49,854 nucleotides of DNA, taken from NCBI GenBank assembly GCA_902592345.1, contig CACJEE010000001.1:110038-159891 (forward strand), written 5' to 3'. Position 1 is the first letter of the stretch; every line of letters starts with the position of its first letter. The notes under the pieces are model-generated. The model searched no databases. It was not told the origin of the DNA and saw only the letters and a program-made list of their open reading frames with translations. This stretch comes from an uncultured Alphaproteobacteria bacterium (GTDB lineage: Bacteria > Pseudomonadota > Alphaproteobacteria > HIMB59 > GCA-002718135). The position numbers were made by a program, and so were the translations under genes. Below, one piece after another: positions 1 to 49,854 of the stretch.

Positions 1-1
1 A

Positions 2-106
2 GTAGAAAATGGCTGTGTAACTGTTACAGATCAGCCAGGATGGGGAATAAATATTAACCCAGAATGGCTCAATAGCGCTGATTATCAGGTTTCAGAAATT
101 AGTTAA
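2..106 (+). CDS. Enolase-superfamily (mandelate racemase/muconate lactonizing type) protein, C-terminal fragment
   Basis: Only the last 34 codons are in the window; the gene continues off the left edge. The visible tail reads VTVTDQPGWGININPEWL followed by a short polar end. The pattern V-P/T-D-x-P-G-x-G-I-x-I-N near the C-terminus is characteristic of mandelate racemase/muconate lactonizing enzyme-type sugar acid dehydratases. The catalytic barrel residues lie outside the window, so the substrate cannot be inferred. It ends about 50 bases before the next small gene on the same strand. Confidence 0.6.
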   Translation, partial: VENGCVTVTDQPGWGININPEWLNSADYQVSEIS

Positions 107-155
107 GTATTTAGTTTTATCAAAACTAAAAATATAATTTTATAAAGGAGCAATT

Positions 156-350
156 ATGGCAACTTATGAATGTCAATCTTGTGGTATGTCAGTTATTGCA
201 ACATGCGCTAAATGTAATGAACCACTTATTAATGATATATTAATCAAAGATGATGGATCTGAGGTGTGAATTTCAAACTGTCCAACTGGACACGGAAAAA
301 TTAAGTCACCAATGTGCTGTTGCTCAGACATGACTTGCTCAATAAGCTAG
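156..350 (+). pseudogene. Small Cys-rich (zinc-ribbon-like) protein with an in-frame TGA
   Basis: An ATG at 156 is preceded by a good ribosome binding site, AAGGAG at 145-150. The frame opens as MATYECQSCGMSVIATCAKC, reaches TGA at 267-269 (codon 38), then continues in the same frame to TAG at 348-350 as ISNCPTGHGKIKSPMCCCSDM and a few more residues. Cys pairs occur on both sides of the TGA (CxxC twice before it; CPxGH and CCC after it), so the two halves look like one 64-codon metal-binding protein. The simplest reading is a nonsense mutation or sequence error. Readthrough or selenocysteine insertion is possible but unproven. The function is unknown. Confidence 0.55.
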
Positions 351-1129
351 AATAAGAATTTATTAATTTTTTCATTTACAACCTTTGATTGTTCAATTGT
401 TGCACCATGCTTTGCATCTTTAATAATATATAAATCACTATTTTTGATTTCTTTACTAATTCCCTCACTCATTAAAGGCGTAGAGCCAACTTCATTTTCT
501 CCTGTCATTATTAAAGTTGGCATTTTAAAATTGCTATAATTAATGGGGTATTGATCAGAGTTTACAAAGATCTTGTATGCAGGCAAAAAATCTTTATCTT
601 TTTTTTTCTCTAAAAGATTGTAAAAAAAATTATAAACTTGAGGGTTATTATTTAAGTAGCTTTCTGAAAACCATCTATTGATTGAATCGTTAGTTATACT
701 TTTGCCATTAAGTGCTTCGGAATATCTTTTTTGAACTATTTCAATTTGTTTATCTGATCTTTTGTAGACACTTCCAATTAAAACTAATTTATTTACTTTA
801 TCATAAAATTTTTCTGTAAAATGTTGTGCAATAAGTGCTCCAATTGAAAATCCAACAATATTAATTTTATCTAATTTTAATTCATTAATTAAATGTAATA
901 GTTGATTACTATAAATATCAAAACTCAAATCTATGAAACCGCCACTTGATTGACCGTGATTAAGAATATCATAAAATAAAATTGATTGATCATTAAAGTA
1001 TTTTTTCTGAGGATACCACATCGTATTGTCCAAACCTACTCCGTGAATAAAGATAGTGGTTATAGAATTCTTTATTTCATTAAGCTCATAATAATTTCCA
1101 TGAGAGTCTGTGTGTTTTTTTAAGTTCAT
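347..1129 (-). CDS. Alpha/beta hydrolase
   Basis: This is a 260-residue alpha/beta-fold hydrolase. The oxyanion-side HGVGLD motif is at residues 29-34, the nucleophile elbow GFSIG places Ser at 95, and the C-terminal His is at 241 (AKHG). The usual acid position in a G-x-x-D loop reads GENE here, so Glu213 would serve as the triad acid, a mild departure from the family. Size and motifs resemble 3-oxoadipate enol-lactonase (PcaD)-like hydrolases, but the substrate is unknown. Its start overlaps the stop of the upstream ThDP enzyme by 4 bases, so it is the third gene of a translationally coupled operon. It is presumably cytoplasmic, as no signal peptide is seen. Confidence 0.8.
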   Translation of the reverse strand: MNLKKHTDSHGNYYELNEIKNSITTIFIHGVGLDNTMWYPQKKYFNDQSILFYDILNHGQSSGGFIDLSFDIYSNQLLHLINELKLDKINIVGFSIGALIAQHFTEKFYDKVNKLVLIGSVYKRSDKQIEIVQKRYSEALNGKSITNDSINRWFSESYLNNNPQVYNFFYNLLEKKKDKDFLPAYKIFVNSDQYPINYSNFKMPTLIMTGENEVGSTPLMSEGISKEIKNSDLYIIKDAKHGATIEQSKVVNEKINKFLF

Positions 1130-2820
1130 TTAGATCGATGTTTAAAAGAATCTTTGCGAAAACTATAAAGAGCTTTTGGATCAACATCGATATTAATAAT
1201 GGCTGGTTTATCACAAATCAAAGCATCAGATACTGCTTGTTTTAAATCCTTCAATTGACTAACATGATAACCTTTGGCACCATAGATTTCGGCAAGTTTA
1301 TGGAAAGGGGGACTTTTAATATCAGCACCAATATATCTTTCATTATAAAAATCTCTTTGGTAGGCTTTTTCTGCACCCCATGATTTGTTATTCATAATAA
1401 TTGTAATGGTATTAATCTTATGATGAACGGCAGTTGATAATTCAGATACAGTCATTCCAAATCCACCATCTCCCATTAAACTAAATACAGGTGAATTTGG
1501 TTTTGCTAACTTGATACCTAGGCCAGCTGCAAATGAGAAACCAACTAATCCAAAATCTAAAGGTGTAAAAAGTGATTTAGGTTCATAAAAATTAAACTCA
1601 TCAGTTGCTTGAAGACATAAAGTACCTGCATCTATTGTTATTGAAGAATTTTTTGGGATTAAATTTCTTAATTCCTTAAATAATCCTGATGGTTGAATAA
1701 TTTTTGAATTTACATCAGCTTTTTCATCTCTTTCTTTGTAATAATTGATTTTTTCTTTTAAAAATTTTTGAGTCCAATTTTCATTATTAATTTTTAAATC
1801 CTTATCTTTTATAAAAGAAATTAAGTTGTCTAAAAATATTTTTACATCATTTTCAATTCCTACTTCAACTGGAAAATAACGACCAATTGCAATAGGATCT
1901 ATATCAACTTGAACAATTTTTGCTGATGTAGAAATATTGTCATAGGAATAAAAGGTTGAATTAAATCCAAGCCTTGTTCCCATAGCAAGAATCAAATCTG
2001 CATTTTTTACAAGGGCAGAAGCTATTTTATTACCTCTTGGTCCCATTTGCCCACTATAAAGAGGATATTCAAAAGAAATAACATCCCCGTGACCAGCAGA
2101 AGAAACAACAGGTATATTTAATTTTTTTGAAAGTAAAATTACCTCATCTTGAGTTTGGGAATTTTTAATACCGGCACCACAAATAATAACAGGTTTTGAT
2201 GAAACTTTAATTAAAGAAATAATTCTTTCTAAATCATTTTGATTTATTTCTGAATTGTCAATTTTATCCTCAATTTTAAAAGATTCAAATTTTTCTGTTC
2301 CTGCAAGTACATCACGAGGAATGTTCACATGAACAGGCCCCCATTTCCCATGAGTTGTTAGATTTAATGCTTTATTTAAATCCCTGGTTATGGATTTAGT
2401 ATCTTTGATAGAAAATGTTTTTTTTGTAATGGGTTCAAATAATTTTTGTTGATCAACTTCTTGAAATGAATCTTTGCCCTGATGTTCAGAGGCGATTGCT
2501 CCAGCTATAGATAATAAAGGTGAGAAAGCAGCTTTTGCTTGAGCAACACCTGTTACAAGATTCGTTGCACCAGGACCATTTTGACCTGCTATGATAACAC
2601 TAGGACTCCCTGATGCTCTAGCAAATGCATCAGCCATATGTGTTCCGGTGCGCTCATCTCTTACATCAATAAAAGTTAAATCTTGCTCATCATAAAGGGC
2701 ATCAAAGAGCTCCATTGTAGCAGATCCAATCAAGCCAAAAACATACTTAATATTATGGGCTTTGAGGCACTCAACAACAGCCTTACCACCCGAAATAGGG
2801 AGGTGATTTTTTTCACTCAT
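1126..2820 (-). CDS. Thiamine diphosphate-dependent enzyme, sulfoacetaldehyde acetyltransferase/acetolactate synthase-like
   Basis: This 564-residue protein has the three-domain ThDP layout. The N-terminal pyrimidine-binding domain has a likely catalytic Glu at 56 (RDERTG). A central domain follows, then a C-terminal PP domain with GDGGFG and a downstream MNN. Two stretches resemble sulfoacetaldehyde acetyltransferase (Xsc) more than acetolactate synthase: SFQEVDQQ in the first domain and SWGAEKAYQRDFYNERY after the ThDP motif. Xsc converts sulfoacetaldehyde plus phosphate to acetyl phosphate and sulfite. Here the assignment is to that neighbourhood of the family only; acetolactate synthase or another 2-oxoacid enzyme remains possible. 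It lies between a flavin monooxygenase and a hydrolase gene, with overlapping ends. Confidence 0.75.
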   Translation of the reverse strand: MSEKNHLPISGGKAVVECLKAHNIKYVFGLIGSATMELFDALYDEQDLTFIDVRDERTGTHMADAFARASGSPSVIIAGQNGPGATNLVTGVAQAKAAFSPLLSIAGAIASEHQGKDSFQEVDQQKLFEPITKKTFSIKDTKSITRDLNKALNLTTHGKWGPVHVNIPRDVLAGTEKFESFKIEDKIDNSEINQNDLERIISLIKVSSKPVIICGAGIKNSQTQDEVILLSKKLNIPVVSSAGHGDVISFEYPLYSGQMGPRGNKIASALVKNADLILAMGTRLGFNSTFYSYDNISTSAKIVQVDIDPIAIGRYFPVEVGIENDVKIFLDNLISFIKDKDLKINNENWTQKFLKEKINYYKERDEKADVNSKIIQPSGLFKELRNLIPKNSSITIDAGTLCLQATDEFNFYEPKSLFTPLDFGLVGFSFAAGLGIKLAKPNSPVFSLMGDGGFGMTVSELSTAVHHKINTITIIMNNKSWGAEKAYQRDFYNERYIGADIKSPPFHKLAEIYGAKGYHVSQLKDLKQAVSDALICDKPAIINIDVDPKALYSFRKDSFKHRSK

Positions 2821-3992
2821 TATGATGCAGCTTTAATCTTACTTTTTGCTTTACTTTTAAAATGAGGAATTATTTTCTTAGTAAATAATTCTATACTCTT
2901 CATACAATCTTCATGTTTAACACCAGGAAAATTTGACCAAACTTTTAAATTTTGTAAATTTAATTCTGTTTGCATCTCTTCAATTTTATTTATTACGTAA
3001 TCAACAGTCCCAAACAACATATTTCTTTCATGTAAAAAATCATAAGAAAGTAAATCTAATTTATGGTCAGTTTTAGGTAGTTCTTCACCTGGATTCATAT
3101 GAGTTCCAAGCCCTCTCCAGTGGCAAACCCAACGCATATAATTAACCATTTGCTCTCCAGCTTTTTCTTTTGCTTCTTCCATACTATCAGCAACAAACAT
3201 ATCTCTCACAACACTAATACCTTCTCCTAGTTCAACGTGTCGCTTTTCTTTTTCTGATTTAGCATTTTTATAAATTTCGAAACGTTTTTTTAGAGATTGA
3301 ACTGGAGGTATCCACATTATAATACTTATGTCGTTCTTTGCCGCCCATTCAATAGAACTTGGACTATCAACTACTTGCCATAAGGGAGGATGAGGTTTTT
3401 GAACTGGTTGTGGAACAATATTTATTTTTTCCAAAATTTTTGTATCTAAATTCATAAATTCAGAGCTAGGTGGGCTCATATCATGCTCCCACTCAAAATT
3501 AGGTGCAGGATAAGTATAAAATTCTCCTTCATGTTGAAAAAATTTTTTAGTCCAAGCTTTTTTTATAATAGTAAGAGTTTCTTCAAATAATCTAAAATTT
3601 TTAGCTTGATCTTTCATGTCTGCATCAGCATTCATATTTAATGCTTCTCTTCCATAAATGCCTCTACCAACACCCGCTTCAACTCTGCCGTTAGATAATT
3701 GATCTAATAAAGCTATATCTTCAGCAGCACGAATTGGGTTCCAAAAAGTGATGATTGATGCAGCTTGGCCAATTCGAATATTTTTTGTTCTAGCCGCAAT
3801 GTCTGAACTCAATAAAATTGGATTAGGACAAATTTCCATACCCTCATGACTGAAATGATGTTCAGAAAACCAGATGGAATCCCAGTCATTTTGATCACAG
3901 TAAGTTGCTATCTCTCTGATCTCTTCTAAAATTTGATTATATGTTTTTTTGTTTCCCCAATTAGTTGAGTTGCAGAAATAGCCAATTTTCAT
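2820..3992 (-). CDS. LLM-class (bacterial luciferase-like) flavin-dependent monooxygenase
   Basis: This 390-residue protein of the luciferase-like monooxygenase family opens with MKIGYFCNSTNWG. It carries WFSEHHFS near residues 40-47 and LLDQLSNGRVEAGVGRG near 100-115, both typical of reduced-flavin-dependent TIM-barrel monooxygenases. The start is the ATG at 3992: a GGGAGG ribosome binding site at 3997-4002 sits four bases upstream, so a TTG 12 bases further up is not used. It is the first gene of the three-gene minus-strand operon; its stop overlaps the next start by one base. The family includes alkanesulfonate monooxygenases and many hydrocarbon or heterocycle oxidases. The substrate is unknown. 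Confidence 0.85.
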   Translation of the reverse strand: MKIGYFCNSTNWGNKKTYNQILEEIREIATYCDQNDWDSIWFSEHHFSHEGMEICPNPILLSSDIAARTKNIRIGQAASIITFWNPIRAAEDIALLDQLSNGRVEAGVGRGIYGREALNMNADADMKDQAKNFRLFEETLTIIKKAWTKKFFQHEGEFYTYPAPNFEWEHDMSPPSSEFMNLDTKILEKINIVPQPVQKPHPPLWQVVDSPSSIEWAAKNDISIIMWIPPVQSLKKRFEIYKNAKSEKEKRHVELGEGISVVRDMFVADSMEEAKEKAGEQMVNYMRWVCHWRGLGTHMNPGEELPKTDHKLDLLSYDFLHERNMLFGTVDYVINKIEEMQTELNLQNLKVWSNFPGVKHEDCMKSIELFTKKIIPHFKSKAKSKIKAAS

Positions 3993-4139
3993 AATACCTC
4001 CCAATATGAAGGCGACCTATCCCACTTCCGTATGATGACGACGAGTTATGTATCGCTATATAATTCGTATTATAAATTTATAAAATTTCAATAAAAAACG
4101 TCCAAATCTAAAAAAAAACTATAAAAACTATACTCATTT

Positions 4140-4799
4140 ATGATTAAAAACATCATTTTTGATTTTGATGGAGTGCTTGTAGATAGTGAGATTTTAGCAG
4201 CAAAAGCTTTCGCTAAATATATGAAAAAATATGACATTGAAATAGATGAAAATGAATTTGCAAATTTTGCAGGTAAAAAAACGGTTCAAGTAATAGATAT
4301 TTTATCACAAAAATATTCAATTAAAGATCAAGAAAAATTTTTTACTGATATTATGGAAATAGCTTCATATATTTATAAAAACGAATTAACTGCTGTTGAA
4401 GGAGTTTGTAATTTTTTACACAGCACAAAGCTTAGCTTATATATCGGATCTAATAGCACTAAAGGTAGAATAATATCTGGATTGCATAAAGTAGAATTAA
4501 ATAAGTATTTTAAACCTGATAAAATATATTCATTTGATCTAGTAGGAAAAGCTAAACCTGATCCTGATATTTATTTAAAAGCCATTGCAGATAATAATCT
4601 TAATAAAAATGAAACTATAATTATTGAAGATAGTTTAGTGGGGGTTAAGGCAGGCGTTAATGCAGGAGTTAAAGTAATTGGTCTTACAGCAGGAGGTCAT
4701 TGGCATGAGGGTAGAGATGAAAAAGAATTGCTTGATGCTGGTGCATTTACTGTTACAAATGATTATATAAAAGTGCAAGAAATAATAGAAAGCAATTAA
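4140..4799 (+). CDS. HAD-superfamily hydrolase (beta-phosphoglucomutase/phosphatase-like)
   Basis: This is a 219-residue haloacid dehalogenase-type phosphatase. Motif I is FDFDGVLVDSE with Asp8 and Asp10. Motif II Ser/Thr lies in IGSNSTKG, the Lys in GKAKPDPDIY, and the acidic motif in IIEDSLVGVKAG. The DSE after motif I and the alpha-helical cap match the subfamily of beta-phosphoglucomutase and small sugar phosphatases (YfbT, YniC, Gph-like). The substrate cannot be assigned. It is followed one base later by an ICMT-like gene, so the two are probably co-transcribed. Confidence 0.85.
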   Translation: MIKNIIFDFDGVLVDSEILAAKAFAKYMKKYDIEIDENEFANFAGKKTVQVIDILSQKYSIKDQEKFFTDIMEIASYIYKNELTAVEGVCNFLHSTKLSLYIGSNSTKGRIISGLHKVELNKYFKPDKIYSFDLVGKAKPDPDIYLKAIADNNLNKNETIIIEDSLVGVKAGVNAGVKVIGLTAGGHWHEGRDEKELLDAGAFTVTNDYIKVQEIIESN

Positions 4800-4800
4800 T

Positions 4801-5259
4801 ATGGGACCAGCAGTTAAAGGAAATCCTCTTATTATATTTGTTATCTTACTGGTTGTTTCTTATATCATTGGAGAATTTATTATACCAAAGTATGAATTAT
4901 TAAATTTATTGAATTTAGTTGGGATAATAGGATTAATTATAAGCTTGGCTATATTTTTTACTTCTTTAAATTTATTTAATTCATATAAAGAAAACCCCAT
5001 ACCTCAGGCCAATACAAAACGCATAATAAAGACAGGTATATTCGCATACTGTAGGAATCCTATGTATTTAGCTTTTATCTATTTTCAATTTAGCATGTTT
5101 TTAACTTTTGAAAATGTAGCAAATCTTTTAAGTGCTACAGGTCTATTTATTTGGATTAATCATTATGTTATTCCTATTGAAGAGAATTACTTGCAGGAAA
5201 AATTTGGAGATGAATATGAAAGATATTTACTGGCTGTAAAAAAATGGATGTTTTTTTAA
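4801..5259 (+). CDS. Isoprenylcysteine carboxyl methyltransferase / phospholipid methyltransferase-like membrane protein
   Basis: This 152-residue integral membrane protein has about four hydrophobic segments. The C-terminal half carries the family pattern: FAYCRNPMYLAF, then IPIEENYLQEKFGDEYERY. The RNPxYL...EE..L...FG..Y.xY arrangement is typical of the ICMT/PEMT fold that binds S-adenosylmethionine at the membrane. In bacteria the substrates are mostly unknown, so the name reflects fold only. It starts one base after the HAD gene stop and is convergent with the kinase gene downstream. Confidence 0.8.
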   Translation: MGPAVKGNPLIIFVILLVVSYIIGEFIIPKYELLNLLNLVGIIGLIISLAIFFTSLNLFNSYKENPIPQANTKRIIKTGIFAYCRNPMYLAFIYFQFSMFLTFENVANLLSATGLFIWINHYVIPIEENYLQEKFGDEYERYLLAVKKWMFF

Positions 5260-5260
5260 T

Positions 5261-6136
5261 TTAATGAAATTTACTAATTTTAAAAAATAATTTTTTTATT
5301 TTTTGGTTACTATCTATTTTTATTAATATATCTGCTTGATTTGGCATGGTTAGCATCATCCATTTGGTTAACTTTTCATAATGTTGAATAAATTCTTGTA
5401 ATTTTACTTTGTTCATGAAATTTTTATTATTAGATTTAGATGCATTGCTTTTTTCTTGTGCATACCTCCATTCAAGCACATATTTAAAAGAAGGTGATTT
5501 AATATATATTTTTTTATCAAATAAAGAAAAAACACTTTTATACTCATTTCTTAAAAGAGAGTTATAGTATTTTCTCCAGTTTGTATTTTTATCATATGTA
5601 TTTTCTAAAGTATTAATATTTTTGAAAAGGTATTTATTAGCAATTGGTACAGACCCACAGCACCAGCCCTCTAATAATAATATCTGTGCACTATTAATAA
5701 CTTTTCTTTTTTTTGAAATATCATCTTTTAATTTATTGAATATAGGGCTGCTAATTGGAAAATTCTGATTTTGAAATTGATTTATATGATATTTTAGCGC
5801 TTTAATATCATGTGTACCTGGCACACCACGTGTCAGAAGAAGTGGATGTATTTTTTTCGATAACTTTAATCTTTGATTTTTACTTAAATAATAATCATCA
5901 ATACTTAGCAACATTACCTTTTTTTTATAAAATTTTTCGATAACTAATTTTAATAATTTGCCCAGGGTAGATTTGCCAGAACCCTGAGATCCAGATAGGA
6001 TAAATTTATTATTCTTCGAGTGATAAAGATTGTTGATTATGGGAATAATATATTGTGATATATATTTTTTTGTAAAATTTTTATTCGTTAGTTTCTTTAA
6101 CTCTTCTTGAATAAATATATCGATATTAAGTTTCAT
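5261..6136 (-). CDS. D-glycerate 3-kinase-like P-loop kinase
   Basis: This 291-residue P-loop NTPase has Walker A GSQGSGKST at residues 49-57. The stretch LLLTRGVPGTHD and the following LLLEGWCCGS match the phosphoribulokinase-like family that contains plant-type D-glycerate 3-kinase (GLYK) and yeast Tda10. The family phosphorylates D-glycerate to 3-phosphoglycerate. A neighbouring GlpD-like gene makes a C3 role plausible but does not prove it. It is cytoplasmic and transcribed alone on the minus strand, between the ICMT-like gene and a HAD gene. Confidence 0.75.
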   Translation of the reverse strand: MKLNIDIFIQEELKKLTNKNFTKKYISQYIIPIINNLYHSKNNKFILSGSQGSGKSTLGKLLKLVIEKFYKKKVMLLSIDDYYLSKNQRLKLSKKIHPLLLTRGVPGTHDIKALKYHINQFQNQNFPISSPIFNKLKDDISKKRKVINSAQILLLEGWCCGSVPIANKYLFKNINTLENTYDKNTNWRKYYNSLLRNEYKSVFSLFDKKIYIKSPSFKYVLEWRYAQEKSNASKSNNKNFMNKVKLQEFIQHYEKLTKWMMLTMPNQADILIKIDSNQKIKKLFFKISKFH

Positions 6137-6186
6137 AAATATAATGAATTTTCGTAATTATTAATTTATACAACAAATTTAGTTAT

Positions 6187-6780
6187 ATGAAATTTCTTTT
6201 TGATCTAGGGGGTGTATTTTTTGATTGGGATCCTAATCATTATTTTAAGGATATTTTTGATAAAGCTGATGAACGAAAATACTTTTTATCTGAAGTATGT
6301 AATGATGAATGGAATGTTAAACAGGATGCAGGCAGGACTATCAAAGAGGCGGAGTCTGATTTAATTCCTAAATTTCCTCATTATGAGAAACAAATTAAAA
6401 TGTATTACAAGCATCATCGTAAAATGCTTAAAGGCACATTTGATGAATCTATAAAGGTATTAAAAAAACTAAAAAAACAACATTATGAATGTTTTGTTTT
6501 ATCTAATTGGTCAGCAGAAACTTTTGTTGGAATGACTGAAGATTATCCCTTTTTAAAATTATTTGATGGAATGCTTATTTCTGGTGAAGATAAATTAATG
6601 AAACCAGATTCAGCTATTTACGAACTAGCAATAAATCGCTTTAATTTAAATCCTAATGAAACTGTATTTATTGATGATAAACTAGAAAATATTCAAGCAG
6701 CAAAAAATTTAAACCTACTTACTATTCACCTGACTGATCCGAATAAAATAGAATATGAGATAAATAAATTTGTAATTTAA
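6187..6780 (+). CDS. HAD-superfamily hydrolase (YihX-type)
   Basis: This 197-residue HAD protein begins FLFDLGGVFFDWD: nucleophile Asp6 is followed by Gly8 instead of the usual second Asp, as in YihX-like and haloacid dehalogenase-like members. Motif II is VLSNWS, the Lys lies in KLMKPDSAIY, and the acidic motif is VFIDDKLENIQAA. These features fit a small phosphatase such as alpha-D-glucose-1-phosphate phosphatase or a dehalogenase-like enzyme; the substrate is unknown. It ends five bases before the GlpD-like gene on the same strand, suggesting an operon. Confidence 0.8.
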   Translation: MKFLFDLGGVFFDWDPNHYFKDIFDKADERKYFLSEVCNDEWNVKQDAGRTIKEAESDLIPKFPHYEKQIKMYYKHHRKMLKGTFDESIKVLKKLKKQHYECFVLSNWSAETFVGMTEDYPFLKLFDGMLISGEDKLMKPDSAIYELAINRFNLNPNETVFIDDKLENIQAAKNLNLLTIHLTDPNKIEYEINKFVI

Positions 6781-6785
6781 TTTTT

Positions 6786-7946
6786 ATGAACGTTGATAAA
6801 CAAATATATGATATTTTTATTATTGGTGGTGGAATTAATGGGGCAGGTATAGCTAGAGATGCTGCAGGTAGAGGATTAAAAGTTTTTTTAGCTGAAAAAA
6901 ATAAAGTAGGATCTGCAACTTCTTCATGGTCTTCAAAATTAATACACGGTGGATTAAGATATCTAGAAAATTATGAGTTTAAACTTGTTAGAGAGTCATT
7001 GAAAGAAAGAGAAGTAATTACTAAAATTGCACCAAAAATTACCAAACCCATACCTTTTATAATTCCATATACAAAAAAATTAAGATCAAAGTTACTTATT
7101 AGGCTAGGTTTGTTTTTATATGATAATCTTGTAGGTAAAACAAAAATACCTAAGTCATCAAAAATAAATTTCAATAAAAAATTCACAAATATCTTACAAT
7201 CTCATTATAAAGTTGGCTTTCAATATTATGATGTGCAAGTTGACGATAAAAAACTTGTTGAGATGAATATTAATGATGCAAAAAAATTAGGTGCAAACGT
7301 TATAGAGAATAGAAAAGTTATAAATGCAAAGAGATTAAATGAAGGTTGGGAAATTGCCCTCGATAATAATGAGCTAATAAAATCTAAAATACTAATAAAT
7401 GCGGCTGGACCATGGATAAATGAAATCGTAAATAATGTAATTAAAGTAAATTCAAATAAATCAATTAGATTGGTAAGAGGCAGTCATATAATTATTAAAA
7501 AATTGTATGAAGAAGAAGTAGCATTTACTTTACAGAATGATGATAGCAGAATAGTTTTTGTCATTCCTTATAAAAATGAATATTCTCTTATTGGCACTAC
7601 GGAAGTAGATGTAAATACTCCTGATAAACCAAAAATATCTAATGAAGAAAAAATATACTTAATAAACACAATCAATAAACATTTTGTTAAACAAATTTCC
7701 AAGGAAGACATTGTGGATACTTATTCTGGTATAAGACCTTTGATTGAAGATTTTAAAGAAGCTACAAGGGTAACAAGAGATTATGTTTTTGATTTAAATC
7801 TTGAAAGTCAAAATTCTCCCTTACTTAATATATATGGGGGTAAGCTTACAACGTATAGAAAATTATCAGAAAGAGTTATGGAGGAGCTATCTCCTTACTT
7901 ACCTAATACAAAAACAAAAAATTGGACAGATTCTAAAAAATTATAA
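6786..7946 (+). CDS. glpD: FAD-dependent glycerol-3-phosphate dehydrogenase, short (no C-terminal domain)
   Basis: This 386-residue protein has an N-terminal FAD-binding IIGGGINGAGIARDAAGRG and then SSKLIHGGLRYLE, both diagnostic of GlpD. Further on, YSGIRPL and NIYGGKLTTYRKLSER match the end of the FAD-binding oxidoreductase domain. GlpD proteins are usually about 500 residues and continue for some 110 residues into a C-terminal helical domain after the W-T that appears here as NWTDSKKL. In this gene the frame stops at that point. The enzyme oxidises glycerol-3-phosphate to dihydroxyacetone phosphate at the inner membrane and feeds quinone. Either this is a naturally short lineage form or the 3' end was lost next to the odd intergenic leader. 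Confidence 0.8.
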   Translation: MNVDKQIYDIFIIGGGINGAGIARDAAGRGLKVFLAEKNKVGSATSSWSSKLIHGGLRYLENYEFKLVRESLKEREVITKIAPKITKPIPFIIPYTKKLRSKLLIRLGLFLYDNLVGKTKIPKSSKINFNKKFTNILQSHYKVGFQYYDVQVDDKKLVEMNINDAKKLGANVIENRKVINAKRLNEGWEIALDNNELIKSKILINAAGPWINEIVNNVIKVNSNKSIRLVRGSHIIIKKLYEEEVAFTLQNDDSRIVFVIPYKNEYSLIGTTEVDVNTPDKPKISNEEKIYLINTINKHFVKQISKEDIVDTYSGIRPLIEDFKEATRVTRDYVFDLNLESQNSPLLNIYGGKLTTYRKLSERVMEELSPYLPNTKTKNWTDSKKL

Positions 7947-7951
7947 CAAGC

Positions 7952-8021
7952 ATTCCCCGTGCACGATCTTCTCTATTTCAAGAGCAGAGAAGTTTACAAG
8001 AGGAATACTTCTTATAGGAGG
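7952..8021 (+). promoter_or_regulatory. Orphan structured 5' leader with strong Shine-Dalgarno site
   Basis: ATTCC at 7952-7956 can pair with GGAAT at 8002-8006. Inside, CTTCTCT at 7968-7974 pairs perfectly with AGAGAAG at 7986-7992 around an 11-base loop. A consensus AGGAGG follows at 8016-8021, seven bases before the ATG of a 9-codon ORF. This is the architecture of an mRNA leader, yet no full-length gene follows. No known riboswitch class was recognised. Confidence 0.4.
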
Positions 8022-8028
8022 AAATAAT

Positions 8029-8058
8029 ATGAAACTCTCTGCTCAATTATTATTATAA
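8029..8058 (+). other. 9-codon ORF MKLSAQLLL, possible leader peptide or gene remnant
   Basis: ATG at 8029 with near-ideal ribosome binding site spacing encodes MKLSAQLLL and stops at TAA 8056-8058. The peptide resembles the first residues of a secretion signal, as found on ABC solute-binding proteins. It could therefore be the stub of a deleted gene. A genuine leader peptide is the alternative. Nothing downstream on this strand is coding. Confidence 0.35.
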
Positions 8059-8086
8059 ATTATTATTAATTTTTCACTAGTTTAGC

Positions 8087-8100
8087 CCAAAACGCTTTGG
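8087..8100. promoter_or_regulatory. LacI-type operator-like palindrome, degenerate copy
   Basis: CCAAAACGCTTTGG differs by one base from the perfect palindrome found at 13441 and 20778. It lies between the orphan 9-codon ORF and a terminator hairpin, 43 bases beyond the end of the AglK-like gene. Its position does not suit any intact promoter in the window, so it may be the relic of a regulated promoter or a distal looping site. Confidence 0.5.
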
Positions 8101-8102
8101 AA

Positions 8103-8125
8103 AATGCCTCATTTTATGAGGCATT
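8103..8125 (-). terminator. Hairpin terminator at the end of the AglK-like gene
   Basis: A perfect 9-bp stem (AATGCCTCA pairing with TGAGGCATT) around a 5-base loop. On the minus strand it is followed by a short T run, which fits termination of the aglK-containing transcript. There is no T tract on the plus side. Confidence 0.6.
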
Positions 8126-8142
8126 AATCATTTTCGATTCTG

Positions 8143-9222
8143 CTATTTAAAAGCTTGCTTTGAACTATCAAATAAATGGCAACGAGAAGCTGAGAAACCA
8201 ACTTTAACCGTATCGCCAACTTTAATATTTGAGTCACCCGCAGTTTCAACAACAAGAGGCTCACCTTCTTTTTCAAGATAAAGAAATGTTCCTGATCCCA
8301 ATTTTTCAACAACAAAAACTTTACTCTCCCAACTTCCATCACCATCCTGATTAACGATTAGATGTTCAGGGCGGATACCTAGTTGCACTGCATCGCCTTC
8401 AGAGGCTGATGCTGAAGTTTTTGGAATACTGATTTTAGAAGATCCCATTAAATCTACTTCTGTTTTATCATTACTTTTACTTGTAATTTTAGTAGAGATA
8501 AAATTCATTTTAGGAGATCCAATAAACCCTCCTACAAAAAGATTATTTGGGTCATTGTATAGATCCATAGGTGATCCTTTTTGTGAAACGATACCTTCAT
8601 CAAGGACAACAATATCATTTGCTAGTGTCATTGCTTCTGTCTGATCATGTGTTACATAAATCATTGTAGCATTAAGTTGATCATGTAGTTTAGCTAACTC
8701 AACACGCATTTGAACACGAAGTGCAGCATCTAAGTTTGATAAAGGTTCATCAAATAAGAATACTTTTGGTTTACGAGTTATAGCTCTTCCAATAGCAACC
8801 CTTTGTCTTTGGCCACCTGATAATTGTTTAGGCTTTCTATGCAAGTAATCTTCAATTTGAAGTATTCTTGCAGCTTCTTGAACGCGTTCATTGATTTCAT
8901 CTTTTGATCTTTTCTCTAACTTTAGACCAAATGCCATGTTATCGAAAACTGTCATGTGTGGGTATAAGGCATATGATTGGAAAACCATTGCAATGTTTCT
9001 TTGTTTTGGAGGTAGATCATTAACTACCTGACCATCAATTGAAATAGTTCCAGAATTTATATCTTCTAATCCTGCGATCATTCTAAGCATAGTTGATTTA
9101 CCACAACCTGATGGTCCCACTAAAACTGTAAAAGATTGACTTTTGATATCAAGAGATACGTCCTTAATAACGTGCACGTCTCCATAGTACTTATTAACTG
9201 TATTGATGTTTATATCTGCCAC
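8143..9222 (-). CDS. Sugar ABC transporter ATP-binding protein (MalK/UgpC/AglK type)
   Basis: This 359-residue CUT1-type ATPase has Walker A GPSGCGKST at residues 36-44, the signature LSGGQRQRVAIGRAI, Walker B VFLFDEPLSNLD and switch His in YVTHDQTEAM. A C-terminal regulatory TOBE-type region follows (LGIRPEHL, about residue 260 onward). The start is GTG at 9222: AGGAGG at 9228-9233 is spaced five bases from it, while an ORF extension to 9249 lacks such a site. No CUT1 permeases adjoin it, so it most likely energises the AglF/AglG permeases encoded at 17244-19366. It sits at the 3' end of the minus-strand cluster after the GH4 gene. Confidence 0.9.
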   Translation of the reverse strand: MADININTVNKYYGDVHVIKDVSLDIKSQSFTVLVGPSGCGKSTMLRMIAGLEDINSGTISIDGQVVNDLPPKQRNIAMVFQSYALYPHMTVFDNMAFGLKLEKRSKDEINERVQEAARILQIEDYLHRKPKQLSGGQRQRVAIGRAITRKPKVFLFDEPLSNLDAALRVQMRVELAKLHDQLNATMIYVTHDQTEAMTLANDIVVLDEGIVSQKGSPMDLYNDPNNLFVGGFIGSPKMNFISTKITSKSNDKTEVDLMGSSKISIPKTSASASEGDAVQLGIRPEHLIVNQDGDGSWESKVFVVEKLGSGTFLYLEKEGEPLVVETAGDSNIKVGDTVKVGFSASRCHLFDSSKQAFK

Positions 9223-9295
9223 TTCATCCTCCTTTGAGCGATCTTTCAAGTGTTATTTAATTAGATAGTATCTAAAAAATACTTTAGTTCAAGTT

Positions 9296-10606
9296 CTATT
9301 TCAAATATCCTAAATATTCTTTTTGGAAATCAATCATTGTATTAAGAAGTTGTTCTGCCTTTATTGCATTATCTACAACAGGATCTGCTAATAAGGCTTG
9401 ATAAGCAATATGTTTTGATTCTTTTAAAACAGCTTCACTAGTTAACTGAATTGTGCCCACCTGATTATTAAGTAATGAAGCAAAATCTGATGGGTAGTTT
9501 TCTAACCTCATACCTGTTACACCAGACTTATTTAGAATACCTGGCACTTCTACAACTATATCTTTTGGCAATGAATCAATAAAGTTATTATTAGGAACAT
9601 TCACAGCAGATTCTTCCAGGTCTGTATCATTTAATATTGCTTCTAAAATAGGAATTATTCTCTCATTCATTTTATTATCACTCATATTAAAATATTCACT
9701 ATAATGTGATTCATTGTCATAAAAAGTTAAACATCTTTTTTTGTAATTATCATAAAACTCCATAATTGCCTCATGATCAGCTACACTATAAGCCCATTGT
9801 ATGTATTCACCTAGATGGCTATCAGTAGTAATTGGAAGGTATCCATATATTTTGTACAATTCAAAAAACACACCTCTTTCACCCCCAGGTTTAGATGGAT
9901 AGTATTCACTTGTTAATTTAGAGTAATAATCTTTAAATTTTTTACGAATTATTGGATAACCATCTTTTTCAGTATCTTTATATTTTACGTTCAATAAAAT
10001 ACTTAAATGATTTAATCCCCCAGCTTTTATTTGAATATTAGAATAGTCAGTTTCCATTATTGTAGGTAATTGCCTCTCCATTGATGCTATTTCATGACAT
10101 AAACCTATAAATTTTAAGTCTTGATATTTTGAAGTAACAGCATGGCATATTCGCTGCATAGGATTTGAGTAATTAAACACAAAAGCATTTGGACATATTT
10201 TTACAATGTCATCACATATATTTAAAATTGCAGGAATAATTCTTAAAGAGTGGAATAGACCACCAGGCCCACCATTTTCTCCATAGATTTGCTTAACTCC
10301 ATATTGAAGTGGAATTTTCCAATCTTGATCCCATAAATCAAAACGATTACCTACTTCTATTGATATTATACAAAATTTAGCATCTTTAAGAGCTTCTGCT
10401 CTATTAGTTGTTGCTTCTATATTGTAATTTACTTTTAACTTTTCTTTATACTCTAAAGCAATTTTTTTTGTGTTTTCAAGAGCTTGAGCATTAATATCAT
10501 GAAGAGTAACAGTGGAACCTTCTAAAATTTTTGATTTAAAAATATCTCCAATAGTTCCTAATCCAAAATTAGCACTGCCAGCTCCTATCAAAACTATTTT
10601 ATTCAT
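9296..10606 (-). CDS. Glycoside hydrolase family 4 protein (alpha-glucosidase/alpha-galacturonidase-like)
   Basis: This 436-residue GH4 enzyme has a Rossmann motif VLIGAGSANFG at residues 5-15. NYSNP lies at 145-149 and GLCHE with Cys170-His171 at 168-172, the metal-binding pair of the family. GLNHLS follows further on. GH4 enzymes cleave phosphorylated or free glycosides by an NAD+ and Mn2+-dependent redox elimination mechanism in the cytoplasm. The short form resembles LplD/AglA-type members, but alpha or beta preference and substrate cannot be read from sequence. It is five bases from the CUT2 permease gene and so part of that operon. This suggests the imported compound is a glycoside. Confidence 0.85.
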   Translation of the reverse strand: MNKIVLIGAGSANFGLGTIGDIFKSKILEGSTVTLHDINAQALENTKKIALEYKEKLKVNYNIEATTNRAEALKDAKFCIISIEVGNRFDLWDQDWKIPLQYGVKQIYGENGGPGGLFHSLRIIPAILNICDDIVKICPNAFVFNYSNPMQRICHAVTSKYQDLKFIGLCHEIASMERQLPTIMETDYSNIQIKAGGLNHLSILLNVKYKDTEKDGYPIIRKKFKDYYSKLTSEYYPSKPGGERGVFFELYKIYGYLPITTDSHLGEYIQWAYSVADHEAIMEFYDNYKKRCLTFYDNESHYSEYFNMSDNKMNERIIPILEAILNDTDLEESAVNVPNNNFIDSLPKDIVVEVPGILNKSGVTGMRLENYPSDFASLLNNQVGTIQLTSEAVLKESKHIAYQALLADPVVDNAIKAEQLLNTMIDFQKEYLGYLK

Positions 10607-10611
10607 AAAAT

Positions 10612-11586
10612 TTATCTAACTCTTTCACCATGTAAGCGATGTCCCAATAAAGCTAAAAGTATAATTAAGCCATTAAAAAATTGTCTCCATGTTCCACTCC
10701 AACCTATAGCTATTATTCCAATTTCCATGTAAGCTATTATTCCCACCCCAAATATAGCTCCAACAATTGTACCTAATCCACCCCAATAAGGAGTTCCACC
10801 AACAAATACTGCAGCTAGTGCTAGTAAAAGATATCCAAAACCTTGAGTTGGAAAAAAAGTATAAGTAATTAATGTCGTAAAGATGCCTCCAATAGCTGCA
10901 CCTATACCAACAAACATGAAGGCTTTTATTTTTACAGCTTTTACATTAATTCCCATCTGTTCAGCACTTACAGCGTTGTCACCAACGTGATGGATATGAA
11001 TGCCAAACACATGCTTGCTAAATAAATAATAACAATAAATAACAAATATAGCTGCCCAAAAAATTTGCATTGGAAAACCATAAAAATTTCCTACAAGAGC
11101 AAAATAAGTCCAATGAGTGTCAATTTCCATAATAGTAATTGAACGACTTTCTGTTAATAATAATATAATTCCCCTTAATAGAAAAAGCATACCCAACGAG
11201 GCAACCAAAGATGAAAGTCTAAAAACAACTATTAAAGCTCCAACTATAGCTCCAATAATGGCACCAGTTAAAATACCTGCTAGAATAGCAATTGCAGGAT
11301 CTATTCCTGTTTTAACCATTATAGCAAAAATATATGCTGCAACTGCATAAGTTGAAGCAAAGGATAAGTCAATTTCTCCTGAAGCTACTAAAAAAACTAA
11401 TGGAATTACTAAAAAAATAAGAGTAGGGAGCATTACAAAAACAGATTGATGTAAGCTTGGTCTCATCCATGCTTCTGGCGCACCTATAAGAAATACCAAC
11501 ATCAATAGTATGAAATAACCCATACTTCCTAAGGCTCTTCCATTTTTATGAAAAATATTTCCTATTATTGATTTTTCTTTATTCAT
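10612..11586 (-). CDS. Sugar ABC transporter permease (RbsC/CUT2 type)
   Basis: This 324-residue integral membrane protein has about nine hydrophobic segments. FLVASGEIDLSFAS near residues 65-78 is the RbsC-family signature (G-E-I/F-D-L-S), and AVFVGGTPYWGGLGTIVGA near 264-282 is the conserved C-terminal loop. It would form a homodimeric pore with the ATPase encoded just upstream (gap of 8 bases) and receive substrate from the RbsB-like binding protein. The ligand is unknown; the GH4 gene downstream suggests a glycoside or pyranose. Confidence 0.9.
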   Translation of the reverse strand: MNKEKSIIGNIFHKNGRALGSMGYFILLMLVFLIGAPEAWMRPSLHQSVFVMLPTLIFLVIPLVFLVASGEIDLSFASTYAVAAYIFAIMVKTGIDPAIAILAGILTGAIIGAIVGALIVVFRLSSLVASLGMLFLLRGIILLLTESRSITIMEIDTHWTYFALVGNFYGFPMQIFWAAIFVIYCYYLFSKHVFGIHIHHVGDNAVSAEQMGINVKAVKIKAFMFVGIGAAIGGIFTTLITYTFFPTQGFGYLLLALAAVFVGGTPYWGGLGTIVGAIFGVGIIAYMEIGIIAIGWSGTWRQFFNGLIILLALLGHRLHGERVR

Positions 11587-11594
11587 TTTCTGTT

Positions 11595-12341
11595 CTAATG
11601 TTTTTTAATTGTATCACGCATTAATTTCATTAATTCTTCAGGAGATTTTATCTCTTCTTTGTTAAGTTGATGAACAACTTCTCCTCGATCTAGTATAACA
11701 AATCGATCTGATATATCATATACATGATAAATATTATGACCTATGAATAAAACAGACCGATTAGATTTCTTAACATTGTTTACAAATTCAAAAACTTTTT
11801 GTGTTTCATTGAGTGATAAAGCATTTGTTGGTTCATCAAGTATAATTAATTCTGCATTATTATATATAGCTCTTGCTATAGCTACTCCTTGTCTCTCACC
11901 ACCAGATAAATTTCCTACTGGTGATTCAGCATCAATTAATTTTGATGTAAAACCTATTTCTCTAATTAATCTATTTGCTTCTTTAACTTGCTCTTTTTCT
12001 CTAACAAATCCAAAAGGATATCTTAATTCTTTTCCCATAAAGATATTCCAAACTATTGATTGTTGTGGGCATAAAGCCCTATCTTGAAAAACTGTTTCGA
12101 TTCCTGACTCTCGTGCCTTTAAAGCTGTCCAATTAAAAACTTTTTTACCTCTTATTACTATTTCTCCTTCATCAGGGCCATATACTCCAACTAGTGTTTT
12201 TATTAATGTAGATTTTCCAGCACCATTATCTCCAATTAAACCTACCACCTCACCTTGATCAACATGCAACGATGCTTTATTTAATGCTGTAATTCCACCA
12301 AATCTTTTTGTTACATTTTTTAATTCAATTATTTTTTCCAT
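11595..12341 (-). CDS. Sugar ABC transporter ATP-binding protein (single-domain CUT2/FrcA-like)
   Basis: This 248-residue ATPase has Walker A GDNGAGKST at 37-45, signature NLSGGERQGVAIARAI, Walker B LIILDEPTNAL and switch His in FIGHNIYHV. Classical RbsA has two fused ATPase domains of about 500 residues. This one has a single domain, as in FrcA-like transporters, and would work as a homodimer. It is separated from the binding-protein gene upstream by 58 bases containing a strong hairpin, and from the permease downstream by 8 bases. Confidence 0.9.
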   Translation of the reverse strand: MEKIIELKNVTKRFGGITALNKASLHVDQGEVVGLIGDNGAGKSTLIKTLVGVYGPDEGEIVIRGKKVFNWTALKARESGIETVFQDRALCPQQSIVWNIFMGKELRYPFGFVREKEQVKEANRLIREIGFTSKLIDAESPVGNLSGGERQGVAIARAIYNNAELIILDEPTNALSLNETQKVFEFVNNVKKSNRSVLFIGHNIYHVYDISDRFVILDRGEVVHQLNKEEIKSPEELMKLMRDTIKKH

Positions 12342-12359
12342 AAATTAATTTTTAGGTAA

Positions 12360-12386
12360 AACTGACCCATATTTAATGGGTCAGTT
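12360..12386 (-). terminator. Intercistronic hairpin after the CUT2 binding-protein gene
   Basis: A perfect 11-bp stem (AACTGACCCAT with ATGGGTCAGTT) closes a 5-base loop just after the solute-binding protein stop. On the minus strand four U residues follow. It probably stabilises or attenuates the transcript so that binding protein is made in excess over the ATPase and permease. Confidence 0.65.
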
Positions 12387-12399
12387 AATATTATAATTA

Positions 12400-13395
12400 C
12401 TATCTTAAACCTGCGTCCGCAAGCGCTTTAACTGCTTGATAATTGTTTGTATCAACAAAACCAGCACCAGTATCTTGATTTATAGCTCCGGTACCTAGTA
12501 CAGCTGTTTGGCATAGAGAAAGCACAGGTAGATAACCCTGCAAGAAAGGCTGTTGATCTGAAGTAAGATGAACATAACCTTTTTCAAAAGCTGACATGAT
12601 TTGTGGACTAGTATCAAAACCAATCTGAAGTATTTCATTTGGCCCATATCCAGAAGCTTTTGCAATTCCTTCAGCAACATTCATTATATCACTTCCAGAA
12701 TGAACAATTACTTTAGTCTCTGGATTAGCTGCAAGTGCAGCAGAAAAGATTGGAATAGACATGTTAGGATCAGATGCATATTTTGGATCTCCATCAACAA
12801 CAGTTACTGTCATACCGTGCTCTTCAAAGATAATTCTTGCACCATCCTCTCTTTGCGCTCTTGCATAGTCTCCAATTGGAACCATAACTATTGCATGATC
12901 GCCAGCTTTGAAACCATATTGTCTTATAGCTTCTCTTGCTAGTGCCTTACCTTGTGTAGCTAAATTTGCACCAACATAACCACCTCCATAAGTTGCACGA
13001 ACTTCTGATGGATCAACATTTTGATAGGTCATCAAGATACCTTTTTCTGCTGCTTGTTTTGCAAGCGGCATTAAAGCTTCATTTCCTGGATGTCCCATCA
13101 TCGCAATAGCATCAACTCCTAAACCAACAGACTCCCTTAACTGACGAACCATTTTTTCAAAATCCCATTCTGAATAAATAATCTCTGCATCAGCTCCAGT
13201 ATCTCTTATTGCATTCATTGCTCCAGCTGCAACTATACCTGCAAATCCTCCAGCTTCAGGACCACCTGCATAAAAGTGCATCTTTACATCTGAACACCAA
13301 TTATCTCCTAAATCCTGCCCTGATGGAGCAGCTATTGATTGAAGAGATAAAGGAACAAAAAAAACAGAAACAATTAATAATTTTAAAATTTTCAT
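12400..13395 (-). CDS. Sugar ABC transporter substrate-binding protein (RbsB-like)
   Basis: This 331-residue periplasmic binding protein opens with a signal peptide MKILKLLIVSVFFVPLSLQS ending near an A-A-P. The mature part has the type I fold pattern: MHFYAGGPEAGGF, VDAIAMMGHPGNEALMP, GDHAIVMVPIGDYARAQRE and QIGFDTSPQI. The start is the ATG at 13395 because GGGAGG at 13400-13405 precedes it; an upstream TTG at 13407 has no site. It is the first gene of the CUT2 - GH4 - AglK operon and lies 46 bases downstream of a perfect LacI operator. The ligand is unknown. Confidence 0.9.
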   Translation of the reverse strand: MKILKLLIVSVFFVPLSLQSIAAPSGQDLGDNWCSDVKMHFYAGGPEAGGFAGIVAAGAMNAIRDTGADAEIIYSEWDFEKMVRQLRESVGLGVDAIAMMGHPGNEALMPLAKQAAEKGILMTYQNVDPSEVRATYGGGYVGANLATQGKALAREAIRQYGFKAGDHAIVMVPIGDYARAQREDGARIIFEEHGMTVTVVDGDPKYASDPNMSIPIFSAALAANPETKVIVHSGSDIMNVAEGIAKASGYGPNEILQIGFDTSPQIMSAFEKGYVHLTSDQQPFLQGYLPVLSLCQTAVLGTGAINQDTGAGFVDTNNYQAVKALADAGLR

Positions 13396-13440
13396 TTTTC
13401 CTCCCAAATTTTTAATAAATTTATTAATAATAAACTAAAT

Positions 13441-13454
13441 CCAAAACGTTTTGG
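13441..13454. promoter_or_regulatory. LacI-family operator (perfect palindrome)
   Basis: CCAAAACGTTTTGG is a perfect 14-bp palindrome with the central CG typical of LacI-family operators. It lies in the 100-base gap between the PanB-like gene and the RbsB-like gene, 46 bases upstream of the latter's start. It defines an internal regulated promoter within the minus-strand island. An identical site lies at 20778-20791. Confidence 0.8.
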
Positions 13455-13509
13455 AAGTCAAGAAAAAGATAGAAGTATAGTTGTTTTAATTTAAAATTGT
13501 TTGTATAAT

Positions 13510-14298
13510 TTAATTTTTTAAGTTTTTTACAAAACTCTCATACTCATTTTCAGAAATATCTATATCATGAGTTGTCGATGGATAATTTTTAGATATCACA
13601 TCTTCTTTAAAACTTTTAAATGCTTTTTCAGCTTTCTTTTTAATTAATTCATAATCCTTAGCTATATCTGAGTATACTTTAGCATGTCTTGGAATGTGTC
13701 CTTTATTATAGCCTAAAATATCTTCCGCAAATAAATATTGAGCATCGCATCCAGTACCACTACCCATACCAATAATAAAAACATCAATGTTTTTACTAAT
13801 ATAATCAGCAACTTTGAATGGAACAATTTCAAGCTCAATAGCAAAGGCCCCAGCATCTTGGAGGGAAAGACATTGATTATAAATTTTATGTGCTTCCTTT
13901 GCATTCTTTCCATAAGCTTTGAATCCTCCATAAAAAGTTGATTTATACGGAATAAATCCTGAGTGTCCAACTACAGGAATTCCTTCATCCGATATTGCTT
14001 TAATAAGCTTGTGACTCTGAGGGCAGTATATTGCATCTGCCCCAATATTAATTAGTTCAAAAGATCTTTTTAAAATTTCATATTCATTTAAATAGCTTCC
14101 ATATTTTAAACCAACTGTTAAAAAAGTATTTTTAGCAGAATCTCTAATACCATCTATATCATTCAATTCAGAAGATACTATCATTTCTATACCAGCTGCT
14201 TCACACGCTGCAGCTTCTAGAGGATTATGAGTATAAACTTCTGAAAGCTTTTTACTTCCTTTACATTTAATTATTTCCTTTACTGTTAATTTTTTCAT
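13510..14298 (-). CDS. Divergent PanB-fold protein (ketopantoate hydroxymethyltransferase-like), metal ligands missing
   Basis: This 262-residue protein has the overall PanB sequence pattern: GIPVVGHSGFIP at 106-117, GGFKAYGK, LEIVP at 156-160 retaining the catalytic-type Glu157, VFIIGMGSGTGCDAQYLFAEDILG and GHIPRHAKVY. From my hand alignment to E. coli PanB, the metal ligands are replaced: Asp45 by Ser43, Asp84 by Gly63 and Glu114 by Pro93; substrate Lys112 becomes Tyr91. It is therefore unlikely to be a normal ketopantoate hydroxymethyltransferase. It lies eight bases after an aldehyde dehydrogenase gene in a carbohydrate island with no pantothenate genes, pointing to a catabolic aldolase-like or lyase role. 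The true function is unknown. Confidence 0.7.
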   Translation of the reverse strand: MKKLTVKEIIKCKGSKKLSEVYTHNPLEAAACEAAGIEMIVSSELNDIDGIRDSAKNTFLTVGLKYGSYLNEYEILKRSFELINIGADAIYCPQSHKLIKAISDEGIPVVGHSGFIPYKSTFYGGFKAYGKNAKEAHKIYNQCLSLQDAGAFAIELEIVPFKVADYISKNIDVFIIGMGSGTGCDAQYLFAEDILGYNKGHIPRHAKVYSDIAKDYELIKKKAEKAFKSFKEDVISKNYPSTTHDIDISENEYESFVKNLKN

Positions 14299-14305
14299 AA
14301 TGATA

Positions 14306-15742
14306 TTAATAAAGTCTTTTACTTACTCTTTTAGTTTGGCCATGACTATAAATACCATCCATACCACCATCTCTTCCATATCCAGATTTTTTATAACCAC
14401 CACCAGGTAAATTTATTCCATCAACAAACCAATCATTGTGCCAAATTATTCCAGCTTTAATTCTTTCTGCAGTCCATTTAGCTTTTTGATCATCAGCAGT
14501 GAAAACTCCTGACGCTAAACCATAGCTTGTTGAATTTGCAATTTCTATAGCTTCATTTTCAGTTTCAAAATCAAACACAGAAGCAACTGGACCAAATATT
14601 TCTTCTTGAGCAATAGTAGCTTTTGTTGAAACATTATCAAAAATTGTTGGCAGATAAAAATTCCCATCTTTGTTTTGATCTTCTTTACCGCCAAGTTCCA
14701 ATGTAGCACCAGACTGTATACCTGAATTTACATAATTTGAAACTCTTTGCATTTGATCCTTAGATATTAGTGGAGTTACTTCAGTTTCAGAATCTGCTCC
14801 TGAGCCAACTTTAAGTTTTTTTGATTTAGAAATTAATTTAGTCATATATTCGTCTTTTATTTTTGGATGAACAATTACTCTAGACATAGCTACACATATT
14901 TGACCTGCATTAGGTTTAAAAATTCCTTTAACGGTACTCTCGACAGCTTTATCTATATCCGCATCAGGAAAAATTATTGCTGCAGATTTTCCACCTAACT
15001 CAAAATGACATGGCACAATTCTATCTGCAGTCTCTTTTAATATTTCTGATGCAACTTCTGGAGATCCAGTAAAAACAATATAATCACTCCCTTTATTTTT
15101 AACAAGTTTTCTTCCTGTAATATCCCCAAAACCATGAACTATATTTATTATGCCGTTTGGAACCCCAACTTCTTCAAATATTTTTCCATAAAAGTTTGAA
15201 GATAAAGGGCATAGCTCAGGAGGTTTTATTACAATTGTATTTCCAACAATCAAATTTTGCGCCACCATTCCTGAAAAAATAGAAACCGGATAGTTCCATG
15301 GAACTATTTGAAGACTAACTCCAAAAGGCTCTAAAACTACGTAATTAAACGTATCTTTTCCAGATGGAATAAGTTTATTTTGAATTTTGTCAGTCATACC
15401 AGCGTAAAAGTCAAAAGTATCAGCTGCTCCATTAAATTCATCAATACACTGAGCGATTGTTTTTCCGTTTTCTTGGCTTAAAAGCTTTCCTCCTTCATTT
15501 TTATATTCACGAAGCTTTGTCGCAATAGCCCTCATCATATTAGATTTTTTTTTTGGATCCATATCCAAAAGTATTCTTTTATCAAAAGCTTTTTTAGCCG
15601 ACTCAAAAGCTAAATTAATTTCATCATCTAAAGCTTGATCAATATTTCCAACCACTTTTTGATTTGCGGGATTAACTATTGGAATTTTTTCTTTAGATAT
15701 GGAGTCTATAAATTTCCCATTAATAAAGTTTCTTGTTTCCAT
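14306..15742 (-). CDS. NAD(P)-dependent aldehyde dehydrogenase
   Basis: This is a 478-residue aldehyde dehydrogenase of full family length. VPWNYP places Asn at 150, FTGSPEV marks the cofactor-binding glycines, FELGGKS gives general-base Glu248, and NAGQICVAMSR gives nucleophile Cys283. It resembles betaine-, lactaldehyde- or succinate semialdehyde-type enzymes; the substrate cannot be chosen from sequence. It lies directly upstream of the PanB-like gene and 64 bases downstream of a membrane desaturase/oxygenase gene. It could therefore oxidise an aldehyde made in the same pathway. Confidence 0.9.
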   Translation of the reverse strand: METRNFINGKFIDSISKEKIPIVNPANQKVVGNIDQALDDEINLAFESAKKAFDKRILLDMDPKKKSNMMRAIATKLREYKNEGGKLLSQENGKTIAQCIDEFNGAADTFDFYAGMTDKIQNKLIPSGKDTFNYVVLEPFGVSLQIVPWNYPVSIFSGMVAQNLIVGNTIVIKPPELCPLSSNFYGKIFEEVGVPNGIINIVHGFGDITGRKLVKNKGSDYIVFTGSPEVASEILKETADRIVPCHFELGGKSAAIIFPDADIDKAVESTVKGIFKPNAGQICVAMSRVIVHPKIKDEYMTKLISKSKKLKVGSGADSETEVTPLISKDQMQRVSNYVNSGIQSGATLELGGKEDQNKDGNFYLPTIFDNVSTKATIAQEEIFGPVASVFDFETENEAIEIANSTSYGLASGVFTADDQKAKWTAERIKAGIIWHNDWFVDGINLPGGGYKKSGYGRDGGMDGIYSHGQTKRVSKRLY

Positions 15743-15806
15743 AAAATATATTTATCTAATTAATTATAATAAATCGAAATTTATATTTACTGTCAATATC
15801 TTTAAA

Positions 15807-16820
15807 TTAAAAATTTGGAATTTTAACAGGTATGTAATAATTAGGATTTTTAGATTTTTTGATTACAGCTGGAATAATTTCTTTATATGCTTCAAATAAT
15901 GATTGAGGTTTTGGAAGTTGATATTTTATTTCTTCATGAAGTTTAGGAAGGTTGTGGGAAGGCACCATTGGAAACATATGATGCTCGATGTGATATTCCA
16001 TTTTCCAATATATAAAACTAAAAATTGGATTTAGCCTGACAGATCTAGTAGACTCCCTGTGATCCTTAGTACTTTCTTTCAGTCCCATATGTTGAGTTAG
16101 ACCCCAAACAACATTCATAAATATAAAAAATTTTGGAAGAAGAAATAACAGTATTGGGAGAATTGAGTTAAAAATAAAGCTAAATAAAATAATTATAAGC
16201 CATAAGGTGACAAATATTCTTGAACTACGAATACAATCAATTTTTTTTTCTTCAGGTATGCATTCTTTCATTACTCTAGTGTTATATCCTAAAGCATGTT
16301 GAATAATTTCTAGATGTAAAGATTTGTGGAGTATAAGAAAATAATAGCCTGGAATAAATCTTATAAGAAAACTAAAAAGAGTTGGTTTTGAAAATATACT
16401 TTCATCAACTTCAAAGTCATGAGGGTCAACTGATGCCGTGTAACTATGATGTAATGAATGACTGCTTCTCCATCTAACGGGTTCGAAATTATTCATAAAG
16501 CTGGCTATAATATAAAAGAAATTATTAAGTTTCCTTGTTTTAAAAGCTGTTCGATGACCACATTCATGCCAAATTGCATCAGCACCACCCCAAAACATAC
16601 AGTAAGATAAGTATACAGGGATAAACCAAATAGTGCCCCATGAATAAACACTTATTGTTCCAAGAGTTAAAAGAGTAATAGTGAATATAATTATATGTTT
16701 CCATCCCTCATAATCACTTCTTCTAGATAATTCTTTTAGTTTTTTTCTATCAATATTTGCCCTAAACCATTCACTAGAAATGTTATTTATTCCAATTTGG
16801 ATTTTTTTTGAATCAGTCAT
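15807..16820 (-). CDS. Membrane fatty-acid-desaturase-family oxygenase (MocD-like)
   Basis: This 337-residue membrane di-iron protein has the three histidine boxes of the family: HECGHR, HSLHHSYT and EYHIEHHMFP. Four or so membrane segments lie between them. It is divergent from a small Rieske ferredoxin gene. The pairing of a desaturase-like oxygenase with a Rieske ferredoxin is the arrangement of MocD and MocE in rhizobial rhizopine catabolism, where an O-demethylation step is proposed. A true lipid desaturase with its own ferredoxin is the alternative, but the carbohydrate context favours a catabolic oxygenase. Certainty is high for family and moderate for role. Confidence 0.8.
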   Translation of the reverse strand: MTDSKKIQIGINNISSEWFRANIDRKKLKELSRRSDYEGWKHIIIFTITLLTLGTISVYSWGTIWFIPVYLSYCMFWGGADAIWHECGHRTAFKTRKLNNFFYIIASFMNNFEPVRWRSSHSLHHSYTASVDPHDFEVDESIFSKPTLFSFLIRFIPGYYFLILHKSLHLEIIQHALGYNTRVMKECIPEEKKIDCIRSSRIFVTLWLIIILFSFIFNSILPILLFLLPKFFIFMNVVWGLTQHMGLKESTKDHRESTRSVRLNPIFSFIYWKMEYHIEHHMFPMVPSHNLPKLHEEIKYQLPKPQSLFEAYKEIIPAVIKKSKNPNYYIPVKIPNF

Positions 16821-16929
16821 GTAAATTTTTACTATTTTAAATATTTAAATATAAAAATACAATATTATATTATTCTTAATAAAGATAATTAATTGTTTAA
16901 ATTAATCAATAGAGATATAATTAGATATT

Positions 16930-17241
16930 ATGGAAAATTGGATTTATGTTTGTGATAAAAGCGATATTGATTTTGAAGATCTAAAAAGATTCGACTACGA
17001 AAATAAGACCTTTTGCATCTATAATATTAATGATGGTTTTTTTGCAACTGATGGTATTTGCACACATGAAGATGTTCATTTAGAAGATGGTTTAGTCACT
17101 GGTGATGAAATAGAGTGCCCAATGCATCAAGGGATTTTCAATATTAAGACAGGAGCTGTAATTCAAGATCCTCCATGTGAAGATTTAAGAACATATGCAG
17201 TTAAGTTAGAGGAAGAAAAAATATATATAAATATTGTTTAA
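16930..17241 (+). CDS. Rieske [2Fe-2S] ferredoxin (MocE-like)
   Basis: This 103-residue Rieske ferredoxin has the cluster motif CTHEDVHLEDG and, 16 residues on, CPMHQG, giving the two Cys and two His ligands. There is no signal peptide and no attached oxygenase domain, so it is a soluble electron carrier. It is transcribed away from the MocD-like gene across a 109-base divergent promoter region and ends two bases from the convergent AglG-like gene. It most likely delivers electrons to the membrane oxygenase. No ferredoxin reductase (MocF equivalent) is present in the window. Confidence 0.85.
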   Translation: MENWIYVCDKSDIDFEDLKRFDYENKTFCIYNINDGFFATDGICTHEDVHLEDGLVTGDEIECPMHQGIFNIKTGAVIQDPPCEDLRTYAVKLEEEKIYINIV

Positions 17242-17243
17242 TT

Positions 17244-18383
17244 TTAGCCTTTTACTGACCCTGCAACGAGACCTCTTATAAAGTATCTTTGCAAAGCAAA
17301 AAATATAAATAATGGTACTGTCATTGAAACAAAAGCCCCAGTAGTAAGTATTTCCCAATTTTCACCCCTAGAGCCAAGCAACTCTTTTAATTTCGCGGTT
17401 AAAATAATTTCACTAGGTACTTGATCTAAAAATACCAATCCAACTAATAAATCATTCCAACACCATAGAAACTGTAAAATAAAAATGGAGGCAAATGCTG
17501 GAATAGATAAAGGTAAAATTATTTTTAAAAAAATATCATAATGAGATGCTCCATCAACTTTTGCTGCCTCCATCATTTCATTAGGTAAAGATTTCAAAAA
17601 ATTTCTTAATAAAAATGTTGTTGAAGCTAGACCAAATCCTGTATGGGCCATCCAAACTCCAGGGTATGATTTTGCCGCAACCCCAAATAGAGCTCCAAAG
17701 TCATTATAAATTGTAAGAATAGGTATCAACGACATTTGTAAAGGCACAACAAGTGAAGCAATAATTATTGCCAGCAATGTATCTCTTCCAAAAAATTTCA
17801 TCCAAGTGAGTGCATAAGCAAAAAAAGAACAAATTATTAAAGGTATTAAAGTTGAGGGTAGTGCAACAGCTAAAGTATTTATAAAAGCTCTGCCAATACC
17901 TTCTTTAAATAAAACTTCTCTATAATTATCAAAAGTAAAAGAAGGCGGACTTAATGAGGTTGTGAAGATCCTCTTCCCTTTCTTTTTTGTAAATTCAGTT
18001 AATGATTTCCATAAATAATTCCCATTTTCATCAATCGTAACTTCGCTTTTGTCTTTAAAGATAGCTGTTTCACCAATTTGAAATTCATTAATTTTTTTTG
18101 ATGTTATGCCAAAACTTTGAATTTTTTTCCCTGGGTTTTTTTCAAATATTTTTCCTTTAATTATAAAATAATCCTTTTCTTGAATCTGTGATTCCATTCC
18201 TGACATTCTGTAAATTTCATTTACTTCTGTGGTGGTTAATGAAGTCCACCATCCACTAATAGCTAAAAGATCCTTATCTCTTAATGAACTTATAAAAAGT
18301 CCAAAAGTAGGAATTATCCAAATAATAACAAAAATTAATAATAATAATTGAGATAAAATAGAAGAGTAAGTAATTTTTTTCAT
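17244..18383 (-). CDS. Sugar ABC transporter permease (AglG-like, CUT1)
   Basis: This 379-residue inner-membrane permease has the EAA loop EAAKVDGASHYDIFLKIILP in its last third and about six membrane segments. Typical MalG-type permeases are about 280 residues. Here an extra block of about 100 mostly hydrophilic residues (roughly 50-150) sits between the first and second membrane segments, as is usual for AglG of alpha-glucoside systems. It begins one base inside the AglF-like stop, so translation is coupled. It is followed by the convergent Rieske gene, and the cognate ATPase is not adjacent. Confidence 0.85.
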   Translation of the reverse strand: MKKITYSSILSQLLLLIFVIIWIIPTFGLFISSLRDKDLLAISGWWTSLTTTEVNEIYRMSGMESQIQEKDYFIIKGKIFEKNPGKKIQSFGITSKKINEFQIGETAIFKDKSEVTIDENGNYLWKSLTEFTKKKGKRIFTTSLSPPSFTFDNYREVLFKEGIGRAFINTLAVALPSTLIPLIICSFFAYALTWMKFFGRDTLLAIIIASLVVPLQMSLIPILTIYNDFGALFGVAAKSYPGVWMAHTGFGLASTTFLLRNFLKSLPNEMMEAAKVDGASHYDIFLKIILPLSIPAFASIFILQFLWCWNDLLVGLVFLDQVPSEIILTAKLKELLGSRGENWEILTTGAFVSMTVPLFIFFALQRYFIRGLVAGSVKG

Positions 18384-19366
18384 TAAATTTTTTGTTCCTG
18401 TCGATGTTTATATAAATTCCATGCTAAGATCGGGATGACGCCAATCATTATAACGATAGCTAAGACACTCCCTCTACCTGAGTCACCCCCACCTCTAAAC
18501 ATCCAATCATACATCAAATTTGCTAAAACTCCTGTTTGCCATTCACCGTTTGTCATTGCAAAAATGATATCAAAAATTCTTAGAACAATTATTGTAATTA
18601 AGGTCCAAATTACTAAAATGGTTTGCTCAAGATATGGAATAATTATTGAAAAAAAAATTTTTAATTCACTGGCACCATCAATTCTTGATGCCTCAATCAT
18701 TTCTTTAGGTATACTTCTAAGAGCAGCGCTAAAAATTACCAAAGCTAAACCAGTTTGAATCCAAATCATTATAGCCATTAAGAAAACATTATTCCATAAA
18801 GGAATAGTTAACCATGCTTGTGGCTCATAACCAAAAGAAACAATTATTGCATTTAATAATCCAATCTGAGTATCGCCTGGACCTCTATACTCATAAATAA
18901 ATTTCCATATTACTCCTGCTCCAACAAAAGAGATTGCCATAGGCATGAAGATAATTGATTTTGCAATTGATCCCCACCAAATGCGATCAGCTAGATTTGC
19001 AATCACTAATCCAAAAAAAGTACTTAAAGTTGGAACAATAAGTAACCAGCCTAAATTATTTAAGATACTTCTTCTAAACTCAGGATCATTAATAGCCCAC
19101 TTATAATTATATAAACCTACAAATTCTCTTCCAAACTTATCATAAAAACTTAGTCTTACTGTTTCGAAAACAGGATATAAAATAAATATAAATAAAACAA
19201 TAAATGCAGGTAGGATAAAAATTATAACTCTAAATGAATTTTCAAATCGATACCTGTTATTAGTTCTTTCTCCATATTTATCTAAGACAAAATTTGAAAT
19301 GTGAAAATATGATATAAATAATAAAACTCCCAAAAAAACAATAAAGGATAAATTTAATAAGCTCAT
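18383..19366 (-). CDS. Sugar ABC transporter permease (AglF-like, CUT1)
   Basis: This 327-residue membrane permease has about eight hydrophobic segments, two of them N-terminal extras. The EAA loop reads EASRIDGASELKIFFSIIIP. Length and extra N-terminal helices match AglF/MalF-type partners of AglG. It lies 67 bases downstream of the binding-protein gene, separated by a terminator-like hairpin, and overlaps the AglG-like gene by one base. It should dimerise with AglG and pair with an ATPase such as that at 8143-9222. Confidence 0.85.
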   Translation of the reverse strand: MSLLNLSFIVFLGVLLFISYFHISNFVLDKYGERTNNRYRFENSFRVIIFILPAFIVLFIFILYPVFETVRLSFYDKFGREFVGLYNYKWAINDPEFRRSILNNLGWLLIVPTLSTFFGLVIANLADRIWWGSIAKSIIFMPMAISFVGAGVIWKFIYEYRGPGDTQIGLLNAIIVSFGYEPQAWLTIPLWNNVFLMAIMIWIQTGLALVIFSAALRSIPKEMIEASRIDGASELKIFFSIIIPYLEQTILVIWTLITIIVLRIFDIIFAMTNGEWQTGVLANLMYDWMFRGGGDSGRGSVLAIVIMIGVIPILAWNLYKHRQEQKI

Positions 19367-19382
19367 TAAAAATTAGATATAT

Positions 19383-19420
19383 AAAAAAAAACAGGCGAAC
19401 AAGTAAATTGTTCGCCTGTT
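19383..19420 (-). terminator. Intercistronic hairpin plus U tract after the AglE-like gene
   Basis: A perfect 11-bp stem (AACAGGCGAAC with GTTCGCCTGTT) closes a 9-base loop. On the minus strand it is followed by about seven U residues (A run at 19383-19389 on the plus strand). This has the form of an intrinsic terminator, but it lies inside the operon, so partial termination would raise binding protein over permease. Confidence 0.7.
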
Positions 19421-19433
19421 CATGGAGGTATTA

Positions 19434-20741
19434 TTATTTAATAGCGTCCCAACTTGCTTGAATGCCATCAGCTACTTCTTTAGCAGATTTACCATTGGTA
19501 TAATCAACCATACCTGTCCAGAAGCTACCTGCACCAATTGCACCAGGCATTAAATCTGAAGCATCAAATCTAAAGGTTGTTGCACCAGTTAAGATTTCCC
19601 CAAGTTTTCTAAAAGTATCACTAGCATATTTACTACCATCAACACCTTTATGAGGAGTTAAAAATCCACCCTTAGCCATCCAATACTCATGTGGTTCAGG
19701 ATGCATTAAGAATCTTATGAATTCTAATGTAGCAGGGTTGTTATTAGTAGCGCCTACTAAAGTTCCAGCTCCAAGAACTGGAGTTCCAAGATCTTTTGTA
19801 GAAAAAGCAGGGAAATAAAAGAAATCATAATCTACACCAGCTTCTACTCCTTCAGGGAAGAAAGCAGGAATAAAGCTAGCTTGACGGTGCATCATGCACT
19901 CAGCAGGAGAAGTAAATAACCCGTTAGGAGCGTCTCTAAAATCAGTTGTAGCAACTGCTTTTGATCCGCCATTTACATAGTCATCATTCAATGCAAAAGA
20001 TCCAAATACTTCCATAGCCTCTAGAACTCTAGGATCATTGAAAGGCATTTCATTTGATACCCACTTATCATATACATCTGGTGTGTGAGTTCTAAGCATA
20101 ATGTCTTCCATCCAGTCAGTAGCAGGCCAACCTGTAGCTGCACCTGATCCAAGACCGATACACCAAGGAGTATTTCCATCTGCAACCATTTGATCGGATA
20201 AAGCAATTAAGTCTTCCATTGTAGTAGGAACTTCATATCCATTATCTTCAAAGTTATCTGGTGAATACCAAACTAAACTTTTAACGTTAGTTCTAAAGAA
20301 AATAGCATTAAACTGATCATAACCATTTGCATCTTTATAAGTTGAAAGATCGATCCATGATTGACCAGCAGCATAGTTATCTAAAACCATTTGTCGAATA
20401 TCATTTCCAAGCGGAACTAAACCACCCATTGCAGCAGCATTTGCAGCAAGTCCTGGTTGTGGAAATACAACTAGATCTGCAGCACTTCCTGCTTTAAGAT
20501 CAATCATTACTTGTTGTTCAAAACTATCTGATCCACCATATTCAAATGTTGCGCCAGTAGCTTTTTCAAAAATAGCACCTACTTCCCTCATTATTTCTTG
20601 TTCAGGCGATAACCATGGCCCAAACATTACTACTTTTTGACCACTTAAATCAGGTCCTGTGTAATGTCCTCCTGCGTTAGCAGAAAAACTAAAAATTAAT
20701 GATGTTAAGGTTGCTAATAAAACTTTAATTATATTTTTCAT
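19434..20741 (-). CDS. Alpha-glucoside-type ABC transporter substrate-binding protein (AglE-like)
   Basis: This 435-residue extracellular solute-binding protein opens with signal peptide MKNIIKVLLATLTSLIFSFS ending at ANA-G. The mature start (LSGQKVVMFGPWLSPEQEIM) and LKAGSAADLVVFPQPG match AglE of alpha-glucoside transporters. The ATG at 20741 is chosen because GGAGG at 20746-20750 precedes it; an in-frame extension to 20771 has no ribosome binding site and would spoil the signal peptide. The perfect LacI operator at 20778 lies 37 bases upstream, so expression is probably repressed by the adjacent LacI protein until inducer is present. Confidence 0.9.
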   Translation of the reverse strand: MKNIIKVLLATLTSLIFSFSANAGGHYTGPDLSGQKVVMFGPWLSPEQEIMREVGAIFEKATGATFEYGGSDSFEQQVMIDLKAGSAADLVVFPQPGLAANAAAMGGLVPLGNDIRQMVLDNYAAGQSWIDLSTYKDANGYDQFNAIFFRTNVKSLVWYSPDNFEDNGYEVPTTMEDLIALSDQMVADGNTPWCIGLGSGAATGWPATDWMEDIMLRTHTPDVYDKWVSNEMPFNDPRVLEAMEVFGSFALNDDYVNGGSKAVATTDFRDAPNGLFTSPAECMMHRQASFIPAFFPEGVEAGVDYDFFYFPAFSTKDLGTPVLGAGTLVGATNNNPATLEFIRFLMHPEPHEYWMAKGGFLTPHKGVDGSKYASDTFRKLGEILTGATTFRFDASDLMPGAIGAGSFWTGMVDYTNGKSAKEVADGIQASWDAIK

Positions 20742-20777
20742 TAGTCCTCCATATTGATAAATATAAGTCATATTTTA

Positions 20778-20791
20778 CCAAAACGTTTTGG
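20778..20791. promoter_or_regulatory. LacI-family operator (perfect palindrome)
   Basis: A second perfect CCAAAACGTTTTGG, in the divergent gap between the AglE-like gene (starting 20741, minus) and the LacI-family gene (starting 20871, plus). It is placed to control aglE and possibly the regulator itself. Confidence 0.85.
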
Positions 20792-20870
20792 GTGTCAATT
20801 AAATACATATTGATTTATTGATAATATGTTAATAAATGCTTTATTTTTAATTTACTGAATAGGTCATCAA

Positions 20871-21892
20871 ATGAATATTAAACAACTTTCAAAGAAATTG
20901 GGGCTATCAATTACTACTGTCTCAAGAGCTTTAGGAGGATATTCCGATGTAAGCCAAAAAACAAAAGAAAGAGTAAAGAAATTTGCAAAAAAATATAAAT
21001 ATTCACCAAATTTAAATGCCAGTAGACTTGCATCAAATAAGTCAAATACTGTAGGCTTTGTCCTACCTCTTTATGGTCTTAATGCTAACCAACTTAATCA
21101 AAGTTCTTTTTTGAATTTATAGCCGGTATGTCTAAAAAATTAAATAATGAAAATATTCATTTTTTTATGTTTTTTGCAAATAATGCTGAAGAAGAAAAAC
21201 ATGCATATAATAAATTAATTTTTGTTGAAAAAGTTACTAAAATTATACTGCACAATCTCAAAACTAATGATGATAGAATTAAACTTTTGACAAAGAATAA
21301 AATCAATTTTGTTACTTGGGGAAGAACAAAAGAATTAAAAAACTATTCATGGGTTGATTTAGATAATCAGGGTAGCATAGAATTAATAATGCAACATTTA
21401 GTAGAAAAAAATCATAAAAATATTTGTTATGTAAATATTGCCGAAAATTATAACTTTGCTTATCAGCGAAAGCAAGGTTACCTAAATTCATTAAAAAAAT
21501 TTAATATAAAATATAATAATAAATATTACATTACTATTAAAAATGAAGAACCTACAAAAAGTGAAAATTTAATAAAAAAATTATTAATTAAAAATAAACA
21601 AATAACTGCAATAATTTGCTCCACTGAGTATACAGCTGTTGGCGCAATTAAGGCGTGTAATGAATTAAATAAAAAAATTGGAAAAGATATTTCTATTGTT
21701 ACTTTCGATGGACCTGTAGTTGAGAGAATAGCTACACCTGCTTTAACTGCAATTGGGCATCCAAGAGAACAACTTGGAATCAAGGCAGTTGAAATGCTAT
21801 TATCAATGGATGGGAATAATTATAAACACCAGCATTTTCTTGCCAAACCTCATTTAATAGACCGAGGAACAATACATAAAGTTTCAAAATAA
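20871..21892 (+). pseudogene. LacI-family transcriptional regulator, frameshifted in a T6 tract
   Basis: The first frame (20871-21122, 83 residues) contains the LacI helix-turn-helix IKQLSKKLGLSITTVSRAL and the hinge helix NASRLASNKSNTVGFVLP, then stops. The remaining 254 residues (21128-21892) in another frame form the periplasmic-binding-like effector domain (VTFDGPVVERIATPALTAIG). One extra T in the T6 run at 21107-21112 joins them as SSFFEFIAGMSKKL, the usual LacI linker sequence, giving about 340 residues. So it is either a sequence error, a real pseudogene, or slippage-dependent expression. It is the natural repressor for the CCAAAACGTTTTGG sites in the island. Confidence 0.8.
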
Positions 21893-21945
21893 ATTAATTT
21901 AATATAAAGGTCATAAATAATAATAAAAAATTATAATAAGTTGAT

Positions 21946-23247
21946 ATGAAATTAGCAATTATCGGAACAGGTTATGTTGGACTAATTACAGGCGCATGCT
22001 TTGCTGAATTTGGATATCAAACGGTATGTATTGATAAAGATGAAATAAGAGTTAATGATTTAAATAATTCTAAATGCCCTTTTTATGAGCCTGGTATTGA
22101 TAATTTATTACATAAACATCTTCATAAAACAAAACTTCTAAGTTTTTCCAGTTCATTATCTCAATCTGTAAATGATGCAGATATTATTTTTATAACTGTA
22201 GGAACGCCAACAAAAAGAATAGAAAATGAAGCAGATTTATCTTATGTTTGGAATGCAGCTGAGGAAATAAGTAATAATATAAATAAATATTGTATAGTTG
22301 TAACCAAATCAACTGTTCCAGTTGGCACAACCAGGGAAATAAAAAATATTATTTCAAAAAAAATAAATGAAAAAAATTTTGATGTAGTGTCCAACCCAGA
22401 ATTTTTACGTGAAGGTTCAGCAATAAATGATTTTATGCGTCCTGATAGAGTTATAATTGGCTGCGAAAATAAAAAATCGGAAGATATAATGAAAGAACTA
22501 TACAGACCTTTATATCTTATTGAAACACCTATAATCTCAACTACTATAGAGTCTTCTGAAGTCATTAAGTATGCTTCAAATAGTTTTCTTGCAACTAAAA
22601 TTAGTTTTATAAATCAAGTTGCTGATCTGTGTGAAAAAGTAGGGGCTGATGTTCAGGATGTTGCAAAAGGAATGGGAATTGATAAACGTATAGGAAATAA
22701 ATTTTTGCATGCTGGACCAGGTTATGGTGGATCTTGTTTTCCAAAAGATGTTAAGGCATTTATCAGTACTGCTGAAAAAAATGATATTAATTTCTCTATT
22801 TTAACTGCTGCAGATAAATTTAATGAAGAAAGGATAATTAAAATAACAAATAATATTATCTCTAAAGCTAATTTAGCAAAAGGAAGCCAAGTAAGCTTGC
22901 TTGGCTTAAGTTTTAAGCCTAATACAGATGATATTAGAGATTCAACTTCTCTTAAAATTGCAAAATTATTACAAAATAAAGGTATAACCATTAAATCATA
23001 TGATCCTGAAGCAATGGATAATGCTAAAAAAGAAAATATCGAATTAATATTATGTAGTAATGCTTATGAGGCATGTGAGGATACTAAAGTTATTATAATT
23101 GGCACAGAGTGGAATGAGTTTCGTGCTCTCGATTTTTTAAAAATCAAAAGTGCTAATAGAAATAGAGTTATCTTTGATTTAAGAAATATATATAACGCTA
23201 AAGAATTAAGAGATATAGGATTTCAGTATTTTGGAACAGGAACATAA
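21946..23247 (+). CDS. ugd: UDP-glucose 6-dehydrogenase
   Basis: This 433-residue UDP-glucose/GDP-mannose dehydrogenase starts with the NAD-binding IGTGYVGLITGACFAEFG. TVGTPT lies in the first domain, and GPGYGGSCFPKD contains the catalytic Cys (about residue 263). It oxidises UDP-glucose to UDP-glucuronate for surface polysaccharide or glycolipid synthesis in the cytoplasm. It overlaps the phosphomannomutase gene by 17 bases, so both likely form one nucleotide-sugar operon. It follows the LacI gene by 53 bases but does not appear to belong to the catabolic regulon. Confidence 0.9.
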   Translation: MKLAIIGTGYVGLITGACFAEFGYQTVCIDKDEIRVNDLNNSKCPFYEPGIDNLLHKHLHKTKLLSFSSSLSQSVNDADIIFITVGTPTKRIENEADLSYVWNAAEEISNNINKYCIVVTKSTVPVGTTREIKNIISKKINEKNFDVVSNPEFLREGSAINDFMRPDRVIIGCENKKSEDIMKELYRPLYLIETPIISTTIESSEVIKYASNSFLATKISFINQVADLCEKVGADVQDVAKGMGIDKRIGNKFLHAGPGYGGSCFPKDVKAFISTAEKNDINFSILTAADKFNEERIIKITNNIISKANLAKGSQVSLLGLSFKPNTDDIRDSTSLKIAKLLQNKGITIKSYDPEAMDNAKKENIELILCSNAYEACEDTKVIIIGTEWNEFRALDFLKIKSANRNRVIFDLRNIYNAKELRDIGFQYFGTGT

Positions 23248-24637
23248 TTATAAAATACAAAATTTTGATAAAGAAGTTCTTCGTGAATATGATATCAGAG
23301 GAGTTGTAGGTGATAATATAAATGAGAATACAGCTTATACTATCGGGAGAACCTTTGGTTATATTGTTAAATCAAAATTAGAATCAAATACTATAGCCAC
23401 TGGTTATGATGGAAGATTAACATCACCAAAACTTCATAACGCACTTTGTGAAGGTTTAAAAGATTCTGGTTCAAAAGTATTAAATATTGGGATGGGGCCA
23501 ACTCCTATGACTTACTTTGCTCACTATCATTTAGATACTGATGCAGTAATAATGGTTACCGGCTCACATAATCCATCTGAATATAATGGTTTTAAAATGG
23601 TTTTAAATAAGACGTCATTTTTTGCAGAAGATATTCAAAGTCTTCAAAAATTAATTGATTATAACAAAATTGAATTGGAAGAAGGTCAGATAATTAATCA
23701 AGACATAACCACTGAATATATAAAAAGAAACCTTTTAAATATTAGTTTAACAAAGAAACTGAAAATTGCTTGGGATCCTGGTAATGGCGCTATGGGAAAA
23801 GTTACTCGAGCAATAACTGAAAATTTAAATAACTCTGAAAACATTATAATAAATGAAGAAGTTGATGGAAATTTTCCTAATCATCATCCTGATCCTACAG
23901 TACCGAAAAACATGACACAATTAATCAAGACAGTGATAGAAAATGATTGCGATGTAGGTCTTGCTTTTGATGGCGATGGTGACAGATTAGGTGTAATTGA
24001 TAATCTCGGTAATATAGTTTGGGCTGATCAATATATGCTTTTGCTATGTTCAGAAATTGCCCATTTGTACGACAATCCAAAAATTATAATGGATGTTAAG
24101 TGCAGCAAGGTTTTTTTTGATGAAGCAAAAAAAATTAATTGTGATCCTGTGATGTCAAGAACAGGCCACTCTCCTATAAAAGAAAAAATGAAAGAGTTAA
24201 ATTCACCTTTATCAGGGGAAATGAGTGGACATATTTGTTATGGTGATGATTTTTATGGATATGATGATGCTATGTATGTTGGTTTAAGGTTGCTGCGTAT
24301 ATTATCAAACGAGAGTAAGTCACTTAATGATTTAATTAATATTTATCCTAAAACATTTTCAACACCAGAAACAAGATTTGATGTCGATGAGTCAAGAAAA
24401 TTTATTATTATAGAAGAGGTAAAAGAAAGGCTTAAAAAAGAAGATAAGAAAATAATAGATATAGATGGTGTTAGGGTAGAAAATGAAGATGGATGGTTTT
24501 TGATGAGAGCTAGTAATACACAAAATCAACTTACTTGTAGAGCTGAGTCAATTTCTGAAAAAGGTCTACATAAACTTATTGGCATTATTGAAGATCAATT
24601 ATCTTTAAGTGGAATAAGTTATAAATTTACAATCTAA
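23231..24637 (+). CDS. Phosphomannomutase/phosphoglucomutase
   Basis: This 468-residue alpha-D-phosphohexomutase has all four family motifs: YDIRGVVG near the N-terminus, TGSHNPSEYNGFKM with the phosphoserine, metal-binding FDGDGDRLG and sugar-binding GEMSGH. A C-terminal phosphate-binding RASNTQNQLTCRAES follows. It interconverts mannose- or glucose-6-phosphate and the 1-phosphate. The only plausible long start is TTG at 23231, inside the preceding gene; a nearby non-ATG start such as ATT about 15 bases further on cannot be excluded. It ends convergently, overlapping the carboxypeptidase gene by 11 bases. Confidence 0.85.
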   Translation: MEQEHNYKIQNFDKEVLREYDIRGVVGDNINENTAYTIGRTFGYIVKSKLESNTIATGYDGRLTSPKLHNALCEGLKDSGSKVLNIGMGPTPMTYFAHYHLDTDAVIMVTGSHNPSEYNGFKMVLNKTSFFAEDIQSLQKLIDYNKIELEEGQIINQDITTEYIKRNLLNISLTKKLKIAWDPGNGAMGKVTRAITENLNNSENIIINEEVDGNFPNHHPDPTVPKNMTQLIKTVIENDCDVGLAFDGDGDRLGVIDNLGNIVWADQYMLLLCSEIAHLYDNPKIIMDVKCSKVFFDEAKKINCDPVMSRTGHSPIKEKMKELNSPLSGEMSGHICYGDDFYGYDDAMYVGLRLLRILSNESKSLNDLINIYPKTFSTPETRFDVDESRKFIIIEEVKERLKKEDKKIIDIDGVRVENEDGWFLMRASNTQNQLTCRAESISEKGLHKLIGIIEDQLSLSGISYKFTI

Positions 24638-25721
24638 CAAAACAGTCTCTTTTATATTTTTTTAATCTTTTGCAGGCAGCATACGCTTCTTTTTTTGAAA
24701 AGTTTTCAAATCTAGACTCATAAAGTTGTTTACCACTTACTTTTATTAGAACGACATTTGATTTTTTATTATTTGTTGTTTTAGGGTATTTATTTTTAAT
24801 TAATTTAATTTGTTTTTTTGCATTATTTCTATATTTAAAAGTACCGACAACAATAGAGTAGGAATTTTTTTCAATTATTTTTGTTTCTTGTTTTGCTATT
24901 TTAGTTTTTATTTCATTTTTATTTATTCCCAATTCAGAAAATTCTTTATCCATTATAATTTTCAGAGACCTATCACGTTGCTTCCCAGTATCACCTCCAA
25001 ATATTACACCAATTAATCTTTTATTATTTCTTACTGCTGAAAATGCTAATTGAAATCCAGATGCTCTTATATAACCAGTTTTAATACCATCAGCCCCTTC
25101 ATAATTAAGCATTAGTTTATTGTGTGTTTTATAAGTCTTGCCATTATAAGTAAATTTTTGCTTATTAAACAATTTGTATTTTTCTGGAAAATTAGAAATG
25201 AGTGCATATGAAAGTATAGATATATCTCTTGCTGTAGTTAGTTGCGCTCTATTTGGTAATCCAGAAGCATTTTTAAAATTTGTATTCGTCATACCCAAAT
25301 TTTTTGCATAGCTAGTCATTAATTTTGCAAACTCTTTTTCAGAACCAGAAATATTTTCTGCAACAACAGTAGCGACATCATTTGCAGATTTAATTATCAA
25401 AGCCATAACTGCGTCCTCTACTTTAATACTCGATCCTTCTTCTAAGTATAATTTACTAGGTGAACGTGAAGCGGCAATTTTTGATACCTTTAATTTAGTC
25501 TGATTTTTTAACTGTCCTTTTTCTAATTGATCAAACAAAATATACAACGTCATTATTTTTGTTAATGAAGCAGGATAATTCTTAGTATCAGCATTTACTT
25601 CAAATAATACTTCTTGTGAGTCAAAATCTATTACTATAGCTGCTTTTTTTGCGAATGTTTCTGTTGTTATAAGTATAAATGTTACAAATATTGGAATTAA
25701 AAGGCATCTGATCAAAGACAT
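24627..25721 (-). CDS. D-alanyl-D-alanine carboxypeptidase with C-terminal SPOR-like domain
   Basis: This 364-residue S11-family penicillin-binding protein has an N-terminal signal/anchor (about residues 1-24), SLTK with nucleophile Ser52 and Lys55, SAN in IIKSANDVAT and KTG in GIKTGYIRASG. It trims the terminal D-Ala of peptidoglycan stem peptides in the periplasm. The last 80 residues (YSIVVGTFKYRNNAKKQIKL onward) look like a SPOR domain that binds denuded glycan at the division site. The start at 25721 is favoured by GGGAG at 25728-25732; the ORF extends six codons further. Confidence 0.85.
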   Translation of the reverse strand: MSLIRCLLIPIFVTFILITTETFAKKAAIVIDFDSQEVLFEVNADTKNYPASLTKIMTLYILFDQLEKGQLKNQTKLKVSKIAASRSPSKLYLEEGSSIKVEDAVMALIIKSANDVATVVAENISGSEKEFAKLMTSYAKNLGMTNTNFKNASGLPNRAQLTTARDISILSYALISNFPEKYKLFNKQKFTYNGKTYKTHNKLMLNYEGADGIKTGYIRASGFQLAFSAVRNNKRLIGVIFGGDTGKQRDRSLKIIMDKEFSELGINKNEIKTKIAKQETKIIEKNSYSIVVGTFKYRNNAKKQIKLIKNKYPKTTNNKKSNVVLIKVSGKQLYESRFENFSKKEAYAACKRLKKYKRDCFVRL

Positions 25722-25807
25722 TATAAGCTCCCTTAGCATATGGAATTCGCTCTTAACAATCGAAAAAACCTCTTTAAATTCATCAAAAAGTGCTTATTTA
25801 ATAAATA

Positions 25808-26143
25808 ATGAAATTAAGTGATGAAAATAATATTAATTCAAATAATGATTTGGACAGAGGTGTTTTACTAGAAGAAAAACCAAAAACAAAAAAGCCCTCA
25901 ATGTATAATGTTTTGTTGCTTAATGACGATTACACCCCAATGGAATTTGTTGTTTTGGTATTAGAGAGTGTGTTTAATAAAAAAGAAGAAGAGGCAACAC
26001 AAATTATGCTTCATGTTCATAAAAATGGTATTGGAGTATGTGGGACTTTTACTTATGAAGTTGCAGAAGCAAAATCCAAGACTGTTATGGATCTTGCAAA
26101 AAAGCATGAACATCCTCTTCAATGTACAATGGAGAAAAATTAA
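25808..26143 (+). CDS. clpS: ATP-dependent Clp protease adaptor ClpS
   Basis: This 111-residue adaptor has the core [22 protein letters not shown], where the N-D-D/Y-T-P-M-E-F motif forms the N-degron pocket, then [12 protein letters not shown] flexible N-terminal tail of about 30 residues precedes it. It delivers N-end-rule substrates to ClpA. Its stop abuts the clpA start, the usual operon order. Confidence 0.95.
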
Positions 26144-28417
26144 ATGTTATCATCTAATTTAGAAAAAACTCTCAGAAATGCATATCAGTTTGCTGCAGAA
26201 AGCAAGCATGAATTTGTAACACTTGAGCATTTACTTAAATCCTTAACTGATGATAAAGATGCATTAAGTGTATTAAAAGCCTGCGGTGTAGAAATAGATA
26301 ATTTAAAAGAAAATTTAGAAGATTTTATCAAAAATGAATTATCAAATTTAACAGAAAATTTTTCTGGAGAGCCAAAGCTTACAAATAGTTTTCAAAGAGT
26401 GCTTCAACGTGCGGCAATTCATGTTCAGTCAAGTGGAAGAGAAAGTGTTACCGGTGCTAATATGATAGTTGCTCTTTTTTCAGAAAAAGAAAGCCATGCA
26501 GTATATTTTTTACATCAGCAAAATATGACCAGACTAGATGCTGTCCAATATATCTCACACGGAATATCTAAAATACAAGAGGATCAGGATGGTGAAGAAA
26601 TTGTTGAAGAAACTACTGATGGTCAACAGCAAAAAAAAGCATCTAAAAAAGCTTTAGATCAGTTTTGTATCAATCTAAATAAGAGATCTCTAGATGGTAA
26701 AATAGATCCTCTTATAGGCAGAAAACTTGAGGTAGAAAGAACTATCCAAATTTTATGCAGGCGACAAAAAAATAATCCAATATTTGTTGGCGATCCTGGT
26801 GTTGGTAAAACTGCAATTGCAGAAGGTCTTGCTAAGAGGATTGTTGAGAAAGATGTACCAGATATCATACTTGATGCTGTAATTTATTCTCTTGATATGG
26901 GTGCTCTTCTTGCAGGTACACGATATAGAGGAGATTTTGAAGAAAGATTAAAAGAAGTTTTAAAAGATTTACAAAAAGAAAAAAAATCAATCTTATTTAT
27001 TGATGAAATACACACTGTAATTGGTGCTGGGGCAACAAGCGGAGGATCAATGGATGCAAGTAATCTTTTAAAGCCATCCTTAAGTAATGGCTCACTTAGA
27101 TGTATTGGGTCAACTACTTACAAAGAGTTCAATAATTATTTTGAAAAGGATAGGGCGCTTGTAAGAAGATTTCAAAAAATTGACATTAAAGAACCAACAA
27201 AAGAAGAGACAATTAAAATCTTAAATGGTCTAAAAAATTATTATGAAGATCATCATCAAATAAAATATTCATCAGATGCAATTATAAGTGCGGTTGAGCT
27301 ATCTAATAAATATATTGGTGATAGAAAGCTGCCGGATAAAGCTATAGATGTTTTAGATGAAGCTGGCGCATCCCAATACCTTTTGCCTAAATCTAAAAGA
27401 AAGAAAACAATAACATCAAAGGATATAGAGTCTGTTGTTTCAATCATGGCAAGAATACCAGCAAAGTCAGTAAATAAAAATGATAAAGAAAATTTAAAAA
27501 ATCTTGATAGGGATCTTAAGAACTTTGTTTTTGGTCAAGATAAAGCTATTGAAGAATTATCTTCTTCCATAAAACTTGCAAGAGCTGGACTTCGTGAAGA
27601 TGGAAAGCCTATAGGTTCATATTTGTTTTCAGGACCAACTGGGGTTGGAAAAACAGAAGTTGCAAGACAATTAAGCAAAACAATGGGTATAAAACTTTTA
27701 AGATTTGATATGTCAGAATATATGGAGAGACATACAGTTAGTCGTTTAATTGGAGCTCCTCCTGGATATGTTGGTTTTGATCAAGGAGGCTTACTTACAG
27801 ATGGCGTAGATCAAAATCCTCATTGTGTGTTGCTTTTGGATGAAATCGAAAAAGCTCACTATGATTTATTTAACATTTTACTCCAAGTAATGGATTACGG
27901 TAAGTTAACTGATCATAATGGCAAATCTGTAGATTTTAGAAACGTTATATTAATAATGACATCTAACGCTGGTGCTATAGATTTATCTAAAAAAAGAATA
28001 GGTTTTAATTCAGCGAGATCAAAAGATGATAATAATGATGCAATAAACAAAATTTTCTCTCCAGAATTTAGAAATAGGATAGATTCAGTCATACACTTTA
28101 ATCATTTGAATAAAGAAATTGTCTTATCAATAGTTGATAAATTTATTATTCAAGTTGAGGCTCAATTGGAAGATAAAGGTGTTTCTTTATCAATTGATAA
28201 AAAAGCAAAAGAATTTCTTGCTGACATTGGGTATGATGAGGTTTACGGAGCAAGAGAACTTGGACGAGTTATACAAGAGAAAGTTAAAAAACCAATGGCA
28301 GAGGAGCTAATTTTTGGAGCATTATCAAAAGGTGGTCATGTAGATATAACAATTGAAAAAAATCAAATATTTCTCAAATACTCATCTAGTCAAGATAAAA
28401 AGAAAGAGTTAGTTTAA
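26144..28417 (+). CDS. clpA: ATP-dependent Clp protease ATP-binding subunit ClpA
   Basis: This 757-residue Hsp100 unfoldase has the N-terminal substrate domain (about 1-145), a first AAA+ domain with GDPGVGKTAIAEGLA and ILFIDEIHTVIGAG, and a second with GPTGVGKTEVARQL and VLLLDEIEKAH. The C-terminal small domain with YGARELGR closes it. There is no ClpB-type middle coiled coil, so it is ClpA. With ClpP it degrades proteins delivered by ClpS. It starts immediately after the clpS stop; its 3' end overlaps the convergent COG3146 gene by four bases. Confidence 0.95.
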   Translation: MLSSNLEKTLRNAYQFAAESKHEFVTLEHLLKSLTDDKDALSVLKACGVEIDNLKENLEDFIKNELSNLTENFSGEPKLTNSFQRVLQRAAIHVQSSGRESVTGANMIVALFSEKESHAVYFLHQQNMTRLDAVQYISHGISKIQEDQDGEEIVEETTDGQQQKKASKKALDQFCINLNKRSLDGKIDPLIGRKLEVERTIQILCRRQKNNPIFVGDPGVGKTAIAEGLAKRIVEKDVPDIILDAVIYSLDMGALLAGTRYRGDFEERLKEVLKDLQKEKKSILFIDEIHTVIGAGATSGGSMDASNLLKPSLSNGSLRCIGSTTYKEFNNYFEKDRALVRRFQKIDIKEPTKEETIKILNGLKNYYEDHHQIKYSSDAIISAVELSNKYIGDRKLPDKAIDVLDEAGASQYLLPKSKRKKTITSKDIESVVSIMARIPAKSVNKNDKENLKNLDRDLKNFVFGQDKAIEELSSSIKLARAGLREDGKPIGSYLFSGPTGVGKTEVARQLSKTMGIKLLRFDMSEYMERHTVSRLIGAPPGYVGFDQGGLLTDGVDQNPHCVLLLDEIEKAHYDLFNILLQVMDYGKLTDHNGKSVDFRNVILIMTSNAGAIDLSKKRIGFNSARSKDDNNDAINKIFSPEFRNRIDSVIHFNHLNKEIVLSIVDKFIIQVEAQLEDKGVSLSIDKKAKEFLADIGYDEVYGARELGRVIQEKVKKPMAEELIFGALSKGGHVDITIEKNQIFLKYSSSQDKKKELV

Positions 28418-29562
28418 TTCTTATAAGGACCAAGAGTTTCCAAATCTTTTTTGTGATAATTAATCATCTTAGTTTCTTCATTAAGGAATTTATTTATCGC
28501 TTTTGAAAATTCTTTTTCTCTTATCCAATGAGCACTCCATGTTTTTTGCGGTAAATAACCTCTACTTAATTTATGCTCTCCTTGTGCGCCTGCCTCGACA
28601 TATTTAATTTTATTTTTAATCGCATAATCTATTGCTTGATAATAACATAATTCGAAATGCAAATAAGGAACTTCAAATTTTGATCCCCAAAGTCGCCCAT
28701 ATAAATGCGTTTTACTTAGAAAATTAAGCGCTGAGGCAACTTTAGTATTATTTTGATAAGCAATCATTAATAAAATTTTATTTTTAAAGTTTTTTAAAAT
28801 ATCCATAAAAAATTCTTTTTTTAAATATGTTGAGCCCCATTTTCTGCCAGTGGTATCAAGGTAACATTCATAAAAAAAATCCAAATCCTGTTTTTGAAGA
28901 TCATCCCCACGTAATAATTTTACATCGAGGTTATTGATTTCTATGCATTGTCTCTCTTTCTTAATTTGTTTTCTTTTTCTAGAAGAAAGAGTTGATAAAA
29001 AATCATCAAAAGATTTATAGTCGTTATTCTCCCAATGAAATTGAATACCTTCTCGTATCATAATTGGCTCTTCACCATCCCACTCATTTGGATTTTTTAT
29101 AAAATTAAAATGTGCCGATGAAACATTTAGTTTTTTAGCCTGTCGTATAATATTATTTATAATGTCCTTAATCTTATCTTTTCTTTTACTTATATTTTTA
29201 TTTATAAATATTCTTTCACCAGTTACAGGAGTAAATGGTATTGCTGATTGCAGCTTAGGGTAATAATTTAATCCATGCCTGTGATAAGCATCTGCCCATG
29301 CATGATCAAAAATATACTCTCCATAAGAATGACTTTTTAAGTAGAGTGGACAAATGGCAATTATTTCAGCATTATCATTATACTCAATATAATGATGAGG
29401 TTTCCAGCCAGTTTGTGAGCAAGCGCTCCCACTTTTTTCTAAGGCAAATAAAAATTCATATTGAATGAAGGGATGATCACTACCAACACACGAATTCCAA
29501 TCCTCTTTTTTAACTTTTTTTAAGCTATCTATAAAAACAAATTCACTCATTGGTGAAATCAT
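28414..29562 (-). CDS. COG3146 GNAT-like acyltransferase (peptidoglycan-type 'DUF482' family)
   Basis: This 382-residue protein belongs to the COG3146 family. The stretches FDHAWADAYHRHGLNYYPKL, IPFTPVTGERI and VEAGAQGEHKLSRGYLPQ match family-conserved blocks. Members have a GNAT/FemAB-like fold and are predicted N-acyltransferases; their acceptors are not established. It starts directly at the end of the RidA gene, so the two are co-transcribed. An internal Met five codons in (MSEFVF) is an alternative start, as no clear ribosome binding site marks either. Confidence 0.8.
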   Translation of the reverse strand: MISPMSEFVFIDSLKKVKKEDWNSCVGSDHPFIQYEFLFALEKSGSACSQTGWKPHHYIEYNDNAEIIAICPLYLKSHSYGEYIFDHAWADAYHRHGLNYYPKLQSAIPFTPVTGERIFINKNISKRKDKIKDIINNIIRQAKKLNVSSAHFNFIKNPNEWDGEEPIMIREGIQFHWENNDYKSFDDFLSTLSSRKRKQIKKERQCIEINNLDVKLLRGDDLQKQDLDFFYECYLDTTGRKWGSTYLKKEFFMDILKNFKNKILLMIAYQNNTKVASALNFLSKTHLYGRLWGSKFEVPYLHFELCYYQAIDYAIKNKIKYVEAGAQGEHKLSRGYLPQKTWSAHWIREKEFSKAINKFLNEETKMINYHKKDLETLGPYKN

Positions 29563-30027
29563 TTATTTTAATTGAACTATAGCATCTATTTCTACTGCAA
29601 TACCTAACGGTAAAGCGTTAGAGCCAACAGCAACTCTAGCATGACGACCTTGATCGCCAAATATTTCAACTAACATATCAGATGCACCATTAATGATCTT
29701 TGGTTGATCAGTAAAATTGTCTTGGCAGTTTACAAAGCCAGTTAATTTAACAAAACTATCCAGTTTATCCCAATCACCCTCAAGTCCAGTTTTTAGAGCA
29801 GCAATTATATTAATGACACACAGTTTAGCAGCCTCTATACCTTCTTCGATAGAAATATCTGATCCCACTTTTCCTTTATAAATGAGCTCTCCGTTCTGAA
29901 CAGGAGCCTGCCCAGATATATATATAGTTTTGCCAATTAATTTATAGGGAACATAATTTGCCAGAGCTTTGGGAAGATCTGGAATATTTAGACCTAAGTT
30001 CTTGATATTTTCATCAAACAAATGCAT
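29563..30027 (-). CDS. RidA family protein
   Basis: This 154-residue YjgF/YER057c/UK114 family protein has YISGQAPVQNGELIYKGKVG in the middle and a C-terminal HARVAVGSNALPLGIAVEIDAIV. That contains the conserved Arg of RidA enzymes, which hydrolyse reactive enamine/imine intermediates. The slightly long form with an extra N-terminal helix is like the COG0251-type members common beside COG3146 genes. It precedes that gene with no intergenic base. Confidence 0.85.
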   Translation of the reverse strand: MHLFDENIKNLGLNIPDLPKALANYVPYKLIGKTIYISGQAPVQNGELIYKGKVGSDISIEEGIEAAKLCVINIIAALKTGLEGDWDKLDSFVKLTGFVNCQDNFTDQPKIINGASDMLVEIFGDQGRHARVAVGSNALPLGIAVEIDAIVQLK

Positions 30028-30072
30028 TAGACACTATATAAAACTTTTTGAGTGAAGGTAAAGGGAACAAAT

Positions 30073-30639
30073 ATGATTAAAAATTTAAAATCTTTATTTC
30101 TAAGCCTAGCAATCTCAACTTTAATTTACGGAGGATCAGTTATGGCAGAAGCAAAAGACATAATACATATGACACTTAAAGATGGTGTTGTAAAAATGGA
30201 AACACGACCTGATTTAGCGCCAAAACATGTTGCGCAAATAAAACAACTAATAAGTGAGGGGCAATACGATGGAGTTGTTTTTCATAGAGTAATTGATGGC
30301 TTTATGGCTCAAACTGGTGATGTTGAATTTGGAAATTCTACCAATGATAAATTCAATATGTCCAGAGCAGGAACGGGAGGGTCTAACTTACCAGATATTC
30401 CTGCTGAATTTTCTGATGCAAATCATGGAAGAGGTGCTGTTTCAATGGCAAGAGCGCAAAATCCTAATAGTGCAAACAGTCAGTTTTTTATTGTCTTTAA
30501 TGATGCTAGTTTCTTAGATGGTCAATATACTGTTTGGGCACAAGTAACTGAGGGTATGGAATTAGTTGATAATATTACTAAAGGGGAACCTCCTCAAGAT
30601 CCTGATAAAATTATTAAAATGGAAATTATTTCAGAATAA
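30073..30639 (+). CDS. Periplasmic cyclophilin-type peptidyl-prolyl cis-trans isomerase
   Basis: This 188-residue cyclophilin has a signal peptide of about 24 residues (MIKNLKSLFLSLAISTLIYG ending near VMAEA). The catalytic block FHRVIDGFMAQTGD contains the key Arg and Gln, and NSQFFIVF and GQYTVWAQV follow. It speeds prolyl isomerisation of exported proteins. The ATG at 30073 is preferred over a GTG at 30052 because AAAGGG lies upstream and it gives a clean signal sequence. It ends two bases from the dipeptidase gene. Confidence 0.85.
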   Translation: MIKNLKSLFLSLAISTLIYGGSVMAEAKDIIHMTLKDGVVKMETRPDLAPKHVAQIKQLISEGQYDGVVFHRVIDGFMAQTGDVEFGNSTNDKFNMSRAGTGGSNLPDIPAEFSDANHGRGAVSMARAQNPNSANSQFFIVFNDASFLDGQYTVWAQVTEGMELVDNITKGEPPQDPDKIIKMEIISE

Positions 30640-30641
30640 TT

Positions 30642-31724
30642 ATGTTTGTTGCAGATTTGCATAATGATCTTGTGCAAAGAATGATGATTGGTGAGGATGT
30701 GACCACAAACACATCCTCAGGCCACACCGATATAGAGCGATTAAAATTATCCTCTATCGATTTAGAAGTGATGATTGTCTGGGCTTCAGAAAAAGAAGCT
30801 AATACAAGTTATTTTGATTTTGCATCTAAAATGTATGATAAGCTAAAAGCATTAAATGCAATTAATGGAGTCACTGTTCCTGTAACACTTGAAGATATTA
30901 AATCTGCAAAAGAAAAGAATGAGCTTTCTCTTCCTATTGGAATGGAAGGGGGAGAGGCGTTAGAAAATAAAATAGAAAATTTAGAATACTTTATTAATGA
31001 AGGACTTTTTTATTTTGGCCCTACATGGAATCATTCACTTGATTGGGTAAGCTCAGGTTACGGGGAAACACATAAAAAAAACTCCCTCAAAACTTTTGGT
31101 TTGAATAAATTTGGTGTTGAGGTAATTCATACATGTCAAGAAAACAATGTACTTATTGATGTTTCCCATATTGGGGAGAAAAGCTTTTGGGATGTATTAG
31201 AAAATTCAAAAAAACCAATTATTGCTTCTCATTCAAGTGTTGATAAATTATGTCCGCATTTTAGAAATTTAAAAGATGACCAGATTAAAGCTATTAAAGA
31301 TGTGAAAGGATTAATTGGTTTAAATCCATATCCTTTTTTTATTGATCCAACTTTTAAAGTCAGAGAGGAAAAAATAAGAAATCAATATAGAGAGCAGCTA
31401 AATGAAATTGCCAATAAACAAGAAACTACTGCAGGTAAATGGATTGCAAAACAACACTTTCTTCAAAAAAAATTATCAGAAGTTTGTCCAAGTATAAGTG
31501 TGTTTGTTGATCACATTGAATATATTGCTAAGTTGATTGGCATTGATTACGTTGGAATAGGTAGTGATTATGATGGTCTTGACTGCCTACCTCAACATTG
31601 GCATGATTGTATGGACCATATGATAATATCCGAAGAATTGGATAAAAGAGGTTATTCATCAGACTCCATTGAAAAAATTATGGGTAAAAATATTTTAAGA
31701 GTACTAGAGGAAGTATGGACTTAG
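30642..31724 (+). CDS. Membrane dipeptidase-like M19 metallopeptidase
   Basis: This 360-residue M19 (renal dipeptidase) family protein has zinc ligands in DLHND at residues 5-9, GMEGGEAL with the bridging Glu, SHSS, and GSDYDG near the C-terminus. M19 enzymes cleave dipeptides, including those with D-residues at the C-terminal side. No signal peptide is seen, so it is probably cytoplasmic. It sits directly after the cyclophilin gene; its end overlaps the convergent LysE gene by 21 bases. Confidence 0.85.
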   Translation: MFVADLHNDLVQRMMIGEDVTTNTSSGHTDIERLKLSSIDLEVMIVWASEKEANTSYFDFASKMYDKLKALNAINGVTVPVTLEDIKSAKEKNELSLPIGMEGGEALENKIENLEYFINEGLFYFGPTWNHSLDWVSSGYGETHKKNSLKTFGLNKFGVEVIHTCQENNVLIDVSHIGEKSFWDVLENSKKPIIASHSSVDKLCPHFRNLKDDQIKAIKDVKGLIGLNPYPFFIDPTFKVREEKIRNQYREQLNEIANKQETTAGKWIAKQHFLQKKLSEVCPSISVFVDHIEYIAKLIGIDYVGIGSDYDGLDCLPQHWHDCMDHMIISEELDKRGYSSDSIEKIMGKNILRVLEEVWT

Positions 31725-32327
31725 AGTATTATACAAAATAATTATTGATATGAATATTAATACAGCGCCCGAAATATTTTGAATAATCTTTGTATTATTT
31801 TCTAGAAATTGCTTTAATCCAAATCCTGTAACTATAATTGTTAATATGATGTACCATAAACCATCAATGGATGAAGCAATGAGTACCATTGTAAGTTTGA
31901 TAAAATTAGTAGAAGAAATTTCGATAAATTGTGAAAATATAGCTGCAAACCAAATTAAAATTTTAGGATTTAAAATAGAAATTGCAAACCCTTGCATAAA
32001 AGAATTAACACTTTTTTGCTTATCTTGGATTGAAAGCTTTTGTCCAGTGTCACGCAAAAAGAGAATGCCAAGCACTAATAAAAATACACTTCCACAAAAT
32101 TGAATAGTGTTAAATAAAAATATATTATTAATTAATATGATTTGTAACCCTGCTACTGAAACCCCAGCATAAATACCTATACCTATTGCGTGACCGACCG
32201 AACTTAGTATTCCTGATACTCTTCCATACTTAATAGAATTTCTAATAATTAAGGCCATAGACGGCCCGGGTGACATAGCTCCAACGATACAAATTGTTGC
32301 AAATTGTACCCAAAACCAATTACTCAT
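31704..32327 (-). CDS. LysE family amino-acid/metabolite exporter
   Basis: This 207-residue membrane protein has about six hydrophobic segments. The N-terminal signature GAMSPGPSMALIIRNSIKYGR is typical of the LysE/RhtB family. It probably exports an amino acid or homoserine lactone-like compound; the substrate is unknown. It starts one base after the stop of pdxJ on the same strand and may share its transcript. Confidence 0.85.
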   Translation of the reverse strand: MSNWFWVQFATICIVGAMSPGPSMALIIRNSIKYGRVSGILSSVGHAIGIGIYAGVSVAGLQIILINNIFLFNTIQFCGSVFLLVLGILFLRDTGQKLSIQDKQKSVNSFMQGFAISILNPKILIWFAAIFSQFIEISSTNFIKLTMVLIASSIDGLWYIILTIIVTGFGLKQFLENNTKIIQNISGAVLIFISIIILYNTLSPYFL

Positions 32328-32328
32328 A

Positions 32329-33063
32329 TTATCTTTGAGTTATTTGTTTGTATTTATTAACTGTTTCTTTAAGTCCAAAATCAAATGCATCACAAACTAG
32401 AGCATGACCAATTGACACCTCTTTTATTCTAGGAATATTTTTAAGAATAAAATCTAAATTATCTAGATTCAAATCATGTCCAGCATTCAGTTCTATATTG
32501 GGAAATTCTTTTTCTAAATATTGAGTAACTTCATTATAGGGTGCAACTGCTAATATTTTATCATTCTGATAGTTTTTTGCGTAATCATAAGTGTACAATT
32601 CTACTCTATCTGGTTTAATATTTTCTAGGTTTGATAGTGTTTTAATGGATGGATTGATGAAAATTGAGACACGAATATTATTGTCTTTAAGTCTCTTAAT
32701 AACTTCCATGAGAAAGTCTTTATTTTTTTCACAATCCCAACCAAATGAAGATGTAAGTGCTTCTGGTGGGTCAGGAACTAAAGTTACTTGATCTGGCGAA
32801 ACATCAATAACTTTTTCAATAAATTCATCGGAGGGATATCCCTCAACATTAAATTCAATTTTTTCATATTCATTTGTAAGATTTTTTAATATTTTCAAAT
32901 CTGAAAATTTTGCATGCCTTTCATCAGGTCGAGGGTGAACTGTTATACCATCAGCACCATATTCAATACATTTCTTACTAATGTTATATAAGTTTGGCAG
33001 GTCTGCATCTCTTGCATTTCTTATTAAGGCAAACTTATTTACGTTAACACTTAAAAAAGTCAT
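32329..33063 (-). CDS. pdxJ: Pyridoxine 5'-phosphate synthase
   Basis: This 244-residue TIM-barrel enzyme has the PdxJ blocks VNVNKFALIRNARDADLP, YGADGITVHPRPDERHA, FNVEGYPS, PDQVTLVPDPPEALTSS and the C-terminal SIGHALVCDAF. It condenses 1-deoxyxylulose 5-phosphate with 3-amino-2-oxopropyl phosphate to pyridoxine 5'-phosphate. The HPRPDERHA form (rather than HLREDRRH) is a known variant. It lies between a GST gene (three bases upstream) and lysE. Confidence 0.9.
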   Translation of the reverse strand: MTFLSVNVNKFALIRNARDADLPNLYNISKKCIEYGADGITVHPRPDERHAKFSDLKILKNLTNEYEKIEFNVEGYPSDEFIEKVIDVSPDQVTLVPDPPEALTSSFGWDCEKNKDFLMEVIKRLKDNNIRVSIFINPSIKTLSNLENIKPDRVELYTYDYAKNYQNDKILAVAPYNEVTQYLEKEFPNIELNAGHDLNLDNLDFILKNIPRIKEVSIGHALVCDAFDFGLKETVNKYKQITQR

Positions 33064-33066
33064 ATA

Positions 33067-33714
33067 TTATATTTCTTTACCATAAGTTTTTAACATCCAC
33101 TCTTGCACCTTTGTATGGTGATGAACTGTATAATGGATATTTTTTAATTTAGGATAGTTGTCTACAATTGTAGTTGGTATGCCATCAATTATTCCTGATG
33201 TAAGCCATCCTAATAATCGCCACATAGCAATATCTGCAATAGTCATTTTATTTTCCACAAACCATTCTGATGTTTCTTGAGATAAAATATTTTCAAGATA
33301 TTTAAACCATCTGGGTAAAAGTTTATTTTTTAATAGCAATCTATCTTCTATTTTTTTTTGTTCATCTTTTTCTCTTATTGTTGGGCTTACTATATTTGTT
33401 ATGTCTGTAGCTGCATCTATAATTTGATCAATTTTTGCAGCATTAATATTGTCATTTGAGTAAAGATTAGAAATCTTTCCGCAATATCTGGCAATGGCTC
33501 CAGTTTGACCTATTATCTCCCCATCTACTTCTATGACAGGTAATTGATGGAAAGGTACTCTTTTTCCATTTGGTAAAAAACCAGTTTTAATCATGTTGAT
33601 AAATTCATCTCTTGAAATTCTAACATCTTCAAAAGGTATATTGCTTATGTACAAAGATACTCTGAGCACTTCAGCTCTCCAAAAAGGTGTGTGACTATAA
33701 TAAACTTTGATCAT
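33067..33714 (-). CDS. Glutathione S-transferase family protein
   Basis: This 215-residue protein has a thioredoxin-like N-terminal domain with LPVIEVDGEIIGQTGAIARY, the cis-Pro and Glu/Ser-Gln-Thr glutathione-binding block of GSTs. A helical C-terminal domain follows, with MTIADIAMWRLLGW. It is close to sigma-type GSTs. The substrate is unknown. It is the first gene of the minus-strand GST - pdxJ - lysE group, transcribed away from a long inverted repeat. Confidence 0.85.
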   Translation of the reverse strand: MIKVYYSHTPFWRAEVLRVSLYISNIPFEDVRISRDEFINMIKTGFLPNGKRVPFHQLPVIEVDGEIIGQTGAIARYCGKISNLYSNDNINAAKIDQIIDAATDITNIVSPTIREKDEQKKIEDRLLLKNKLLPRWFKYLENILSQETSEWFVENKMTIADIAMWRLLGWLTSGIIDGIPTTIVDNYPKLKNIHYTVHHHTKVQEWMLKTYGKEI

Positions 33715-33797
33715 TGAATTTCGATTCTATCTTATAAATAGATTTTTTTCTTTATTTTTTCAGCAATAAAGCAAAGTACTTATTTATGTAATAAAAT

Positions 33798-33881
33798 TCT
33801 CTAAAAGGTTTAACGAGTCTGGTATTTTTTTCCGATTTCTACCTTTGCACAAATACCAGACTCGACCTTAAAAATTAGAGA
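33798..33881. repeat. Long imperfect inverted repeat in a divergent intergenic region
   Basis: The core is a perfect 14-bp stem: CGAGTCTGGTATTT at 33814-33827 with AAATACCAGACTCG at 33851-33864 around a 23-base loop. The stem extends outward through AAGGT/ACCTT and TCTCTAA/TTAGAGA after small internal loops, covering about 84 bases. It is much more GC-rich than its surroundings and lies between the GST gene and a small membrane-protein gene. No T tract follows on either side, so it is not a plain terminator. It could be a structured RNA, a 5' leader element or a protein-binding site. Confidence 0.7.
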
Positions 33882-33934
33882 GAATCATAATTTCATAGCT
33901 TATAATAACTAATAAATAAAATATAGGAGGTTAT

Positions 33935-34336
33935 ATGATTGAATCGGCTGGAGGTATGATACCTTTTCTTTGCCATGTGTTTCTTATTTTATTCGGTGGG
34001 TTTTTTGGTTTAAATTTAGCTTTTAATAAAAATTTTGTGAAAAGTAATATTGGTTTTCCATCCAAGGATGCAATGTATATGGGCAGACCTCTAGGATTTA
34101 TGATGACTGGTATGGTTTTAATGTTGATTGCTACATTATTTCAAATTGGTGGCTTCGCTTCATCAAATGAAGTTATAGGGGTTTTATTTATTTTTACTCT
34201 TTTAGCTTTTTGTTATAACCTTGCTACAACTTTGAAAATATTAGAGAGTTTTGATGGTAATGATTGGCCAATAAAACATGCAATAAGACCATTGATACCG
34301 ATGGTAGCAATTTTAATAAGATATTTTAGTTTGTAA
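33935..34336 (+). CDS. Small four-helix membrane protein of unknown function
   Basis: This 133-residue protein has four hydrophobic segments (about residues 7-26, 53-70, 80-97 and 117-131). I do not recognise the family. A strong AGGAGG ribosome binding site precedes the ATG and an efficient terminator follows, so it looks like a well-expressed monocistronic gene. Its 5' region contains the long inverted repeat at 33798-33881. No motifs point to a function. Confidence 0.8.
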   Translation: MIESAGGMIPFLCHVFLILFGGFFGLNLAFNKNFVKSNIGFPSKDAMYMGRPLGFMMTGMVLMLIATLFQIGGFASSNEVIGVLFIFTLLAFCYNLATTLKILESFDGNDWPIKHAIRPLIPMVAILIRYFSL

Positions 34337-34346
34337 TTGAAATAAT

Positions 34347-34377
34347 AAAAAGCACTCCTAAAGGAGTGCTTTTTTTT
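34347..34377 (+). terminator. Intrinsic terminator
   Basis: AGCACTCC pairs with GGAGTGCT (extended by flanking A/T pairs) around TAAA and is followed by seven T residues. It ends the transcript of the small membrane-protein gene. Confidence 0.9.
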
Positions 34378-34430
34378 ATGATTTAGGTGGTAACAAGAGT
34401 CGAGCTTGGATCTAACGGTTTACTAAATCA

Positions 34431-34850
34431 TTAACATTTATCGTTAATCATCTCATCTTTTCTCATAGGCATTGAGTCTATTAAATCAAACAATCTTAAA
34501 TAAATTTTATCATCATTGCTAAAGTCTTTAATCATTCCATCATATCCGATTAACCAGATACCATATTTATTATTAATAAACTCTGGTTTTGCATAATCTT
34601 TATTTTTAAATTTTTCATAAAAAATTATTTCTAAATTTCTGTCCTCAATTTCACATTTATTATCAGATATGAATTTTTTACTTTTAATAAATATTTGATC
34701 TTCTTGTTTGTCATAAGAGATAACGAGTAATCTTTTTTCCCAACTTAATTCTGATATTTGTTTTGCCATTATTTGTATGCTTATAAAGGAAAATAGTAAT
34801 ATAATTATGTATTTCACTAAAATACTATTTGTGGAAGTTTTAGGAAACAA
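34431..34850 (-). CDS. DUF4174 domain protein, secreted or membrane-anchored
   Basis: This 139-residue protein has an N-terminal hydrophobic segment (about 11-28) followed by the DUF4174 pattern. It starts with ELSWEKRLLVISYDKQEDQ, has an aromatic-rich middle ending in GIWLIGYDGMIKDFSND, and closes with FDLIDSMPMRKDEM. The family has a thioredoxin-like layout, usually without a CxxC, and its function is unknown. It lies six bases after a cupredoxin gene, so a shared periplasmic, possibly copper- or redox-related role is plausible. Confidence 0.8.
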   Translation of the reverse strand: MFPKTSTNSILVKYIIILLFSFISIQIMAKQISELSWEKRLLVISYDKQEDQIFIKSKKFISDNKCEIEDRNLEIIFYEKFKNKDYAKPEFINNKYGIWLIGYDGMIKDFSNDDKIYLRLFDLIDSMPMRKDEMINDKC

Positions 34851-34856
34851 TAAATT

Positions 34857-35360
34857 TTAATTGTAATTGATATTGATTTCAGCAATCATACCACTTTCGT
34901 AATGACCAGGCACATTACAAGCAGCTTCTAGTTTCATTTCACTATTAAATTTCCATATAATTTCACCGCTCTTATTTGGCTCTAATAACACACTGTTGGA
35001 ATGTGAATGAGCCATACTATGATCAGTTTTTGCCATTTCTTTCATTTTCTCGTAATCAATTTTATTCCCTAATAAAATTTCATTTTCCATCATTGCCATC
35101 ATTTCAGGTTGGTGGTTTAAATGCATTTTTTTTGTTGCTATGTTAAATTCATGAACAAGTGATCCATAATTGTGGACTAAAAATTTAATTGTTTCATCTT
35201 TTTTTATATTAATTTTAGTTGGCTCAAAATAACTATCATACATTTTTATTTCAATAACCCTATCTATCTCAGAGGATTTACCCTTTTCTCCTATATGATT
35301 CATAGAAGCTGCAAATCCTAGATTGGGGACAAAAAAAAGTAAAAAAACAAAAATTTTCAT
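34857..35360 (-). CDS. Periplasmic cupredoxin-like protein
   Basis: This 167-residue protein has a signal peptide MKIFVFLLFFVPNLGFAA. The type 1 copper set is visible: His in NYGSLVHEFN and the Cys-His-Met loop ACNVPGHYESGM. Between them an insertion rich in Met and His (HLNHQPEMMAMM, and KTDHSMAHSHSN) could bind extra copper. It resembles copper-handling cupredoxins rather than electron carriers. It is co-transcribed with the DUF4174 gene. Confidence 0.85.
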   Translation of the reverse strand: MKIFVFLLFFVPNLGFAASMNHIGEKGKSSEIDRVIEIKMYDSYFEPTKINIKKDETIKFLVHNYGSLVHEFNIATKKMHLNHQPEMMAMMENEILLGNKIDYEKMKEMAKTDHSMAHSHSNSVLLEPNKSGEIIWKFNSEMKLEAACNVPGHYESGMIAEININYN

Positions 35361-35420
35361 AATATCTAATGATTAATTAGTTCATGATTTAAGCATTTCA
35401 ATACAAAATATTTATATCAA

Positions 35421-35495
35421 TGGTGCCACAGGGCGGAATCGAACCGCCGGCTTATTCATTACCAATGAATTACTCTACCCCTGAGTTACTGCGGC
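35421..35495 (-). tRNA. tRNA-Thr (anticodon GGT)
   Basis: On the minus strand the acceptor stem GCCGCAG pairs with CTGTGGC (one G-T), followed by discriminator A and an encoded CCA. The anticodon stem ATTCA/TGAAT closes loop TTGGTAA, giving anticodon GGT. The T loop reads GGTTCGATTCC. The length is 75 bases including CCA. Confidence 0.95.
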
Positions 35496-35584
35496 TTAAT
35501 TCTATTTTAACATATATAATATTTCAGTAAAATTATTTAATTTTGCCATTTTCATTTGATATTAATCATATATAAAAATTATTG

Positions 35585-36181
35585 ATGACGGAAATTGATT
35601 TTTGGTTTTCTATAGGAAGTACTTATACATTTTTATCTGTAAATAGAATTTCTGAGGTTGCAAAAAGGGAAAATATAAAATTTAATTGGAAACCATTTAG
35701 TGTAAGAAAAATTATGATGGATATGGACAACATTCCATTTACTCCTCCATCAAAAAAAATTAAGTCAGATTATATGTGGAGAGATATAGAAAGAAGAGCT
35801 AAATTTTATGACTTTCATGCATTGGTTCCTGCTCCATACCCTTTAAAAGAATTTGATTTAGCAAATCAAATAGCTATTTTAGGGATGAATGAAGGCTGGG
35901 GAATAGAATATGTTATATCAACATATAAAAGATGGTTTCAGGAAGGAAAAGAACCTGCAACTGAACCAAATCTAACAGAAATATTTAAAGAGTTAAATTT
36001 ACAAAAAGAGGAAACTTTAAATAAAGCAGAATCAACAGAGATATATAAACAATATGAAGAAAATACTGAGAACGCTTATAAATCTGGAGTGTTTGGTAGT
36101 CCAACTTTTATTTATAAAGGTGAGGTTTTTTGGGGTGATGATAGACTAGAAGATTGCATAAAATGGATTAATATTAAATGA
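35585..36181 (+). CDS. DsbA-family 2-hydroxychromene-2-carboxylate isomerase-like protein
   Basis: This 198-residue protein of the kappa-GST/HCCA isomerase family opens with IDFWFSIGSTYTFLSVNRI, where the Ser replaces the redox Cys of DsbA. It contains FDLANQIAILGMNEGW and the closing GVFGSPTFIYKGEVFWGDDRLED with the cis-Pro. Such enzymes use glutathione and no disulfide. The substrate is unknown. The ATG at 35585 follows a TTG that only lengthens the ORF by one codon. It ends with TGA, evidence that TGA is a stop in this genome. Confidence 0.85.
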   Translation: MTEIDFWFSIGSTYTFLSVNRISEVAKRENIKFNWKPFSVRKIMMDMDNIPFTPPSKKIKSDYMWRDIERRAKFYDFHALVPAPYPLKEFDLANQIAILGMNEGWGIEYVISTYKRWFQEGKEPATEPNLTEIFKELNLQKEETLNKAESTEIYKQYEENTENAYKSGVFGSPTFIYKGEVFWGDDRLEDCIKWINIK

Positions 36182-36183
36182 TT

Positions 36184-36656
36184 ATGAAAAACATAATTTT
36201 TTTTTTGCTATAATATTTTTAACGAGCACTAATTCTTTTTCCAAAACTATAATAGGTAAGGCCCGGATCATAGATGGTGATACAATTCACATAAAAAATA
36301 ATAAAATAAGACTTCATGGAATAGATGCTCCTGAAACTACGCAAACATGTAAAATTGATTTACAGGATTGGTATTGTGGAAAGCAATCTACTGCTGAATT
36401 AAAAAAAATTATTGATAACCAAAGTGTTGAGTGTCAAGTTAGTGATATTGATATTTATGATAGATATGTTGCAATTTGCTCAACAATTAAGACTAACTTA
36501 AATAAATGGATGGTTAAAAATGGATGGGCTATTGCCTATAGATATTATTCGACTGATTATATTTTAGAAGAAAAATATGCCCGTGAAAATAAATTAGGCA
36601 TATGGAAAAGTGAATTTTTGAAACCTTATCAATATCGAAAGAATAATAAGAATTAA
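36184..36656 (+). pseudogene. Secreted thermonuclease (SNase-like) gene, frameshifted in a T10 tract
   Basis: ATG at 36184 opens MKNIIFFLL and stops at 36213. If the T10 run at 36197-36206 had one more T, the frame would run MKNIIFFFAIIFLTSTNSFS, a proper signal peptide, straight into a complete staphylococcal-nuclease domain ending at TAA 36654-36656. That domain keeps the catalytic set: ARIIDGDTIHI, IRLHGIDAPETTQ (Arg and Glu) and DIYDRYVAIC (Arg). The downstream codons are intact, so decay is recent, switchable, or a sequencing error. It follows the isomerase gene by two bases. Confidence 0.75.
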
Positions 36657-36754
36657 GAATACTTATTATTAATTTGTTACAATTTGACGCTATCAAATTG
36701 AATACGAATCTCACTATAAACTTTAAAGATTTAACTTCATTATAGGAGAATAAT

Positions 36755-37120
36755 ATGAACTTAAGAACAATATTTAAAGCTCAATCAATTGTCTTGTTTA
36801 TAAATGCAATCGGTGGTCTTTTTCTAACAAGTGCTTTTTTAGGTGCAGCAGGATGGGAAATTACACCAGATCTTATTACGCTAGGTCAGTTTACCGGTAT
36901 GACTTTTTTAGTATTTGCAATTTGGGCATGGAGATTACCTGATGTGGCAAGTGATTCAATCAAATCAATTGGCATGCTTTTTGCAATAGGTGGACTTTTA
37001 TTTACTATTATCATTGCATATCATATCATAATCGGAGCAGTTGCAGGAGCGACAGCATATGTAAATATTATTTTAACAGCTTTATTTGCTATTGCTTTTT
37101 ATTTTTATAGCAGAGATTAA
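36755..37120 (+). CDS. Small four-helix membrane protein of unknown function
   Basis: This 121-residue protein has four predicted membrane segments (about 9-30, 44-60, 70-88 and 96-117), with short conserved-looking loops such as GAAGWEITPDL and WAWRLPDVASD. I do not recognise the family with certainty. AGGAG precedes the ATG and a terminator follows, so it is monocistronic. It resembles in architecture, not sequence, the small membrane gene at 33935. Confidence 0.75.
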   Translation: MNLRTIFKAQSIVLFINAIGGLFLTSAFLGAAGWEITPDLITLGQFTGMTFLVFAIWAWRLPDVASDSIKSIGMLFAIGGLLFTIIIAYHIIIGAVAGATAYVNIILTALFAIAFYFYSRD

Positions 37121-37138
37121 TAATTAATTTTAAATAAT

Positions 37139-37170
37139 AAACGCTTTTTTGTGAAAGCGTTTATTTTCGT
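37139..37170 (+). terminator. Intrinsic terminator
   Basis: AAACGCTTT pairs with AAAGCGTTT around a 6-base loop, followed by a T-rich stretch. It ends the transcript of the small membrane-protein gene. Confidence 0.8.
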
Positions 37171-37235
37171 TTTATTTAAATATAAATCTTTCTAGGAATA
37201 GATTTAAAAAATAGTATAATATAAGCACATCTCTT

Positions 37236-37349
37236 ATGAAAAATATTTTTAATTTTCTTTTTCCATCTGGAACATGGTCTTTAACGAGAGTATTGATCCT
37301 TTTTGTTTTATTTGGAACATTAGATTTTATTTTTCTATTTTATATGTAG
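37236..37349 (+). CDS. 37-residue single-helix membrane microprotein
   Basis: ATG at 37236 encodes MKNIFNFLFPSGTWSLTRVL and then a hydrophobic helix, stopping at TAG 37347-37349, six bases before the ABC-F gene. The N-terminal amphipathic FLFPSG followed by one membrane helix looks designed rather than random, but there is no strong ribosome binding site. The function is unknown; it is probably co-transcribed with the ABC-F gene. Confidence 0.5.
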   Translation: MKNIFNFLFPSGTWSLTRVLILFVLFGTLDFIFLFYM

Positions 37350-37355
37350 ATTTAA

Positions 37356-39173
37356 ATGCAAAGTGATTTAATATTTTCACTAAGAGATGTTGATGTGAGA
37401 TTTGGAAAAAAAGAAATTTTCAATAATCTTAATTTAAATATTCATAGAAATGATTTGATTGCTTTAGTCGGTAAAAATGGTGTTGGTAAAACAACATTAA
37501 TGAAAATAATTATGGGTAATCAAGAATTAGATAATGGAGAATTATGGAGTTATCCAAATTTAAAAATATCTTACTTTACTCAAAATTTTGAAATTGATTT
37601 TTCCAAAACTGTAGAAGAAGAAATAATGAAAGTTATTTTAAAGGATGAAGAAAAATTCAAGATTGATATGTATTGTCATAACTTAAATCTTAATAAAAAA
37701 GAAAAAATTAATAATTTATCAGGAGGCCAAAAAAGAAGAATTTTTCTTATAAAAAGCTTAATACCTGACTCAGACATTATCTTACTTGATGAACCAACAA
37801 ATCATTTAGATTTAGAGTGTATTGAATGGTTAGAAAATCATTTGCGGGAACTTAATAAAGCTATGCTTTGTGTAAGTCATGACAGAACATTTCTTAGCAA
37901 TTTTACTAATAAAGTTTTTTGGCTCGACAGAGGTGATTTAAAAATTAGCCCAAAGGGTTTTAAAAATTTTGATAACTGGTCAGAAGAATTATTAAATCAA
38001 GAGGCTCGAGAATTAAGAAATAGAAAGCAATTTGTAAATTTAGAGGTTGAATGGGCGCAAAGAGGAGTCAAAGCAAGAGTTAAAAGAAATGTTAAAAGAT
38101 TAGAGAGAGCAAAGCAATTAAAGGCTCAGTTAGAAAAAGATGAATCTTCATATAGATTTGCTATTCAATCTACAAAACCTATTGTATTTAAACCTTCTTC
38201 AGATAATTCTCGTTTTGTTGCTGAATTTTTTAAAGTAACTGTTAAATATCCTAAATCATCAAATAAAATTCTTAAGGATTTATCTGTTAAGATAACTAAA
38301 AATGATAGAATTGGACTTCTTGGTAAAAATGGAACTGGCAAATCGACATTTTTAAAAACTTTAATTGGTGAATTGGAAGCATCAAGTGGGAACATTAAGC
38401 TTAAAAAAAATTTAGATTTCTCTTATTTTGATCAATTAAGAAATAATTTAAATTCAAACAAATCTCTTAAAGAAATTTTAGTGCCAAATGGAGGTGATTA
38501 TTTATCAGTTCAAGGAAAAGAAAGACATGTTTGCAGTTATTTGAAAGATTTTCAGTTTGATCCAAAAAGAGTTAATGATACAATTTTATCTTTATCAGGT
38601 GGACAGCAAAATAGATTATTGCTATCAAAAGTTTTATCAAATCCCAAAACTGGACTTATTTTAGATGAACCCACTAATGATCTTGATCTTGAGACAATGG
38701 ACCTGCTTACTGAAATGTTAGCAAATTATAAAGGCACATTATTAATAGTTTCACATGATAGAGATTTTTTAGACCAAACTGTTAATAAAATCATGTATTT
38801 TGAAGAGGGCGGTAAAGTATCAATGTTTCTTGGGGGATATAGTGATTTTCTTAATCATCAATCAAATCAAAAACAAGTTAATCAAGAAAAAAAGAAGATT
38901 CTTAGATCAAAAAAAAATAAAAGTAATGATAAGCTCTCTTTTAAATTCAAATTTGAATTAGAAAATATTCCAAATGAGATTGCAGAAATTGAGGAAGAAA
39001 TATCTTTAATTAAAAATGAATTGAAAGATAATAATCTTTATATTAGCAACCCAAATAGATTTGAGGAAATCACAAACAAATTAATTATACTTGAGCAGGA
39101 GTATGAAAAAAAAGAAGCAAGATGGCTAGAATTATTAGAAATGGAAGAGGTAATCAATAAAGAAAATGAGTAA
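37356..39173 (+). CDS. uup: ABC-F family ATPase (Uup-like)
   Basis: This 605-residue soluble protein has two ABC domains. The first has GKNGVGKTT, LSGGQKRR and LDEPTNHLD; the second has GKNGTGKST, LSGGQQNR and LDEPTNDLD. A charged linker of about 60 residues lies between them, and a C-terminal coiled-coil region (about 540-605) is typical of Uup, which binds branched DNA or the ribosome. No membrane domain is present. Its last eight bases overlap a small downstream membrane-protein ORF. Confidence 0.85.
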   Translation: MQSDLIFSLRDVDVRFGKKEIFNNLNLNIHRNDLIALVGKNGVGKTTLMKIIMGNQELDNGELWSYPNLKISYFTQNFEIDFSKTVEEEIMKVILKDEEKFKIDMYCHNLNLNKKEKINNLSGGQKRRIFLIKSLIPDSDIILLDEPTNHLDLECIEWLENHLRELNKAMLCVSHDRTFLSNFTNKVFWLDRGDLKISPKGFKNFDNWSEELLNQEARELRNRKQFVNLEVEWAQRGVKARVKRNVKRLERAKQLKAQLEKDESSYRFAIQSTKPIVFKPSSDNSRFVAEFFKVTVKYPKSSNKILKDLSVKITKNDRIGLLGKNGTGKSTFLKTLIGELEASSGNIKLKKNLDFSYFDQLRNNLNSNKSLKEILVPNGGDYLSVQGKERHVCSYLKDFQFDPKRVNDTILSLSGGQQNRLLLSKVLSNPKTGLILDEPTNDLDLETMDLLTEMLANYKGTLLIVSHDRDFLDQTVNKIMYFEEGGKVSMFLGGYSDFLNHQSNQKQVNQEKKKILRSKKNKSNDKLSFKFKFELENIPNEIAEIEEEISLIKNELKDNNLYISNPNRFEEITNKLIILEQEYEKKEARWLELLEMEEVINKENE

Positions 39174-39336
39174 TAAATCAATTAATCTAATTGGGTGGAT
39201 TCTTTTTATTATATCTGCTGTAGGCTTTGTGATTTCGAGTTTAGGAAATTTTTGGGCTATGTTTGGAAGTTTATTTTTTCTTTTTGCTTGTTTGGTATTT
39301 CTAATTCCTTTTTTTAGAAAAGAAGATAAAGATTAA
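39166..39336 (+). CDS. 56-residue two-helix membrane protein
   Basis: ATG at 39166 overlaps the end of the ABC-F gene and encodes MSNKSINLIGWILFIISAVG, a second helix (about 28-50) and a charged tail FFRKEDKD, stopping at 39336. The coupling by overlap and the positive tail support a real gene. I do not recognise it. It meets the convergent aldolase gene with a 4-base overlap. Confidence 0.6.
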   Translation: MSNKSINLIGWILFIISAVGFVISSLGNFWAMFGSLFFLFACLVFLIPFFRKEDKD

Positions 39337-40130
39337 TAGGCCTCATTTTTTTGAGGTTCTAATGTTTTATCTTTCATATCATCAATAACAGATTGTGCAT
39401 GCGCTGACATCGATCTAAAATCAGAAGAGATAGTGACTAACTTAAATCCTAAATCTATCATTTCTTTTGCATATTTAGTTGTACCATTATGAATCCCAGC
39501 AATTTTACCTCTCTCATTAGCTTTTTTTGCAATAAGTTTTATATTTGAGAAAACTGGATCTTCTTTAACATCAAATTTAGGCTTAAGCCCGTAAGATGAA
39601 CTCATATCAGCAGGACCAATATATACTCCTGTCAAATTAGGCACAGATAAAATATCATCTAAATTATCAACTGCTTGCTGGGTCTCAATCATAGCAAAAC
39701 TTAAAATATTTTCGTTAGCTTTAGAAAAATAATCGGAACCATAAACTAGTTGAGCTCTCATAGGGCCAAAACTTCGTTGACCTATTGGTGGGTAATAACA
39801 ATATGAAACAAATTTTTCACAATCTTTCTTTGAATTAATCATTGGAGCTATAATACCAAGCACTCCTAGATCTAACATCCTCATTATAATTCCAGGCTCA
39901 GACCATGGTACTCTCACCATAGGTGTTGATTGACTAGATGATAGTGCTTGAAGCATAGGTAGGCTTGCAGCATAATCTGTTTGACCATGTTGCATATCAA
40001 TCGTAATTGCATCCCAACCCATTTTTCCAAAAGCTTCTGCGGTAAAAGAATTAGGTATTGATAACCAAGCATTTACAACTGGCTTTTTTTTATTCCATAT
40101 GTTGATCAAATTATTCATGAAGATTTCCAT
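39333..40130 (-). CDS. HpcH/HpaI-family aldolase
   Basis: This 265-residue class II pyruvate aldolase family protein has the blocks GWDAITIDMQHGQTDY, PMVRVPWSEPGIIMRMLDLG, GIIAPMINS, MIETQQAVDNLDDIL and GVYIGPADMSSSYG. The Glu of MIET and the Asp of GPADM are the metal ligands. It would cleave a 4-hydroxy-2-oxoacid to pyruvate and an aldehyde, as in degradation of sugar acids or aromatics. The substrate is not predictable. The start may instead be the Met four codons in (MNNLINIW). Confidence 0.85.
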   Translation of the reverse strand: MEIFMNNLINIWNKKKPVVNAWLSIPNSFTAEAFGKMGWDAITIDMQHGQTDYAASLPMLQALSSSQSTPMVRVPWSEPGIIMRMLDLGVLGIIAPMINSKKDCEKFVSYCYYPPIGQRSFGPMRAQLVYGSDYFSKANENILSFAMIETQQAVDNLDDILSVPNLTGVYIGPADMSSSYGLKPKFDVKEDPVFSNIKLIAKKANERGKIAGIHNGTTKYAKEMIDLGFKLVTISSDFRSMSAHAQSVIDDMKDKTLEPQKNEAY

Positions 40131-40178
40131 TATATCAAATATGTTAAAATTTAAATACTTAATTAAAAACTAATAAAT

Positions 40179-41246
40179 TTATTGGGTCAGTTTATATAAA
40201 TGTGTATTCGGCTCATCCGCTATTAAAAATATTTCACCAACAGAATTAATTTCTATATCTCTTATTCTGCCAATTTTATTTTTAAAAATAATTTTTTCAT
40301 CTTTAAAATTATTGCCATCTCTTTCCAGTATTGATAAATATTGAAATTTTAGAGACCCAATTAATAAAGCATTTTTCCATTCAGGAAATAAATTGCCTTT
40401 GTAAAATTTTATGCCTCCAACACCAATAGAAGGAACCCAAATATGATTTGGTTTTAACAGACCTGGTTCCCAAGCTTTACCTTCTCCAATTTTAGTGCCA
40501 GAATAATTTTTACCTCCCCATGCAACTCGTTTCCATCCGTAGTTAGTTCCTTTTTTTACCTCTCCAATAAAATCACCTCCTTTTGGACCATGATTAGAAA
40601 TGAACACTTTATTAGTTAAAGGGTCAAGGTCCATGCCTTGAGGATTCCTCACTCCTATTTGATAGATAGAGGGTAACCATTTAGGATTTTGTAAGTAAGG
40701 ATTATCTTTTGGTATGCTTCCATCTTTATTAATTCTAATTATACTGCCAATTGCATTACTAGGATCTTGGGCAATCATTCCTTTTCCTCTTTCGCCAATA
40801 CTTACATATAAGTATTCATTTTTTATTGTCATTCTGGAACCAAAATGTCTTCCGTTGGTAATATATGGTAATGCTTCAAAAATTAATTGACTATCTACTA
40901 GTTTATTATTTTCTAACTTAGATCTAAAAACAGCAGTAGTGTAGCCATAGTCTTTTTTAATAGAGCAAGTAATCCAAATATTATTTCCTTCACTTATAAT
41001 ATCAAGCAAACCTCCTTGTTCTCTCCCATCAACAGGAATATCATGATCAATTTTAATGGACGTATTTTTTAATGTGTCTATTAACAAAATTTCATAGGAT
41101 TTTTTTTGAGTAATCAATAATTGATCTGAGTTAACCCATGTCATCCCCCATGGATAGCTAAGGTTAGCATTAAACTCTGATAATTTAAGTGCAGTTGCTT
41201 GATTAGATAAAACAAGTAAAATTAGAAAAAAATAAATAAATTTCAT
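40179..41246 (-). CDS. PQQ-dependent soluble sugar dehydrogenase-like protein
   Basis: This protein of about 355 residues has a signal peptide MKFIYFFLILLVLSNQATA followed by a six-bladed propeller of the glucose/sorbosone dehydrogenase family. Visible blocks are LSYPWGMTWV, GREQGGLLDI, NGRHFGSRM, GVRNPQGMDLDP and the calcium/PQQ-region GGDFIGEVKKGTNYGW. It likely oxidises aldoses in the periplasm using PQQ and resembles E. coli YliI. The ORF runs 13 codons further upstream, but the start at the signal peptide Met is more sensible. No PQQ synthesis genes are in the window. Confidence 0.8.
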   Translation of the reverse strand: MKFIYFFLILLVLSNQATALKLSEFNANLSYPWGMTWVNSDQLLITQKKSYEILLIDTLKNTSIKIDHDIPVDGREQGGLLDIISEGNNIWITCSIKKDYGYTTAVFRSKLENNKLVDSQLIFEALPYITNGRHFGSRMTIKNEYLYVSIGERGKGMIAQDPSNAIGSIIRINKDGSIPKDNPYLQNPKWLPSIYQIGVRNPQGMDLDPLTNKVFISNHGPKGGDFIGEVKKGTNYGWKRVAWGGKNYSGTKIGEGKAWEPGLLKPNHIWVPSIGVGGIKFYKGNLFPEWKNALLIGSLKFQYLSILERDGNNFKDEKIIFKNKIGRIRDIEINSVGEIFLIADEPNTHLYKLTQ

Positions 41247-41303
41247 TGATTGAGTTGTTTTAAATAATAAGTTAGCATTAATCAAATAATTGATATTAAA
41301 TTA

Positions 41304-42110
41304 ATGAAAAAATTAAAAATTTCACAAATTCAGTTTGAGGCAAAAGCAACTCCATTTCAAAATGCCATACTATTAGAAGAATATTTTGAAAAAACAAAAA
41401 AATTTAAACCTAACTTAATTTGCACACCTGAATGCTCAAATATAATAACAAATGATAAAAGTTATCTTTTAGAAAACACAACTGATGAAATTAATTGCCC
41501 AATAATTAAAATGGCTAAATCATATGCCAAAGAAAACAATCTCAATATTAATATTGGATCATTGCTATTAAAGAAAAAAAATAAAAAAAAATTAGTTAAC
41601 AGATCAATTTTTATAAATTCAAAAGGTAGTATTATAAAAAGATATGACAAGATTCATATGTTTGATGTAAATATTAGCAAAAAGGAAACTCATAGGGAAT
41701 CAAAAACTTTTCAGGCAGGTAAGAGTGTTGTAAGCATCAATTTAAACAATATTAAAATAGGCTTTACTATTTGTTATGATTTGAGATTTCCTCACTTATT
41801 TAGAAAACTTGCAAAAAAAGGATCTGAAATAATTCTTCTTCCTGCAGCTTTTACTGTTCCATCAGGAAAAGCTCATTGGGAAATAATGGTTCGCTCAAGA
41901 GCAATAGAAAATAGTCTTTTTGTTATTGCAACAAATATGTGTGGAACTCATCATTCAAACAGAAAAACTTATGGCCATTCATTATTAGTAAATCCTTGGG
42001 GTGAAATAGTAACTAGAGCTAAATCAAAACCAGCAATATTAAATACAGAGATTAATTTAAAGGAAGTAGGGGAAGCTCGCAGTAAAATTCCATCAATTTT
42101 TCATGCCTAA
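41304..42110 (+). CDS. Carbon-nitrogen hydrolase (nitrilase superfamily, Nit-type amidase)
   Basis: This 268-residue protein has the full Glu-Lys-Cys triad: Glu43 in CTPECSN, Lys116 in RYDKIHMFD and Cys157 in TICYDLRFP. The pattern DKIHMFD and CYDLRFPHLFR, with FTVPSGKAHW later, is that of Nit1/Nit2-like omega-amidase or deaminated-glutathione amidase. It probably repairs or hydrolyses small amides in the cytoplasm. It overlaps the following methyltransferase gene by eight bases. Confidence 0.85.
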   Translation: MKKLKISQIQFEAKATPFQNAILLEEYFEKTKKFKPNLICTPECSNIITNDKSYLLENTTDEINCPIIKMAKSYAKENNLNINIGSLLLKKKNKKKLVNRSIFINSKGSIIKRYDKIHMFDVNISKKETHRESKTFQAGKSVVSINLNNIKIGFTICYDLRFPHLFRKLAKKGSEIILLPAAFTVPSGKAHWEIMVRSRAIENSLFVIATNMCGTHHSNRKTYGHSLLVNPWGEIVTRAKSKPAILNTEINLKEVGEARSKIPSIFHA

Positions 42111-42723
42111 AATTAAATCTTTACTAGATGGGATTGGTAATGAAAATGTAACCGAAAAATACTACGATGATTGGGCTATCAACTATGATCAGACACTTAA
42201 AAAATGGAATTACAAAGCACCCAAAAAAGCTGTAAAAATTTTAGGAAAAGTCAAAATAAAATTTGATAACATTTTAGACTTGGCATGCGGAACTGGAATG
42301 TTTGCAGAAGAAATAAAAAAAAAATATAAAAAGATCATTATAGATGGTTGTGATATCTCTGAGCAAAGCCTTCAAATTGCAAAACAAAAAAAATTATATA
42401 GAAAATTATACAAAAAAAGTTTTGAAAAAAAAATCAAAATTACAAGTAAATATGATCTAATCAGCATGATTGGATCAATGACATATTGTCAAAAACCAAA
42501 TATACTGTTCTCACTAGTTAATACTTATTTAAAAAAAAATGGTATTTTTATATTTTCTCATAGAATTGATTTATGGGAAAAGCAAAATTTTGATGCATTA
42601 CTAGAAAAGTTCAAAAAAAATTTTACAATTAAATATCGTTCCAGACCTTTAAAATATTTACCAGAAAATACTGACTTTTCAAATAAAATAAAAATAAGAA
42701 TTATTGTTTTAAAAAAAATTTAA
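42103..42723 (+). CDS. Class I SAM-dependent methyltransferase
   Basis: This 206-residue protein has motif I ILDLACGTGMFAEEI at about residues 52-66 and the acidic motif II in IIDGCDISEQSLQIA, defining a Rossmann methyltransferase. The N-terminal EKYYDDWAINYDQTLKKWNY is typical of a family found in alphaproteobacteria beside nitrilase genes. The substrate is unknown. It overlaps the nitrilase gene and meets the convergent mntR gene end to end. Confidence 0.8.
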   Translation: MPKIKSLLDGIGNENVTEKYYDDWAINYDQTLKKWNYKAPKKAVKILGKVKIKFDNILDLACGTGMFAEEIKKKYKKIIIDGCDISEQSLQIAKQKKLYRKLYKKSFEKKIKITSKYDLISMIGSMTYCQKPNILFSLVNTYLKKNGIFIFSHRIDLWEKQNFDALLEKFKKNFTIKYRSRPLKYLPENTDFSNKIKIRIIVLKKI

Positions 42724-43109
42724 TTTTTCTTATTAAAAAGTTCCATTTTTTTTAATGTTTTTTGACTGACATGATGCTCTATTCCTTCTGCATCAGCCTC
42801 AGCAGTTTTATTATCTATACCAAGTTTTTTTAAGAAAGTTAAAACGATGATGTGTCTTTTTTTTGATACGCTTGCAAGCTCCTGCCCCTTTAGTGTTAGA
42901 AATATAGATCTATATGGTTCCTTTTTAACATATCCTTGATTTTGTAGTCTCTGAATTGTTTTATTTGCTGTTGCTTGAGCTATACCTAATTTATTTGCAA
43001 TATCGACAATTCTTGCCTCACCTTTTGAGTTTAAAAGATCAGCTATAATTTCAAGATAATCTTCAGTATTTTCTGTTTTGTGCGCGTCTCTTACTTTTTC
43101 AAATGACAT
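42720..43109 (-). CDS. mntR: MntR-type (DtxR family) manganese-responsive regulator
   Basis: This 129-residue DtxR-family protein has the winged helix EDYLEIIADLLNSKGEARIVDIANKLGIAQATANKTIQRL (about 16-55) and the metal-binding dimer domain with SKKRHIIVLTFLKKLGI and EADAEGIEHHVS, containing the usual His and Glu ligands. It lacks the SH3-like third domain, as MntR proteins do. With Mn2+ it should bind the palindrome in the adjacent divergent promoter region and control the transporter gene transcribed away from it. Confidence 0.85.
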   Translation of the reverse strand: MSFEKVRDAHKTENTEDYLEIIADLLNSKGEARIVDIANKLGIAQATANKTIQRLQNQGYVKKEPYRSIFLTLKGQELASVSKKRHIIVLTFLKKLGIDNKTAEADAEGIEHHVSQKTLKKMELFNKKN

Positions 43110-43152
43110 TATATTACTAGTTTAAATTTATATTATATCTATAGCATTATAA

Positions 43153-43168
43153 TATAGCCATAGCTATA
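43153..43168. promoter_or_regulatory. MntR-like operator palindrome
   Basis: TATAGC-CATA-GCTATA is a perfect 6-4-6 inverted repeat 22 bases upstream of the transporter gene and in the 80-base divergent gap beside mntR. The ATAGC/GCTAT half-sites resemble those of known proteobacterial MntR boxes. A further TATAGC half-site occurs just upstream, near 43140. Confidence 0.65.
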
Positions 43169-43189
43169 CTTTTTAGTTATAGATGCATT

Positions 43190-44353
43190 ATGAATGCATT
43201 GATTTCAGCTTTCAAAGATAAGCAAAAAATAATGTTTGCAAATGAGGGCAGGTTATTAAAAAAATCATTCTTTGGTCTTTTGATACTTGCTTTAGCTTTT
43301 CAGACTGGAGATTTTGGAGATGTTATACGTGAATCAATGGTTAATGCATATCTTGCTGTATCAGTTTTTGTTGGTTTTACCCTTATTGTATTCATTGGGT
43401 TAGATTCTCTAACCAACTTTGATATCGGTTCTTTTTTAGATAAAACAAAAAAATTACATGTGCCAATTGCTTCTTTTCTTGGAGCAATACCTGGGTGTGG
43501 TGGTGCAATAATTGTCGTTACACAATACATACAAGGCAGAATTTCTTTTGGTTCTTTAGTAGCTGTTTTAACCGCAACAATGGGAGATGCAGCTTTTCTT
43601 ATTCTTGCTATGGAACCATCAACGGGTTTATTAATATTTTGTTTAGGTATTTTAATTGGAACAATCTCAGGTTACTTAGTTGATCTTTTGCATGGTACTA
43701 ATTTTATGATGGCCAGTTCTAAAATTCAAATTGAATTTGAAAAATTAAAAAAAACATTTGTCTCAAAGTTCAATATCTTTTGGATGATCTTATTTGTTCC
43801 CGGATTTATTGTTGGTTTGCTTTTAGCCTTTCAAATTGATGTTGATAAACTTTTCTCATTACCCTCCAATATTAGCTTTGTATTAATATTAGGATCTGCA
43901 GGGGCAATTTTATCCATATTCATGTGGTCACTAAATCCTTTGAGTGATTTTCAATGTTCTACAGATAAAAGTAGAGGGTTTTTATCAAGAGTTGTTGATA
44001 CTACAAACTTTGTTACAACTTGGGTAATAAGCGGGTTTTTAGTTTTTGAGATTTTTATGTATTTTACCAGTTTAGATCTTAAAATGTTTTTTGATTTGTG
44101 GCTTCCATTTGTTCCATTAATTGCAATTTTATTTGGTTTCTTGCCTGGTTGTGGTCCACAAATTGTTGTAGCAACATTTTATTTAAATGGATTTATTCCT
44201 TTGTCAGCTGAACTAGGTAATGCAATTTCTAATGATGGAGATGCATTGTTTCCAGCTATTGCGCTTGCACCTAAAGCAGCAATAATAGCAACTATTTATA
44301 GTGCTTTTCCAGCGCTGATTGTTGCTTATACTTACATGATTTTCTTTGAATAA
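43190..44353 (+). CDS. Putative manganese transporter (multi-helix membrane protein)
   Basis: This 387-residue membrane protein has about ten hydrophobic segments and two matching signature loops, IPGCGGAIIVVTQYIQG in the first half and LPGCGPQIVVATFYLNG in the second. That indicates an internally duplicated, inverted-topology carrier. GDAAFLI and NDGDALFPAI are further paired loops. The family is annotated as putative manganese or arsenic-type efflux. Its position next to mntR and an MntR-like operator supports manganese; the direction of transport is not proven. Its stop overlaps a DUF2256 gene. Confidence 0.75.
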   Translation: MNALISAFKDKQKIMFANEGRLLKKSFFGLLILALAFQTGDFGDVIRESMVNAYLAVSVFVGFTLIVFIGLDSLTNFDIGSFLDKTKKLHVPIASFLGAIPGCGGAIIVVTQYIQGRISFGSLVAVLTATMGDAAFLILAMEPSTGLLIFCLGILIGTISGYLVDLLHGTNFMMASSKIQIEFEKLKKTFVSKFNIFWMILFVPGFIVGLLLAFQIDVDKLFSLPSNISFVLILGSAGAILSIFMWSLNPLSDFQCSTDKSRGFLSRVVDTTNFVTTWVISGFLVFEIFMYFTSLDLKMFFDLWLPFVPLIAILFGFLPGCGPQIVVATFYLNGFIPLSAELGNAISNDGDALFPAIALAPKAAIIATIYSAFPALIVAYTYMIFFE

Positions 44354-44480
44354 AAAAAAATCTAACTTACCTTTTAAAATTTGTAAAACTTGTAATAAGC
44401 TATTTTACTGGAGAAAAAAGTGGCATAAAGATTGGGAAAATGTTCTTTATTGTTCAAAAAAATGTTCAAAAAAGAAATAG
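44346..44480 (+). CDS. DUF2256 small zinc-ribbon-like protein
   Basis: This 44-codon ORF begins with TTG at 44346, overlapping the transporter stop. It reads NKKKSNLPFKICKTCNKLFY then WRKKWHKDWENVLYCSKKC. CxxC, W-R-K-K-W, D-W and YCSxxC are the DUF2256 pattern. Proteins of this family usually adjoin photolyase-related genes, as here. The four Cys probably bind zinc. The function is unknown. Confidence 0.75.
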   Translation: MNKKKSNLPFKICKTCNKLFYWRKKWHKDWENVLYCSKKCSKKK

Positions 44481-44511
44481 ACTTATTAGTATTTTGTCAT
44501 AATTAATTAAT

Positions 44512-46005
44512 GTGCAAACAAAATCATTATTCATAATTCTTGGCAATCAGTTATTTCCACTAAATGAATTGAGTAAACACAAGGACTGTCAATTTTTAAT
44601 GGCAGAAGATTACAATCTGTGTACTTATGAAAAGCATCATAAGCTTAAATTAATACTTTTCTTAACCAGTATGAGAAAATATGCTTTGAGTATAAAAAAG
44701 CAAAAATATTCTTTGAAATATTATAAATTGAATAAAAAAAATTCTTACCTCTCTTATGAAGATAAAATTAAAGACTGTATAAAAAGTAAAAAAATTTCAG
44801 AAATTAAAATGTATGAAATAGAAGATAAATTTTTTGAAAAAAGAATTATCGATTTTGGTAAACAAAATAAATTAACTATTCATTTTATAAAAAGCCCTAT
44901 GTTTTTTAGCTCCAGGGAAGATTTTAAGAGTTATTTAACAAAGTCCAAAAAACCTTTTATGGCAACCTTCTATAAGCAGCAAAGAATTGAAAAAAATATA
45001 CTTGTTGATGATAATAAGCCAATTGGAGGTAAATGGAGTTTTGACGAGGAAAATAGAAAAAAAATTCCTGAAGTTTTAATCACACCATCTCAACCTAAAT
45101 TTAAAGATGATATTATTTTGCAAGATGTAAAGAAATTAGTTAATGAATTATTTTCTGAACATCCTGGAGATACTAATCATTTTTGGTTAGGCACATCCAG
45201 AGATGAGGCTTTAAAAGCCCTTGATTTTTTTATTAAAGAAAAGATTGAAAATTTTGGTCATTACGAGGATGCTGTTAAAAAACATTCTCCATTTCTTTTT
45301 CACAGCGTATTAAGTTCCTATATAAATTTAGGTTTAATAACACCTAAAGAAGTAGTAAATAAAATATTATCCTCAAATAAGAAAAAAAATATTCCTATAA
45401 ATAGTTTAGAAGGTTTTATCAGACAGATTATTGGCTGGAGAGAATTTATGAGAGGAATTTATCAAAATTTTTCTGATCAACTTGAAAAAACTAATTACTT
45501 TAATCATAAAAGAAAACTTACTGAAGATTGGTATAATGGAACAACGGGTATAGATCCAATTGATGATGCTATAAAGGATGTTGTAAAGTATGGGTATACG
45601 CATCATATAATCAGACTTATGCATTTAAGTAATGTAATGACATTATCTGAGTTGCACCCAAAAGAAATTTATAAATGGTTTATGGAGATGTTTGTAGACT
45701 CTTCAGATTGGGTTATGTCACCCAATGTATATGGCATGGGAACTTTTAGTGATGGTGGTATTTTTGCGACTAAGCCTTATATTTGTGGCTCAAACTATAT
45801 AATTAAAATGAGCAATTATAAAAAAGGCGAATGGTCAGATATTATTGATGGTCTGTATTGGAATTTCATTCACAATAATCAAGAATTGTTATCAAGAAAC
45901 CCAAGAATGGGCATGGTTATGATGTCTTATAAAAAATTGAAAAAGGATAGAAAAGATTATTTGCTAAACATTGCAAATGAATTTATTGCTAAGAAAACGA
46001 AATAA
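44512..46005 (+). CDS. Cryptochrome/photolyase family protein (deoxyribodipyrimidine photolyase-related)
   Basis: This 497-residue protein starts at GTG 44512. The N-terminal Rossmann-like part opens FIILGNQLFPLNEL and the C-terminal FAD-binding helical part carries FIRQIIGWREFMRGIY and YGMGTFSDGGIFATKPYI. These match the prokaryotic (6-4) photolyase/FeS-BCP family. In iron-sulfur members a YCxxC and a later Cys follow the MSDY helix; here the equivalent reads MSNYKKGEWSD and GLYWNF, so the cluster ligands appear absent. It likely binds FAD and repairs UV lesions or senses blue light. It lies 31 bases after the DUF2256 gene. Confidence 0.8.
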   Translation: MQTKSLFIILGNQLFPLNELSKHKDCQFLMAEDYNLCTYEKHHKLKLILFLTSMRKYALSIKKQKYSLKYYKLNKKNSYLSYEDKIKDCIKSKKISEIKMYEIEDKFFEKRIIDFGKQNKLTIHFIKSPMFFSSREDFKSYLTKSKKPFMATFYKQQRIEKNILVDDNKPIGGKWSFDEENRKKIPEVLITPSQPKFKDDIILQDVKKLVNELFSEHPGDTNHFWLGTSRDEALKALDFFIKEKIENFGHYEDAVKKHSPFLFHSVLSSYINLGLITPKEVVNKILSSNKKKNIPINSLEGFIRQIIGWREFMRGIYQNFSDQLEKTNYFNHKRKLTEDWYNGTTGIDPIDDAIKDVVKYGYTHHIIRLMHLSNVMTLSELHPKEIYKWFMEMFVDSSDWVMSPNVYGMGTFSDGGIFATKPYICGSNYIIKMSNYKKGEWSDIIDGLYWNFIHNNQELLSRNPRMGMVMMSYKKLKKDRKDYLLNIANEFIAKKTK

Positions 46006-46012
46006 TTTTTGA

Positions 46013-46147
46013 ATGAAAGATAAAATTAATACGAATAGAGCAGAGCACAAAAAAAAACTTAAAGAAGTACGAATTTCTAGGTTAGAGAAACAGCTAAAGT
46101 CTAACATCTTAAAGAGAAAAAAAGCTTCAAAAAAAAATAATGGATAG
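46013..46147 (+). CDS. 44-residue basic protein upstream of murA
   Basis: ATG at 46013 encodes MKDKINTNRAEHKKKLKEVR and continues as a Lys-rich, probably helical or coiled-coil peptide to TAG 46145-46147, overlapping murA by eight bases. The overlap suggests translational coupling with murA. I do not recognise a family. It could alternatively act only as a coupled leader ORF. Confidence 0.5.
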   Translation: MKDKINTNRAEHKKKLKEVRISRLEKQLKSNILKRKKASKKNNG

Positions 46148-47396
46148 ATTAGTAATAAAAGGCAAGGCTGATCTTAAGGGGTCAATTAAAATTAAAGGTT
46201 CTAAAAACTCTGCACTACCTATTATGGTAAGCGCTCTTTTATCTAAAAAGACCTTAAAATTAAAAAATTTACCTAAACTTGATGATATCAAAAATATGTC
46301 AAAACTTCTCAGAAGTTATGGGGCAATTATAAAAACTTCTAAAGATAATTTAGAAATTAAATGTAATAACATTATCAATAGAGATGCTGACTATGACATA
46401 GTTAGGAAAATGAGGGCTTCAATTTTAATTTTAGGACCTCTATTAGCTAGATTTGGAAACGCAAGAATTTCACTTCCAGGAGGTTGTGCCATAGGCACAA
46501 GGCCAATTGATATTCATTTAGATGGACTCAAAAAATTAGGTGCTAATTTTGTAGTTGAAAATGGTTATGTTATTGGTCAGGTATCAAAACAATTGCATGG
46601 AAATAATATTATACTCCCTTTCCCAAGTGTAGGTGCTACAGAAAATATATTAATGGCTGCTTCAATTGCAAAAGGTAAAACAATTATTGAAAATGCTGCA
46701 ATGGAGCCTGAAATATCAGATTTAGCTATGACTTTAAATAAAATGGGAGCAAAAATTAAAATTGAACAAAAAGGTACTATAAAAATAGTTGGTGTAAAAT
46801 CATTAACTAAAGCATCTCATAAAATTATGAGTGACAGAATTGTTGCTGGAACATTTGTAATTGCCGCAGTGATGTTAAATAAAAATTTTTTAGTGAAAGA
46901 AATTGAAAGCAGTCACATAGAAGCTTTAACTTCCATATTAATTAAGATGGGAGCAAAGCTTAAAATTAATAAAAATTCAATTCAAATCATACCTTCTAAA
47001 AGCTTAAATGGTATTAAAATTCACACTGCTCCATATCCTGGTTTTCCAACTGATTTGCAAGCTCAGATTATGGCTTTAATGAGTTTGGCAAATAGTAATT
47101 CTCAAATTAAAGAAAACATTTTTGAAAATAGATTTATGCACGTACCAGAGCTTAATAGATTGGGTGCTAAGATAAAAGTTAAGAAAGATATTGCTTACAT
47201 AGTAGGTAATAGAAATTTTAAAGGTGCGCAAGTTATGGCAAGTGACTTAAGGGCAAGTGTGAGTTTAGTATTAGCTGCTTTATGTGCAGAAGGTGAAAGT
47301 GTAATTAATCGAATTTATCATCTTGATAGAGGATATGAAAGAATTGAAAATACCCTTGGGAAGCTTGGCCCATCAATAAAAAGAGAAAAATATTAA
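46140..47396 (+). CDS. murA: UDP-N-acetylglucosamine 1-carboxyvinyltransferase
   Basis: This 418-residue EPSP synthase-fold enzyme is full length. GSKNSALPIMVSALL near the N-terminus, LPGGCAIGTRPIDIH with the catalytic Cys116 (the fosfomycin target), the loop PYPGFPTDLQAQ and DLRASVSLVLAAL are all present. It transfers enolpyruvate to UDP-GlcNAc in the first committed step of peptidoglycan synthesis. It heads the murA - hisG - hisD - infA - yacG block typical of alphaproteobacteria. Confidence 0.95.
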   Translation: MDRLVIKGKADLKGSIKIKGSKNSALPIMVSALLSKKTLKLKNLPKLDDIKNMSKLLRSYGAIIKTSKDNLEIKCNNIINRDADYDIVRKMRASILILGPLLARFGNARISLPGGCAIGTRPIDIHLDGLKKLGANFVVENGYVIGQVSKQLHGNNIILPFPSVGATENILMAASIAKGKTIIENAAMEPEISDLAMTLNKMGAKIKIEQKGTIKIVGVKSLTKASHKIMSDRIVAGTFVIAAVMLNKNFLVKEIESSHIEALTSILIKMGAKLKINKNSIQIIPSKSLNGIKIHTAPYPGFPTDLQAQIMALMSLANSNSQIKENIFENRFMHVPELNRLGAKIKVKKDIAYIVGNRNFKGAQVMASDLRASVSLVLAALCAEGESVINRIYHLDRGYERIENTLGKLGPSIKREKY

Positions 47397-47442
47397 GTTT
47401 TTATAGTTTTTTTTAATCTCTAGATATAAAAGCCCAAAAATT

Positions 47443-48090
47443 ATGTCAAAATTTATTATAGCTATACCCAGAGGCAGAATAATTAAAGAGCTAAAACCAA
47501 TATTAAAAAAGACAAGTTTTGCTCCAGAAAATGCAATGTTTGATGATAAATCAAGAAAGTTAACTTTTTTATCAAAAAATAAAGATATAAATTTTATTAA
47601 AGTGAGAGCTTTTGATGCTTGTACATTTGTTGCATTTGGAGCAGCTCAGATTGGTATCGCTGGAGAGGATGTTATAAAAGAATTTAACTACTCTGAAATA
47701 TATGCTCCTCTCGAATTAAATTTAGGACATTGTCGTTTATCTGTAGCCGCTCTTAAAAGCTTACTGAAAAAAGAAGATCCTGAAACTTGGAGCAATATAA
47801 GGGTTGCCACAAAATACCCTAATATAAGTAAAGAATATTTTGCGAGTAAGGGCATACAAGTTGAATCAATAAAATTAAATGGCTCAATGGAACTGGCTCC
47901 ATCTTTAAATATGTGCAGAAGAATAGTAGATCTGGTTTCTACTGGAGCAACATTAAAGGCAAATGGCCTAAAAGAAATTGATGAAATTATGAAAGTTCAA
48001 TCAAAATTAATTATTAATAGATCTTCTTTTAAAACAAATAATAAAAAAATACAATCTATTATTGATGAATTTAAACTATTAGTAAAATGA
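47443..48090 (+). CDS. hisG: ATP phosphoribosyltransferase catalytic subunit, short form
   Basis: This 215-residue HisG has FIIAIPRGRIIKE at the N-terminus, the VAFGAAQIGIAGEDVI block, VATKYPNISKEYF and the PRPP loop DLVSTGATLKANGL. It lacks the C-terminal regulatory domain of long HisG, so it belongs to the short form that needs the HisZ regulatory subunit. HisZ is not in the window. It overlaps hisD by four bases. Confidence 0.95.
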   Translation: MSKFIIAIPRGRIIKELKPILKKTSFAPENAMFDDKSRKLTFLSKNKDINFIKVRAFDACTFVAFGAAQIGIAGEDVIKEFNYSEIYAPLELNLGHCRLSVAALKSLLKKEDPETWSNIRVATKYPNISKEYFASKGIQVESIKLNGSMELAPSLNMCRRIVDLVSTGATLKANGLKEIDEIMKVQSKLIINRSSFKTNNKKIQSIIDEFKLLVK

Positions 48091-49379
48091 AAGTTTTAAA
48101 TTATAGTTCTGGAAATTTCTGGAGCGAATTAGATAATCATCTTTCTTTGAGAGAAATAGAAACTAGTTCTAAAATAGAAACTGATGTTAAATCTATAATT
48201 GCAGACATAAAAAAATATGGTGATGATAAAATTATTCAATATGCAAAAGACTTCGATAATATTACACTGAGAAAAGATGATATAAAGTTGCAAGATTTAA
48301 AAAAGTTTTATTCATTTGATAATTTAAATAAAGATACTGTAGAGAGCTTTAGACTAGCTATAAAAAATGTAACAAAATTTCATGCAAAACAATTCCCTCA
48401 GGACTATGAGGTTGAAAATATGGATACAAAACTTAAATCTGTCTGGAAACCAATAGATTCCGTTGGTCTTTATGTTCCAGGAGGCAATGCTGTATATCCG
48501 TCTTCTCTAATTATGAGTGTCGTACCAGCACAAATTGCTGGAGTTAAAAGAATTGTTTGTGTTACACCGCCATCTAACGATTTTAATCCATATATAGCTT
48601 TTTTATTAGATGAATTAAATATTTCTGAAGTTTTTCAAGTTGGAGGAGCTCAGGCTATTGCAGCGTTATCATATGGAACTCAAACAATTAAACCGGTAAA
48701 TAAAATTTTTGGACCAGGAAATGCTTATGTTGCAACTGCAAAAAAGCAAGTTTTTGGAAAAGTAGGTATTGATTTGGTAGCTGGTCCTTCTGAAATTATT
48801 GTTGTAGCAGATGAAAAAAACAACCCTAAATGGGTTGCCAGTGATCTTATGGCTCAAGCTGAACATGATGAAAATGCACAGTCAATTTTAATTACAAATA
48901 GCAAGATATTTGCAGATCAAGTTTTGGAACAAATTCAAAATCTTCTTAATACAGTGAGTAAAAAAAATATAATTAATTTAAGTTTGAAAAAAAATGGACT
49001 GATTGTGTTAATGGATGATTTATTATTATCTTACAAAATTATAAATAAAATAGCTCCAGAACATTTACATCTTCAATCAAGTGAAAAACAAACTATTCTA
49101 AAATATGTAAATAATGCTGGAGGAATATTCTTAGGAGATTATTCAACTGAAGCATTTGGAGATTATGTAGTTGGTACAAATCATATTTTACCTACATCAG
49201 GTGCTGCTAAATTTTCATCTGGTTTAGGTGTTTTAGATTTCATGAAAAAAAGCTCTATAGTTGAAATTAATAAGTCAAGTTTTGATAAATTATCAAAACA
49301 TGTTGAGAATATATCTGATGTAGAAAATTTAGACGCGCATAAATTATCAGTTACAATTAGACAAACAAAACAAAATTAA
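48087..49379 (+). CDS. hisD: Histidinol dehydrogenase
   Basis: This 430-residue enzyme has family-conserved VGLYVPGGNAVYPSSLIMSV, VGGAQAIAALSYGT, FGPGNAYVATAKK, the zinc/catalytic block MAQAEHDENAQ, KIAPEHLHL with the catalytic Glu-His, and DYVVGTNHILPTSGAA. It oxidises histidinol to histidine in two NAD-dependent steps. Translation is coupled to hisG through a 4-base overlap. Confidence 0.95.
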   Translation: MKVLNYSSGNFWSELDNHLSLREIETSSKIETDVKSIIADIKKYGDDKIIQYAKDFDNITLRKDDIKLQDLKKFYSFDNLNKDTVESFRLAIKNVTKFHAKQFPQDYEVENMDTKLKSVWKPIDSVGLYVPGGNAVYPSSLIMSVVPAQIAGVKRIVCVTPPSNDFNPYIAFLLDELNISEVFQVGGAQAIAALSYGTQTIKPVNKIFGPGNAYVATAKKQVFGKVGIDLVAGPSEIIVVADEKNNPKWVASDLMAQAEHDENAQSILITNSKIFADQVLEQIQNLLNTVSKKNIINLSLKKNGLIVLMDDLLLSYKIINKIAPEHLHLQSSEKQTILKYVNNAGGIFLGDYSTEAFGDYVVGTNHILPTSGAAKFSSGLGVLDFMKKSSIVEINKSSFDKLSKHVENISDVENLDAHKLSVTIRQTKQN

Positions 49380-49404
49380 TTATAAGTCCAAAAAAAGGAA
49401 ATAA

Positions 49405-49623
49405 ATGCCAAAAGAAGGATCTATAGAATTTCAAGGTGTAGTATTAGAACTTTTGCCTAATGCTATGTTTAAAGTTAAGTTAGAAAATGATCATGAAATT
49501 TTAGCGCACTCATCTGGAAAAATGAGGAAGAATAGAATCAGAGTTTTAGCTGGTGATAAAGTTACTGTTGAGATGACACCTTATGATTTAACTAAAGGTC
49601 GCATTACATTTAGATGGAAATAG
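49405..49623 (+). CDS. infA: Translation initiation factor IF-1
   Basis: This 72-residue S1/OB-fold protein starts [20 protein letters not shown] and ends [12 protein letters not shown], matching IF-1 over its whole length. It assists IF-2 and IF-3 at the ribosomal A site. Its stop overlaps the yacG start, and it follows hisD by 25 bases, the usual alphaproteobacterial neighbourhood. Confidence 0.97.
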
Positions 49624-49784
49624 ATAAAAAAAGCAATATAGTTAATTTAAAGAAAAAAAAAAGTAAGTGTCCAACTTGCAAAAAAATTTCCAAAGACCCA
49701 TTTACTCCATTTTGCTCAAAAAAATGTGCAGAATTAGATTTAATGAAATGGCTTACTGATGAGCATCAAATAAACTTAAACTAA
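49614..49784 (+). CDS. yacG: DNA gyrase inhibitor YacG-like zinc protein
   Basis: This 56-residue ORF overlaps the end of infA. CPTCKK and then [16 protein letters not shown] give the four-Cys zinc site and the L-D-L-x-x-W-L tail of YacG. In E. coli YacG binds GyrB and inhibits gyrase. A Lys-rich N-terminal tail of about 17 residues precedes the zinc domain. The family's usual position near infA supports the call. Confidence 0.85.
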
Positions 49785-49845
49785 AAATTTTTTTATAATA
49801 TTTAATTGAATTAAACCGCAAAACACTTTATCACATTTTCTCATT

Positions 49846-49854
49846 GCCCAGGTA
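49846..49854 (+). tRNA. Possible start of a tRNA gene (tRNA-Phe-like), cut by window end
   Basis: The last nine bases, GCCCAGGTA, match the 5' acceptor stem and first D-arm bases of alphaproteobacterial tRNA-Phe genes, which often follow yacG. Only nine bases are visible, so this is a suggestion. Confidence 0.3.

Follow-up and report, generated by a model that had tools for sequence, protein, structure and literature searches.

PanB (3-methyl-2-oxobutanoate hydroxymethyltransferase) natively moves a hydroxymethyl group between methylene-tetrahydrofolate (methylene-THF) and a 2-oxo acid bound to Mg2+. Formaldehyde is the one-carbon (C1) product when oxygenases demethylate their substrates, and on the folate route FolD and PurU lead from methylene-THF to formate. 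In rhizopine catabolism, demethylation is the step carried out by MocDEF. The condensation of formaldehyde with tetrahydrofolate (THF) is drawn as a spontaneous reaction (PMC8879981, PMC3160333); by calculation, however, the uncatalyzed rate falls far short of what growth requires, and it was suggested that an enzyme activating formaldehyde with THF might exist (PMC7073904). No enzyme for this step was found in the literature searched.

Three described systems come close to the locus reported here. Fae, the formaldehyde-activating enzyme of tetrahydromethanopterin metabolism, resembles our proposal in the type of reaction, the transfer of formaldehyde to a reduced pterin, but it belongs to an unrelated family, and the carrier proposed for the PanB-like protein is THF. 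In MABO and in the dimethylglycine and sarcosine dehydrogenases with a GcvT domain, demethylation is tied to THF, folD and purU, and the purU-mabO-folD operon of the demethylating oxidase is a precedent for the gene layout (PMC3891541). There, the oxidase itself passes the C1 unit to THF, whereas no folate domain was seen on the oxygenase of our locus and the PanB-like protein is separate. The rhizopine mocDEF system shares with the clusters described below a MocD-type oxygenase, the MocE ferredoxin, an FAD reductase, an inositol dehydrogenase and a related transporter. According to those passages of PMC10107442 that cite Bahar 1998, MocDEF is needed for the catabolism of rhizopines including 3-O-methyl-scyllo-inosamine; the mechanism proposed there is a ferredoxin oxygenase complex whose product enters inositol degradation. 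The moc set given there (mocDEF, mocR, mocBA, mocC; PMC10107442) differs from our clusters in that it names no PanB-like gene.

Results

An intact PanB homologue without the PanB metal site

The window analyzed here is a stretch of 49,854 nucleotides from an uncultured alphaproteobacterium. On its minus strand, positions 13510-14298 hold an intact open reading frame for a PanB-like protein of 262 amino acids, as the first-pass annotation had read it. PF02548 (Pantoate_transf) was the sole family matched (E 2.5e-42), and the protein stays far under the cut-off of the PanB equivalog TIGR00222 (121.9 bits versus 207.55) and scores 134.8 bits against the NF001452 cut-off of 272. An AlphaFold model (pLDDT 92.4) aligns with E. 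coli PanB (1m3u) at a Z-score of 26.9 and 24% identity. Z-scores were ~27 to PanB structures in comparison to ~16 for the PEP mutase/isocitrate lyase superfamily, which has the barrel fold in common but is clearly further away than PanB; judged through the PanB alignment, the window protein has no acidic metal ligands at the equivalent positions. The predicted structure thereby bears out the PanB fold that had been proposed for this protein.

Active-site residues were compared using E. coli PanB (1m3u) as the reference. The Mg2+ site Asp45/Asp84/Glu114 is absent: Asp84 corresponds to Gly63 and Glu114 to Pro93, and Lys112 is replaced by Tyr91, all three as previously assigned by hand alignment. 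Asp45 pairs with Ser43 in one alignment and with Glu44 in another, since the loop following Asp45 is deleted, leaving an active-site loop shorter than that of PanB; the earlier claim that the conserved acid is lost holds, while its exact partner, given as Ser43, is ambiguous. Retained are His136 (His112), Glu181 (Glu157), Asp209 (Asp185) and the C-terminal G-x-x-P block, here G-H-I-P-R-H-A-K with His in place of the Phe of the PanB P-K-F; the Glu and this block were already described as kept. The protein thus resembles PanB in fold, His136/Glu181/Asp209 and C-terminal block, but differs by the missing Asp45/Asp84/Glu114/Lys112, the shortened loop, a new Glu155/His205 pair and a gene location outside any pantothenate context.

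The same pattern extends over 118 metal-less sequences. Of these, 90% have Gly at position 84, none (0/118) keeps Lys112, which is replaced by Tyr in 91%, and A, G, S or P is the usual residue at position 114. In the Asp45 column, P, H and F prevail and E or D is found in a minority of sequences, and therefore no conserved acid exists at position 45 in the clade. A search for compensating acids at the metal positions found none conserved across the 118 sequences, so the loss of the site stands. His136, Glu181 and Asp209 of PanB are still nearly invariant in the clade, His112 and Glu157 being invariant in all sequences compared, and two residues are newly fixed: Glu155 and His205 occur in 118/118 members and each in less than 15% of canonical PanB.

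A metal-dependent hydrolase or lyase could be built from these positions, with His112, Glu155, Glu157 and His205 forming a new site. The invariance of all four residues, and the placement of Glu155 and Glu157 on one strand two residues apart, speak for such an arrangement; however, the variant PanBs of a second group (group 2, see below) share the new Glu and not the His, and we regard a rebuilt metal site as quite unlikely.

The window's genome carries a second PanB on another contig, with the canonical Asp45, Asp84, Lys112 and Glu114. The PanB-like protein is thus not the sole PanB of this genome, and that candidate explanation was discarded. No panC was found within 3.7 kb around the canonical copy, which says little.

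The metal-less proteins form one conserved clade

A maximum-likelihood tree built from 81 sequences separates the metal-less proteins from the rest by a branch with 100/100 support, which was recovered in all bootstrap trees. The loss of the residues therefore defines a clade and is not an accident of one gene. A profile of the clade scored its members at ~250 bits and up, with one partial match at 164, in comparison to at most ~156 bits for other PanB. Members were found in Alphaproteobacteria, Actinomycetota and Chloroflexota, in the latter two in genome bins, and on rhizobial and Rhodobacterales plasmids; a single member returned 272 records at E 1e-20. Within the genus and order of the window, relatives at ~40% identity reach up to five matches per genome. 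In the open literature searched on PanB homologues together with formaldehyde or demethylases, nothing was found on this clade, the matches being work on E. coli PanB and the two mentions of panB in other gene clusters cited below.

Pairwise dN/dS values within the clade range from ~0.03 to 0.16, i.e., it is under purifying selection. Since the proteins form a single 100/100 clade with low dN/dS and new invariant residues (Glu155/His205), the active site appears rebuilt and not decayed, in agreement with the first-pass reading, and a decaying duplicate was ruled out. The related idea of a degenerate PanB still making ketopantoate could draw on the database, where relatives are annotated as PanB, but the scores under the equivalog cut-off, the absent metal residues, the canonical PanB in the same genome and the dN/dS range make either form of it scarcely credible. 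The annotated metal-less records from plasmids carry the name 3-methyl-2-oxobutanoate hydroxymethyltransferase; should the function proposed below be true, this naming amounts to misannotation on a large scale.

Some genomes hold several copies close together. Two metal-less paralogues lie at L061:9231-10921 beside two PhyH genes of opposite orientation, and three are found close together in one genome at L153. Two further members come from a Verrucomicrobia bin (L158) and a genome labelled Bifidobacterium breve (L097). Both labels look wrong or contaminated, and L158 groups in the tree with marine alphaproteobacterial sequences.

Oxygenases accompany the clade

In the window, the PanB-like gene lies within a run of minus-strand genes spaced 5 to 102 bp apart, in the order MocD-like oxygenase, aldehyde dehydrogenase, PanB-like gene, solute-binding protein, ATPase, permease and GH4 glycosidase. 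The MocD-like protein (15807-16820, 337 aa; PF00487, E 2.6e-36) is a membrane di-iron oxygenase of the fatty-acid-desaturase fold whose three histidine boxes (HECGH, HSLHH and HIEHH) are all intact. The aldehyde dehydrogenase (14306-15742, 478 aa; PF00171, E 1e-146) contains the active-site motifs GQIC and FELGGK and is separated from the PanB-like gene by 7 bp. Downstream follow a periplasmic sugar/rhizopine-type solute-binding protein (12400-13407; PF13407) with a weak match to the rhizopine-binding NF052284 (E 1.2e-19, under the cut-off), a sugar-type ABC transporter ATPase (11595-12341; PF00005) and a ribose-type permease (10612-11586; PF02653). A GH4-family NAD-dependent glycosidase (9296-10606; PF02056/PF11975) comes last after a 5 bp gap; it may indicate that a methylated substrate arrives as a glycoside. 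GH4 genes were also seen beside the relatives L062 and L149. Upstream of the operon and divergent from it, the plus strand encodes a MocE-family Rieske [2Fe-2S] ferredoxin (16930-17241, 103 aa; PF00355; TIGR02377, E 1.3e-34) with intact CxH/CxxH ligands, its 118.2 bits falling under the TIGR02377 cut-off of 136.15. No reductase gene was seen in the window cluster, and folD and purU are absent from it.

Across the clade, dereplication at 95% left 64 metal-less loci, and in 51 of these a MocD or PhyH gene was found within 8 kb; the same held for none of the 20 canonical PanB loci, which were taken from one class. The count was 22/32 at 80% and 10/13 at 60% dereplication. Fisher tests against canonical PanB gave p = 5e-11 (95%) and p = 3e-6 (60%), bearing in mind that related loci are not fully independent. 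MocD-type oxygenases are the commonest partner, and the recurring classes comprise MocD with ferredoxin and reductase, PhyH, and FA_hydroxylase of the sterol-desaturase type. Frequent neighbours also include inositol genes and xylose-isomerase-like TIM barrels, and annotated clusters of relatives contain inositol dehydrogenase together with sugar- or rhizopine-type ABC transporters. For 12 of the 55 clade tips, no oxygenase part was detected among the queried families; at two of these (L146, L153), an FA_hydroxylase is present. The deeper branches of the clade, e.g., L071, L075, L077 and L079, are without partners and may differ in role.

In a sample of the class, close MocD homologues occurred in 6 out of 14 genomes without a PanB-like protein, which is therefore not obligatory. 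Co-occurrence of the two was nonetheless strong in this sample (8 shared; Fisher p = 5e-8, uncorrected for kinship).

The constant company of oxygenase parts, together with the loss of the catalytic metal site, would also suit a non-catalytic partner, acting as a scaffold of the oxygenase complex or as its formaldehyde or folate carrier. Near-invariance of His136, Glu181 and Asp209 and the fixation of new pocket residues argue against this role, which we consider improbable.

The aldehyde dehydrogenase had been put forward as a clue to the function of the PanB-like protein. It does adjoin the gene in the window; among relatives, however, a strong match at this position is confined to the window's own lineage, and a general partnership was rejected. 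Conserved partners of the clade are instead a MocD oxygenase with Rieske ferredoxin and reductase, or PhyH, plus genes of folate C1 metabolism.

Folate one-carbon genes lie next to some clade members

In 8 loci, including those of Phyllobacterium, Rhizobium, Sinorhizobium and Neotabrizicola, the gene immediately after the PanB-like one is purU or folD. On the Neotabrizicola plasmid, one strand reads ferredoxin, TIM barrel, reductase, PanB-like gene, folD, purU and iolG, with only 8 bp between the PanB-like gene and folD; the gene identities were confirmed by NCBIfam. Overall, purU was present in 13 of 111 loci in comparison to ~0.7 expected if 2 copies per 5 Mb are assumed, and purU/folD adjacency required at least 3 changes of trait on the tree. 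Linkage to oxygenases and to THF C1 genes is thus a property of the clade, of which the window displays the oxygenase part only. Elsewhere in the window's genome, folD and fhs are present, which belong to a THF-linked oxidation route similar to that described for SAR11 (PMC3160333); purU was not found in this genome, which is 76% complete. With respect to a possible alternative sink via glutathione, proteins with a GFA domain, a broad family, occur in 36 of 41 relatives.

These neighbourhoods bear on a further explanation, a lyase or aldolase that attacks the carbon skeleton of what the oxygenase produces, e.g., by retro-aldol cleavage of a hydroxylated cyclitol or sugar. The resulting aldehyde would be passed to the neighbouring aldehyde dehydrogenase, with formaldehyde and folate as bystanders. 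PanB and the PEP mutase/isocitrate lyase fold perform C-C chemistry, the dehydrogenase gene is only 7 bp away in the window, and inositol genes and xylose-isomerase-like TIM barrels are frequent nearby. Nonetheless, the Mg site for the 2-oxo acid is missing throughout the clade, the partners vary in oxygenase class and transporter, for which a common C1 product is the better fit, and the adjacency of purU and folD is left unexplained. A skeleton-cleaving activity is therefore unlikely in our view.

Discussion

The neighbouring oxygenases probably strip methyl groups. Considering the lost metal site, the kept residues, this likely demethylase activity and the folD/purU linkage together, the best reading is therefore that the PanB-like protein loads formaldehyde, or a hydroxymethyl group, released by the oxygenase onto THF. 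We give this explanation as a whole an even chance of being right. A MocD/MocE-type oxygenase, or a PhyH-type one in relatives, would hydroxylate the methyl group of an imported methylated compound resembling a cyclitol or sugar, yielding formaldehyde or a hydroxymethyl hemiacetal. This C1 unit would then be condensed with THF to 5,10-methylene-THF by the PanB-like enzyme, and FolD, followed by PurU or Fhs, could carry it on to formate; the PanB-like protein would in effect be a THF-dependent formaldehyde-activating enzyme. In terms of PanB chemistry, the clade would have kept the hydroxymethyl/folate side and given up the Mg2+ site, to which the 2-oxo acid binds. We infer the demethylase role of the oxygenase, formaldehyde and THF as the substrates, and the identity of the catalytic residues.

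Linkage to oxygenases and to folD/purU, the retained His112/Glu157/Asp185 and the gained Glu155/His205 speak in favor of loading onto THF. Against it, folD and purU are missing from the window cluster, some clade members have no oxygenase part and some MocD genomes no PanB-like protein, the adjacent aldehyde dehydrogenase could serve as a formaldehyde sink, and deletion of panB and ltaE in E. coli left formaldehyde-dependent growth unchanged, a result that concerns canonical PanB (PMC7073904). The broader proposal, that a widespread PanB-derived family acts as THF-dependent formaldehyde-activating enzyme directly behind oxygenative demethylases, is somewhat more tentative and in our estimate falls a little short of an even chance.

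The family is thus a concrete candidate for the missing enzyme between formaldehyde and THF. Genomes of streamlined marine bacteria carry several copies of it each, and further members occur on hundreds of plasmids, most of them rhizobial. If true, this function would correct a large set of database annotations, account for the entry of C1 units from oxygenative demethylation into the folate metabolism of these bacteria, and provide a new part for synthetic methylotrophy.

Other PanB variants also lie near C1 genes. A Filomicrobium methanesulfonate cluster lists a PanB as 'C1-moiety transfer' (PMC4433239), and panB is mentioned in Pseudomonas nicotine catabolism (PMC3891541). At L203:6235-14021 and at L204, a Rieske oxygenase, a TauE sulfite exporter, a PanB with intact metal residues, Fhs and two FolD are encoded in a run that has the look of a C1 operon for sulfonates or methanesulfonate. 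The group-2 variants keep Asp45 and Lys112, carry Cys, Ser or Ala at position 84 and Gln at position 114, and share with the metal-less clade the new Glu at E. coli position 179. Together with the L203/L204 and Filomicrobium cases, they suggest a wider recruitment of PanB relatives for handling C1 units. Group-2 members L190, L191, L198, L201 and L202 are found near PhyH oxygenases, some with TRAP transporters or GcvT-fused dehydrogenases, and L190 scores over the PanB equivalog cut-off (288.5 versus 207.55).
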